Positions 1 through 64,000 of a DNA stretch of 64,000 bases are shown piece by piece; the stretch's first letter is position 1; every line of letters begins with the position of its first letter. Source of the stretch: Acholoe squamosa (taxonomy: Eukaryota > Annelida > Polychaeta > Phyllodocida > Polynoidae); assembly GCA_949317995.1 (NCBI GenBank), contig OX439038.1, positions 64,629,576 to 64,693,575 of the forward strand, written 5' to 3'. The notes beneath the pieces are model-generated. The model was given only the letters and a program-made list of their open reading frames with translations, was not told the origin of the DNA and searched no databases. The position numbers and the translations under genes were made by a program.

Positions 1-640
1 GCTTCTTATGTCTTTTCTCGTGAGACCTTGATCTACGGCTTCCTGATCTGCTATGTCTGTGTCTAGATCTAGATCTCGAGTGGCATTTTTCCTTGTAATG
101 TCTGTGCCTACTATCTGATCTGCCCCTGCTGTGAGATCTTCCGCGGTTTCGGGATCTTCCGTGGCTTCTGGGCCTACCCCGGCTGTGTGATCTTCCCCGA
201 CTGTAAGATCTACCGTGACTGCGAGATCATCCCTGACTGTAATATCTACAGCGACTGCGAGGTCTACCTCCACTTCTAGATTGACTTCTAGTGCGGGACC
301 TTCTTGTGCTGTTACTTTAAGATTTGCCTTTAGCAGGCGATTGAGTCTTACTCCTTGATCTACCCTTGCTGGGTGACTTTGTCTTGCTGCGAGGTCTGCC
401 CTTACTGGGTGACTTGGTCTTACTGCGAGACTTGTTACAGGGTGTTTGGCTTTTACTGCATGACTTGCTAGCTGATCTGCTCTGTCTGCCAGATTTTCTC
501 AGAACCTTTTCTGTCAGGTCTTGATTTACCAGCTTTTTCGTTTTCGCCTTCATCATCGCTGATTTGATGGTCTTTGCTTGTCTTATTAGACTTTTTCCCC
601 GTTTTTGTCTTTCTTCTCTCTTGATTTTGAGGATTACCAT
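1..640 (-). pseudogene. RS-rich (SR-protein-like) coding remnant
   Basis: Read on the minus strand from an ATG at 640, the frame encodes a Lys/Arg-rich start and then repeated SRSKTKSPSKGR-type units (about residues 70-107). It meets a TAA at 317-319, but the same frame continues to the window edge as strongly RS/GR-rich protein (RSRSHGRS, SRGRSHSRGR, RHRHSRSGSR) broken only by one more stop, TGA at 227-229. RS-type coding past two stops suggests a decayed gene or retrocopy of a serine/arginine-rich protein. The family member cannot be named, because RS repeats align with many splicing factors. An exon with unusual splicing around the stops is the alternative. Confidence 0.5.
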
Positions 641-1079
641 TCAGGTTTAAGCCACTGACGGAATGCTATATCATGGTCTATTACGTCCGTCTGTTCCTGC
701 AGGGTTACGACCTTACGTCTCACTGAATCCCAGATGCAATTCATCAACCTGCAAAGACCAGAAAAATTGCTAAGTGAATTTTTCGGCATAAGGTATAGGT
801 AATAGCTGTTTTTCTATTCACAGTCTTAGCTAAACCAACCTTGACACTTTCTAAGACTTCAACCCCCTTGGGAGAGTCAACAAGTTCTATCGTTTGCCCA
901 AAAATGGTTAAACGGAGGACTCGGAATAACTGCTAAGGCTTACAAAGCAGAAGCATCTAGTGCTTTTTAGTGCCTGGTCACTGTACACTCCCTCTAAAGG
1001 TCAATGACCATAAGTTTGCAAGTCCAACCGCAGGTCTGGAAATGTCACTTGGAGGGAACTGTTAAATTAATAAAAGTGA
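641..1079. other. No gene seen
   Basis: I see no open frame of note. The right part may be decayed 5' sequence of the LINE that follows, since LINE ORF1-like cysteine motifs begin at about 1080. Confidence 0.4.
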
Positions 1080-3180
1080 TATATGTGCCATATGCCACAG
1101 TGTGTAAGTAATAGGCAAGACTATCTGTGGCAAATGCAGTAAAGAGAAAGGTCAAAACCATCAATGTCCTGAGAAAGCATCTTGTGTGAACTGTGGAGGT
1201 GACCATCCAGCCTTCTCACGCAAATGCCCAAAATATAAGGAAGAGTAAGAAATTCAAAGATATAGTGCTATGTATAAGGTCGCTATTCCTGAAGCTCGGA
1301 AAATCATGAAAGCAGCATCAGGTAAGAGTGAGTGAGTAATAGATGTTTAACGCCATTTCGACAGCTAAGGTCATATTCATGGCGAGAACTACATTACACA
1401 ATTTCACAGGGGAATGTGTCAGTGCCCACACATATGTGCACCACACACATCCCGAGGGGATAGAAAAGAGGAGAAATAGACCATGACTAGTTGTCTGGAA
1501 AAGACCATGGAAAGGTTGGTGAATAACAGGCTTGTCTACTTCCTTGAATCCACAGGGAAGCTAACAGTTCACCAATCAGGACCACAGACCACCTGGTGAG
1601 CCTGGAGAGGTGGGTTCAGAGACGGGTTCGCAAACAACAAACATGTTGTTGGGGTCTTCTTTGACCTTGAGAAACCCTACGATACCACATGGAGGCATGG
1701 AATATGGCAAGATATCCATGACATGGGACTAAAGGGCAGGTTAACAGGGTTCATTCAGTTTTTCTCGGTTTTGTCAGAGAAAGTGGATCAGGAAATGGGT
1801 GTGCCCCAAGGCTGCATCCTTTCTGTAACCTTGTTCTGCATTTAGATCAACAGTATCACCAAACAACTAAAAGACAATGTACAGTGCTGCCTCTACGTAG
1901 ATGATTTTGTTATCTGCTTCAAAGAAAGGCACATGCCCACAATAGAACGCCGCCTCCAGCAGACACTAACTAGACTGGAGGAATAGAGCTACACAAACAC
2001 ATGGGGTTCAAGTTCTCAGAGAGCAAGACCTGTGCAGTACATTTCTGTCGGAGACGGGGATGCAAGGAAGAACCACACCTGACTCTTCATGAGCAACGCC
2101 TTACGGTCGAGATAGAAATAAAATTCCTCGGATTGGTGTTTGACAGGATCCTGTCCTTCAAGCCGCATGTGCAATACCTGAGAAAATGCCAAAAAGCAAT
2201 GAAACTGTTAAAGGTCCTCAGTCATCCAGATTGGGGATGTGATAAAGAGACTCTACCGACCCTGTACAAGATCTTGACAAGAACAAGAAAGGCGAAACTT
2301 CTGATCATGTATTTGAGAAAGAATACAGAGCACTCAGGGGGAGGTACAATGACCACAAAGCCATTTTCACTGATGGTTCCAAAGATGGCAGCCGTGTTGG
2401 ATTCGCTGTCCACACACCTTTTGGTAACCTGAAGAAGGCACTCGACAAACAAAGTAGTATCTTCACTGCAGAAGGAAACGCTTTGTTGCAGGCATTGAAG
2501 TGGATCAATGTCTCGATGATGAAGAAATCTGTCATCTTTTCAGACTCGCACCCATGTCTGGAAGCCATACATGACCTGTATCCAAAAAATGTTGTAATCT
2601 GAGCCATCCGGGAAGCGTACACAGAAAACAAGACGAAAAGCAAATATGTGGTTATGTGTTGGGTGCCTAGCCACATAGGAATCAAAGGAAATGAGGCTGC
2701 AGACACTGCTGCCAAAAATGCTTTGAGGAGGCCTGTAGGGACCGACCAGATGCCATACACAGATGTCCTGCCCATGGCAAAAGTCCATATTCAGAAAAAA
2801 TGGCAGCGCAGATGAAACGCTGCAAATGCCAACAAGCTGCGAGCAATCCGACCAACGGTCAGCCACAGTTTTAAAGAGGACAAGATCAGAATAGGTGAAA
2901 CTGACTCGTCTTAGAACTGGTCACACCAAACTGACACACAGTCACCTTCTGAAAGGTGAAGTGGCACCTGTATGTCAGGCATGTAACACTCTGCTGAGTG
3001 TGGAACATCTCATGCTACATTGTCAGGCAACCAAGAGAAGCAGGAAGAAATTCCTGAAAAATCCAACGACAATGAACAGAGTTTTCCACAGCACTGGAAA
3101 CAAGGAGGTTCTTGATTTCCTGTGGGAAACCAAATATGAAATATAAGGAAGCCTTACCCAGTCAGGCATCGCCCTATAAT
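1080..3180 (+). mobile_element. Decayed RNase H-type non-LTR retrotransposon (I/Jockey-like)
   Basis: From left to right: an ORF1 fragment with zinc knuckles (1080-1321, including CVNCGGDHPAFSRKCP); a SINE insertion; then ORF2 remnants. The reverse transcriptase part (about 1483-2000) has the GVPQGCIL motif and YVDD at 1894-1905. A thumb fragment follows (2001-2290), then an RNase H domain with TDGS (2369-2380) and WVPSHIGIKGNEAAD (about 2659-2703). The C-terminal knuckle CQACNTLLSVEHLMLHC lies in 2895-3146. Stops and frameshifts are frequent and part of the thumb is missing. No endonuclease domain is seen. The RNase H and the C-terminal knuckle place it with the I/Jockey group; the exact clade is uncertain. 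Confidence 0.8.
1327..1482 (-). mobile_element. SINE copy 1 with (GTGA)n / (ACTC)n end
   Basis: This stretch matches the copy at 49308-49496 nearly base for base (taatagatgtttaacgcc, then catattcatggcgagaac, then cacacacatcccgaggggat). Read on the minus strand it ends in gttaaac followed by an ACTC tail, as in V-SINE-like molluscan SINEs. It sits between the ORF1 and ORF2 remnants of the LINE. The right end is shorter than in copy 2. Confidence 0.65.
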
Positions 3181-4711
3181 AAGGAAATAGGAAAGAATCA
3201 AAACATAGTCTCTCTGCTAAATTTTAATTACTATTAGTGGAGGTAAAATCAACAAAACCATAGTAACCTTCCTGTACACTATCAGTGATTTCTATCATCC
3301 AGCTTCGCATGATAAGAAATATGAATAACTGCCTGGATTTCAAAAGAAAGCATAGCAGAGTCCAACCTTGCCCCTTGGCCTATAGGTGAAGACTTTTATG
3401 TACTGGGCTTAGAGAATCTCCCCAATATCTAAGATTGAAACCCCCAGCAAGCTGGTTTGGTCAACTACCTGAATTCCATAAGGAAGCATAGTAGTGACAT
3501 TACAATCTATTTGATAAGAGGAACCTTCTCAGTGGAACTAGAGGGACTCACCTTAGTAGATGTGTCACTATAGTGACAGCATCCCCTCTGTTCAAGTTAG
3601 TTTAACTTAGTATCACTCTAAACAAGGAGTGAGGGTAGCCAAATGGCCATAAAAACAGTTAAACAGAACATCAACATAAAATAGAAACTGTAAACTTCTA
3701 TAAAAAGGTAAATACATACATTTCCAGTCTGTGAGTACAATAATAAAACTTTAATTCATGAATTCTCGGCTCATCATGCGTCCCGCATGGGCGCCGCCAT
3801 ATTGTTTGCCGAAAATAGGTTCTAGAGGTGACTGGAATGTTGTAAAAGTGCCCTCAAACGGTTCTAAACTTTGTTGATCTCGTAAAATTGAAAATTATTT
3901 AAAAACAGTCGAAAACATGTTAAAAGTCGTCAATCCATAGAGATCCGCAGGGGATAGGTCGTCAATGACGAAATAAAAATTGTCTAGACCCTTGATTGAC
4001 GAGTAGAAGAAAGATGAAACATCGTTCGTCATTCCAGTCCGAGCAATGATAAGGGCAAGCCTGTATCGTGTCAATACCTAAGGAATCTGACAGTTTTTCA
4101 ATATGACGGAAAGAGGTGTCTCAACTTGTCAAAATGACTCATAATGATGACTAAAAAGGATGATTTAAGCATAAATACTCACCAATTTGTCTTCAGTTAG
4201 CTATGATGCGTCTAGCTCCTTGCGCATGATCATCAGAACTGGCGCCAAGCGATGACGTCATCTCCTGTGCTAGACTGCAACTGCCCCCTGGTGTTTCCGA
4301 GCAGAACCCAGCTAGCAGTAGCACCTTACATGAAAAAAGACGTCCGAAATGCATCATGTTCACATACATACATGAAACTGACCAAATAATTATGCCGTTT
4401 AGAGGTAAACACTCTTACATGATAGATTTACTAGATGTTGATGCAAAAGATATGTCCTATACAGGATATGAAAAAGACATGTGGTACTCAGTGTCATAAT
4501 TATCTGGTACAATTATACACACCATATGCTGTCATTTTAGACATGTTAAAAGGATGTGTGCCATTTAAAATCAATAAATACATTTTCTATTATTTATTCT
4601 GCAATGTAATACAGGAGCATATGAGTTATGTCTAAATGACATCTTAATCTGGTTAAACATGGGAAATTACAGGTTACACCTATTTCTTGTCTCTTTGATA
4701 CTTTATTCAGA
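3181..4711. other. Intergenic, no gene seen
   Basis: AT-rich sequence with only short open frames lacking recognisable motifs. I see no RNA gene or clear repeat boundary. Confidence 0.5.
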
Positions 4712-4829
4712 GAATAGACAACGACTTTCTTCACATCTCGACTGTCTGTTGTCCTATAATGCACAAATGCATCTGAGTGCACTATAGGACAACAGACAGT
4801 GGAGATGTGAAGGAGGAGTTGTCTATTGT
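4712..4829. repeat. Long imperfect hairpin (53-bp arms)
   Basis: The left arm at 4712-4764 and right arm at 4777-4829 are inverted repeats with about five mismatches; both contain actgtctgttgtcctata. They enclose a 12-base loop. The size suits either a foldback MITE or a miRNA-like precursor. I found no clear target duplication. Confidence 0.75.
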
Positions 4830-6772
4830 CTTTATAAAACATTGTACATTACCTTCCAAACAATTAATCACCCAATCAAGGTATGTCTAGACCAATTAAT
4901 GGACCTCAACTTGTTTACAGCTACTGTGACCTTGCTCAGCTCCTATCATGCACTCAAGGTCATGTCTATAGTGCAGTAGAGCACTGCCTGCCGTTTTATA
5001 ATTCACATTCATGTATACTTTAATTTGAACACAAGGATACTTTATTTTGGTCAAGAGCATGTGGCAAAACTGAAGGGGTCTCATCTAGCACTTTATGACT
5101 TTGCGATCTAGATTGCCATTCTATCGATCAAAAGGACAGTCAAGCACAAGGAGGAATGGTCCCAGAATATAAATGAATTGTCAAAAATCTTAAATATGAC
5201 ATCAAGAATCTCAAACTTCAGACTGTTAGCTTTCCAATGAGACTATTTGCACCTTTCTAAGTTGATGTGCAACGAAGTTAACCTATGTAGCATATTTCAA
5301 AGTCACAAATTGGGCTGACCAAATTAATTATCTTTTAGTTAATTAGGTCATTTATTGAGGAAAAAAATCATCACAGGGGTAAAATAAGGCACAGAATTCT
5401 TCTCTGTACCAACCATATGGCTAGACAGAATGTTTCTAATTTGGATAACTCATTGTCACAGATTTTTCATTACATATTATTTATATGTAGGTCACATCGA
5501 TATCATCTAGATCGGTTTAATAATTAGGTCAACTAATTAGGTGACAAAATTAGTTGGTCTGTATAATTTATTGTATCAGGTAATATTGAAGTATATTTCA
5601 TATTAAAATATATAGTAGATCCAAAGATATACCACATTTTCTATAGTGCCCTAAGAACATGCCCTCTCAGAGATTTGGTACAGTACCAAGATTGCAAGAA
5701 ATTTCTCAATTTTTCACTGTGATTATGAAATCGTTGATCATCAATTCTCGGCAACCAGTAGGAATTTTTACAAAATTCCAAAAGCATGTTGTTTCTTAGC
5801 ACTAGGTGCTTCCATTGAGCCTATTGCAACTAGAATTCCTCCATAAATAAGTTTTCATCTGATCTACCTACTGTACCGGTACTAGGCCTGTTTGGCCTAC
5901 GAGTACAGCTGTATCATAGGCCTGGTTTCCCTTACAGCTACAAGTCACAATACCTATGTTTTTAGCTTCACACTCTCCAAACTCAGGGATGGTAAAACCA
6001 ATTCCTGTAATGATTACTCACATGTACATCCTGAAACAATCCTCTAAACCCTTCCATTGTTCTGCAATACATATTTACCATGAATAATGCAATTTCAGGT
6101 TAGTTCCTTGAGCAAATGTTCAGAAATGCTTTCAAAGTTCCCTCCACCAGGAACTGAAAGTAGAAATCATATCACAACAAACCTCCTCTAACTTATGGTA
6201 TGTTCAACCCCTGGCTTTGTATCTTATGGAGTTCCGCTCCAATTAACAACTGGGTTTACTTTAGTCAGGCCAGACCCGGACACATGTAACACAGGAAGTC
6301 ATGTGATATCTATTTGTAGCATAGGAATGGTGCACTGTGGGATACAAACAGAGGTCTGAGGCTCTGTCTCTAACAGAACAACCTGCCCTGACCCATTTAT
6401 GATGTCACAGACTGGTAGCCAATCCAATAACCCAGCAGGTTACTCAAGTAACTAACACACGTCAGTTTGGCCAGGGGTTAGGTACTCAGACTGGGCCATT
6501 TTCGCGCGACCCTACCTGGTTAACCGGGTGACTTGATCTGGTACATCTGGGTGGTAGCTGTGGTGTACACCCGATGGGTACAGCGGGTCGAGCCGGTCAA
6601 CCGGATTGGGGCACGCGAAAGTGGCCCTGTACGCAATGGGCCTTGACAGTAACCAGCTTAGGCACCTCCCCTTGCACATGCTGAGGCACTTCCAGTCAAA
6701 ACAAAATGGTGGTGGATTTAAAAGTCAAGAAAGTGATGCATTCAACTTGGATTCTGACGAGCCAGTAATTCA
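4830..6772. other. Intergenic, no gene seen
   Basis: AT-rich to about 5.9 kb, then more mixed. Only short frames without motifs. A small frame beginning at 6606 runs into the MITE at 6773 and is not supported as a gene. Confidence 0.45.
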
Positions 6773-6943
6773 TAGCTTAGAAATCTAAACTCTCATCTCT
6801 GTACCGCCGTGAGAGTTTAGAGAACCGGATGTTTGTAAGTAGAAGTGGCAGAAAATCTGCGGTTTTTGGGCACAAACGCAGCAGTTACCCACCGCAAAAC
6901 ATCTCAGAGCGGTACAGAGATGAGAAATTAGATTTCTAAGCTA
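6773..6943. mobile_element. hAT-like MITE with 8-bp target duplication
   Basis: Terminal inverted repeats of about 34 bp (left tagcttagaaatctaaa, right ttagatttctaagcta; both containing catctctgtaccgc or its complement) bound a 171-bp noncoding element. The 8-bp sequence gtaattca flanks it on both sides (6765-6772 and 6944-6951). An 8-bp duplication is typical of hAT transposons. It carries no transposase. Confidence 0.8.
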
Positions 6944-8372
6944 GTAATTCAACGTAGTACCAAGCATTTATTTGATACCAAGACCTAGATGTATATGTGG
7001 GGATGCCAACTGAGAAGGGGACCAGCCACACTTTATAGGCTCCTCAATTGTCAGCCCATTACGGAAACCAGAACCCAGAAGAGCTATTGTCTGGGTTCGA
7101 AACAGAACTACTACTGTACAACTACTAGTCTGTGGTGTAGGCAGAGGTAGGTACATCAAACAATGCCTGCACCACTCCTCTGGGAGTGTCCATCATTTGT
7201 GACGCATTTTTTGTGACCCAACAAATTGCTGCACTGGAAATTAAACTGCACTGAAATTGGCATATTCTTACAGAACAAAGAATAAATGAACACATATAAG
7301 AAGTTATCTTGGTATTTCATGGCTTATTTTACCTATATGAAAATTTTTCAGGGAAATTGGTGCATTTCTAGACATTTTTGTAGATTTCTGAAGTGGATGA
7401 CTGAAAAGGTCATCTAAATCAAGTTGTCCAAAATGAAAAAGTAGAATGAAACTTAAAGAAAGTAATAGTTTGTTTCATGGCGTTTCATATAAGGTCTAGT
7501 TTGTGCATGTGGACTGAATAGTACAGCTGGTGACTGCAAAAGAAATTCGAAAAATCACATTTTCCTGTGTGAAGGTGCGCAATGGTGATTTGGCAGTTTT
7601 AAAACCGTCACTGCATGACCTATCTACATCATACAGGTGTGACATTTACAATACCTGCTAAGATAAACTTGTTTCACAGGCTCCCCGACTTTGGGAGCAA
7701 TTAACTGATTTTTTACGATTTCCCAACCATGTGAACTTGCTACCACACAGGAAAAAATTATTTGATCGTGTCATCAAAATCTAGGTCATGAGCTAATGTT
7801 GGTCAAACATATAGGGTGGCCTGAAACTAGATCAATAGGAAACCCATTAGATGTTAATGTTAGGGTCAAATACTGTTGTAGTATGCTGCCGACTAGCGGC
7901 AGGCGGACTAACTAGGGCCGGTCGTACGGGAATCGGTAGCTCACGATCATGACGCACATGCTTGTACCTCAATCAGAGTTCAACTAAAGTCTATCTACTA
8001 CCAAACATACATGTGTTTATCTATCACTTCATGGTGGCTAGCGGTAAAGGATATCTGAAGACAATTGTGTGCCACATACTGACATTGTGGGACACCAGAT
8101 ATTGTGAGTAGAGCAACTTTCACTTTCCCCACATTTTGTGCCTGGCCCTAGGATTGTTCTAGACTACACCAGTTCTAGATCTACACTTCATCCAATGATT
8201 TACCTATAGCCAATAGGACCAGTTCAGTGTAAATCCAACTATACCTACAAACTGAGTGCCATCCTATATTGATACTGGGTTTAATACCAGGACTGTCATT
8301 TTTCATGTGCTAGTTAGGACATTGACATTACAGATTACTTATTAGTAGCTCCAGTGCCCAATACACAAACTA
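6944..8372. other. Intergenic, no gene seen
   Basis: Only short frames without recognisable motifs; no structured repeat identified. Confidence 0.45.
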
Positions 8373-8605
8373 CCATAATCTCCCGCGTAGAAGACGCGCT
8401 GCGGGTATAAGACGCACCCCAAACTCAGCACATGCATTTTCGCGTATAAGATGCACCTTTTAATGCTCAATTTTTTAAATCCAGTACTGTTCTATAGTAA
8501 AATTACCCCTCGTATAAGACGCACACCCAACTTTAGAAAATCCTATAAGACGCACCAGCATTTTGTTTGGCCTAGAGGACGCGTCTTATATGCGGGAGTT
8601 TACGG
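8373..8605. mobile_element. 233-bp Tc1/mariner-like MITE, copy 1
   Basis: First of a family found repeatedly in the window. The ends are CCATAATCTCCCGCG and its complement, directly flanked by TA on both sides (8371-8372 and 8606-8607), which is the Tc1/mariner target signature. The interior repeats a TATAAGACGCACC-like motif several times. It is noncoding. Confidence 0.85.
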
Positions 8606-8617
8606 TAGTGAATAAAA

Positions 8618-8760
8618 ATGGCTGCCAAATACCCTTCTATGAATTGGGATGCTGCTGACATAGCAGAGACATTCAAACTGTTTAAGCAGAGGTTACTCTT
8701 AGTTTGTGAGGACAATGAGGTTACTGATGCTGCAAAAATAGCCAGGAAAATGAAGGTTAA
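8618..8760 (+). pseudogene. Gypsy gag N-terminal fragment
   Basis: ATG at 8618 begins MAAKYPSMNWDAADIAETFK, a typical start of Ty3/gypsy gag proteins (a Trp-Asp motif followed by an F-K-L-F-K-Q helix). Homology ends at about 8757, and the following roughly 400 bases do not look like gag. It resumes near 9166, so the gene is split by an insertion. Confidence 0.65.
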
Positions 8761-9165
8761 GTCTAGGCCACAGGCCTACTTGTTATTGGCTTCTAAGTTC
8801 AATGAAAAAAAAAGAAGTTTAAGTTCTATGCAGCCCCTAAAGGGTTAATGGTTTGTGTGCACCAATAATGAGGCGTCAGTAATCCACCTCCCACCTTCAA
8901 GCCCCAAAGAACAGCTGACTATGCTCTATCTCTTAGGTGCAAAAGCTAGCTGTCCAAGCCATTTTGTCATACCTGGTTTGGCATATTATTTATTAAATGC
9001 ATATAAGGTCAAACATAGATTATTCAACCATGGCCTAGCTGTGTGGCAATTGTTCAGAGATACACTATAGACCAGATTTCCCTCTATGTTCCTATGTCTG
9101 TCAGAAACCCCCTTTAATCTAATGTGGTTCTGTGCGGCAGTTTCCATACATATGAATGTGTTATT

Positions 9166-9870
9166 GACTAAAGTCAATAACACAATAAAGATAAGTGTCG
9201 GGGAAGAAGGTTTGCGCCAGATTAACGCATCCGGTCTAAATGCCGCAGATTCTAAGAAACCAGAGAAATTGTGGGAGCTCTTCGAAAAACAGTTGAGGGT
9301 TGCCGTGAATTTCCGTATTGAGCGTTTGAGCCTCATGCAGTACAGGCAGAAGACCACAGAGTCACTTGATGCTTTTGTTACGCGAGCACGTACACAAGCA
9401 CTTCTATGCGAGTTTGAAGACAAAGAACTACAAGAGCGTGTCATTGAGTTAGTCATCGCAAGCACTTCGCTAGAAGAGTTCCGACTAGTTCTCCTAGACA
9501 AAGATAAGACATTAACAATCCAAGAGACTCTTAACATTGGTTGACGGCATGAGGCAGCCGACAAAGCCTCGAAGCAACTCAAGACACTCCAGGAGAGCCT
9601 GACAAGCACCACCACTGTGGACCACATTTCCAAACGTAAACCCTGTGGGAATTGCGGTCTTGTGCATAAGGACCGCAAGTGTCCTGCATACAAAGACGTG
9701 TGTGTCGGATGTGGCAGACGAGGGCACTGGGTTGATTATTGCAGATCGCAGTCCAAGAGCAAGAGCGATAAGGACAGGAAGCAGGATGATAATCCCAGGC
9801 CCCAAAAACAGTCGTCAAATACCAATAAGAATAAAAAAAAAGGTGCATGCAGTAACTGCACATGGAGATG
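9166..9870 (+). pseudogene. Gypsy gag C-terminal part and zinc knuckles
   Basis: The frame 9166-9544 encodes a capsid-like helical region (ESLDAFVTRARTQALLCEF and ELVIASTSLEEFR are typical gypsy gag signatures). A stop at 9542-9544 breaks it. The continuation encodes the nucleocapsid: CGNCGLVHKDRKCPAYKDVC followed by CGRRGHWVDYC (about 9640-9750), then a Lys/Ser-rich tail ending at a run of A at about 9833, where the frame slips into the protease frame. Confidence 0.75.
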
Positions 9871-9871
9871 A

Positions 9872-10337
9872 CTCATCCGATAAATCTGATGCAAGTGACA
9901 CAGGCGAATATACCGAAAGTTTCTATTGCATTAAAATGTCTGACAAATGCTTTGATACCATATCCCGCGATGAAGCATTTACGACTATCAAGGTAAAGTG
10001 TCCTGGCATAGACGACACCAAGGGCCTCAGGCTTAAATTGGACATCGGAGCTGAGGGCAATGCATTACCAATACGTACCTTCAGGCAGATATACGGTGAT
10101 GTTGACCCTTCAACAGTACTATCACTAGTTGGGCAGACCCGGCTCACGGCATATACTGGAGACGCCATCAAGTGTATCGGCAAACTATCTCTACAGTGCA
10201 AGTATTCCAAGCCAGAGTGGGTGAAAGCCACCTTCTATGTTGTTGATGTGCCTGGACCTGTTGTTTTAGGCCTACCTATGTGCGAGGCACTCAACTTGGT
10301 CACAATCAACTGTCATGTGGAGACTATAGTACAGTAA
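9872..10337 (+). pseudogene. Gypsy aspartic protease remnant
   Basis: The frame encodes a retropepsin-like domain: KLDIGAEGNALP in the active-site position and VVLGLPMCEALNLV near the end (the usual ILG motif region). The expected catalytic triplet D-T/S-G is D-I-G here, so the enzyme is probably inactive. The frame is open through the upstream zinc-knuckle region in a different register, which implies a frameshift near 9833-9840. It ends just before foreign sequence that replaces the reverse transcriptase. Confidence 0.7.
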
Positions 10338-10339
10338 AA

Positions 10340-10760
10340 TTCCTTTACAACCAATCCTGTTACAACGAAATTTCGGTTACAAAAAACAAATCTCATTGTC
10401 CCAAATCAGCCCCATACATTTCTATAGTAAAATAATCCCCTTATAACGAATTTTATATCATCTGGAATCGTTTATAATGAATTTTTCATGGCTTATACTA
10501 AACATTATCCGGTATCTGAGGGTTGTTAGGATGCCCTATTGAACACTGGGCAGCAGAAGGGGTAAGGGAATTGGGGGGAGGGGGTGTTATTGAACGCTGG
10601 GCAGCAGAATGGGTAAGGGAGTTGGGGGGAGGGGGTGTTAGGATGTATGATGGGGCTTCTACAGCCGTCTTTATTGAACTCAGGGCGGCAGAAGGGGTAA
10701 GGGAGTTGGGGGGAGGGGGTGTTAGGATGTGTGATGGGGCTTCTACGACTCGACCAAACC
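10340..10760. repeat. Foreign block with G-rich tandem repeats inside the gypsy copy
   Basis: From about 10520 to 10745 a unit containing ttgaac-c-tgggcagcagaa-gggtaaggga followed by a ttggggggagggggtgtta run occurs three times, at about 10536, 10589 and 10674. The last two are joined by a tgatggggcttctac segment that is itself repeated. The left part (10340-10500) is AT-rich and unrelated to gypsy coding. Long open frames on both strands here are products of the repeat. Confidence 0.7.
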
Positions 10761-10764
10761 TATA

Positions 10765-12371
10765 ACACTTCACAAAAGGGCCTTGGTGCTGCACTGATCC
10801 AGGAGGGCAAGCCGATAGCCTTTGCCTCCAAGTCCCTCACCAAAACACAGTCTAACTATAGTAACATTGAACGCGAAACACTAGCCCTAGTACATGGTGT
10901 TGAAAGGTTCCACACATACCTGTATGGGAGATCCTTCCACATTGTATCGGACCACAAGCCCCTGGAGATGATCTGTAAGAAGCCTATTGTATCAGCACCT
11001 CCTCGGCTCCAGAGGATGCTACTAAGGATCCAAGGCTATGACTACAGTGGAAGGGGAAGAGATGGTCCTATCAGACACGTTATCACGCCTCCCAAATCCC
11101 AATAACAAGTCGGAAGTCAAACTAGATATACGTGTCGATGGAGTGTCAATTGATCTCATTAGCTTCAGTACCGACAAACAGGCACAACTCCGAAGGGAGA
11201 CCCAGAGGTGCCCTGTCCTGAACGCTCTAGCAGAGGTTGTATATCGTGGATGGCCATCAAAGATATCTGATTTACCGACTGACCTCTGTACATTTTGGTC
11301 ATTCAGAGATGTGATTGGCCTTGATGATGGGATCCTGTTCAAAGGAAAGCAGGTCATCGTTCCAGAAACAATGCGGAAGGACATTCTGCAACAACTCCAC
11401 CGTGTTCATCTAGGCATAGAAAAAAGACAAGGTTGCTAGCCCGAGACACAATCTACTGGCCATGGATCAATGCCGACATTGAGAAAGTGGTCCAGGGTTG
11501 TAGTGCATGCCAAGAGGATCAAGACGCTAATCGGAAGGAACCAATGTTGCCAAGTGAAACCCCTGCTCGTGCATGGCAAATAATCAGGACAGATTTATTT
11601 GAGATCAAAGGACGTTAATTTATCCTTATTTCAGATTATTACTCAAAATTTCCAATTGTCAAAGAATTACAACCTCCAGTGACTTCTGAGGTTGTCAAAG
11701 ATGTAGTGGAGCAGGTCTGCTGCACCTTTGGAAGACCAGATGAGATCAGGTCAGATAACGGCCCACAATATGCTAGTGAGACCTTTAAGAAGTTTTGCCA
11801 GCGATGGGGAATAAAGCATACAACATCTTCCCCACACTACGCCCAGTCCAATGGGTATATTGAGCGTCAAGTACGCTATGTAAAGCCAGTCATAAAAAAA
11901 TGTATCAAGTCAAAAGGAAGTATCCAGGAAGCCCTGCTGATGCTACGGGCTACCCCAGTTGAAAGCCGGTTGCCATCACCGGCTGAAATGTTGCTGGGAA
12001 GGCAGGTAGCTACTATGTTACCTGCACATCAGGCTGATATTGACCAAGACATCAAACATAGGCTGGAAGAGAGGCGAGACAAGGCCAAAGAGCAATACGA
12101 CCAGACAGCACGGAGTCAACCTCTGCCACCTTTATACCCAGGGCAGGACATTTACATCCAAGACAAGGCCTCTAAGACATGGATGCCAGGGACAGTCGTG
12201 GAAAAGAGGGCTGAGCCCTGCTCATACATGGTTGACACACCAAGTGGCAGTATACTGCTGCGCAACAGACGTCATCTCCGTGAAGGTGTGCACGCCCAAA
12301 AGATGCCACCTCTACATCAAATGCGTCCCAATGGTGAGAAGGGGGAAAATGTCACTAGAAAAGAGAACTAA
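10765..12371 (+). pseudogene. Gypsy RNase H and integrase remnant
   Basis: The RNase H part includes GLGAALIQEGKPIAFASKSL, YSNIERETLALVHG and SDHKPLEMI. After a frameshift near 11040 comes DTLSRLPNP, then the integrase zinc site (H at LHRVHLG, CSACQ near 11505) split by another frameshift near 11430. The catalytic core carries the D,D,E triad: TDLF (about 11590), SDNGPQY (about 11755) and the Glu of NGYIERQV (about 11855). A stop at 11616-11618 interrupts the core. The C-terminal domain runs to TAA at 12369-12371. The copy is dead, but the frames are still easy to read, so it is not very old. Confidence 0.85.
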
Positions 12372-13747
12372 TATTGGTCAGATATATAGGTCACGGGAAA
12401 ATTAGGTCAAATCTGGAGCACAAATGTTGAACCTCCACACCTCAGAAAATTAGGTCAAGGTAAAATTTCATACAGGTAAACATCCAGGTCAGATAGCTTT
12501 TTATTTCATGCTGATATTGTGGTTCATTCCAATTGAATTGACATTTTACTAACTTACCTCCCTTTCATTTCTTCATTTATTATGGCTAATTGGCCCATTA
12601 TTGGGATCCAGAAGGTCACAACAAATTGCCTGAATACTTAGGACAAAAATGTCAGATTTCTAGATACTAAATCTGCGATTCTGTGAGAACGAATTGAGAT
12701 ATCAACATGATTCCAAAAGATTTGAAATCCTTGCACTCTCCTGCACAACTAAGACACAGGGGTTTAGCTCTAACTCCTTATCTTAATTTTCATGTGATGT
12801 ACCTAGCCTAGAGATCTATACTATAGGCTACAGTACCGGTACAGTGATCGCACCCTGACGTCTAGTTTGATTAGTCACTGGGCGCGACTCAGTTAAGGAC
12901 TGAGTCGCTGGGACTGGCATACCTAAAACTTTCAGGTGCTCTAGAAACGGCAAGTTTCTAAGAATAACATTTGACAGCTTATGATATTGACAAGAGTACC
13001 ACCTTAGTTTTGCTGTCTGTGAGTGGGAACAGCGTCTTTTGTTGGAAACTTTTAGATCACACCCTTTTCCAAGATTTGGCACATGCCGTGTGGGTTGCAA
13101 TGGGTAGCTATCAGCAGGTGCATTTTCTGCCAGACAGGAAGTCAATCTCCACTCTCCAAGCAGATTCTCATGAATAACATTATTTCATGCGAGGCGTTCG
13201 GTGTACAGTTTTCTGACTAGATCCAGTGCATTATGGGTAGGGGTGACCTCGAACGCTAACTACACCACCTCAGCTGGTTCCCTCCACCCCCTTCCCACCC
13301 AGCCAGGTCTGGCTAGGTACCAGTCCCTTACTATGCTTGGGAGGGTAGTAAGTTGACTCAGGGATCAACATTGACCTACATGGGGAGGACCAATAGGAGG
13401 TGGCCTTACAAACTAGCATTGATCCCTTGGCCGTACTCCGAATGCACCTAGTAATAACACCTCTGTTGTGAGACCTGAAACCACATCCAACATGGCCTAC
13501 CATGGCAGCTAAACTTGATATGAAGGCTAACAGATTTGCGAGAACCAAATAATCTGGGCCCCCGTATTAAAGGTTTCTCACAAAATGGCAACAAACATGT
13601 CTTAGGAAGCCATCTTTAAGAGGAAATCGACATAAAAAAAGTATGTCCTACAATTCCAGCCACCTGACAAATGAGCCCTATGCAGGAACTTGAGGAAGCC
13701 TGACTCTCCCGTCAGGTAAGAGTCAGCGCCCGCCTGACAAAGTTTGA
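12372..13747. other. Intergenic or LTR remnant; one short perfect hairpin
   Basis: The first 120 or so bases may belong to the gypsy 3' LTR; ggtca motifs recur, but there is no second LTR copy to confirm it. A perfect 10-bp stem (gcgactcagt, loop taagg) lies at 12884-12908. No gene is recognised. Confidence 0.4.
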
Positions 13748-14093
13748 CATACATGCCAACATTTCAGGGGACAAAACCGGGAGACCCCGGATATTTCCCA
13801 AATGCCCTATACAGACTTTATCAAGCAGTGCTTTAGTGGGTTAAATTCTAGATACAAAATCAAGTATTTTCACAATTTTTGGTATCCTTTGAATGCCTTT
13901 CTCAGCCTGAAAAGGCCAAGACATATCAACATCCGGGAGACTTTATATGTTTAAGGTGCATAAACCTGTCAAAATCCGGGAGAAGTGTGAAAATCCGGGA
14001 GATTTAAGGGGAGAACTTCAATCCGGGAGAAACCATAAAAAATTGTCAAAATCCGGGAGTCTCCCGGCCAATCCGGGAGTGTTGGCATGTATG
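13748..14093. mobile_element. Short inverted-repeat element with ccgggaga repeats
   Basis: The ends are inverted: catacatgccaaca at 13748 and tgttggcatgtatg at 14080-14093. Inside, the motif aatccgggaga recurs at least six times. The catacatgccaac end is, from memory, a widespread hAT-like MITE terminus in animal genomes. A clean target duplication was not found. Confidence 0.6.
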
Positions 14094-16008
14094 AAACAGT
14101 TTGATATGCACACCCAATCATTACAGTTTCAGACAGAATATTAGGAATATCTTCCTTACCAACACAATATGGATACTGTCAATCTGAAGTACCTCTTGTG
14201 TCAGGGGGTTACAGAGAGGATGATCGACTGGCTGATCGACTGTCGACGATTTCAGAAATCATCAGTGGAAAAGGTAGATAGTGTGATTGGGGCGTGGATT
14301 GGGGTTGCAACGGAAGCAGTCATTGTAGCCGTCGCAACTTTCACCATTTCGGAGAACGCAGTTTGGCGCAAAGTTGAAAATTGAAGAGTCAAAACAGGGT
14401 AAGTTTACTTTCACGTGGACAAAAAGTGTGCTTAGAACATACCACATCGTTCATATCGGTAGATTCTAGTTACTTTACTGACACAAACAAGCGGACCGAC
14501 AGGCGAGCCTGCTCCTCCAGACCAGGGCCTCCAGAACGCTGAACTGGAGTCAGTGGCGCACACACTGGCACTGGCACTGGCACTCACTGGCCTAGGGCTA
14601 GACTGACTCACTGAGTATCCGATTACAGTATCGTCGACAGTCTAGGGCTACGAGCGAAGTCAGCCAAACCACGGGACCCGTGTTTAAACTGTTTTGTATC
14701 TGTCACTATGATAAACAGCACTTTTGAAGTCTTTTCTAAAAGATAATTTCTAAGGCTCTATTGATCAGAATTCGTGCGGACGGTAACTACGGAACGTAGC
14801 AATTCTCCAAGGTAACGTGTCACGTGCACACGGGCCGCGCCATATTGTGCGGGGGACAGATTTGTCTGCTTCAGACCTATGCATACTATTTGCCGTCCAA
14901 ATTCTCCAAAATGGTGACACCAATGGCATTGTCTTCCACACAATGAATAGCAAATGGCAGCGGAGATGATTTCATGTTTATGAGTAAGAGGTTGGGGCAG
15001 TATGATGGCCGTATGATGGATTTCAAATATGAGCAGGACTCCAGTGCACCAGTTTGTCCCCGGCATCCGGTGTGCCGACGTCGGACCGTTACCGTAGTTA
15101 CAGGACTTTTCGTCTCAATGAATATAACATGGGTGGTACCGTAAATAGGTACTTTGACAAAGCCACAATCGTGACAATGGGGGGTGAGAAAAGCTGGCAG
15201 AGTGCAGTGACACTTTCTGCAAGGTGTGAGTATGGCTGCTTCTCGCGACCTTGCTAATATCGCCGATTTAGGGCCTTAGTAGACTTTTTTCATTGACTTC
15301 TGATAGTAATACTTGCAGATTAGATATCAAAATACCCACCAGCGAAATCAGGGAGGAAAAATTCCAATTATTAAACATTTTACAGTAAGTTGAATATGAA
15401 GGTTATATTGGAGCTTTGAAAAACATATCAACCACTAGAGACACCAGAAAACTAACACCAGACACATATTTAGGGCATAATAATCTGCCAGAATATGAAA
15501 TTTCATGTTTCTATCACTTTGCACACTGATACTTTTGAGAGGACCAAAAAATGAAACATTTGGGAAGTGTTGGCTATTCATATCACTGCTATAGTGACAG
15601 CCAAGCAGGTGGCCACTGGCAGTGGTCAGTGCATGGCTGCACTCACATCACAAATACTGACACCTGTTTCTACCACTTCTATAGTGCTACTTGCTGCAAT
15701 ATTTCGGACACTGTTTGTCTTGTATCTCTGGTTTTACACAAGATAGAAAGATAATTCCAAAAGAATTGAAAAATTCACAATGAGCTCAATCAAATGTGAC
15801 CAATATTTCTTTTTTTGCAAACGGTTTAAATTTTTTGTTGAAGTGCCTACGGTATGTATCTCCAGATCAGAAGCTGGCCTTCAGGAGAGTGAACAGGCTT
15901 GGGGGTCTAGATGGGGGGTCCCCATGTCACATGTCGATTTTAAGAAATGGCCATGTCACCCTGTCGAATTTAGGGGTCTAGACCCATAGGCTTGACAGAT
16001 ACTGCCAA
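14094..16008. other. Intergenic, no supported gene
   Basis: Only short frames. A segment ending cagg|gtaagt at about 14400 resembles an exon-donor boundary, but nothing downstream supports a gene. The CA/CT-rich repeat at 14560-14590 (ggcactggcact) is trivial. Confidence 0.35.
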
Positions 16009-17612
16009 ATGTGGAAACTCTCAGTTAATACGAAGAAAACAAAACTTATGGTTTTGTCTCAAGCAAGGGAGATGTCAACACAAATCTTTTTTAAAGATAA
16101 TTTACTAGAATGTGTGTCCTCATATAAATATTTAGGTTTACTTCTATCTCGGGATGGGAGTCTAAAGAAAATGAAATCAGAAAGGATTTTAAAGGATTTT
16201 AAACTTGCACTATTCTCTATTAGACAAGTCTTGAGTACATCGCAGAATGTGTCCACTAAATTGTTTATGTCACTGTTTGACAAGCAGATCGACCCTATCC
16301 TTTTATACGGATGCCCAGTATGGGGTATGCCATCTAGTAACTGTTCTATATCTATAAGTGGATCTGAGGTAAAATCAAAAAGAGATCTGTTAACACTATT
16401 TAAACTGTTAGGTGTCGAGGATATAAACATATTATCTTGTAGATTCTATAAGAAAACACAGGTAGCTTATGTGACTCTAGCCAATATCTGTGACAAAATC
16501 AAAATCCTGTCTGCGTACAGAAAGCAACCGGTAACTCTTATAATTGAGGACTTAACCTCTGAAGGCGTCAGAAAGGCCTGTCCGGTAGAAGTGTTTTACT
16601 CTACCAGAGATGCCACTTTTCCTAACTTTTTAGGAATTCCGAATTTTTTACTTTAATTCCTATAGGTATTTCCTATTGGAAATTGAGAAATTCAGAAGGA
16701 TTTCCGAATTTTTGGTGATCAATGAGTGGCATCCCTGCTCTACAAGTTGCAAGTTTGCTCTGGGTATATCAAAATATGCAAGTACTACTCTCGCACTAGG
16801 CGAGTTAGGGAGATTTCCTATTGAATCCAAAATAATCATACTGAACATTCTATATTGGCTGAGGCTTGAGCATGGATCGAAAAACCCCATTCTAAATAAG
16901 GCCTTCTCTACCATGAAGAGTGAAAACCACCAATGGCTTAAAGATATCCAATACCTCTTGTTTAAAATCGGTTGTAAGAATGTCTGGCTCGATCCTTATG
17001 TTTGGTCAAAGTCCTCACTCAAAAAAAATATAAAGAGAAGGTTAAATGATGCACATATTCAGAAATACAACCAGTACATTGATAACCCAGAGAATACTAG
17101 CAAGTGTAGAATTATCAAGATGTGTAAAGATGATCTCAATGACATTTATGAAGAGCGTGAATACCTAATGCATACAGAATCACCTAAAATTAGAACCATT
17201 ATTGCTAAACTCCGGACTGACAATAACTGTACACTTGACAGCCTGTCAAGAAGATATAGAGGAAAGAAACCTGTCAATTCTAAGTGCACATTCTGTAATG
17301 CTGTGCAAGATGTCAATCATGTCTTCTTACATTGTAACATGCCCGAGATGAGAAACGCACGGTCATTGTTTGAAACAAAATACCTCAAGTTCGTTGATTA
17401 CTATGAAAGACACGATGACACTAGGAAACTTTCTCAAATACTAGCAGTGGCCCCATATTGCAAATCATCTAAAAGGCCAGGGGCTGTGAACTGTATATAC
17501 TCATATATAAAATCTGTCTACAACATTGTAAATGAAAACCTGGTGCTGACATAAGTGTACCTGTACATTAGTCAATAAAGCCATCTTGAAAAATCTTGAA
17601 TCTTGAATCTAT
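16000..17612 (+). mobile_element. 5'-truncated LINE (RT thumb and C-terminus)
   Basis: Coding begins just after the catalytic YxDD position (MWKLSVNTKKTKLMVLS at 16009 is typical of the segment following it). It continues through YKYLGLLLSRDGSL and the thumb to 16656, then shifts frame and runs from 16676 to the stop at 17552-17554. The C-terminal knuckle CTFCNAVQDVNHVFLHC is near 17284-17335. The 3' end has aataaag and a short tail of aatcttg repeats (17590-17610), typical of CR1/Jockey-type LINEs that end in microsatellite-like repeats. Apart from the frameshift near 16660 it is well preserved, so it is fairly recent. Confidence 0.85.
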
Positions 17613-20225
17613 GAAAAGAGCAAAGACTCATCTATTCAATGCCAATGGTGGGTAAATTTATCATTGAATATTTTATTTCACCCTGCCTACACCATTGGAT
17701 GTTCAAGTAACATTCAGATTCTGTCATGTAGCTGTGCGTGAGAACCTAACCAGCTCGGTTATTTCTTGCAGAAATTCAATGAAAGGGCTACATTTCATCA
17801 AAGATAGAAATGATGGAACACGCTAAGTACGTTACCAATGAACAGACCTACATTTTAAGGGGATTTTGGTAAAAATCGGCTGGTTATTAAGAGCAGAGTG
17901 GTATATCAAAGTAACATAACTTTGGAGGAATTTTCAGAAAAATATTTTTCTTACAGAAGCTATCAGAATATACAGGGGTATTCCTCAACATCTTTTTAAT
18001 CAAATTACAATGAGTTTTTGTAGGCATAGTGCTGCAATTTTCTGCGATTTTGAATCTGCTGAATGTATAATACCAAAAATTCATTAAAAAAGGTAATAAG
18101 TTTTCTGATTTTAACTTCATATTTCAAAATGTTTTGCCCCTAGCAATTGAATGCCTCTTAGATATGTTAATCTCCTATTTCCCAGCTTTTAGTAGATTGG
18201 ACTATCCTATCAGGTTCTATGAGTAATTATGTACAGTGATATCCAAGTACCCCATGCGCAGTGCATGTTTAATGGTCGGTCTTATCAGTATATTTGGGCA
18301 AGAATGTGGGTGGAGAAATGACAGAAAGATTCCTATAATTATTAAATAAAAAGTGGCATAGAATTGTTTCTAATAGGAGAATCAACTTCATTCAAGAAGC
18401 TATGAATTGCAAATTTCAAGCCCTTTCATTTGCTGTGTGACGTGCAATTCTGTTGAGGCCCAAATTTTTGACTGACTTCGCTAACACTGGCCCCACCGCG
18501 TAGACATAGTCTACCGATTACTTTGATACGTTTGCCCACCAAACTAGGTCACCGGATAAGTTGGTCAGTGGCGTTCTGCTTTTGCGTTCCAATCTGAATT
18601 CTAATCTCTGACAGAGATGACTCAAAGATTGTGGTCTGACAGAATCTTTAAGTTTACTCAAAAATTCACTGCCCGAATTTGCAGAAAAACAGGAGAATAA
18701 AACAAAATAATGTTCCAGTGATGTAGAGCCAAGTTTTACCTTTCATTTGATACAACTTTCTAGTAATTCCGTTCAGTAGAAACCTCAGAATCAATATTTT
18801 AGAAACACTAGTTTATCATAGTGACAGATATGAGGAGCTGGGGGCCAGATTCGGCTGACTTCGCTATCTCTGTCAGCACACTCGTACCAAGCCACTATAT
18901 TCTAGTATAATCAGCTCTGTCTTACTTTATCAAGTTTATGAGATACGGGGTGCTCAGGTTTTTATATTTTGATTCTTGGCCTCACATAATAAATGGTTGT
19001 TTCAGTTAAAACTAGTCACGAGTTGAAACATGGCTGGTTTGTTTGGCCTTGAAGACCAGGTGCCAGGGAAAGGTATGACTAATGTTTGATTGGTCTAGTC
19101 TAGAGACTAGACAGCTATAATTACCTACTTGTCACCACACAAATTAAGCCAGTTGGACATGAAGGCAGGGGGGAGGGTGGGTAGGTGGTGACACCGTCGG
19201 ACAATCACCAGTGGGTGTAGACTCTACTAGGCAGGGGGAGGGTGGGTGGTTGTAGCAGGCAGGCACACCACTGGGTGTAGGAGGTGGGGGACACTCAGTT
19301 ACTCCTCAGCAGTCCTGGCCGCAGGGGCGGATCCAGGGGGAGGGCCTGGGGCTGGGGGTCAGGACCCCCTCCCTTTTGGTCCACCCATAACATGTCCAAA
19401 TAGGGGTACCCGGAGGTGGACCCCCCCCCTTTGGGCCCACCCAAGATGTCCACTTTGTATGCCCCCTTTCATGACCCCTAGATCTATCTCTCTCTGATAT
19501 AATTTTTATTGTTTGCAAATTGTGACATTTATGACTCTACAGCATCTAAAATATATAAAAATTTCTCAAAATGTTCTAACACGAGTCTATCCAGAAAAAA
19601 ATCACCGTCATATCATAGATATAGATAATGCTTGACTTAGGCCTATATGTAAGGCATAGCTTATACCTTAAACCCATCCTTGATTGGTATAGGCTATGGT
19701 ATAGGAATAGGTCAGGTATGTAGGGTATAATTACATTAGATTATGACTAACAGACATCCCCAATGTGCACCAGTGACCACATAAGCATCTGGGCATTCGG
19801 TGTGCCTTATGAGTTGTATACTATGTGGGGTTCCCGAGGTAATCTTCTATCAGATTTATAAGTTAGGGTGTATCAAAATACTTTAAACAATGAGTTGACA
19901 TCTTTGATTGACACCACTGATATTTCAAAAATTTCCTGCAGGAACAAGCTGTCCAAATCCTATCAAAGAACAATCGTTACAATGTTTGGTATCAGGACAT
20001 AAATTTGCATCCCTTGCTAAAATTGCTTGCCTACACCAAAATGCTTTAAATATAAGTTTGATGAGTATGTAATAAGGTTTCTTTGGGCATGAACCAAAAC
20101 TCTCATAATCACCAGTGAATAAACACACTCCTGAAGGTACACCAAAATGCTTTAAACTTAAAAATTTGACATCAATTCTTCAAAGATTTTCCCATGGGTG
20201 GGGACAGGCCCCCACACCCCATTAA
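17613..20225. other. Intergenic; G-rich repeat and a weak exon candidate
   Basis: Mostly AT-rich. At 19160-19280 a segment with gcagggggagggtgggt is partly duplicated. At 19322 a cggatccaggggg segment resembles the end of a widespread transposon family, but no partner end is seen. At 19030-19072 the sequence atggctggtttgtttggcct ends in a good donor (aaag|gtatga) and could be a 14-codon first coding exon; no later exon was identified. Confidence 0.35.
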
Positions 20226-20521
20226 GGCCACACCAAAAAAATAAGTTGGTCTACATGTTTTTGTTTTGAAAAAATGGTGCGAGCAAGCGATTTTTTTTTT
20301 TTTTTTTTTTTAAAGAATTTTTTGGCATCCAATGGATTCCTTGCTGAAAAAGTCAGGCGAAGAAATTTTATTTAAAAAAAAAAATTGCCAAACATCACAA
20401 AGAGAAAACTTTGTGAAGCGAGCGAAATCCGTAGACGAGATTTAAAAAAAAAAAAAAAAATTGTATTTCCGAAAATATGGAGAGGGAAATCCGTAGACCA
20501 ACTTATTTTTTTGGTGTGGCC
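20226..20521. mobile_element. PIF/Harbinger-like MITE, copy a
   Basis: The inverted ends GGCCACACCAAAAAAATAAG and its complement bound 296 bp of A/T-run-rich noncoding DNA. TAA flanks both sides (20223-20225, 20522-20524), matching the TWA 3-bp target duplication of PIF/Harbinger transposons, whose ends also typically begin with GG. Confidence 0.8.
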
Positions 20522-20564
20522 TAAACAACAATATCTTAGAATACTAGATTCACATCTGAGACTA

Positions 20565-20797
20565 CCGTAATCTCCCGCGTAGAAGACGCGTTGCGCGTAT
20601 AGGACGCACCCCAAAGTCAGCAGAAGCATTTTCGCGTATAAGACGCACCTGTTAGGGGTAATTTTTGTCAATCCAGTACTGTTCTATAGTAAAATTACCC
20701 CTCGTATAAGACGCACCCCCAAGTTGAGATTAATCTATAAGACGCACCAGCGTTTTGTTTGGCGTAGAGGACGCGTCTTATACGCGGGAGATTACGG
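20565..20797. mobile_element. 233-bp Tc1/mariner-like MITE, copy 2
   Basis: Same ends (CCGTAATCTCCCGCG) and exactly the same length as copy 1, flanked by TA (20563-20564, 20798-20799). It lies 40 bp from the Harbinger-like MITE. Confidence 0.9.
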
Positions 20798-21571
20798 TAG
20801 TTGAATCCCTTAAACATGAAAGTTTGACATCTATATTTCAATTTTTTTCTTGAAGGACCAGCCCTGTGGTCATATCATATCCTTGGTTGAGAACAGAGCT
20901 AAATACGAGGTGATTGCCATGGGTGACTTTAACTTTAACATTAAAGATGGTAATGAACATATAAACAATCTACTAAATAGACTAAAAGGTTTCGGTCTAG
21001 ACCAAGTAATTAAAGATTGTACTAGAAAGAAGGCTATACTTGATTTAATTTTTACTAATATGAAACTTAGCCTTATCAAAGCTGGTGTTTGTAACAACTA
21101 TATATCAGACTATCTCCCTGTATACCTGATCAGAAAGAAATGGAAACTATGTGTAGAAAAGACATATATTGAAGGGCGTTCTTATTCAAACCTATCAGAT
21201 GATGTCTTGTTTAACAAATTTGATAATATTGACTGGAACACCTTTAACAACACTGAAGATGTGAATATAGCATGGTCTCTATATGAAAATGCAGTAAGAA
21301 AATATTAGACAAACACTATCCTGTTCATCGGTTTCCTGTTGATGAGTATAGAGATCCATGGATGACACAAAATGTTTATGAAATTATTAGAGATAAAAAT
21401 AGAAAATTGTGGAAAGGAAGACATACTACCGTAATCTCCCGCGTATAAGACACGTCCTCTAGGCCAAACAAAAGCCTTGTGCGTCTTATAGGATTTTTTC
21501 AAGATCAGGGTGCGTCTTATATGAGGGGTAATTTTACTATAGAACAGTAATTTTTTTTTTTTTTTTTTTTT

Positions 21572-23389
21572 TTGAGGCAACTAAGTGACACCAAGTTCTA
21601 TAGAAAGGTAGACAATGATCTGACCGAGGAACACACCACTAAAGTGAATCTATTTTTGCACACCCTCCACCAGAAAAATGAACTGAACCGACAGATCTTA
21701 AACAAGGTAATCACAACAGAACATAGAACACCGAATTTCTATCTATTACCGAAAATCCACAAACCTGGTCACAATCCACCAGGATGCCCTATAGTCTCAG
21801 CCAATGGTTGCGCTACTGAGAGGATATCAGCCCTGATCGACATAATATTAAGACCGATAGTCCCTCTTACTAGATCCTATATCAAAGATACAGGACATTT
21901 CCTCATGAAACTGGAGGAAGCACAAGAGAAAGTAGGCCCACAAACCCTACTCTGCACATTAGATGTCAGTGCCCTGTATACAAATATCCCAAACGAGGAA
22001 GGACGCAGGGCAGTGGCACGATGGTTGATCAAATATCGACCGGAAAATAACATACTCCCTGGAGAACCAAGCAACTCCAGTGTCTTAAGCATGCTAAAAA
22101 TGGTCTTGGAGTTCAACAATTTTGACTTTAATGGTGACCACTATCTACAGGTTGGGGGTACCGCAATGGGCACTAGGGTGGCCCCAACCTTCGCAAACCT
22201 GTTCATGGCAGACTTCGAGGAGAGGTTTGTCTATGACTTCCCATTTCAACCCACAATGTGGGTACGCTTCATTGATGATATTTTTCTACTCTGGGACCAT
22301 GGAGAAGAAAAACTCACCAACTTCATCAAATACCTCAATGAGGTTCATGACAACATCAAATTTACACATGAAATTTCTGCCATGGAAATCCCTTTCCTTG
22401 ACACTTGTGTGAAGAAAGTAGGTAACCGCATTATCACAGATTTACACAATAAATCTACAGATGCACACAACTACCTACACTACAACTCTGCCCACCCCAT
22501 GCACTGCAAGAAGGGCATCCCATATGGTCAGTTCCTGAGAATCAGAAGAATCTGTACCCTAACTGACGACTACATTAGACAAGGTCTAATAAAGGCAGCA
22601 CACTTCATCTGCCGAGGCTATCCAAAGAAACTGGTAGCAGAGGCATTTGTTAAAGCACTGGGAATACCCAGACCAAACCCCCTAGGATACCAGGTGAACA
22701 AGAAAAAGAAGACAGACAATGAAGATGTGTGTATCCTTGTCACCACATACCATCCTTGCTTCAACGATTTACAGAAAATCGTTAAGACCAACTGGGAGAT
22801 GCTGAGCACTTCAGCACGCACCAGGCACCTACACCAAACGCGCTTGGTGATAGGTCTCCGGAAACCACCCTCAATTAGGAACTCCCTAGTGAGATCCCGG
22901 ATCAATTATCATCCCGAATTGGGTACAAAACATAGGGCAGCCCTCAGTGGTAAAGCTTCCAAAGAATGCGACAATCAAAAATGCCAGCTATGCCCCTTGT
23001 TAAACAAGAGTGGCCAGATAATATCTGGAGTTACCGGACAGACACATGCAGCTAAGGTAAATATCTCCTGCCTCTGCTCCAATGTCATATACTGCATCTC
23101 CTGTCGGAAATGTAGTAAACAATACGTGGGTCAGACCAAGCAAACATTCTATCCCCACATTGGTAACATCAGAGAGAAGAGGTTGAGCACAGACATGGGC
23201 TCACACTTCAATACTGATGGACACCAAGGCCTCAAGGATGTGGAAGTCCACATCGTGGAGTTCATAAACAAGAACCCACACTCTGATTACGCTGAAAAAC
23301 TCCGTAATAAATTGGAGAGGAACTGGATACTAAAATTACGTACCCAGGTCCCCAATGGTCTGAATCTAATTGACGCACCAAACTTTTAG
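21572..23389 (+). CDS. Penelope-like reverse transcriptase with GIY-YIG endonuclease
   Basis: The open frame covers 605 codons without a stop, but it opens with TTG inside the T-run and no initiating ATG is visible at the start, so it is an N-terminally truncated coding region. The RT part shows LPKIHKPGHNPPGCPIVSAN (about residues 58-77), LCTLDVSALYTNIP (catalytic Asp), GTAMGTRVAPTFANLF and FIDDIFLLW near residue 232 (the YxDD equivalent). A cysteine motif CDNQKCQLCPLL links to the GIY-YIG nuclease VIYCISCRKCSKQYVGQTKQ (about residues 508-527) and a typical C-terminus with NPHSDYAEKLRN and PNGLNLID. Elements of this type copy their RNA into a nicked chromosomal target. The intact frame suggests recent insertion. 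Confidence 0.85.
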   Translation: MRQLSDTKFYRKVDNDLTEEHTTKVNLFLHTLHQKNELNRQILNKVITTEHRTPNFYLLPKIHKPGHNPPGCPIVSANGCATERISALIDIILRPIVPLTRSYIKDTGHFLMKLEEAQEKVGPQTLLCTLDVSALYTNIPNEEGRRAVARWLIKYRPENNILPGEPSNSSVLSMLKMVLEFNNFDFNGDHYLQVGGTAMGTRVAPTFANLFMADFEERFVYDFPFQPTMWVRFIDDIFLLWDHGEEKLTNFIKYLNEVHDNIKFTHEISAMEIPFLDTCVKKVGNRIITDLHNKSTDAHNYLHYNSAHPMHCKKGIPYGQFLRIRRICTLTDDYIRQGLIKAAHFICRGYPKKLVAEAFVKALGIPRPNPLGYQVNKKKKTDNEDVCILVTTYHPCFNDLQKIVKTNWEMLSTSARTRHLHQTRLVIGLRKPPSIRNSLVRSRINYHPELGTKHRAALSGKASKECDNQKCQLCPLLNKSGQIISGVTGQTHAAKVNISCLCSNVIYCISCRKCSKQYVGQTKQTFYPHIGNIREKRLSTDMGSHFNTDGHQGLKDVEVHIVEFINKNPHSDYAEKLRNKLERNWILKLRTQVPNGLNLIDAPNF

Positions 23390-23739
23390 ATCAGGTTTAG
23401 ACTGTCAGAAATGGGAGACCATCCCTAGGCTCCGTTCAAAAATTATTTTGAATACCGGATGGTCTCCACTTGAAGCTACACTAAGTGTCTCCCTTTATTT
23501 ACACAGCATACATAGTTTTGTTTTTCAATCATCTCACTGCTATGGTAAATAAAATAAAAAATCCCTGGACAGTCTAACATCACCTACCTACAGATATATT
23601 ATGATAATCTTTTATCTTTATCACCAGAATATATCTAGTCTCCTTCCTGCTTTATGTGTTGGTCTGTATTCACACATAAAGAATTACCCACCCTAAATAA
23701 ATTTGAATGTGGAAGAAACTGTAACAATGATTACAAGCC

Positions 23740-23812
23740 TTGATTAACCTCAATAACACCTAATGAGACCCTAAGAGGTCGAAACCTTGATAGTCACCCA
23801 TAGCAATCAATG
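23740..23812 (+). ncRNA. Degenerate hammerhead ribozyme of the Penelope element
   Basis: The core reads CTAATGA (23760-23766), stem II GACC-ctaaga-GGTC (23767-23780), GAAA (23781-23784), then a tiny stem III and GTC (23793-23795) as the expected cleavage triplet. The consensus is CUGAUGA, so the second core base is G-to-A and activity is probably lost. Flanking ttgatt (23739-23744 region) and aatcaa (23805-23812 region) could form the outer part of stem I. Penelope-like elements are known to carry hammerheads with very short stem III, which matches. Confidence 0.65.
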
Positions 23813-24436
23813 ATGGCTATACTCAAAACAAATGTTTGGAGTTTAGTTCCAAGGGTTGGAGAGTGACACTCACCAGCACCTGGAGGCACCAGCAACCAGC
23901 ATGGATGTCATGGTGACAATGCAAATCTGTGTATAGCAACACTGATTGCCCTGGAGACCTACCTTAACAACGGAAGTTGATAAGGTGAGGCGAGCATGGC
24001 AACCGCGCCAGTAGCATCAAGGTAGTGTTGAGGTGAGGAGGTACAGACAGCCGTCTCCCGAGCTACTATAGAACAGTACTGGATTTACAAAATTGAGCCC
24101 TATGAGGTGCGTCTTATACGCGAAAATGCTTCTGCTGAGTTTGGTGTGCGTCCTATACGTGCAACGCGTCTTCTACGCGGGAGATTACGGTAATAAGGAC
24201 ACTGACTGGGCTGAATCCGATACTGCAAGGAATAAGGCCAATACGGTTATAAATAAAGCACATACTTCCTTTTTTAAGGAACAAGCTGATACATATAAAA
24301 ATGATCACAGAAAATTTTGGAGAGTTATAAATAACCACATACCAGGTCAGCCTTCACGTAAAAATAACATTGTAATACTGGACCAGGACAATAACAATGC
24401 AATCATAGATAATGAAGAAATTCCAAACTTTATTAA

Positions 24437-24824
24437 GGCCACACCAAATAAAATAATTGGTCTATGGATTTTCATTTTTGAAAACTGGCGCGGGAGGGCG
24501 AAATTTTTATTTTATTTTTCTAAAAAAATTTATTTGTCTATGGATTTTCAGTATCAAAGAAGTGAGGAGGGTGATTTTTTTTTTTTTTTTTTTTTGCAAA
24601 TCTGGAGACCTTTACCTATCCAATGAGTCGGCTGCTGTTTCTGTACATTTATTGGTTGACACTGTAAGGACTTTGCAAAAAAAAATAAAAAAAAAATTCA
24701 ATTTTCTAGAAAATGATGCGGGCGGAATCCATAGACAAAATATTTTTAAAATAAAAATAAAATTTCCATTTAGGAAAATCAGGTGCGGAAAATCCATAGA
24801 CCAATGTTTTAATTTGGTGTGGCC
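24437..24824. mobile_element. PIF/Harbinger-like MITE, copy b
   Basis: GGCCACACCAAATAAAATAA at the left and its imperfect complement at the right, flanked by TAA (24434-24436, 24825-24827). Removing it with one TAA joins the LINE reading frame cleanly. At 388 bp it is longer than copy a because of extra A/T-run segments. Confidence 0.85.
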
Positions 24825-25765
24825 TAATCATTATTTTGCTAATATATGTCCCACCCTAGCCAAGGACCTTTATATACCTTGGAAACCGTATGATGAACGT
24901 ATTGTAAATAATATTGATCCTTTTACTTCTAATACTCAGGAGGTGCTCAAGCTGGTTCACGATATAAACACAATTAAATCTTCAGCTATTAGCAACATAT
25001 CCACTACCATACTAAAGAAAGTTTTTATATATGATCCTAATAAACTTGTAAAGATATTTAATCTATCTTTTCCTTCCAACTCTGTACCCAACAGTTGGAA
25101 AATATCCGAAGTGACACCTATACCAAAAGCAGGTGATACTAAATTGGTTAACAACTATAGGCCCATCTCTTTATTACCCCTTGCATGTAAACTTATTGAA
25201 AAAAATCGTTCACAATAGAACATATTGTTTCTTGATTAAGGAAAACATCCTAACACCCCACCAGGGAGTCAGATCTGGGTTCAGTACACTAGATACCTTG
25301 GCTAAGTTTACGGATGATATTAAAAGGAACCTTAACATAGGTAATTCTACAGTGGCTGCATTTATTGACCTAAGAAAAGCCTTTGACACTGTTGATCACT
25401 CTGTCCTACTTACAAAAATTCACCACTATGGTATTAGGGCCAACAATTACCATTGGTTTAAGAACTATTTGTCTGATAGATATCAAACGACATATGCTAA
25501 TAATATTCACTCTACTAGGAAGAAAGTGATTTGTGGTGTCCCTCAGGGCTCAATTTTGGGTCCTCTTCTATTTCTAATATATATTAATGATGTAATAAAT
25601 TGTATAAGAGAATGTCAAGTGAAGCTATATGCTGACGATACTGTAATATATTCATCTCATACAGACTTTGGAGTAGCCAAGATTCTTTTACAACAAGAAC
25701 TTGAAAACTATGTAACCTGGTGTATACAAAATAAGCTTTCCATAAGTGTTGCGAAAACCAAGGTA

Positions 25766-26008
25766 CTGTAATCTCCTGCGTATAAGGCGCAGCCCACGTA
25801 TAAGGTGCACCCCCAACTCAGGGAGGCCTGTCCCACGTATAAGGCGCACCCCTAAGGGCAGATTTTTGTTAATTTAGTACTGTTCTATAGTAAAAATACC
25901 CCCCGTATAAGGCGCACCCCAAACTCAAGGCAATGTCCCTCCCACATATAAGACTCAGCAGCATTTTGTTTGGCGTATAAGACGCGCCTTATACGCGGGA
26001 GATTACGG
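25766..26008. mobile_element. Tc1/mariner-like MITE, copy 4 (243 bp)
   Basis: Diverged ends (CTGTAATCTCCTGCG left, gcgggagattacgg right), TA-flanked (25764-25765, 26009-26010). The internal motif is mostly TATAAGGCGCACC rather than TATAAGACGCACC, marking a subfamily. It lies in the same LINE as copy 3. Confidence 0.85.
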
Positions 26009-26240
26009 TAGTAATAGTGGGGATGAGGTTCTCTTCCTTCTTCTGGCTCGATGGTAAATTTATTGATATATCGATACTAAGAAACTGTATTCAATCCACT
26101 TATTTTCTTGAGTACGTTAAATATTATATATCTACACACCCTTGACTATGTATACTTGGTTGCTATAATAGGATTGAACAATTTATCATCGCTATGTAAA
26201 ATTGGAATACGAGCTAATAAAGTAAATTCAAACAAAAAAA

Positions 26241-27764
26241 GAATATGGACAAATGATTCGGTTTGAAAGAAACCTATCTTATCTATAACTTATGCACAGA
26301 TTATGCAAATCAGAACATTATTTCTTTTTTAAAAAAAATGAACAATTGTACTTTTCAAAATTATGCCAAAGAACATGCTGTGGGCAATATGATGCCAATT
26401 GGCATCAACTATAGTTAGTGAGTTAAATGATTCCTAAAATAACACCCCTGTGGAGTGGGGACTTTCATGTGAGGGCATGGAGGAGCAGAATAACTTCATT
26501 GGGAGTCCACGAAGGAAGAATTCTCCTCCTTCCATTCTACCAGTGGGCATACCAGATTCGTAAAAAGCGACAAACTTGGGGTTTCTTGTGTCTTGGGGTG
26601 AGCATGTGGGCAGCTCGTGTCCATATGCGCGGGCCCGGGCGTACATGCTTGCCTTTTGCCATGGGATTCCCCCTCAGTGAGCCACGTCTGAGTGATCAAA
26701 GGCCGTGGTTTTTCTGGCGCTGTCTATGGGACCAGGCAAATAAAAGAACACTTGCTATCCTTTGCACCATAGTACCAGCTACACTTTTTCTTTGGTTAAA
26801 GAAAATACATGACTAGTTGAGATGTTGGGGAAAAAATATAATATTAGGAGAAGGCTTGACCTACCCCTTCTGGTTGCGCCTTATACGTGGACCAGCCTCC
26901 CTTAGTTGGGGGTGCGCCTTATACACGGGGTTTTTATAAAAAAATCAATTCAGAAGCATTAGGTGGGCCTTCTACGCAAACTAGCCTTCTGTGAGTTGGG
27001 GGTGCGCCTGCTATGCGGACTGCGCCTTCTACGCGGGAGATTACAGTATTTGCCATTGACAAAATTTGTTTTCATATGCTGTTGATACCAGCATTCTCAT
27101 TGGTTACTATCATATCAACATGACAACAGACAATGGCGTCACATTAAGATTTCTGCTACGAGCATTACCTCTTTATTTAGTTACTTTTGAAAGGTTTATT
27201 TACATTTCCAATAGTATCCTAGATAGGCACTTCAACAAAAAATTAAACTGAATACAGAAAGATCCTTGAGATGTTTTTAAATCTTTTGGAATTTTGTAAA
27301 TATCTTGTATAGAAACAGAGATACATTGCAAATAGTACCAAAAGTATTGAGGCAAATATCCCCATAGTAATAGTAGAAAAGGTGTTATAATATCTGTGAT
27401 GTGAGTTAAGCTGCACAGTGGGCCCAGTGTGTGGCAGCATGTACTGGTGGTAATTTTCTGTGTTTTCACTTGATATCTAAGGGCCTGGAAAGTAATGTTC
27501 TATTGATCAGATCTAAATAAAGTTTAGTTTGCTATGATATTTAGAATCTTAGCTTTCAGTTGATATCTTTAATCCATTTCCAAATTGATTCTAAGTAGTA
27601 GTAAAATGCTAATAAAAATTGTATCATGGGGCTCTACACACCGCCATTTCTTTTCTACTGTTTCATATTTTGGTCCTCTCAAAAGTATCATTGGGCAAAG
27701 TCATAAATACATGGAATTATACATGCTGCTAGTTTATTATGCACTTTAACTGTGTCTGATATTA
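26241..27764. other. Intergenic with a degenerate mariner-like MITE
   Basis: At about 26866-27050 a decayed copy of the MITE family is visible (gcgccttatacgtgg, then tacgcgggagattaca). It belongs to the GGCGC subfamily like copy 4. The rest contains only short frames without motifs. Confidence 0.5.
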
Positions 27765-27997
27765 CCGTAAACTCCCGCGTATAAGACGCGTCCTCTACGC
27801 CAAACAAATGCCTTGTACGTCTTATAGGATGTACTGAAATTGGGGGTGCGTCTTATACGAGGGGTAATTTTACTATAGAAATGTACTGAATTTACAAATA
27901 TCAGCATTAAAATGTGCGTCTTATACGCGAAAATGCTTCTGCTGAGTTTGGGGTGTGTCCTATACGCGCAACGCGTCTTCTACGCGGGAGATTACGG
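27765..27997. mobile_element. 233-bp Tc1/mariner-like MITE, copy 5
   Basis: CCGTAAACTCCCGCG and gcgggagattacgg ends, exactly 233 bp, TA on both sides (27763-27764, 27998-27999). It lies upstream of the TIN2-like gene promoter region. Confidence 0.9.
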
Positions 27998-28259
27998 TAG
28001 TTTTTTGGTGTCTCCAGTGGTTAATATGTTTTTCAAAGCTTCAATATTTAACTCGAAAGACAAGTTATAAGAGTCGGGTAAAAACGCACCCTAATTCAGT
28101 GCCTCGTAACAGTAGACTAACAGAGAGAGAAAAATAAGACGCTTTTAGCCCTATGTTAAATCCCATAGGTGGTGCAAAAAACCAAACATTCGCGCGCTTT
28201 TGATATGGAGTGGTGCAAATAATTGATGAATGTTGATGAATTTGCCGTAATTCGATCCG

Positions 28260-28700
28260 TCCGCGCGTCTCCAATGTCGTAATTTCAGCACAAACATGGC
28301 GGATATTAATTTTTGTAAATTATAATATAGAAATATGATAAAGAATGGCAAAAGGATATGATTTGAATCGATATGTATTATTAAAAAATACGTGTTTGCC
28401 CTGTCGTTAATTCGCATCACAAAGCCGTGGTCGTGTAAATTGACCCAAATAACCATGGAAATTGGGTCGGGCATGCACAGATAGAACCAAAATCCATGTG
28501 GCGGACAGTGAGACGATCGATATGTGGGGCTATAACAGTAAAAAGATAGGGTGTGTTAGATTCAATTCGATTAATATTGCCAAAGATGCATGAATTGTAT
28601 TCAAAAAGCCGTTAATTTCAAGTTAAATCGATAGAATATATAATTTCTCCGTCGAAAATGCTACTTCTGGCAAGGAGGGGTCGCGCATGCGCACAGAACA
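28260..28700 (+). promoter_or_regulatory. Candidate promoter of the TIN2-like gene
   Basis: A gcgcatgcgca block at about 28682-28692 matches an NRF-1-type site, and catggcggat near 28295 matches a YY1-type site; both are common in TATA-less housekeeping promoters. No TATA box is evident. A roughly 30-bp phrase (gcggacag-gagacgatcga) occurs twice, near 28500 and 28715. Placement is inferred from the first exons that follow. Confidence 0.4.
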
Positions 28701-28961
28701 TCAAAATCCAAAATAGCGGACAGCGAGACGATCGACTCACGGTGCTATCGAAACTGATGGATTATAACAAAATGGAGGAGAGTTACACTGTCTCATGCGT
28801 TTTTATGGTTAATATGGATCATTATTCAAGACCTGCTGGTATTGTGCAATGCTTAACTCGCCAAGAGAGGAGTTATTCGCCAATGAAACATACGAGCAAT
28901 AATGGATGCATTCTCCATAGGCTTAACCATTGACAGTGATAATGCTCGAAGAAAACATGAG
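28694..28961 (+). other. Possible 5' noncoding exon of the TIN2-like gene
   Basis: The sequence ends at a plausible splice donor (catgag|gttagt after 28961). The next exon begins at 29500 after a good acceptor (cttttatag) and carries a stop in frame just before the ATG at 29516, so this upstream exon would be untranslated. The 5' boundary is arbitrary. Confidence 0.35.
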
Positions 28962-29515
28962 GTTAGTATCAGAAGGGGCCTAAATGAAGAGATTAAGTGC
29001 CCTTTCGAGTTACTTGCATTGCAAAATGCTGTCCTATATTACCTTCATACTTTCTCCCGGATTTCGCTGGTGGGTACCTTGATATCTAAACTCTAAGGAT
29101 CACTATTAAAATACAAGACAAATACCCTAATAGAACCCTAAATCGGCAATAGCTGCAAGGTCTGGCTTTATCAAAGTGCCTACCTAAGGCAGAATAGGTG
29201 CCTAAAGGTATGGACTGATAGATTGAGGTAAGATTGAATAGATTCGATGCATTCTACCCTAAAATTCATCCCTATTACGGACCATCCCCTGAACTGGACT
29301 CAGGCCGGTTTTCCCCCACTTTCTCTGCTTTCTTGTTCCATGCCCCCCCCCCCTACTGGTAACTGGTTACCATCTGAATGCTCGCACTTAGAATTGCTGT
29401 ATTACAGTCTAGTTTAGTCTAATTTAGAGCATGTGAACAAGGCAAGCCATCCGCTGGAGTACAGTGCTTTGAACAACACTTTTTTCCTTTCTTTTATAGG
29501 AACCCTCAATAGAAT

Positions 29516-32500
29516 ATGGAGGAAAAACGTTTGGTTGCAGAATGGCTGATGGAGTATGCCTGTTGCCATCACATGACATCTGTTCTTCATGGTAAGCATA
29601 TCATATGATAATTTTGGTAGAATTTTATTTAGGATCAAAACTCACTCTTATTACAAAATCAGTATAGGTCGTTTAACCACACTTTTGAAATTAGGGTAGA
29701 CCACAGTACATGGTTCTGCAATGGCAAATTAAACACACATTGATTTACAGACAAAAAAAATTGAGTTTTATCATTTTCCAGTGTGCAGTAAACACTACAT
29801 GAATCATGATTCTCAAGACGGCTCCGAAAATCTGTCTGCGGAGATTCTAGCGTCAAAGTCAGGTGTGATACCAGCACGCTACATGTTGGTTACACTCAAG
29901 GCCCTCGTAATGAAAGACAGAGCCGCTGACTATGAAATGGCTCTCCAGCTCCTTGAACAGCTCTTTGCATCCACCACAACACATATACCCTTCAAGCTAT
30001 TCAGCAAGTGTGAAGCAGCTCTAAAGATCCTGGTATGTTTAGATCAATTTATCTAGATTAATTTATCGATTTATTTTTCTAACCTTAATATTTCATATTT
30101 ACGTTTGAAATCTTATTTTCACACTGATAATGGTCAGTACCACTGTACATGGCATGAACCCTTAATGTATGTGCGAATCAGAACTCGGGTGTGCTTTGTG
30201 GGCGTGCCCTGAGTTGGAGATATAGCTTATAAGGGAGGTTTTCAAAAGTATCAATTTAGGTCAGAATTGCACCTTATCAAAGACTTTATACACGGGGCAC
30301 TACGATAGTCTTATTTTTTTTAATGTAAATATGCCTCACCTGTATTAAAGTAGCGTAGGGGAGCAGTACAGTTGCTCTGCACCTCCTAGTGACTGATCTG
30401 TACAAGGTTCCCAAGTATGGAAAGTGGATGAGCCAGACTAGTGTAGTGGTTAGCACACTGGACTCCGGATGAAGGTAGCACGGGTTCGAGTCTCGTATCT
30501 GGTGAAACACTTTCCACTTGGTACCTTTACAATAGCAGCTAGTGTTAGTTTCACATAGATGAAACTTAGAAACATTACCTTTTTACTCTGCAGACCTTAT
30601 TCCATCATTTGCTAGTGAAGTCGAAGCATGTCATCCCGTTGCTCAACCGGTATTTCCCTAAACATGGATCGTTACACCCAGAAACAGTAAGTACCAACAT
30701 TCCCTCAATGCAAACTACCGTAAACTCCCGCGTATAAGACGCGTCCTCTACGCCAAACAAAATGCTGGGGAGTCTTATAGCTTTCTCTCAAGTTGGGGGT
30801 GCGTCTTATACGAGGGGTAATTTTTCTATAGAAATGTACTAATCTTACAAATTTCAGCATTAAAATGTGCGTCTTATACGCGAGAATGCATGTGCTGAGT
30901 TTGGGGTGCGTCTTCTATGCGCAGTGCGTCTTCTACGCGGGGGATTACGGTAGATAATATGTGAGTAGCAAGCAGAAAGGAACCCCCATATACCTCACAT
31001 GGGCTATCAAGCTATCATATCCACTACTTATATGTAATTCTTCTGTATGTCAAGCTGGTCTGCCGACTGCTGCAATTTGAGATGTTTATTAGCCGAGAGG
31101 CATACATGCCTCTTCGGCTACATTACAACTCCCACCACACTACCCCATGTGTTGCATCTTTGTCGTCACAAAATAGATTGCTTTTTTCTGTACTATAGAT
31201 CAGCTACTGAAATCCATGGATTGGACTGATGCTGGTCAGTTTGGCAAGTCTTTTATGAATAGTAATACTACCAAGTAGATTTATGTCCTCACATTAAACT
31301 AGTACTGGACCTGGCAAGTCTAGTGTTATCACACCTCCTACACTGCAGATCTCGCCTACAGATACCTTTCTACCTTGCTACCCTCCCTACCCACTTATAT
31401 CTCGCCTATAGCCCCCATAATAAGCTAGAAATAGCTGTGAAAGCTGTCCTGCCGACTTTTGATTTCCGATGCTGTATATAACACCTCAGGTATGCAACCC
31501 CCCCCCCCCCACCTCCTAATCACCTCGTAATAGTTTAGCTGTCAGACCCCCCCCCCCTGCACCACCCAGCACCCAATCACCTCGTAATAGGGGTGGGTAT
31601 TGGTGGGACACATATACTGATGCCTGATACAGGGTCTGTAGCCAGGCAAAATCCGCTGGCTACTCACCAGGGCTAATCACCATAATTGTATAATTGACTC
31701 TAAACATCGTTATAGTCACTCCAGATAGAGGTACAGCACTGTATTTGGCCATGAAACAAATTATTTTTCCTTAAAATAACTTTGCTAACAAGTTAGGAGA
31801 AATCCTGGTTGAAGTACGTAGGCTACACACAGGTGAAGACCCTCTTAAAACTGCTGAGGAGGTTCGACTGGAAATGGCCCGTAATCAAGATCTGAATCTA
31901 CCCCAAACATGAATGGACTCTACTTGATAGACAAACCGACTCAAGGACTATGAAACATATATCTAATAAACCTAGTAATATACCGGTACATCTAATATAT
32001 TGAGCTGAATCACTTTTTAACCTATATGCCTATGAAAACTTTTCCCTATGCCCACTATGCCCATCAAATCTAGCTGAAAACTCAATACTTACCGGTACCA
32101 TGGGTGGCATAAAGGCCTTTGCCCGTGCAATTGTACCGAAATTATCTACTAATATACTGTACCAATTATTATATATTAATTTAATTATTGATTATATCCT
32201 TAACTATGTACAGTATGGACTCGAGGGAGAGTTGAAATACCAGGTTGTACTCCAAGTTCTAACATGTCACAAGACGTAATTAAATTGGCTGGCACCAAAG
32301 GTATTCATATTGTTCACTTAAATGCCAGAAGCCTAAGGGCTAACTACCCTACTATATGTACAGAATTATATAATGATAAGATTGAAATATTTTCCTTCTC
32401 CGAGACATGGCTAAAGTGTGAAGACCCTGAAACCTCATATCAGTTTTGTAATTATACTAGATATAGATTAGACAGACAAACTCTGGATGGTAAAGGTGGT

Positions 32501-35500
32501 ATTAAGACTGGTGGTGGTTTGTGTTTCTACATAAGACAAAATGTATCACATGACTACTGTGCATTTGAGCATTTAAATCTCTCTGAGGAACATATTGAAA
32601 TTCAAAATATTCTGATCAATAAGGATCATATGAAACCTATAATTGTATTTAATGTATACAGACCACCGGAAGAGGGTCTTAAACAGATGTTCATTGATTC
32701 ACTATTGAATACCATTGATAGCATTAACAATACTAATAACTATGAAATTGTTATAATGGGTGACTTCAACTTTAATTAAATTCTGAGTTGCTTCCCCTCT
32801 CTCTCGTTCTTTAAATCTCTATAACAGGTAAACTGTACTAGCACTATATTCATATTATTATTTTGTACTATATTGGTACATACACTTTCTATTTCTTCAT
32901 GTGTGTCAATCCTTTACAAATATAAGCAATCAGTTTAGGTAGGACCTGAAATATCAACCCATACACCCTACGTGGTGGGGATGAGGTCCGTCACCTTCTT
33001 TAGTCTCAGTTTGGATACATATTCTTTATGTTTTATGATTTTCTCTATAATCTGGTCAATATATTTCTTCACTTAGCATATCTCCACATGTAATTGTCGC
33101 TATACCTGTAAACGGAGCAAATAAAGAGAACTTAACCTAAAAATATCGCTAAATAGGCCTAAAATATCGCTAGGTTGGTAAAATGGACTCTACACATTTT
33201 TATTAGCCTTGGATCTGCTGTCCCTATAACATCATAATGTCAGCATGATGTTCCAATACATAATGGCTGAATAATAGCTTCTAACTTTTTTATTCTTTGT
33301 CAAAATTGAAAATAAAGACCGCAGTGACGTTCGCCAGCTTGAGCTACCCTTAATCTATAGGTCACACTATGGGAAACTCCTATTATTAAGGGAGATGTGA
33401 TTTTTTTTTGTAAAACTGCCAGTTCTTGGACCTCCGTGCGTCCCCGCGTCCCAAAATAAACCTTTATTTTGATCGATTCCTTCCTCAAACCTGCCCTTTT
33501 TCTCCGCTGACACTTAAAACAGATAGGTTTTGGCTGGAGGTAGGGTGCAGGTGGACCGGCTCAGGGCGAAAAGGCCGCTAGTGAAAAAAAAAATTATTTC
33601 ACTTATTCTTTTCCAAAGCAATTTTTTTAGGGGGGCATGTTCTTTAGGGGGACGAAACACCCCAGATTGATACCAAACATTCCATATCCGTGCATGTTAT
33701 TTGCATAATTAGCATAATTATGCAGTATCTTGATACTTTTCCATATATATATATAGATGTGTGTCATTGCTCCCTTATAGAATTCATATGCTTGCAAATA
33801 TAAACTACTGACACCTATTTGGGGTTTTGACAAAAATTTGTCCCAGTCCAAAATTTTATTTAGCTTAATTTCAGTCGAAACAAATTTTCGATAGTGCGAG
33901 GTCGATCGGAGGGGAAAACTACCACAGATCCATATCCTACAATGCATTGTTGCAATTTTTTTTTGCATAATTAGCATAATTATGCAGTGTCCTAGGAACT
34001 CAACAAGACTGTATATTAATTTGTAGGGCCAGACTGATACCCCTCTACCTTGCTATAGTGTTGCATTGACGCTTGGAACAAAAAAATTCCATTCATGGCT
34101 GCATTTTGGAAGCTAACTTACTTACGCTTGGGCATAGGTGAAAATGAACATCACCATGATGATCGCCAGCTCGAGATACCCTTAATTCATAGGTCACACT
34201 ATGGGAGAACTCCTATAGGAGGTTTTCTGCCCCCCTACGTCCCCCAACCCCCCAGTCCCCTCACCCCAAAAAAAATAAAAACTTTTTTCGACTGTTCTTC
34301 CCTAAAATGATATATTTTTGGCCAGTCATTGCCGCAAAAAGAGCCTTTAGATAGGTACACTCAGACCATGGTTCGCGCACACAGGGAGCATCTAAGAAAA
34401 GTGGCGAAAACACCCCCCTAGTTAAAAAAATTATTCTGCTTATTCTTTTTCGAATCCAATTTTTTAGGGGGCATATTCTTTAGGGAGACAAAACACCCCA
34501 GATTGATACCAAACACTCCATATCCAAACACTACATTATTACGGCATTACTCACTATTTGACAGCAATTAGTCAATATATATCAGTATTTACTCACAATT
34601 TGTCAGCAATTAATCAATATATGTCAGTACTTAGGTAAGTAATATATGATGAATAGACTTGCACAAGTTGGCTTCAGGGGGTGATAGAAGCATGAGCCAG
34701 AGGCGAATGCTTCTATCAAACCCATGAAGCCAACAAGTACTTTTTGTCAGCAATTAGTCAATATGTATATATCAGTACTTACTCACAACACGGACCTGAA
34801 AGACTGGATTCAAATCAGTATAGCATTGCAGTCTATCAACTGTGCCATGGGTCCCTGGTGGGAGAAATGGGAACTACTAATGGTAGGCCTTAACATGACC
34901 TACAGAAGATAGTTTTTTGCCCCACTTAGCTTTGTCACAGCTCTTTGATTCAAAAAGCATCAGAGAGCCCTTGATCTATAGTTTCTGACTGACCCTATTT
35001 CATAATGATATCAAAAGTGGATATTTTTTTAGAAAAGGCTCCGATTACGAAGATTTTTTTGAAAAATTGCAAAAAATTGACTCCCTAGAAAATTTTCTTC
35101 TCATGATTTCTATCGGAAATCACTTGGGTCACTTAGATGAAGAACATAGCTATCCAAATCCTTTTGAATTATGGATCTATCACAATTCTAAGTGATAAAA
35201 GAAAATTATCTCCTGACTGCCACTTTATGAGTTTGGGGCTGAATTAGCTTTATATTTCTATCAGAATGACCAATCCAAGATAATTTTTTTCCCCAACTTT
35301 TTCCCCCTCCTAGAAAATTTTCTTCTCGTGATTTCCATCGGAAATCACTTGCATCACTTAGATGAAGAAAATAGCTATCCAAATCCTTTTGAATCATGGA
35401 TCTATGAAAATTTTAAGGGACAGAAGAAAATTATTTCCTAAGGGCCAGTGACTGCAAGATTTTGTAGGAGGCTTCCATAGTTACCCACCAGGGGGCAGCA

Positions 35501-38500
35501 CACTCACTTCTCTCTCTTTTACAGATATACTGTTTTCATTGCATAGATAACCTGTCTGTGCATTACCATAATGGTTAATTATAGTTATAGCTACAAAATT
35601 TACATATTATTTGTAAGAATAAGTTATGAATAAATAGAATATAAGATGTTTAACATGCTGGCTCTGTGCTGCCACCTAGTGACACATAAGGATTTCCATT
35701 GCCATCTAGTGGCAGATGGTGAAAACACACCCATGGCACAGCTCTCCCAAAGAAGGCCTTTCTTTCATATCCAGTGTTTCAGGTCCGTGCTCACAATTTG
35801 TCAGCAATTAGTCAATATCAGTACTTAGTCACTCTATATCAGCAATTATCAATACGTGTCAGTATTTACTCACAATCTGTCAGCAATTAGTCAATATATA
35901 ACAGAAATAGCCATTGATTCAATTGTGCATCTTGCATTGACTGGTATTTGCTAAAATATGAGAGTATTTATGGACTATTTGTCAGCAATTAGTTATTATA
36001 TGTTAGTAATTATTCACTATTTGTCAGCAATAAGTCAATACATGGTACCGTAGTAATTACTTACATTTTATCGGGACTTAGTCAATATATATTAGTAATT
36101 ACTCACTATTTGTCAGCAATGAACTGATCAGCTTTTACAGCTTTGCTGTAGTTTAACTCACAAAACAATTCATCATGATATCAAAGATTAACATCTACGA
36201 TCAAAAGACGTTTTCAAGATAAACCAATCGGCTATTAGAACTTTGGTCAACTATTAACTCACAATACACATCATTGGTATAGCAATGATCAATCTCTTAA
36301 ATACATATCTCGCCATGCGTGATCTCGTACTTGGTACACACTAAGTCAGGAGATTTTTAATCAAAATAAGAACTATGAAATGTGTCTGAAATTTCTAGTC
36401 TCTGTTGGATGATATGATCTTTCTGTTTTCTGTGGGCTTTTTTTCATTTTGTTTTACATGTTACTGGATTGCTATAATATCACAGATCAGTATTCTATCA
36501 ATACTTCAAGTATTATCATAAGACTATTACGGTAGGCCTATTACTCAAACAATCCCACGTTTGCTTTCTTACTTGTTTTTTTTTTTTGTGATTCTACTAT
36601 TCATTCTGTAGACCATAGTGTCTTGTGAAGAATACATTTAGGCCACACCAAAGAAATAAGTTGGTCTATGGATTTTGGTTTTGAAAAAATGGTGCGAGCG
36701 AACGAAATTTATCAATTATTTTTTCAAGAATTTTTTGGCATCCAATGGATTCCTTGCTGGAAAAGTGAGGCAAGTAAAAAAATTTATTTAAAAAAAAAAT
36801 TTGCCAAACATCACAAAGAGAAAACTTGTAGAAAGTGAAGCGAGCGAAATCCGTAGACAAGATTATCTTCAAAGAAAAAAAAAATTGTATTTCCGAAAAT
36901 ATGGAGAGGGAAATCCTTGGACCAACTTATTTTTTTTTGGTGTGGCCTTAGCATAAATAACTTAACTTTATATTCTCACTTTTGTATCCTATCCAGCCAA
37001 GTCACTCGAGGGCGAAAATGATTGAAAGCCAAAAAGGCTTCAGGTCGTTCTTTCTCCCATTGGCAACAAATACAGAGGATAGACAAAAGTACATCGATGA
37101 GAGTCTCGAAAAAGACTTTGGATCAGACTTTGTCAAAGTTCTGAAGAAACACATTGGCGACTTTGTAAGTCTAATAGAAAAACTATTGCCGAGACCAGTA
37201 TTGCTGAAGGTAGGTCTACAATTCAGTTCAATGTATTTAATTACACGCATTTAATCAGAAATGCATTTGAACCCTTTGATTTTTGAAGATGAAAATCGTA
37301 CATGCTATCGGATATAAAAGTTATGTTAGTTCTAAAAACAGATTGTGTTTACATGTTACTAATGAGATTCTTTCTCATTTTAGTTTATCAATGAACCTGA
37401 GGTCCTGAAAAAGCTCAAGGGTCTCAACTCGCCCCCACTGACTACCTTGGTAGACGGCCTGGAAGGCAAAGCCAGGCTCACTGAAGCAGACGTATGCGCA
37501 CTTTTAACCAGCATTCTTCAAAAACCAATTGGATACAGGTAAATCTGTATAAAAAATATGAAAAATTTTACTTGCAAAATCCAGGTGTAAAACACATCTA
37601 AATCAACATTTTCTAATTAAAGCGTAAACAATTTAGGGAAAATGAGTGGGTTTACAATATATATTATTTTTTTAGATGTGATAAACTTGTTAGAAAGGTT
37701 TTTTTCCCCTTGTATATTTATTTGGTTCTTTACAGTCTTGAGATGTGATATCCTATGAATTTTCTGGGTAATAGACAAATTCACATCTCGCAAGATTCAG
37801 GTAGATGATCATAATAGATTTTAATAGAATAAAAATCATGTCAACTGTAAAAGCATAGATTTTGGCATAATACATTGCAGTGAACAGGGAAGAACAACTC
37901 CATCCCCAGACGTCATGTTGATAGAGAGCCCTGCACCTGGAATGATATCAGTCCAAGACAAAGTCCAGAAACCAGCGTCTCCTTGCGAAGCAACAGTGCC
38001 ACACGAGGAGCGTGATCTCCCACTGGGGGACGCGCCCTTTACACTAACTATCATACCACTACAAAGATCAACCAAACCTATTGGAAGCTCTGCAAGTCCT
38101 TGCAAATCACCAAACAAGACATTACGCCTATTTACAAATACCAAAACCAAGCTACCTACTCCAAAGTTAGACATGGCAGATAGTCCCAGTCTTCAAAGTG
38201 CGGAGAAGACAAGTGAGAAGTCTAGCATTACTAGTGATGAAGACATCCTCTCCCCATCTCCCCAACATTTGCACACAGGCAATAAGTTGCTGAGCTTGTC
38301 AAGGTAAGCTCTCACACTTTCTATGTAGTTATTGATACACATCTATTTAAGTCAATGAAGCTGTAGTAATCTTAACTGGCCTTTTTATTGCATAATATAT
38401 CAGTATTGCAATGAGTTAAATTACGATATAACTATGTAAATCAAATAAAAGTACTTTGTTATGCCTAAAATGCGTTAATGCCAAGCCCAAGGCCCCATGA

Positions 38501-41500
38501 AATATAAAGATTAAGCTAAATTTATCAGTGGTAATGTGAACTTTGATTCCATTTTTCACCACAACTGTTAGCATCATAAAGACTATATTTTTGTACCTTT
38601 GCGTTTCGATGTAAACAGTGCATCATCAAAAGATAATACCAATGATATGAGATGTTTATAATATACTTCCTTCCTTATCTAGGCATAGCGTCCTATCTCA
38701 GAGAGGGAATATCAACCCGGAGAAAAAGCAATCTAGCACCAGCAAAACGCCTCCTAGTCCCAGCAAAAGGCATTCTTCCTCTAATGAGGAAGAGTCCACT
38801 TCCACAAAAGGGGAATTAAGTCTGGGCGAGAAATTAGGCCAGGCCACATCTAGCACAGAATTAGCGAGCCCGAGGAAGAGACTTAAGATTGACAACGGAA
38901 AAATGGAGCATCTGACAAAAGCACCCACAATTAGTGAAACCAGTTCCAAGAAAGAGCCTAGTAAACAAGCGTTATCACTTGCTGAAACCCTGAGCGACTT
39001 CAAGATCAAAATGGCATGTTCTGTTGAATTGCATGACATTGCAGGAAATAAACCTGGCAGTCCCAGGAAAACTCCGCCTAGCCCAAAGAGAACTATCATC
39101 AGCCATGCTCATGATGCACAACGTCATGTAGTGGCTGACAACGTGCAACAAAGCCCTGATAAACAGTTAATTGTCCCTGGCAGTCCAGCAGCTAGTCCGG
39201 GTAAAAGGAGTACCACTTTAGACAATAGACGTGCGAGCCCTCGCAAAACATGTCCCAGCCCCAGGAAAGAACAGAGCAGTCCGAGCAAAAAATCTGATCA
39301 AGAACTTTTCGTTACTCCTCTTAGCCCATCCACACAACTTAGCCACAGCACAACAGTTGATACGACCCCACAGAAACAACCCCAGAAAACACATGAAGGA
39401 CCTAGAAAAAGGGTGAGCTGGTCTGATGAAGTCATTGAGAAGTCTGTTCCACAGCCAGCAAATCCAAGCAAAGCACTCGCTAGTCCCCAAAACCCAGGCA
39501 CAAGTCCATGCAAAGTCAGCAAAATGTCTATCCCAGATCCAGCTAGTCCTGGTAAAACAAGATCCAGCTCAGGTAACAGCATTACCAGGCAGGGAAATAC
39601 AGACAGCATCCCAACACCCTTATCACATCAAGAAAGTCCTAGAAAAATACAAGCTAGCCCCTCGAAACAACTATCAAGTCCTAGCAAGGGACCAGCTAGC
39701 CCCTCAAAGCAACTACCGGTAGTAAGCCTGAATAAAGTACAGGGTAGCCCCAACAAAGAACTCATTTCAACAAATAAGATAATTGATCCAGCAAACCGGC
39801 TCGAAACTCTTGGAAACCATTCAGAAAGCCCAGTGACAAGCTCAGGTGAAATGTTTGTGACAAGTGATGAATCAGACAGGAGCGGAGGGATATCTACCCC
39901 TGACCAACACTGCACCAGTCCGAGGAAGCGACACAGGCAGGATGACAAAGGCCTTGCCAGCCCTGATAAAAGTATCTCTAGTCCTGTTGATGAATCAGAA
40001 AGTCCTCGCAAAAGACAGAAGAGACAAGACGCACAATATTCTAACGCTAACACAACATTTGTCAGTCCAGAAACTTCCATATCGACTGAAGGTTTTTCCA
40101 GCCCTCCCCAAGCGTTAGGGTCCTCTGTATGTAGTGCAAAATCAGGTGGACAGGTTGGTTAACTATAATTCAGTCTGTTTAAACAATTCAATAAGTTCAA
40201 GTTAAAAGACATGTATTACCGTAATCTCTCGGTATAAGACGCATCTTCTACACCAAACAAATGCCTGGTGCGTTTTATAGGTTTTCCCAAAGAAGGAGGT
40301 GCGTCTTATAGACAGTTTTTTTTACTATAGAACAGTACTGAATTTACAAAAGTCACCCCTAAGAGGTGCGTCTTATACGCAAACCAGCCTTTCCTGAGTT
40401 GGTGGGTGCGTCTTCTGCGCGAGAGATTATGGTAGCTCTTTAATGGGATTACATAAGCAAATTATATTTTAGATACTCCTTCAACGAACATTTGGAAGAA
40501 GAACTGGCGATATATTACATGAAAATATGAAATCCTTTATAGTTCACCTTTTCTGAAACTGCTTTTTGGTCTAGGCCAATTCCTTTATTTTTCTGTACAT
40601 TTTGAAGCGATGAGTGAACTCTTGTGTTGATTTTAGGAGAGTGATGAGGAGTGGCACAGCTGTATTGATGAAGTGGACTCTCAGAAGAACAATGAGGATA
40701 ATAACACACGTAAGGAATTCAGTTTTCTCTTCAATCTAATTAATAATCTATGTACCCATGGTAGTCATACATACACAGCTCATCTGTGTACCTACCGGGT
40801 AGCTCGAATTTATGTCAAAGTTCTTAAAAATTGCAAATATTAGAGATCCCATCTTGTAGTCTTGAAAAAAGTCTTGTGGAGTTCGCATACCAGTGTTGCT
40901 GTCTATGCTATATTCTGCGTAAAATATATATTTCAGGTCCCAATGATGAATTCACTCGGTGGTGTGAGGAAGCGCTGTGCAGGATCGAATCTTCAATCGA
41001 TGGTGAGCACTAAAACCTTTGTACTGTTACTGTGTCCCTTATGTTATTTTTTTTTCAGATTCATTGTATAAGAACAGATAAAATGGTTCATTAGCCTTTC
41101 ATGTTGTTTGTATTAAATTTTTCCTTTGAAAAAAAAGGGATTGTATGTATGTCAAAGAAGTACCGCGATATCACCGTTTTATAGTTTAATTGATAAGCCT
41201 TATTGAGTCGTTATCTTGTCAAAGGTTGAAGTATACAGGGATGTAAGTCTTCAGAAATTTGTCTGATTTCAGAGTTGGAGATGCTTCTATATTCACTCAA
41301 ATTTCTTTTCTCAGATCCAATTTTTGTAGTATTTCGGGATGAATTTAGAACTGCTACATGTATATTCAGAATTTTTCATGCACCCAGATTTACATCCCTG
41401 AGTATAGGAAGTCGTAGAAAATTAATTAATGCATGTAGGCACTGTACAATATGACCCATTTGTTTTCTCACTGTTGAATTAGAGATATGAATATTATTCT

Positions 41501-41700
41501 ATGGCATTGTTTTAACAGTACCCACGTTGATTGAGTTCCTACAAGATGTAGAGTCACCTGACGATGTACGTGACTACATCTGCTCCTGCCTAGGGGGAGG
41601 CAAGGAGGCTAAAGAGTTTGCAACACAGTTCCTGGAACGCCGCTCTAAGGCCAAGAACAACACAAAACAGGACAATGCCGAGGTGACTGCCTTGTCTTAG
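29516..41700 (+). CDS. TINF2-like: TIN2-like shelterin protein with GIGYF-like C-terminus (spliced)
   Basis: Coding exons, all GT-AG and in consistent phase: 29516-29591, 29782-30032, 30594-30686, 36997-37209, 37384-37538, 37881-38303, 38683-40153, 40637-40709, 40937-41002, 41519-41700. They total 3003 nt, 1000 aa. Residues 1 to about 260 resemble the TRFH-type domain of TIN2, the shelterin hub that bridges TRF1/2 and TPP1-POT1 at telomeres; LNRYFPKHG, then KMIESQKGFRSFF, then LEKDFGSDF and LIEKLLPRP line up with human TIN2 from memory. Residues 270-890 are a low-complexity linker with about 30 SPxK/SPRK motifs and a PP1-docking-like KRVSW (about residue 646). Residues 920-985 (DEFTRWCEEAL, VPTLIEFLQDVESPDDV, EAKEFATQFLERRSK) closely match the C-terminus of GIGYF1/2, partners of the 4EHP repressor. 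No canonical FxLxP TRF1-docking motif is seen; APFTLTIIPL near residue 309 is the nearest. Start chosen because an in-frame stop precedes the ATG. Confidence 0.8.
30183..30310. repeat. Probable decayed mariner-like MITE
   Basis: Fragments such as gcaccttatcaaagac and tatacacggggcactacgatag resemble the 3' half of the MITE family, but both ends are eroded. Intronic. Confidence 0.35.
30433..30502 (+). pseudogene. tRNA-like pseudogene
   Basis: A box (gtgtagtggttagcac) and B box (gggttcgagtc) are intact. The acceptor pairs for five bases (ccaga/tctgg) and the T-arm folds, but the anticodon stem does not pair. The loop reads ctccgga, suggesting an Arg(CCG) ancestor. It lies in intron 3 of the TIN2-like gene and may be a tRNA-derived SINE head. 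Confidence 0.55.
30718..30950. mobile_element. 233-bp Tc1/mariner-like MITE, copy 6
   Basis: Exact family length with TA flanks (30716-30717, 30951-30952). It sits in intron 4 of the TIN2-like gene, only 31 bases after the splice donor at 30687. Confidence 0.9.
30953..32263. other. Intron sequence, no gene
   Basis: Intron 4 of the TIN2-like gene. Contains two C-runs flanked by similar text (31497-31570, cacctcctaatcacctcgtaatag and relatives). No other feature seen. Confidence 0.5.
32264..33142 (+). mobile_element. Internally deleted LINE: endonuclease fused to 3' UTR
   Basis: The frame 32264-32779 (171 aa) is the N-terminal part of a LINE endonuclease: GIHIVHLNARSLRANYPTIC, then SETWLK (catalytic Glu), and VIMGDFNFN. 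It stops right after FNFN. The following sequence is noncoding and ends in a tail resembling that of the 20.9-26.2 kb LINE (gtggggatgaggt near 32976, aataaagagaact near 33121). All of the reverse transcriptase is missing. Located in intron 4 of the TIN2-like gene, same strand. Confidence 0.8.
33300..34530. repeat. Two diverged tandem copies of an unknown repeat
   Basis: cgccagcttgagctaccctt with ataggtcacactatggga (near 33330) recurs near 34163 as cgccagctcgagataccctt. aaacaccccagattgatacc (near 33655) recurs near 34492. The offset is about 830 bp in both cases, so a roughly 0.8-kb unit is duplicated. No protein is encoded. It lies in the TIN2-like intron 4. Confidence 0.6.
34668..34732. repeat. 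Hairpin inside the minisatellite
   Basis: gttggcttca and tgatagaagcat on the left pair with atgcttctatca and tgaagccaac on the right, giving arms of about 27 bases around a short loop. Confidence 0.65.
34789..35789. mobile_element. 1001-bp non-autonomous DNA transposon
   Basis: The ends CACGGACCTGAAAGACTGGA and the complement of TCCAGTGTTTCAGGTCCGTG are 20-bp inverted repeats with one mismatch. The 7-bp ctcacaa flanks both ends (34782-34788, 35790-35796), and both flanks are minisatellite sequence, so the insertion is clear. Inside, a segment of about 120 bp (ttttcttctc-tgattt-catcggaaatcac onward) is present twice, at about 35090 and 35318. No transposase. Confidence 0.75.
36641..36947. mobile_element. 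PIF/Harbinger-like MITE, copy c
   Basis: GGCCACACCAAAGAAATAAG and complementary right end, flanked by TTA (36638-36640, 36948-36950). Its interior is close to copy a (tttggcatccaatggattcc, gcgagcgaaatccgtagac). It sits 49 bp before exon 5 of the TIN2-like gene. Confidence 0.85.
40219..40432. mobile_element. Tc1/mariner-like MITE, copy 7 (214 bp)
   Basis: Diverged copy with TA flanks (40217-40218, 40433-40434) and small deletions. It lies in intron 8 of the TIN2-like gene. Confidence 0.85.
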
Positions 41701-42502
41701 CTCCGAGTGCAGGATAGAATGTGCTCTAGATAACCTTAACCAGTACCACAGGCTTTTTATCACCAATTATAGTGATATATAGACAAAGGTTCACAATTAG
41801 TGGCACTCAATTAGTCGCACTCAGCTTCGCCTCACGAGATAACCCTTAGTCGTTCCCAATATGAGTGAACCTTTGTATTTATTTCATGTTATCTAAGTCA
41901 GAAATGTTCAAACCCTATTTAAAATGACATAAAAAGGTGAATATTTATCTGTTTTATGATCATTTTTGGTGCTTTTACTGGCCGTGAGATACAGGTTAGG
42001 GTTATCTCACGGGGGTGTGAGATACGGAGCTCCTAGGTTAATCTATGGGACGTTCATATCCCACTATTCTCAACATGAAATAAAAAGCTATTGCACTAAT
42101 CTTAAAGTGGCTTTAGAATATCAAGCAAATAACAAACCACTGGCTTTCAGATTATCTAATGAAGTATCTTCATTGTGTATACTATCGGGTAGTTAGATTC
42201 CTAAGGAGTGCGCTAAGGTTGTGCTAATCCCTGCTATGTACATTCCTGGTTGTTGGCATTCTTTTCCCCTTTTTCATAGGTCGTCCCCTTCACTGACTCT
42301 AACCTTTCCTGATCCTGCTGTGCCTGTGCTGTTGTCAAATTGTGCGTTAGTTTCTCGCTTACAATACTTAGCTGCATACTGCATCCTAACTCAGTCATTT
42401 ACAACCTCTTATGGTTGTACATTTTTGGACATCCACAGTAGTGTTTGAAAATACTGATTAATGCACTTGTCCACTTTGCAATTTCCCTGGTATTGTAACC
42501 TA

Positions 42503-42735
42503 CCGTAATCTCCCGCGTATAAGACGCGCTGCGCGTATAAGACGCACCCAAAACTTAGCACATGCATTTTTGCGTATAAGATGCACATTTTAAGGCTGAA
42601 ATTTGTAAGATTAGTACATTTCTATAGTAAAATTACCCCTCGTATAAGACACACACCCAACTTGAAAAAATCCTATAAGACTCCCCAGCATTTTGTTTGG
42701 CGTAGAGGACGCGTCTTATACGCGGGAGTTTACGG
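42503..42735. mobile_element. 233-bp Tc1/mariner-like MITE, copy 8
   Basis: Full 233-bp length with TA flanks (42501-42502, 42736-42737). It is close in sequence to copy 1, and lies between the coding stop at 41700 and the candidate alternative last exon. Confidence 0.9.
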
Positions 42736-42813
42736 TAGCTTGTACCTCAACATATTGACACTTATGAAAATTAAAAAAAAATTACTTCATTAGTCCTTAT
42801 TATTATTTACCAG

Positions 42814-42963
42814 CTGAGCACAATGTCCAAAGTCACAGAGGAGCCTGTAAAACTAGTGATACCTGATATGCAGCCATCACAAAACGCAGAAGTCAGCAAG
42901 AAGTGTAGCGTCGACTTGTATGCTACTGCATATGAAGGTCTGAAGGAGCAGATCTACAAGTAA
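42814..42963 (+). CDS. Candidate alternative last exon of the TIN2-like gene
   Basis: A strong acceptor (tattatttaccag) precedes an open 49-codon stretch beginning LSTMSKVTEEPVKLVIPDMQ and ending in TAA at 42961-42963. If the donor gag|gtgact at 41682 is used, the phase matches and the protein becomes 1044 aa instead of ending VTALS at 41700. No homology is recognised for the 49 residues. Confidence 0.45.
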   Translation: MSTMSKVTEEPVKLVIPDMQPSQNAEVSKKCSVDLYATAYEGLKEQIYK

Positions 42964-44913
42964 AGACATAAGACTTCCTGTGCCTATACGTATGGATGGT
43001 GGTAAATTAGGCAGAAGGCACTCTGTTCATGTATTCATTTCCATCTCAATATGCATTTGGATAGCTCCCATCTTGTTATACACTGCATTTCCTATGTTAG
43101 ACCTTAATATATACCGCATGTATGTTTTTGTACGAGTAGCATTTTTTTCTGTTGCAACATAGGTATACATGTATGAAATGCATAATGTATTGATGTATGA
43201 GCAAAGTGAAAATCTCGCACTGGTTAATGGAGCACACAATTATCTAGTCATGTTTCAAATATGAATAGAATACCTGAAGAGACCAAGGTATTTTTTGTCA
43301 TCATCAAAATCTCCAGGTATTGAAAAAACTAAAATGGACTTAAATGCATAATACAAGGTGTGCCCCTTACAACTTGAGTATTCATCAATCTACATACATG
43401 TTACCACCTTATAGCAAGAAGATTGTAACACTTATCAGAGAGCTTCAGTACTTCCACAGTACTGGTACTTAGATAATGGTCAAGAGTTAATAGAACAGCA
43501 GTTAAAACCTTCTTACACTAAGGCGAGGATGTATTATGTACACCTTGAAGAATACTTCAAACCTTTGTCTGCCGAAAAAAAATGTATTCCTGAGTTACAT
43601 TCTGTAAAGGAAGGCCCATGACACAAACTCCTTGTCAGAGATCTCAGAATGTCTAGTATATGAGAATGTCTAGTATATGAACTCGTCATAGAAAAGCATT
43701 GGGCATCCATTACTCATTATTACTTCGGGGTATTAGCATACAAGAATGATAGCCACTCGGTTCTCAAGTCTTTTTGGGAGTCATTACAATGAAATCTCAT
43801 CCTAAGGATTGTTTACACGGAGCTTCTATTTATTAGGACATTTTTACTGCCCCAACTTTCTGTTAGTTATTTACCCCCAATTTAATATTAGTTTAAGGGA
43901 CAAGAAGGAGATTTGTCTCTCCCGAGATTTCACTGTATTATTCTGCATGCGTCATCAGACATAGCGGATTATGTATGTTACTCAATGACTTTAGGCAAAT
44001 ACATACCCTACATGTGTTAATAGTTCAAACATTTAAATGAGGACGGAGACTGTATATGTATGTAAACCCCTTAGCCAACGTTTGGGTAGGGAAAACTTTG
44101 CGGGGTTGTTACCGAGCTCATACCATGCCCCCCCCCAACCTTCACTGGCTCGTATGCAGTATCTTATTGAATAAAAGCCAAAAAGTTGCCACGATGCAGC
44201 TGTAACACTCCCCCCTTCATCTTAGATGCTATAAATGTGTCGGAGCTTTTCACGCCATCCCTTGCCGCCCTCCCTCCATCCGATGTCGCCCTTACACCCT
44301 CTGCGGTAACACCTCAGCAAGGGTTTCCCCACCCTCTTAGGCATTATACAGTGTACATTGAGGTTGGCTTTTGGATTAGGTGGAAGGGGAATGCCTTATA
44401 GGACTCAGTATGGAGGCCTAGTGCAGCCACCATCTTGAATTTCGCTGGTTGAGGTAAAACCCACTGATAACATATACCGTGATGGGTACCTTGTCCCTGG
44501 TTAACACCCACTTCCAGGGACATGCTGGTCCCATCTTATCAGTTTTTATCAGTGTGTGTTGCCGGAAACAGCTCCAGACCAGCTAGTGGCCAATAGCACT
44601 AGACCAAAGTAAGATGTGCGCCTTATACGCAGGGTTTTTCAATATATATTTAGATACAGTAGCTACGCCTTATATGTGAACTAGACCCTGCTGAGGAAGG
44701 GGTGTGGCTTATACGCAAGCTGTGCCTTATACATATACGCAGGAGTTTATAGGATTTCCCAGAACTGAAGTCCTGAGTGGCTCCTAGATGAAGGGTTTAT
44801 GGTGCTCGTCGTTACTATGGTTTGACTTTTAGTCTTACCAGAATTTCTACGCAACGAAATACTGCTGTACTTCCATGTTATTCACTTAATGGAACTTTCA
44901 AGAATTGCATGTT
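42964..44913 (+). other. Probable 3' UTR or flank; decayed MITE
   Basis: No further coding seen. A decayed mariner-like MITE of the GGCGC subfamily lies at about 44612-44752 (gcgccttatacgcaggg, then tacgcaggagtttata). An earlier possible polyadenylation hexamer is at 44170-44175. Confidence 0.45.
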
Positions 44914-44919
44914 AATAAA
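44914..44919 (+). terminator. Polyadenylation signal, TIN2-like gene
   Basis: AATAAA following the long 3' region, with T/G-rich sequence after it (ctgttttgttgtctc near 44945). An earlier hexamer at 44170 is an alternative. Confidence 0.4.
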
Positions 44920-45064
44920 ATATCTGCATTGTCTATCTGAGTATGCTGTTTTGTTGTCTCATTGAAGCTACTCGGTGGTGTAAGGGGAAATATTTTATAC
45001 TTTTCTCCAGAAATAATAAATTCAAATAATCTTGAAATGACCGTTTATTAACAAGAATAAATTA

Positions 45065-45549
45065 GGCTGCATAAAATTGATAACCAGCTTTGCGGACAGC
45101 GCCCTCACCCCTTAAAAAGGGCCTCATGGACACTTTTTATTATCATAGTACAAAAAATGACCCGCAAAAATGCGCACCCTTGAAAAAATAATAAAAATAT
45201 ACCCTCACCACCATTGTGGTACTTCCCTATAATGTATTCTATCTCATCCTAAAACTGCCTAATTGATCAAGAGAGTGGTTGATATCTGCAAGATGAATAA
45301 TTAGGAAACATATTTTGCAGGGTATTGGAGAGCACATCAAAGCCACAGCAGCATAATACAAGAATAATTAAACATGAAAATGGTAAAAATAAAAATCTAC
45401 CTCCCTCATTGTTTCAAGTAAGGGAAAAAATAAAAAGTTACCTCCCTCATTGACAAAATATCATAGAACAAATAGAATAAAAAGCCTCCTTCCCTCACTT
45501 AATTTTTTCAAAAAGTGTCCGCAAAGCTGAAAATCGATTTTATGCAGCC
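45065..45549. mobile_element. 485-bp Harbinger-like MITE with TTA duplication
   Basis: GGCTGCATAAAATTGAT at the left matches the complement of atcgattttatgcagcc at the right; the inverted repeat extends through agctttgcggaca, about 36 bp in all. TTA flanks both ends (45062-45064, 45550-45552). Unrelated in sequence to the GGCCACACC family. Confidence 0.8.
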
Positions 45550-45941
45550 TTACAGGACTTTATTTGTTTATTGTAAATCGTCATTATGTTTGAATAATCC
45601 ATACCGGATAGGTGACACAAGACTTCCTTTACTTGTACAAATCAATAAGGTCCAAGCACTACAAGAACGTACTATCTTACGCAACTGATTTAGACTTAGT
45701 AGTAATATGTAAGAAGTTGAACCCCATTTCAATGTGACCAGGGTGATAAAATTAAGTATAGAACTGACTGCTCTTTGGGCGTGATTACTACGGTAGTTTC
45801 TGTATCTTAAATGATTTCATATATAACTGACATTTATAGTCATCGATACCTAATGTTATTTATCTGGTGAAACCTTAGCATCCCCCCAGTTCACCAGGTT
45901 TATTTCCCTTGGTTAAGCATAAACCTATTTGTACACATAAC

Positions 45942-45947
45942 TTTATT
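45942..45947 (-). terminator. Polyadenylation signal, MARCHF6
   Basis: TTTATT on the plus strand (AATAAA on the minus), about 1.4 kb past the MARCHF6 stop codon at 47363-47365. Convergent with the TIN2-like gene's 3' end about 1 kb away. Confidence 0.45.
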
Positions 45948-46056
45948 TACAACCAGTCCTAGTATACATCACATTAAAAGTTTAATTTACACAATTACAA
46001 GTTACTAAGACACCTCCCCCATGTACAAGGCCTGTGGTATACTAATAGGGAAATAC

Positions 46057-46094
46057 TTAATATATATCATATATATACATTTATATATATATAT
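46057..46094. repeat. AT microsatellite
   Basis: Runs of atatat within the inferred MARCHF6 3' UTR. Confidence 0.8.
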
Positions 46095-47362
46095 TGATGC
46101 GTGAACAGAATCTTTTAGTGGTACGCTCTATAAACCAGTGACCCGCGTCACTCGCATTCAAATCATTCATTCATAGATACCCAGTATCCAATGCGTGTAG
46201 CCATTTATGAATTACCCTTAAATTGATTCAGACAAAACTCCACACATACCCATGACAACATATGAATACATAGCTTCCCGCCCCAGCCACATAAATACCC
46301 TGTCTTATAGGGTATGCTATAGTCAAAAGGCCATACCTACAAGAACTTAGGCCTGCTATTGATACTCATTCCTAGAATTACATTAGATCAATTTAAGCTG
46401 ACGTGCTCCTCATAAGCACACAATGTTCCACATGAAATACAAATTTTACCTTCACTCATTGAGGAGGGTTTTAACCCAACATTTCTAACTCGGTGAGCTT
46501 CATTATGATACAGGCGTATTATGTACACATTCAGCACGTTACCTCCAGTACTAGACTACATTATGTTTCAGGGCAACTCAGCAAGATCCCTGGTCACTTT
46601 CCACAAAGCTTCAACACACCCCTGCCCTACCCCCGCTTTCCATTGTAACTGTACCCACCTCCCTACCCGGGATTTCCAACTTTGATACTGACATACCTCT
46701 AATTCTACCCAAGTTCTTCCAATACTGACAGGTAAAGAAATTAACCCTGTTCATCTTATTTTAATAGCCCCATTATGGGTATCATAACTTATGCAATTAT
46801 TCATTGATGATCCCGTGCTCTACTGCCCTTCTGCCTGGGAGTTATACACCCGTGCCCTTCCATCCATGCCCTACCCTTGCCCCTCCACAATGGCACAGTA
46901 AACAATACACTATTAAAAGTGGCTAGCCTCTCACCGAAGGAAGTTCATCAGTTTTCCTTTTCAACCATCAAACGCACGTCAATCTGCACCAAACAAACAT
47001 TTCTCTTGCCATATTATACAATGTGCAATTATGAAACAATCTCTCATACAAAGAACACTCCTTGGTAACATCGCTCCAAGGAAGGTCACTAACTTATAAG
47101 ATATAGCAAACTTAGGCATTCACAAATGTGCTCTCATATGTCCCTAAAGTGTCATTTTAGTACCAAATTGAAATTCATTATGAAAATAGTACTTACACTA
47201 CATGTATTCATATATCCATACCCTAACAGTCTGCTACTTACTGAGTGTCATTTAACAGTATATTCTAGGAGGGATTTAGTGGATTCAACCAGTGTCGGTA
47301 TTCTAACAATTCAACCCACGTACACCTTATTATAACTTCAACAACCAAGTCCTAAACTGACA

Positions 47363-50300
47363 TTAATTGTTATTGTGACTTAGTGATGCCACCGCTGCTT
47401 GAGCCGCCATCCGTGCTCTGCGTTCATAGTTTACTAAACGTTGCCCAACAAGGTACCTGAAAACGCAATATTTAGAGAGGTTATTGAGTATTTTTTTTAG
47501 CTTTCACAATTCAATGTACAACTTTAAATGCCGGTGTTATCATTAGGAATAACTGGTCAGAAGCAAATTCTTTCAGTGCTCCTCCCCCGATAACTGTAGA
47601 ATGGAATAAGATGCTCTGGTTTAATCATACAAGTGAATACCAAGTCAACACACATAAGACGTTCATCAATTAGCCATATTTCACTATCGGGTACTAACAG
47701 ACATAAACAAGAGAGCGTTTATTTTAAAACAGTTGAGTCGAGAGTATGTCTTGGAGAGACAGAAAGGAAACGAGGCAAGGGCACAGAGCCTAGGCTAGAT
47801 GACTTGCCCATGACTTTCCCACTATGTCATTAAGGACACATTTAGCTGCTTGATTGTCTTCCTCCCCCTCCCAACACAACTACCAGCACAGCTCTGAGTA
47901 TTGAGGCATGCCTAAGTACCCCCCAACCGACCATAGCCCCCCGACCATAGCCCCCCTGACTATAGCCCCCCCGACCATAGCCCCCCCGACCATAGCCCCC
48001 CGACCATAGTCCCCCGACCATAGCCCCCCCAACCATAGCCCCCCGACCATAGCCCCCTGACCATAGCCCCCCCCCCCCGACCATAGGCCCCCCGACCATA
48101 GCCCCCCCCCCCGACCATAGCCCCCTCCCCCCGACCATAGCCCCCCGACCATAGCCCCCTCCCCCCGACCATAGCCCCCTCCCCCCGACCATAGCCTCCC
48201 GACCATAGCCCCCCTCCCCCCGACCATAGCCCAGCCCAGCCAGCCATAGATAATTGTTGATCCTACAATTAACATCACAGACAGTGTAGCCAAGGTGATG
48301 TGACCTTGTTACAATTACTTGTTACATTTCCTTCCTTTCCCATGGGAAATGATTGGAAGCCAATTCTCTTAACCCATTGAGGGCTAGCATCGACTATAGT
48401 CGACACCATGGCAGGCCTAGCATCGACTATAGTCGACACCATGGTAGGCCTAGCATCGACTATAGTTGATGCCCATTATATAGGATTTGTATAGAAATTG
48501 AAAATAGGCTTGTCCTCTAGGAACTATACTTTTTTCAGAGGCCGTCCCCATGGCAAGGGCAACCAATTTTGCTCTGCCCTCAAAGGGTTAAAGGGCCCAG
48601 CTATCTCACTACTGATACTTACCATAGAGAAGCCTACTAGGCTCCTCTATGTACTCACCTACATTCACCTCCAATGCAAGACTAATGTTTTGTCTATGAG
48701 AGAATCTTGGAATTAAACCTATCAATAAACCAAATTGGAAGGCCTTCAAAATCAACTATATCAAAAGATATTTGCCCAGATAACCATGGCACGCACTGCC
48801 CCCATACCTACTCTATGCCCTCCTCTTCTAAAAAATCTGAAATCTGTCTATAAGTGGGGTTAAAGACAGTTTGATTACCCTTTTATTTAGGGTAAAAAGA
48901 GCCCTAAATCCCATGCATTTCTCCATAGGGAAAAAACCCAACAGTAATTACCATGTCACAGCCATCAAAGTACACCTTAAATGTAAATTCTATTACATGG
49001 ATAGCTTTGTCTTGCTTTTTGTCTCACTATATGACTAATTTTTGGGGGTTCAGTTGTAACAGAAATAGGGCTAAATGACAGGGTTTTGATGGTCTATGCA
49101 AATTCTTGGAATCTAAATATAAGAAAAGCATACCCCATGAAATGTTTTTTTCATCATTTATCAAAAGATTTTCATGTAAATAGAAATATGACTCATGGGG
49201 TCTTTGAAGGGTGTGATAGGGCATATGCTGTGTGATGGAATAGTTTTTTGGTGGTGCATGTAATCTGCTAGAGGCCAAAATAGCAATTGAAACTTGGTAA
49301 TCATAAGAGTGAGTGAGTGAGTGAGTAATAGATGTTTAACGCCATTTCGACAGCTAAGGTCATATTCATGGCGAGAACTAAATTACACAATTTCACAGGA
49401 GAATGTGTCAGTGCCCGCACATATGTGCACCACACACATCCCGAGGGGATAGGAAAGAGGAGAAAAAGACCCTTTTAAGTGGGCTAGGGAAGCCCGGGTA
49501 ATCATAAGAAACTCGGCTAAGGGCTAGTAGACAAGAGGTCAGAAAGGTAGTGTCAAAAGCCCTTGCCTCGTTTAATATTCAAATATTTGTATGGTATCAA
49601 ACTCGTTAACTTACTTGTCGTTCTTAATGTGTTCATATAGACGTTTGAACTGGCGAGCTTGAAAGATGCAGAAAGCTGTGAACATGACGACTGCCAGCAG
49701 GAACGGGTAAATGTGACGTAATACTAGGTTCTCAGTCTCAAAGCCGAGGCCTACAATGGAAAGAAAAGTTATTTGACTTATTTTTCAAAACTTGCGTTTA
49801 ACAAACACTGATAGAAGTTCATTTTTATTTTGACATTTCATGTGGGAAGTTAAAGTTAATGAAAGAGGAAAGAGAAAGATATTTTTTTTTATCTTTTTAA
49901 ATATAAGCTTCGTACGTTCAACAAGTTATGTCTTATCATTCATTGATCAAATTTATTCATAACTGGCTTACCGAAAAGGGGCACAAAGCTCTTGGCAATG
50001 ATGTATGGTATGGACAGGGAGAGGCAGAGGCAACACATGACGGGGGCACACAGCTTCCGCAGGATAAACCCGACGTCCATATTCCTAACACCTTGATTGT
50101 AAACCTTAAAAAGAAAGAGGAAGGTATGACAATTACGTGGTGGACGGTAAGCCCCCATCTTGGTCGTCACTTGCTCGCCGAGTGCTCGCTGAGTTGGACC
50201 AGCAGGGTGACGCGACTACTGTTCATTTAAGCATACCATGAGCACTACTGCTGTTACCTAATATGTTATGTTGCGTCTCAACAGCCTGCAACCAACTCTA

Positions 50301-53300
50301 AACTTACAAAATGTGCAAGCTACCAAAAATGAAATGAGAGTAAAGTTTCTATCGCATTGTCTGCCAATATTGTGATCCTGATCTCACATGTATTTATAGG
50401 TATCACTTCCCAATACTACTTGACTTTGAGGAGGATGGAATGAACTATTTACTTAGACTGTGCTAAAACAATGAAGTTGATAATAGCAAAAATTCAACGA
50501 CGTGCATTGGCACAGAGGGCTCAGAGTTCATTTTCCCGCGTTTTTTGAAAGGCGTCCAAACCGTCTCACTTTTAGACGCTGTTTTTGAAACATATAGGAA
50601 CAAAGAGAGAAAAGTCCAGCCCGAAGGTAAACCTATGGAGGACTGGATTGGAGAAGATATTTTTATGAAATGACTTTTTTCTTTACTTAATTTTGTATGA
50701 ACTCATGGATGGATTTTTGAATTTTTTTCTGTACTGTAACTAAAGACTGATATATGAACTACTCATGTATGGTAATTTTATTTGTTTACATGCTTTGTTT
50801 CTTGTAGAAAATTGAGATTGAAAATTGTATAACTGACTTTTTTCCAATGCCACCACCTACCCGGCGGTATAGACTCAGGGTGGTCCCTGAGCCAATTACA
50901 AAGGGTATCGATATCAGTACTGGTAAAAATATTCTTACCTGCTCTATGACACGTTTAAGCCACCATTGTGGCCCCATCAGAGTTATGGCACAGATTATCT
51001 TAGCGTGCAGAACACCCATAGCCCAGTCCTAAAAAAACAAAAGCCGACCAACGCATTGTATACTGGTACATCCAAAGTGATCAGCTTATAACATTTACAG
51101 AAGCAGAATTTTGATTTGCATGATGTACATGAGTAACTAGCTTAACTTTACTTTTCCTTTGTAGAAAGTACTTCTCACTGACTCCATCAGTAGGAAAGTC
51201 ATATATTCATATTCTACAACAATTCTGATAAAGTTCGAATCCGGTGGTCTTGTTTTTTCCTTACCTGCCATAAGAAGAACATGGGTGTTTGGTTGAGCGG
51301 TACGCGGAGTGGGGCCACAACAACCAGATCAAACAAGAGGCCTAACAACAGTGGCACGAAACCAGTAAGCACGGTGGCAATGAGTATCGACTTGAGACCC
51401 TGAAAAGACATGACAGTGATGAAAGTGACCCTCACAGAAATTTCCTGAAATTCAAAAAATGTCTAAGGCTGTGCCACAGGCACAAGTATGATTGACTATC
51501 ATGTATTATGGCCATAACTCACCAGGGCTGCAATGTTAGACATTAACGTCTAGTCAATCAGATAATAAGAGTGTGTAAGTGATCCTGTTTTTAAAGGGCT
51601 AAAAGTCAGTGATGCATGTGTGCAAGGTTTAAAGGTTCCCTTCAGAGAGCTGCCTGGGCAGGCATGGTAGTTTGGTCAAGATCACTCTGTACGGGAGGAG
51701 CCCCAGGACAGGGTATATCTGTCTATGGCAGACTGAGTCTGAGAGTGCCTGTAAGAGTGGCAGTGGGGACTGAACAACACTCTTGTAGTGGTGTTTTGAG
51801 ATTGGCTAGAGCAGAACTAGTTGAGTACCTCAAGGGACACAGAGTGTTAGTGCATCATACCTACCTTAGGCTTAGGGTAATAAGGCCTTCGTGTGGTTGT
51901 ACATATAGTGTAGGTGGCCTGTTAAGGGGTTAAGGATTACCCGGAGGTGTGACAACATCAATACTCTATTCCCATGTGTAAATAATCTGCTGGTAGCCCT
52001 TTTAATATGCCTTGTCAGCACAATAGATTTATACAGGGCCCTGTCCTATAAGGTAACAGCTTTGCAATGCTCATGGAGACACTGTATCAGCAAAATATGG
52101 TAAGGTTTAGATAGATGTAAATACTTGATTGACGTCTAGTCAATCAAGTAATGATTAATCAAATGCCCAAACACCCTTTTTAACGAATAAAACTCACTGA
52201 AAAAAATAAATATACAATGACAGACAGCCATTAACTCACACTATAAACGACTTTGGTTCTCATTGAGTAGCCCTGGCTATAATATGAATTCATAGATCAC
52301 ACAGGCCTTAAACTGGCTGATGTATCCCATGCAGTGCTTATAGGTTTAAAATGCATGTCGGTACTGCATTGATGCATCAAGACAACTAACATTAGATTGG
52401 GTATTGACTTCATAGTGTCACTAAGTGTGTGCATACCCTAGTGTGAGGTTAGGCTTCATGGTGAATATACACACACTAGCATAGGGTTAGACCTCCAGCT
52501 GCCTTCTGTGTATCACCCCCTCACCCCTGTACTTCTGTCCACTTTCACATGCAGCACCTCATGTAGGACTTTAGATAATGTTCCTTTTTCAATCAATCTC
52601 CTTCTAACATCCATAATCTTGTATACTCTGTCGGCACATAGTCACTATAATAGTGTATGTACTTGCTGGAGGTGGCTACTACTTAGGGTGTCACAGTGTG
52701 CATGGTGGTTTGTGGAAGGAGGGGTTGGATGTCTAGAGTTGTCCACACCCTCCCACCTGACCTCCTTAATTCTATTCTTAGTATCTGTGTCAAGGAATGT
52801 GAGCCCCTCTCCACACTGGGGTTCACTCTGTCTGACTGTAGTACATACATGTATACAAAACTATGAGAAGCACATTACCATTCATACTTTTCTATGATGG
52901 TAGGTGTGTCCAGATGAGGTAGTTGCTAAGTTAGTGTGTCATAATACATGTTCATGCCATTTATTTAAGAGCAGTAGAGAGTCAATCAGGGGACTCTTTT
53001 TCAGATAGTGCTTGGGTTCTCATGCTGACTGGTGTGTATGTATCCAGCCCTATGGAGTATGAATACAGCTGTCTGGGGATTTTATTACCCACAGCTTTAG
53101 GGGTTTCAGTAAATCCTGAGAGGGGTAAGGCTCAGTAAGGGGAGTTTGTGGTGGGTGTCAGGATTTCCTGAGGGGAGTGGTTGTACACACTGAGTGTGGG
53201 TGGCTCTGACTGGGCAGACTGCAGCCATACAGTGGGCCTGTTGGGCCTATTATGAGTGAGGGATGTAACAATGACACATGTAACTTAACTCAAAAAATAG

Positions 53301-56031
53301 AATATAAGCAGGCGAAACTGAAAATTTACAAATATCTAATATTTCAATGACAGTGATAAAGAAAAAATGATAAGCACTATAAGAAATGTTATTTTACTGA
53401 AAGAAAAAATATAAAATACTGGTAAAAAGAAAATCCTGATTTCAGGAAACTTCCTGAAGACTTTCATCACTGCATGAAGACTTCCCATAGAGGGCAGAAC
53501 CTAGGAAACTTGTTTGGTACATTCAACGGAATCCCCCCCCTGATTATTAGATTACATCATTACCGGTATGTCATTTTGTGTTGATTTTGATATACATGTA
53601 CATGTATAATGATCACTTATTGAAAAATCTTTCAAGCAAACACATACATTTACCTGGGCCGATATTTAGGTACATTTTTCAAATAGCTTAAGTTTGCACA
53701 ATATCACTCAACCAACCATTGAAAGAATTCTAGGACATACCAAGGCAGCCCACTCTGTCATTTTAGACAAGATGACGCTCCAGCCTTGTGGTATCCAGTG
53801 GTATAGAACGGTGATGCCGCGGAGACTGAGCCAGCATGTGTAGAGTCCGCAGCCGGCTGTGTACAGCTCATGAATCTTGATGTCACCCATCCACAATGAC
53901 ATGAGCCGCCGTCCAATATACACTGATGTAGAAATGAGTCCTCATTAGTAGACTTTCTGACTCATTTGTTTCACTCGAAAATGTGAGCAATAGTCATGAG
54001 TTTTAAGATCATTTAAAAATTCTTAATACATTGCTATAGATTTACATTTTGCAAAATTTCCCTTTGTGTGGCAAAGTTGTTAATAGCAGGAGCTTACCTG
54101 GTACGATGAGTGAGATGAGGCTGATAAAGAACAATGTGATACACATTGTTACCAGCAGACAGGTCAGCTGCAAAGTACAAATAGTACACAATTAGGACGT
54201 CATTAATTTTTATTGGGGGGTGGGGAAGGTGGCCGCAGATGAATACCCAATTTAGGACACCTATATACGTACAGGAATTGATTATGAGAATATATTTTTG
54301 ATACTTTATGAATTATGGAATGAAATATGTGACATATGGAATGTTAACTTTACTGGATATCACCAACATGGCGCCACATCACATAATTATAAAGAAAGCC
54401 AAACTTTGCAGTATATCCTACGAGGTATTGTTTATGCCTCACTCGTTGACATGAATTTATAACAGAAGCATATAACTTCAAACCTCAAGAGAACGACACA
54501 ATAAAACTAGACAGCAATTGAAAGGGTAGAGGAAAAGAATATGTAAGGGAGTGGTCATTTTTTAACAACAGGGGTGGGGGTCAGAATTTTTTCGACCCCT
54601 TGATCGTGCGGGGGGGGGGGGGGGGCCAGAATTTTTTCAACTCCTCAGAGGAGGGGGGGGGGGGTCAAAATAATTTCACCTATTTTCAAGAAAGTTTGAC
54701 CCTCGACAGGGGGGTAAGGTCTGTGGGACTTCCACCTAGTGAGGGTAAGCCTGCCAGTGTACTCAAATTGGCGGAAATAGCTGCAACAATGCTAGCGTAT
54801 TCTGTTGTTAGGTAGGTATAGGAATCAACAGGGAATTCTCAACCAGAAGCGTCTTAATTTCAGAGGTTTTGAGGTCTACCTTACAGCTCTATATATGAAT
54901 TAAGGGGGAGAGAGAGGGGGAATTGTCTTAGCCATTGGTTCTTTGGGTAAGAGAAAAGTTTAAAAATCAGGATTTGCAAGGGTCATTTTTCCATGGAAAT
55001 TTCCATGACATTGTACTTTTCTGTAGTTTTCAGTTCATTTAGACTAACATTTGAACTGTTTGCTTTAGTTCTGTACTAGTTGCTTTTAGTATATAAAAAA
55101 GTATGTGCAATATTTCTAGTTTTAATTAGGGATTTATATCTTATCTAATTTTTTCTTTTGATTTATAATTTTACTTCTTACTCGCCAAAACAGACACCGG
55201 AATCTGTCGGCTATGACTCAGGGAGACTCTGAGCTAATCTATTATGTAATATTGTGACACCACGACGATGAGGCAGAGCAGGCGCAGGTATGCCGACCAG
55301 TACGTCTGACTGCCGAACCATTCTGCAAACAATATGCCTTGTTTAAAATATGTAAATCACCATGAGCAATTACCAGGGACCTCGCCTTCATAACCTTCTC
55401 CAAACTCCTATGCTTAAGACAAAACCAGAGTCAATAACATAATAATATAAAGGATGTTATGGAGAAGTAAATGAAATGAGTTGAAATAAATGCCTCACCC
55501 TGCAGTGGAATACAGTGGGTTGTCGGTAGGGCTGGAAGCCTGTAGGACCCCCACCCTGGAGTAACGCCTGATGTGCCGCACCCAGTCCAGCCTGCAGGTC
55601 TGCACCCGGTATGAGTGGAGGCGGGATTGGTATGTTCTGAAAAAGATATTTATAAAGGTAAAATTGGATCCAAGCCTTAGACTGCATCCATTAACTATGG
55701 AATGCTTTTTATTTGCAAAACATTTTATCTGTGTATCAACATGGCAATATTGCAGAGTGGTACTCATAGTCGCAGCTTAGTTTCTATGTCAGGGGCCAAA
55801 TATGCTATATTTCACCTGTTCTGGTTCAGGTGCCTGTTCTGCCATGTCTGGGTTTGCTTCCTCTTCTGCAGGTGCCTCGTCCTCTACTTGTTGAGGATCC
55901 ACCTGCTCTGGCTGTTCCTGGTTGTTATCAGCCATGTTCTCCTCCCCGAGCAGGTCTGCTGCGTTAGCCGCTCCCTCCGCCTCATCACGGGGCTGGTCTG
56001 GCTCCAGTACCTGTTCAGTTTTAGCAGTACC
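47363..56031 (-). CDS. MARCHF6: MARCHF6 (TEB4) E3 ubiquitin ligase, C-terminal 412 residues (spliced, partial)
   Basis: MARCHF6 is a multi-pass ER-membrane RING-CH ligase of ER-associated degradation (targets include squalene monooxygenase). Ten minus-strand coding exons in order, with matching phases: 56031-55816, 55636-55499, 55305-55261, 54167-54098, 53922-53741, 51399-51265, 51028-50939, 50104-49972, 49751-49616, 47456-47363; 1239 nt including TAA. They encode an acidic linker (first exon), then GLGAAHQALLQGGGPTGFQPY, then successive membrane helices with highly conserved blocks KIHELYTAGCGLYTCWL, LLLGLLFDLVVVAPLRVPL, DWAMGVLHAKI, TLMGPQWWLKRVIEQ, and the C-terminus RQFKRLYEHIKNDK, YLVGQRLVNYERR. 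These blocks match the human protein nearly residue for residue from memory. The N-terminal RING and first helices must lie beyond the gypsy insertion, outside the window. Exon 55305-55261 uses a TCAG acceptor and a weak gtgtca donor, chosen for phase. Confidence 0.93.
47928..48233. repeat. G/C-strand-biased minisatellite (CCCCCCGACCATAG)n
   Basis: More than 20 copies of a 13-19 base unit (ccccccgaccatag with a variable C-run) lie in the last MARCHF6 intron. The minus strand, which is the transcribed-sense strand of MARCHF6, is therefore a series of G-runs. Long Gly/Trp-rich frames here are repeat artefacts. Confidence 0.9.
48384..48473. repeat. Three 33-bp tandem units with an internal palindrome
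   Basis: The unit ctagcatcgactatagtcga recurs at 48384, 48417 and 48450. Each contains the palindrome tcgactatagtcga; in the third copy it is changed to tcgactatagttga. Located in the last MARCHF6 intron. Confidence 0.8.
49308..49496 (-). mobile_element. SINE copy 2 with 12-bp target duplication
   Basis: The 189-bp element is flanked by ggtaatcataag on both sides (49296-49307, 49497-49508). On the minus strand it ends gttaaacatctattact followed by an ACTC repeat tail, so it is oriented minus. A target duplication of this length and a simple-repeat tail are hallmarks of LINE-mobilised SINEs. No tRNA head is obvious in the remaining sequence. Confidence 0.8.
51400..53740 (-). other. MARCHF6 intron, no other gene
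   Basis: A 2.3-kb intron between the exons at 53741 and 51399. Moderately GT-rich with short frames only; no repeat boundaries seen. Confidence 0.5.
54168..55260 (-). other. MARCHF6 intron with G-runs
   Basis: Two adjacent segments each contain cagaattttttc- then a G-run of 13-17 (54609-54626 and 54651-54665). Short tandem duplication; no gene. Confidence 0.5.
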
Positions 56032-56228
56032 CTAGCAAACAAAGTGTGATAGTCAGCACTGTAAATCTGGTGTTGGTATTGTTAATTAGCATTGGTAAAA
56101 AGCCTTTCCATGATGCTAATATTTTAACTGGGCATAGTCAATCAACTTTTAACCACTACCAGAGATGAAAGTAACTTAGCACAAAAATCCCTGAAAATGT
56201 TCATTTACCGAGAACCCCTGAAATATAG

Positions 56229-56699
56229 TGTAGTGTTCTACCCCTCGATGTTATATCGAATCTTTCGATAAACAACGAAGAACAACTATTCAGGTTCCAG
56301 TTAAAACTTTATTGTCTAATAACACATAGGCATCAGCCGTTCTCGATCACAGTTACAGGTGGCAGAGTTTGAACTCTATTGCAGGTTCGACACTAGGCCT
56401 TCTAGTGCCTAGAGTTAATATTCCACATGAACCCCCTCTGTGCAGGAGCACAGAGGAGTATTAGAATATGGTAGCCGGGCAGCCGCCGACCATTGCTCAC
56501 AATGGTCAGTCGGGGCTGGACTGACCCTGAGGAAGGCCGTACAACGGCCTTATATACACCGGAGTCGAGGGCCACGTGACCAAGTGGTGACGTGGCGCTG
56601 GACTCCAGCGCCCCCAGGCGTCGGGTAATAGAGGTGCTCTCGACGTCGCCCACGAGGACCACGAAGGTACCTCGAAGATGACGCGGGACCACCACACCA
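56229..56699 (-). repeat. 3' LTR of the Ty3/gypsy element
   Basis: In minus orientation it runs TGGTGTGGTG to GAACACTACA (TG...CA) and is preceded by a purine run AGTGGGGGG (56708-56700), fitting a polypurine tract. It has a TATA box (TATATAAG, 56556-56549) and a polyadenylation signal AATAAA (56313-56308), giving U3 of about 175 bp, R and U5 in the right order. A longer version ending at 56759 is possible. The 5' copy would be beyond 64 kb. The LTR itself contains many perfect short hairpins (see findings). Confidence 0.7.
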
Positions 56700-57303
56700 C
56701 CCCCCACTAGACTGAAACGAGGTCTCTGAAAATTCAGAGATCCCGGATCAGTCTAAACAATTAGATAATAATATGAACTACTGGATCCGTCGACACAGTC
56801 GACAGAAACAGTAGAGGAATATATAGAAATATAGTTTCTACTGTACTGTAGAAAAAAATTATTATCACAGTTAAATTATAAGGCGTTGCTCCATCCAACG
56901 TAGGAGACCAGTGTCGAAACACTGCTTCACGACCTGCTCCTGGTCGATCCGAGGGAGGCACGACCGGGTATGGCAACCGGGGTCGTGTCGTTTCCTCCCT
57001 GTCTCGTTGAGAAGCTCCTTCCAGCGTAGGAAGCCCATCGATAGCGTACCATACTACTATGATGGTCCTTCGACCGTGAGGCCGAGGATGTGTGGCACCA
57101 CCGGGCCCTAAGACCAAGGTGGCGTCGGATCCACACAGCTTCGCAGGGAGGTCCGGGGACAGGAAAGGTACCCCCACTCGTGGAGGGTACACCGTCGTCC
57201 GGGAACGAGTTCCCGGGGGTTCCGTGCTGACATCGAGACTCTGTTCGATGTCAGCGATCCAGACTGACGAGGAGGAGCAGTAGTTTCATACTACTGATCC
57301 TCC
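56700..57303 (-). other. Hairpin array 3' of the accessory ORF
   Basis: Consecutive perfect stems with small loops: GTCGAC-aca-GTCGAC (56789-56803), TTTCTAC/GTAGAAA (56835-56854), CAGTGT-cgaa-ACACTG (56909-56924), CGACC/GGTCG (56930-56946), a two-part stem GAGGGAGG and CACGACC with their complements (56951-57000), CTTCC/GGAAG (57018-57033), CCGGGAA-cgag-TTCCCGG (57199-57216), an 11-bp stem GCTGACATCGA (57226-57255), and CAGTAGT-ttcat-ACTACTG inside GGAGG/CCTCC (57271-57303), which contains the ORF's stop codon. Confidence 0.8.
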
Positions 57304-60293
57304 GAGATGGACCCTGTAGCGGCGTCGATTTCGGCCTGCTCTCCGTCAGTGCGCTCCTCTCCATGTGGAGCGCTGGCGGCTAGCTGGCCCGAAAACGTCG
57401 GCGACTCCGGCAATGGGGCCTCGCGGTCCATTGTCGTACTCCAAGCCTCGTTAGAGGTCTCGGGTGCATCCCGGGAGTCCCCCTCAGCATCTGAGTGGAG
57501 AACGGCCGAGTCTGCTGAGTCGCTTCCGTCGTCGTCGTCGCTCTCCTGACCTTCACGGTCGTCCTTGTCTCCCTGGTCAGGGGGAGGCTTTGGAGAATGA
57601 TCGACGACATCGACGTCCCCGTCTATATCCATCGACTGTTCCACCTCGGCAGGTTCTACTGCTTGGGCGGAAGCCGACAGGTCCGGACAGACGGCTACGT
57701 TCGCCGGGGCCAGGGGAGTGATGCCCTGAAGATCCGGATGGATCCTCGGTGACACCATTCTCTGGACCGGTGGCGGCGTAGGCCCGGTGGTTCCCGAGAG
57801 GGTTATCAAGGGAACCGAGGAGGAAGACGGGGCTGCTGGCGGGTAGACGGAGGCACCGAGAGACCTACCCGGGGTGTCAGGCTTGTCCTGCACCACCTGC
57901 TCTCGGCCCAACATCGTCATAGCCGAGCTCAGACTGTCAATCTTTGGAGACAATTCTCTCAAAGGATTCGTCTGAGCCGCCAGCGTCCTGATGTCAGGAA
58001 TCTCTCCACCCTCGACGAGGTACCTCTGCGCTTCGCGAGAGGGCTCGGTTCGAACGGGCTTCAGGGTTCGGACGCCATGGTGTTTGTCCCTCATCCATTC
58101 CGAGAGTTGGACCCCGAAGACTCTAAAGAATTCGCGGTCGATTTCCTCCCAGCCTTCTATGATACTGTCCCTCTTGGTAATATCATATTGGGCCTGTGCC
58201 TCAAAGTTATTGAGACGCGTTCGGACGTCGGTCAGACGAGAGTCCATCTCCATCTGAACGGTCTGGCGCGCCTCATTCCTAAGAGCCGGAAGGAGCTCGT
58301 TACGGATGGCCATGTTTGTTCTATCAAACAGGCCGAACAAGTAGGCACTCGCTTCCTCACGGAATGCCTCACCGAACTTGTCGATAGCGGGGCTGCCTGT
58401 CATCTGTAGAAGTCCCTTACAACGTTCCACGAACGTCTTCGGGACCCCACATTCGACGCCATCGCCGTATGCAGGCTGTGCCAATTCCCAACGCAAGGTT
58501 GCTGTCGGGGTGTCGGCGCCTGTCACGACGTTGGAGAAGCTAGCTCCTGCTGCCGAGGTCAATGTCGCGCCTCCTACGTGGACACGCGGCGTGGCAGCTG
58601 GGGTGCTGCCCTCTGCCGCTGTAGGGGGCTTGACAGGAGACGAGTTGGTGGTCACCTTGGGTTGTCGATCACGACCACTCCGGGTTTCCACCGTCTTGCC
58701 TCCAGTTTTAGCACCACTGGTGCTTGGTTTGGCTGAACCGGTCGAAGCAGTCTTCGACTTTTTAGGAGCCGGGGCCGGGGCGGCTTTCGATGCCTTTTCG
58801 GGCTTCGAGGGAGCAGCCTGCGGCTTAGGCTTCTTAGGTTCAGTCGAACCGGCAGACTTTCCAGCTTCTGTAGAGTGGGGCCTCTTGTTCCCACTCGTAG
58901 AGGCTGTAGGTCCTGGGTCCCGAGGACGACTGGCCTCCCGCTTCTTCCGTTGCTCTACCCTGAACTCGGGGTAGGCACCGTAGAAAGCGGGCATCAGCTC
59001 CGGTCTGATATACAGGCGCTTCGTAGACGGGGGTGCGGGGGCCATCCGCATCCAGTGTCTAGTCGGCGCGCCTGTCTTCTCATTCCGTTCGCACTTTCCA
59101 ACCAGTGTCTCCACTAGCTGGATAGCGCCCTCGGCGTTGTACTTATGGGGCTGCTTGTACGACTTGAGATGACGCGCCATCAAGCCCCTTCGTGAGGTCA
59201 CGAAAGGAGGAGAGGTCGGGTCATCAGGGTCCTGATAACATGGAATGGTCTTTTCCACCTTAACACAACCGAACTGCGGACGGATGGCTCGATGCTCTTC
59301 AACCAAGTGTCGAGCATACCTGCCGTCAGTCGCGTATACGCGAGGGGGAAACCCCTTACGTGTGCAGTTCTCGAAAGCACACTGCTGCCCTGGATTGAAG
59401 ATGCGCCATGCGAACCCAATCCGCTGTCGCTCGGGCAGCGACACCCCCGACGAGTCTGAGGCATTCGTAACATTCTCGATCATCGAGACATACCAGTCAA
59501 TGGCATGACTGTCGTCCGAATACCATTCCTCGTCGTCACTACCGTCCTTTCCGACGAGACTTGGGAGTACCACTTGACCATTCTTGCGGTAGTCCTGAAG
59601 CTTTGTCAGTGGCCTGTCATCGACGTACTCAGCACGTCGTTTGGCAGTGATCGCTGACAGTTGCTTCCACTCGTCGACAGCCCTGGCCGTGTCTGGGGGT
59701 GAGGATACGGTGCTCTCCACGGCACCGGCATCGACCTCCGACGGCTCGGTTCCAGGTTCCGGTGGAGCAGTAGACTCGCTACTCCTCTCCCGGGCTGGAG
59801 CCTTCTTGGCTGCGGACTCTTTCTTGCTACTTTCCTTCTTGGGCACCCTAGGGATCTTGAAATCCTTCAAGGTACCCTTGGATGCCTTCGATTCAGTCGG
59901 CTTCTTGCCTTTAGAACCTGAAGGGGTAGCACTTTTCGATGGAGCAGGCGTCGACGGCTCGTCGACCTCCATCTCATCGGGAGAAGAGTCTCTCGAGGCG
60001 GCAGCAGCTGCGACCTTCAAGTCGCGCTTCTGCTGCTTAGCTGCCTCCTTCGCCTTCCGGCGGAGCTCCTTCTCCCGCTCCTGGGACTCAGCCAAGGCTT
60101 TCTGTGCATCCTCGATCTGCTTCAGAAGGGCTGCACTTTTAGCCGAGGTAGACTCGAGCTCTTGCTCGGGTCTGGTCCTCTTGGACTTCTTCTTCTTCTT
60201 CTTCTTCTGCGACTTGTGGCTCGCCGAAGAGCTGTACCCTGACTGCTCGTCGGACGAGGACCCTATGGTTCTTCCTGAACTGCCGGGTTCCAC
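57291..60293 (-). CDS. Accessory 1000-codon ORF of the gypsy element (function unknown)
   Basis: An uninterrupted frame downstream of pol on the same strand, in the env position. Its first listed codon is GTG; an in-frame TGA lies about 35 bases upstream and the first ATG is codon 108 (59972-59970, good context gag-ATG-g). Contents by residue: Lys-rich and coiled-coil segment (30-95); Pro/Ser/Lys-rich linker; two C2H2-like zinc fingers at about 300-390 (CAFENC with RHLVEEH, then a second C/H set ending RHLKSYKQPH); a basic Pro/Lys-rich tract (460-560); a helical region (about 625-760, VERCKGLLQ to REFFRVFGVQL); an acidic C-terminus. No CCHC knuckle, protease, signal peptide or membrane span is seen, so it is neither a standard gag nor an env. 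Nucleic-acid binding is likely from the fingers and charge; the exact role is unknown. Confidence 0.75.
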   Translation of the reverse strand: MEPGSSGRTIGSSSDEQSGYSSSASHKSQKKKKKKKSKRTRPEQELESTSAKSAALLKQIEDAQKALAESQEREKELRRKAKEAAKQQKRDLKVAAAAASRDSSPDEMEVDEPSTPAPSKSATPSGSKGKKPTESKASKGTLKDFKIPRVPKKESSKKESAAKKAPARERSSESTAPPEPGTEPSEVDAGAVESTVSSPPDTARAVDEWKQLSAITAKRRAEYVDDRPLTKLQDYRKNGQVVLPSLVGKDGSDDEEWYSDDSHAIDWYVSMIENVTNASDSSGVSLPERQRIGFAWRIFNPGQQCAFENCTRKGFPPRVYATDGRYARHLVEEHRAIRPQFGCVKVEKTIPCYQDPDDPTSPPFVTSRRGLMARHLKSYKQPHKYNAEGAIQLVETLVGKCERNEKTGAPTRHWMRMAPAPPSTKRLYIRPELMPAFYGAYPEFRVEQRKKREASRPRDPGPTASTSGNKRPHSTEAGKSAGSTEPKKPKPQAAPSKPEKASKAAPAPAPKKSKTASTGSAKPSTSGAKTGGKTVETRSGRDRQPKVTTNSSPVKPPTAAEGSTPAATPRVHVGGATLTSAAGASFSNVVTGADTPTATLRWELAQPAYGDGVECGVPKTFVERCKGLLQMTGSPAIDKFGEAFREEASAYLFGLFDRTNMAIRNELLPALRNEARQTVQMEMDSRLTDVRTRLNNFEAQAQYDITKRDSIIEGWEEIDREFFRVFGVQLSEWMRDKHHGVRTLKPVRTEPSREAQRYLVEGGEIPDIRTLAAQTNPLRELSPKIDSLSSAMTMLGREQVVQDKPDTPGRSLGASVYPPAAPSSSSVPLITLSGTTGPTPPPVQRMVSPRIHPDLQGITPLAPANVAVCPDLSASAQAVEPAEVEQSMDIDGDVDVVDHSPKPPPDQGDKDDREGQESDDDDGSDSADSAVLHSDAEGDSRDAPETSNEAWSTTMDREAPLPESPTFSGQLAASAPHGEERTDGEQAEIDAATGSISEDQ

Positions 60294-60312
60294 CAGGGAG
60301 AGAAGACTCCGG

Positions 60313-60622
60313 GTCTCGAACCGTTCTCAGACGGGACGAGACGTCGAAGAGGATCTTCGAGGTTTATCGATCCGCACTCTGGCGGGTCGAAGCCTCGAAG
60401 GTGTCTTCGATGTACCTCGAACCGCACTCAGGCGGCTCGAGGGACCGAAGACTGGAGTCTCGAGTGAACACGAACCTGCGCTCACACAGGTCGTGTCCCT
60501 CGACACTAGGCAGGGGAGACCTCCTACACTCAGGTAGGAAGTCCCCAGACGGGGCGTACCAGCTGGAATAAGCTAGGCTTAGTCCAGCTTATCTGCGTCC
60601 GACTCTCACGAGAAGGGCGCAG
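60313..60622 (-). other. Hairpin array in the leader of the accessory ORF
   Basis: Eight consecutive stem-loops: TCTGCG...CGCAGA (60592-60622), AGCTGGA/TCCAGCT with inner TAAGC/GCTTA (60561-60589), CCCC/GGGG (60543-60554), CCTCCTAC/GTAGGAAG (60520-60541), ACACGAaCCTG/CAGGtCGTGT (60468-60496), CCTCGAaCCGC-actca-GGCGGcTCGAGG (60415-60442), CTTCGAGG outer with TCGAtCCGC/GGCGGgTCGA inner (60355-60400), GTCTCG/CGAGAC (60313-60342). Several share an ACTC(A/T) loop on the plus strand. No ATG occurs on the sense (minus) strand between 60622 and the ORF. Confidence 0.8.
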
Positions 60623-60650
60623 ATGTGACCTCCGTGGTGGGCGACGCGGC

Positions 60651-60722
60651 CTTTTATCCCTGTGGCGCACGTCTCTGATTGGAGGAAGGGACTACGTGAC
60701 CGAGGAGGGCGAACCCCATTGG
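60651..60722 (-). promoter_or_regulatory. Internal CCAAT/TATA promoter for the accessory ORF
   Basis: On the minus strand: two CCAAT boxes (ATTGG on plus at 60718-60722 and 60678-60682), a CACGT-type motif near 60694, then GATAAAAG (60658-60651). Initiation about 28 bases on falls at about 60622-60627, exactly where the hairpin array starts. The LTR's TATA is preceded by a similar ggtcacgtg motif. Confidence 0.6.
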
Positions 60723-61292
60723 TCCACCGCGCATCACGCCATGACCAAATAAGGTATTGCTCAAAAAATAGAACGACTCACTCTCCCCTCACCGTCACGC
60801 TCTGCTTCTCCAGTCGCAATGTTTGCATATGCCGTTATTTCCTATGCGGTCTATGGGTTCCAACACTATTAACATGGATTAATCTGGGCACCCCCTCCTT
60901 CATCAGACTACCGGGATTAAAAAAAATGGTTCCAATATGGATCTACCCTTCGGGCAGTATCCACCAGCCTATGCTGGGAACCCGTCCTCACAGTCAATAA
61001 AATCAGAGGCTCCAAATTTCCATGTTTCCAGTATCAGTTTGTCTCAAACTAAGAGGCAATCGTACGACTTCTCGTTGTGTAATTTTTTATTCACCGTCGG
61101 CTTCACGTCCACAGACAGATTTACTCAAGAACGGTACCCGTTATTTTAAAGTCTCATTAAAAACACAGGTTAGTAAAGCTGCTGCTTGGTATTGTGCGAA
61201 ACATCGATTACTGAGTAGGGTTTAATCTAGGGCTTTTCCTGATTTTAACCTTTACTACAGGAACGAGTGTTGAGCCTCGGGGCGGGTTACTA
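60723..61292 (-). other. Spacer between pol and the internal promoter
   Basis: About 570 bases without a long frame. Unlike its neighbours it has no hairpin array; only an isolated ccagc-ctat-gctgg is noted near 60965. An octamer-like atgtttgcat lies near 60820. Confidence 0.5.
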
Positions 61293-64000
61293 TCACCCCC
61301 TCCTAGCCCGCCGTCCTTTGATGTGGCCCGGGCCGACCGGGCTATTAACCCGTTTCCGTCGGCGTCTGCCTCCCATCACTTGTGACGGTGTGGATGCAGG
61401 AGCCAGAGTGTTTGCTCTGGGTTTCCTTTTATCCTCGACACTCGCTGACCGTTCCTTTGATGAGCCTTGGCGCTTAAGCCTCGCTCGAGTCATAGGTCCG
61501 GACTGGAGTGACTGATCTTTCACTTCAATCGAAACGTTTCGATGTGAAGTTTGTTCAGTCGTTCGCACCTTCGAGGGGGGGTCGGGCTTCCGACATCCCT
61601 TCAAAGGCTGTTTAGATGTTTTCGACTTATCTCGACGGGCCGGTCGACCACGGCGCCGCTTTGATGGTTTACTGGCATCCAACACCTCCACCTCGCTCAG
61701 TTTTCGAGCTTTTTGCTGTCGTTTTCGATGACCCTGCTTAGTTTGTTCTTTAGACTGGACTTCCGGCCGCGACCTTTCGACCTCTATTTCGACCTGTCCA
61801 GAAACAGACTTAGCCCTTTTCGTAGCCCTACGAGAAGGTGAATCATCATCAAGTTGTGGTTGCAACAACTCGACAGTTTGTGATAGTTCTACGCCCAACC
61901 ACCGGCGCACTCTATCAACATTGCTCTTTTGCAACCGTCCGCGGGATGATCGAAGTAATAATGTCGACTCAGAGAGGACAGAATCTACAACGAACGGCCC
62001 ATCCCAGTTGGGGGCAAGCTTCATAGCTGCCTGGGGGGTGTGGTACCTCACCACCTGTTCACCAACTGAGTATCTTCTCTGCTTTAGCCCATAGTCATAC
62101 CCGACCTTCTGGCGTTCCGCAGATTTACCTAAGTTTTCCCTTACCATGCTATAACTCTCCCTCAATCGGTCACGAAGTTGTTCCACGAAGGTGACGGAAC
62201 AAGGGACTTCGAGTGGGTTCTCGATTGAGCCGAAAATCACATCCGCTGGCATGAGAAGTTCTTCCCCGAATACCATCATATTTGGACTGCATCCAGTAGA
62301 ACTGTGCTCAGAGCTGTTATATGCGGACACCACATATTTAGCCTGTTCATCCCAGTCGTCCATATGTTTGTCTACCAACATAGTCAGACTCTGAATCAAC
62401 GTTCTATTGAACCTTTCCACCTGACCATCACTCTGTGGTCTGTATGGATTGGTTCTCTGTTTTACAATCGTTAAATATTCACACATCTCAGAGAAGAGTC
62501 GAGATTCGAATTCTCGACCTTGGTCGGAATGCAGAAGCAACGGGACTCCAAAGGTCAAAACCCATTCGTCCACGAAGGCCTCTGCACAGGTCTCTGCCGT
62601 GTGATTTGGTAGGGGAATAGCGCGTACATACTTGGTGAAGTAATCTTGGATTACTAACATGCAAGTATTCTTGTTTGGCGTGGGTGCAAATCCCGAGATG
62701 ATATCCATAGCTATCCTCCCGAATCTCACCCCGAACAACTCTTGGTGCAGAGGAGACTTACCCATGCCCTCGCCGGGCTTTACCAGGCAACAGGTAGGAC
62801 AGTGTCGAACCCAACGACCTATGTCCTTTCCCATCCCGGGCCAGTAATATCTCCTTTTCACCTTTTCGAGCGTTCGTTTACGACCAAAATGTGCCGCTGT
62901 TCGGTGTCCGTGGCAAAAGGAGAGTACCTCACCCCTCAGTTGGCGTGGTACAACTACTTGAATCGTGCGCCTAGCTCGACCCGCCTCGACTTTCCAGCGA
63001 CACAACAAGCCTTCACGGAAGGTTAGTAGAGGCCATTGCCCTACTAATTTCCGTACCTCGGCGCTCTCGATCGATACATCAGGCCTAGTGGGTTTAGCCC
63101 CCTTAACTAGCCATTCAGCAACTCGTTTGATGTCAACGTCCGCTTTCTGAGCATCAATGAGTTCATCGAGAGACCAAAATGCAACACCCACCCGGCTGTC
63201 TACTAAACCACTTACAGCTGCCAAAACAGCATTATGACTGCCGCAGTCTGTGCAATCCGACCTCTGGCATAGCCGCACAGGGATACGACTAAGGCCATCG
63301 GCGTTTAGATGCTTGGCCCCACTTCGATGTTCGATCTTAGAGTTTTCGAGACCGAACTCCGAAAGGTGGGCCAGCCACCTACCCATCATTCCCTCAGCCT
63401 CTTTGAAATTTAGGAGCCATTTCAAAGACGAATGATCAGTGCGGATAGTGAAGTTACCACCATAAAGGTAGTGTCTAAACTTCCTGGTGTACACGACAAC
63501 TGCCAACAGTTCCCTTTTGGTAGTGCAGTAGTTTCGTTGTGTTTTACTTAGAGTGTTGCTGGCAAATGAGATCGGGACCTCCATTCCATCCTGCACCTGG
63601 GATAGAACAGCCCTGATCGCTGTGTTGCTAGCATCAGTGTCCAAGATAAAACGACCGTCGGGTGTGGGGAATCGAAGAACAGGTGTCTCCCTGAAACTTC
63701 GTTTTAACTTGACAAAAGCATGTTCGGCTTTCTCCGTCCACGCGAATGCCTCGTAACGACCTCTACTACCTTTAGGTTTTTGGATCACTAAGTCCTGCAA
63801 AGGACTGACGAGTTCTGCAAACCCCGGGATGAACTCTCGGTAGTAGGAACAAAAACCAATGAAGGATCGGATTTCCTTCACTGTAGTGGGCCTAGCCCAA
63901 GTCATTACATCGCTAATTTTCCCCGGGTTGGCTTCTATACCCTGTTCAGACACGATTCGGCCCAGGTACTCGACTGAAGTCCTAAAGAGTTGACATTTTT
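61293..64000 (-). CDS. pol: Ty3/gypsy pol: RT end, RNase H, integrase (partial at window edge)
   Basis: The frame is open to the window edge (the RT end EYLGRIVSEQGIEANPGK crosses 63953), so the N-terminal part with protease and the RT core lies outside. Visible in order: RT thumb (SFIGFCSYYREFIPGFA), RNase H (DTDASN, KRELLAVV, RTDHSSLKWLL, HLNADGLSR), integrase zinc site (HGHRTAAH with CPTC), catalytic D, D, E (AMDIISGF, HSDQGREF, GQVERFNR), the GPY/F-type module (NWDGPFVVDSVL) and a long basic tail of about 190 residues ending at TAG 61293-61295. There are no stops or frameshifts, so it may be young and active. It lies in a MARCHF6 intron in sense orientation. Confidence 0.93.
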   Translation of the reverse strand, partial: KCQLFRTSVEYLGRIVSEQGIEANPGKISDVMTWARPTTVKEIRSFIGFCSYYREFIPGFAELVSPLQDLVIQKPKGSRGRYEAFAWTEKAEHAFVKLKRSFRETPVLRFPTPDGRFILDTDASNTAIRAVLSQVQDGMEVPISFASNTLSKTQRNYCTTKRELLAVVVYTRKFRHYLYGGNFTIRTDHSSLKWLLNFKEAEGMMGRWLAHLSEFGLENSKIEHRSGAKHLNADGLSRIPVRLCQRSDCTDCGSHNAVLAAVSGLVDSRVGVAFWSLDELIDAQKADVDIKRVAEWLVKGAKPTRPDVSIESAEVRKLVGQWPLLTFREGLLCRWKVEAGRARRTIQVVVPRQLRGEVLSFCHGHRTAAHFGRKRTLEKVKRRYYWPGMGKDIGRWVRHCPTCCLVKPGEGMGKSPLHQELFGVRFGRIAMDIISGFAPTPNKNTCMLVIQDYFTKYVRAIPLPNHTAETCAEAFVDEWVLTFGVPLLLHSDQGREFESRLFSEMCEYLTIVKQRTNPYRPQSDGQVERFNRTLIQSLTMLVDKHMDDWDEQAKYVVSAYNSSEHSSTGCSPNMMVFGEELLMPADVIFGSIENPLEVPCSVTFVEQLRDRLRESYSMVRENLGKSAERQKVGYDYGLKQRRYSVGEQVVRYHTPQAAMKLAPNWDGPFVVDSVLSESTLLLRSSRGRLQKSNVDRVRRWLGVELSQTVELLQPQLDDDSPSRRATKRAKSVSGQVEIEVERSRPEVQSKEQTKQGHRKRQQKARKLSEVEVLDASKPSKRRRGRPARRDKSKTSKQPLKGCRKPDPPSKVRTTEQTSHRNVSIEVKDQSLQSGPMTRARLKRQGSSKERSASVEDKRKPRANTLAPASTPSQVMGGRRRRKRVNSPVGPGHIKGRRARRG

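Follow-up and report, generated by a model that had tools for sequence, protein, structure and literature searches.

Organization and Age of the Element

The window analyzed here, 64,000 nucleotides from contig OX439038.1 of the polynoid annelid Acholoe squamosa, holds on its minus strand a Ty3/gypsy LTR retrotransposon that crosses the right end of the window and measures 12,974 bp by coordinates (approximately 13 kb); its 5' part was read from the adjoining stretch, a separate locus (L031). The initial annotation had called the element a gypsy, and the LTRs, target site duplication (TSD), gag and pol domains bear this out. The two LTRs are direct repeats with the TG..CA ends of the gypsy group (TGTGG...CTACA), the 5' copy (L031:4911-5378) being 100% identical to the 3' copy across 468 bp, and a TSD of 4 bp (CTAT), within the 4-6 bp of gypsy elements, flanks the element on both sides. 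A short 5' leader follows the 5' LTR, and CTGGTGCCGTGACCAG lies directly after this LTR, at the place of a candidate tRNA primer binding site. As in other gypsy elements, gag lies upstream of pol and encodes a CCHC knuckle (Pfam zf-CCHC, 21.0 bits with a cut-off of 20.8); it is overlapped by the PR-RT frame, in which Pfam recognizes gag-asp_proteas and RVT_1, and the pol tail within the window carries RT_RNaseH, H2C2, and rve, giving the gypsy domain order of protease, RT, RNase H, and integrase. The remaining features are collected in Table 1. The 468-bp 5' copy also fixes the extent of the LTR, to which the initial annotation had assigned sequence beyond 56696; the stretch 56697-57290 is the 3' UTR. 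Transcription probably starts approximately 30 nt downstream of the TATATAA box, which would place the U3/R border near 56527. The hairpin at 56533-56551, lying between this box and the putative start, would consequently be present in the RNA at its 3' end only, as part of U3.

Table 1. Features of the element within the window, in order of position.
Feature	Position	Strand	Basis or remark
3' LTR	56229..56696	-	468 bp, TG...CA on minus strand
Perfect hairpin, 7 bp, putative U5	56254..56270	-	
AATAAA poly(A) signal	56308..56313	-	Motif scan
Perfect hairpin, 9 bp, putative R	56435..56456	-	
Perfect hairpin, 8 bp, sense loop TGAG, putative R	56488..56507	-	
Perfect hairpin, 8 bp, between TATA box and putative start	56533..56551	-	
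TATATAA box, LTR promoter	56550..56556	-	Motif scan
Perfect hairpin, 8 bp, putative U3	56594..56612	-	
G-rich polypurine-tract-like (PPT) stretch directly 5' of LTR	56697..56709	-	Sequence and LTR edge; putative function
Nested hairpin cluster just upstream of PPT	56710..56870	-	Includes 56723-56740, 56789-56803, 56835-56854
Hairpin cluster at ORF2 stop	57181..57300	-	57199-57216; 57226-57255 (11 bp); 57278-57296
ORF2, 1000 aa	57291..60293	-	Open from 60326; single C2H2-like motif (residue 305)
ORF2 leader, serial hairpins	60294..60630	-	Predicted fold, z -9.1, loop census
TATA-like box GATAAAAGG of presumed internal promoter	60650..60658	-	Motif scan; putative promoter function
pol end (RNase H, H2C2, rve integrase)	61293..64000	-	Pfam; protease, RT and gag beyond the window in L031

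A search of the genome (1.48 Gb in 63 contigs) for further copies returned 42 matches to an LTR query, 40 of which reach a rounded identity of 100% over 630 or more of its 632 bases. All 46 scored matches to ORF2 are 99-100% identical and have open frames of 1010-1014 codons; all 49 scored matches to gag are likewise 99-100% identical, and 48 of them are free of stop codons. As only the best candidates were scored, these counts are lower bounds. The element is thus very young and multiplied very recently. The flanks of 30 LTR loci are mutually unrelated over their first 1000 bases save for two pairs, one (L018/L019) sharing 849 bases at 99.9%, as a local duplication would leave them, and the other (L008/L012) sharing 158 bases at 92%. 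At the insertion target there is a weak base preference over the first seven positions, the flanks being mostly unrelated, and at one locus (L025) a primer binding site follows the LTR, as would be seen in two elements joined head to tail. When the part of the element inside the window was compared with the entire window, it matched itself and its own palindromes alone. Searches of viral contigs found no relatives of ORF2, the pol tail, or PR-RT, phage records gave no match to 56229-60700, and Rfam, applied to 55800-64000 with E up to 1, returned a single sub-threshold match that was taken as chance.

ORF2 and Its Leader

ORF2 is a protein under selection: its copies differ by 56 synonymous and 41 nonsynonymous substitutions, where 66.0 +/- 4.6 nonsynonymous ones were expected (the set included the window copy twice, which adds no distinct substitutions). 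None of the 46 scored matches differs from the window in the length of the open frame. The product has no match in Pfam or the PDB, no meaningful similarity to gag, and no membrane segment by hydropathy; an Env-like role was considered and rejected, the maximum 19-residue hydropathy being 0.96. Between 60718 and 60110 all frames lack an ATG, against 7.4 expected, and none of 500 mononucleotide shuffles of this stretch was free of ATG. Since the ORF2 frame is nevertheless open from 60326, ORF2 must either use a non-AUG start codon, be a spliced product, or begin at 59972.

The leader that precedes ORF2 was described in the initial annotation as a hairpin array beginning at the predicted start site, and the TATA-like box does lie just upstream of it. 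In the predicted sense-strand fold, five of its loops, at 60533, 60485, 60431, 60381, and 60330, follow one another at a spacing of 48-54 nt and read, in that order, CTGAGT, TGAG, CTGAGT, CAGAGT, and CTGAGA. Loops that contain GAG make up 5 of the 9 in the leader, compared with 11/111 in the other element segments (17 segments) and 17/492 in the rest of the window (77 sampled segments). Tandem Repeats Finder did not call the leader as an array; hairpin units 5-7 align well and their flanks are alike. Judged from this alignment, these three may be old tandem copies, in which case their loops are not independent and may resemble one another partly through shared ancestry.

Folding of the Noncoding Regions

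The initial annotation proposed that the noncoding parts of the element are built from perfect hairpins set almost end to end. The seven stems that it quoted are exact, base for base. By the criterion applied here (non-overlapping perfect stems of 6 or more bp with loops of 2-9 bases), the three noncoding stretches contain 17 stems rather than the 20 or more that had been claimed, and perfect stems cover 128 of the 468 bases of the LTR, 136 of the 594 of the 3' UTR, and 51 of the 329 of the leader, so that the phrase "almost end to end" applies if imperfect nested stems are added.

That hairpins exceed chance was confirmed with shuffled controls. Ten perfect stems were found in 56229-56860, compared with 0.95 expected and a maximum of 7 in 200 shuffles; for stems of 8 or more bp the values were 5 and 0.07. 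Three stems each occur in 56861-57290 (0.82 expected) and in the leader, 60294-60622 (0.96 expected), the top shuffle in both cases having 4, so that by perfect stems alone, 56229-56860 is the sole stretch beyond every shuffle. The background has an excess of long stems as well, with 26 of 8 or more bp against 6.9 expected in 1-54000 (10 shuffles). Folding energies extend the picture. The stretch 56229-56900 folds at -282 kcal/mol against -203 kcal/mol for its shuffles (z -13.4, 20 shuffles), and folds of single regions, each with 100 shuffles, gave z -9.1 for the leader, -6.5 for U3, and -4.8 for R-U5. The hairpins claimed for the 3' UTR hold upstream of the PPT (56697-56870, z -6.1; sliding windows at 56701 and 56761, z -5.5 to -8.9) and in the distal part (z -3.9), where the 11-bp hairpin at 57226 has the loop ACAGAGTC, while the middle part, 56871-57180, has weak structure (z -2.2). 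The gap between pol and ORF2 folds at full length (z -4.4, 100 shuffles) and by 19.8% better than control at 350 nt (4 fragments), yet is unstructured at 120 nt (10 windows), and hence its excess is not of the short-hairpin kind.

In fragments of 350 nt, the size customary in work on viruses, the excess amounts to 44% in the leader (one fragment), 31% in the LTR (three), and 19.1% in the 3' UTR (three). Another gypsy-like element, also in the window, gave 2.5% (17 fragments), three sets of background fragments gave 4.3, 3.2, and 6.8% (n = 16, 16, and 27, outliers reaching 68.8%), and a scan at 120 nt had a mean near zero at 113 places of 1-54000. These noncoding peaks, the highest in the element, together with the related loops of the leader, are what would be expected if the LTR, 3' UTR, and leader alone carried packaging, dimerization, or protein-binding hairpins and the coding sequence were ordinary, an explanation that is improbable in view of the coding sequence considered below. 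Several of the stems are located in U3 and near the TATA box, as they would be if they were palindromes acting in the DNA, either as sites for dimeric transcription factors or as an insulator, in the LTR and before the internal promoter; the best known gypsy insulator is an array of sites in a leader. Such a role is given very little credence, as the sequences of the stems differ from each other, whereas it is the leader loops that recur, and the excess extends through approximately 10 kb of coding sequence.

The excess also depends on distance. In the noncoding regions it is 12.9-fold at loops of 3-4 bases, approximately 3-fold at 10-40, and 0.9-fold at 41-70, and in the coding regions it falls from 2.2-3.8-fold at 2-9 to 1.5 at 16-40 and 1.2 at 41-70. 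A confinement to loops below approximately 40 nt fits folding of the whole RNA and a trace of replication alike. By the latter explanation, reverse transcriptase would switch template within a strand (snap-back) and thereby make and repair perfect inverted repeats, homogenizing their arms without benefit to the element. The disappearance of the excess by approximately 40-70 nt and the perfection of many noncoding stems agree with it; for reasons that arise from the coding sequence and the two strands, it is nonetheless regarded as unlikely.

Folding of the Coding Sequence

The initial annotation held that the arrays stop where coding begins, and hence that the feature is confined to the noncoding parts. 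Neither statement can be maintained. Synonymous codons were permuted within each gene so that amino acids and codon-junction dinucleotides were kept (30 shuffles each), and the MFED relative to these shuffles was 23.2% for gag (z -13.1), 17.3% for ORF2 (z -9.8), 14.8% for PR-RT (z -7.1), and 13.6% for the pol tail (z -5.4). Perfect stems of 6 or more bp were likewise in excess over 48 synonymous-codon shuffles, numbering 18 against 5.35 in ORF2, 12 against 4.81 in the pol tail, and 14 against 4.12 in gag. Protein sequence and codon use do not explain this excess, as is the case in genomes with genome-scale ordered RNA structure (GORS), and, as in these, it is spread throughout: all 54 sense coding fragments of 350 nt lie above zero, with a mean of 18.3% (gag 21.7%, PR-RT 16.2%, pol tail 14.0%, and ORF2 20.5%).

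With gag, pol, and ORF2 strongly structured under synonymous shuffles, the proposal of signals in noncoding parts is contradicted in its exclusive form and survives as an added layer. The excess weighs on the snap-back explanation too, since copying of arms would alter amino acids as well, yet the excess persists with the amino acids fixed.

Nine of the ten other ORFs of the window are without excess (z -1.7 to +1.1, -4.8 to 8.3%); at 471-1806 nt these controls are shorter and hence less powerful, but in the nine the size of the effect, and not just its z score, is low. The tenth, Penelope-like by eye, has an MFED of 15.9% (z -4.2). Two other gypsy pol genes of the same genome were folded with 40 shuffles each. 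The first (L062), which is 49.7% identical to the PR-RT frame of the element over 288 aa, gave 1.7% (z -0.8), and the second (L063, 44% GC) gave 8.3% (z -3.3), about half as strong an excess. The property is consequently not unique to the element, being found in L063 and the Penelope-like ORF also. The lack of excess in the related L062 speaks against a trace of replication. It speaks, too, against an artefact of base composition or codon usage. The element does differ from the window in composition (47-59% GC as opposed to 42%), but L062 has a GC content of 59%, and dinucleotide and synonymous shuffles preserve composition; such an artefact is scarcely credible.

Variation among Copies

Because all scored copies are 99-100% identical, they are too similar to reveal covariation, and plain conservation of stems among them, the refuting test suggested in the initial annotation, is uninformative. 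A distinction between shared and private polymorphisms was used in its place: a variant found in several copies has most likely been through replication, and private ones will mostly date from after insertion. The region compared, 56229-61780, takes in neither gag nor most of pol, and the 40 copies, in addition to the window, cover it unevenly, with 39-40 copies at 56400 and 57500 and 28-29 from 59000 on. Sites were counted as paired at a pairing probability above 0.5, and the null of 400 draws kept base, CpG context, and codon position.

Shared substitutions avoid paired sites. Only 11 of 37 fall there, compared with 21.3 +/- 3.0 expected (0 of 400 draws were as low), and 4 break a pair where 11.2 +/- 2.1 were expected. 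Private substitutions do so slightly, with 104 of 185 at paired sites against 116.6 +/- 6.2 (2% of draws were as low) and 66 breaking a pair against 71.2 +/- 5.0; this slight deficit is expected if part of the private set also passed through replication. The difference between the two classes has a Fisher p of 0.004. It recurred when the window copy was omitted and 29 copies were used, one locus per element (shared 9/35, private 92/159 paired; Fisher p 0.0007); in the 40-copy comparison the duplicated loci L018 and L019 count as two copies. Three folding spans were concordant, and sliding the structures by five offsets raised the shared paired count to 18-23 of 37. The effect is present in noncoding (5/17 paired, 10.1 +/- 2.0 expected) and coding variants (6/20, 11.6 +/- 2.1 expected), the latter again at odds with signals restricted to noncoding sequence. 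Variants that spread between copies thus tend not to disrupt predicted pairs, and variation at paired sites in 56229-61780 is reduced, as in GORS genomes, clearly for shared and slightly for private variants. Homogenization of arms during reverse transcription would also clear shared variants from stems. As an approach, the comparison of shared with private polymorphism offers a cheap test for selection on structure where diverged relatives are lacking.

Sense and Antisense Strands

The antisense structure is nearly as strong as the sense structure, a symmetry that both the snap-back explanation and palindromes in the DNA would produce. In coding fragments, the sense strand averages 18.3% and the antisense strand 15.6%, with sense better in 32 of 54 (Wilcoxon p 0.008, which is optimistic because the fragments overlap by half); copying of arms would not yield such a difference. 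With the antisense structure, 9 of 37 shared variants fall at paired sites compared with 19.3 +/- 2.9 expected, an equally strong effect, as is expected for stems that are mainly Watson-Crick, and hence the comparison of copies does not tell RNA from DNA. Single interruptions of stems were also considered as an indicator of strand and set aside as mixed. In noncoding stems, G-U exceeds A-C by 11 to 3 when overlapping helices are counted, which would count against a trace of replication, but stricter counts (2 to 3 and 2 to 2) are without this excess, and coding stems are even (18 and 18; 10 and 10 or 11 and 9 in stricter counts). Sense RNA is mildly favored as the selected strand. Given the near-equal folding of the antisense strand and its equal effect on variants, these results do not establish selection on sense RNA in preference to a cause at the level of DNA or cDNA.

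Proposed Role of the Structure

From gag and pol through ORF2 and its leader to the LTR, the element shows excess folding. As this excess extends through coding sequence at the level of synonymous codons, a property of the whole genomic RNA fits better than noncoding signals, and the element probably has a genome-scale ordered RNA structure that is kept by selection during replication and peaks in the LTR and ORF2 leader. Selection would act on the folding of the genomic RNA in its entirety, the sense RNA being the presumed selected molecule. Its compactness might shield or condense an RNA of 13 kb in the cytoplasm or the particle, shielding it against nucleases, small-RNA machinery, or dsRNA-editing enzymes.

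The local peaks in the LTR and leader would form an added layer, and they probably act as cis-signals; for these peaks, the roles suggested in the initial annotation (packaging or protein-binding sites, or a trace of replication) may apply. From their loop sequences, the five leader hairpins, with (C)UGAG(U) loops and a like loop in R, look like repeated sites for an RNA-binding protein encoded by the element. Either the Gag zinc knuckle or ORF2 is a candidate for this protein, and the hairpins may serve packaging or the control of translation of an ORF2 message. More tentatively, it may be envisaged that the element independently evolved virus-like RNA structure for persistence in the germ line, as a poor substrate for small-RNA, nuclease, and editing defenses, and coupled it to a separately promoted transcript with a phased array, at approximately 50 nt, of RNA-protein recognition hairpins; this fuller scenario is possible, though doubtful. 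The Penelope-like ORF of the window may represent a similar strategy in a second class of retroelement.

Comparison with Known Systems

The packaging hairpins of retroviruses have exposed purine-rich loops that are bound by the nucleocapsid zinc knuckle. The element resembles them in that related loops are exposed on a few successive hairpins close to the 5' end of an RNA and in that its Gag has a CCHC knuckle; it differs in that its clearest series precedes ORF2 rather than gag and in that its hairpins are putative binding sites. Among LTR retroelements, the Troyka elements are also from aquatic animals and were formerly placed in Metaviridae/Gypsy, but they have 5'-CG..CG-3' ends and TSDs of 3 bp (PMC12440569), as opposed to TG..CA and 4 bp in this element, and membership in Troyka was rejected on both counts.

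The genomic RNAs of Ty3 and Ty1 are likewise LTR retrotransposon RNAs with structured cis-acting regions, and palindromes at their 5' ends have been proposed to function in dimerization (PMC11381356). They are A-rich (approximately 36%), whereas the A content of the element is 18-29%, and they are portrayed as mosaics in which stable regions make up as much as 30%, whereas all 54 coding fragments of the element lie above control; the main text of that report gives no shuffle-based excess, and the numbers are thus not directly comparable (PMC11381356). A literature search, conducted mostly by title and abstract and chiefly among open-access papers, found no description of such genome-scale structure in an LTR element.

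The closest parallel is with the GORS viruses. Discussion of genome-wide RNA folding has centered on positive-strand RNA viruses, where it is linked with persistence, and the MFED values given for them include 7.5-10.7% for HCV, 12.5% for human pegivirus, and approximately 15% for SARS-CoV-2, with a maximum of 23.4% (Simmonds, 2020; PMC7642675). In these viruses, as in the element, the excess is spread over the coding genome (7.5-17.5% in most structured viruses, 14-22% per gene in the element) and variants are fewer at paired sites; among related viruses the degree of folding is kept, while single pairs are typically not conserved (PMC7642675). The element differs in being an LTR retrotransposon that resides in the genome of a eukaryote, the link with persistence does not apply to it, and the shuffling methods differ in detail (PMC7642675). 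Folding of virus-like strength is thus found in a recently multiplied retrotransposon, while of two other gypsy pol genes in the same genome one is without it and one has about half. With such an element the function of the folding becomes testable, as copy number and insertion age, instead of infection, provide the measure of success.

ATG-free stretch and presumed primer binding site of the element

In the sense strand of the Ty3/gypsy element, no ATG was found in any frame across a stretch of 609 nt at ORF2, the 1000-aa reading frame, where 7.4 would be expected. The presumed primer binding site, CTGGTGCCGTGACCAG, itself forms a 5-bp hairpin.

Positions of sequence features (window coordinates unless a locus is named; L031 is the adjoining stretch that holds the 5' LTR)
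Feature	Position	Strand	Remark
ATG-free stretch	60110-60718	sense	spans region upstream of and within the open ORF2 frame
Presumed primer binding site	L031:4895-4910		
Penelope-like ORF (by eye)	21581-23386		
Second gypsy-like element (by eye)	9071-12371	plus	broken

Folding elsewhere in the window

Perfect stems of 8 bp or more were also in excess in the background (window 1-54000), with 26 counted versus 6.9 in shuffles (10 shuffles). The folding of the Penelope-like ORF was above that of synonymous shuffles by 15.9% (z -4.2), and its fragment-based excess was 14.7% (n=9 fragments). The second gypsy-like element was found to be unstructured, with a folding excess of 2.5% (n=17 fragments).

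Arrangement of other copies

Two copies (L025 and L030; G000:C12:6584544-6601194) form a head-to-tail pair, in which L025's LTR is succeeded first by 49 bp starting with a primer binding site and then by a second LTR. Two others (L018 and L019; G000:C6:21053083-21058569) have in common a flank of 849 bp that is 99.9% identical, a pattern like that left by a local duplication.
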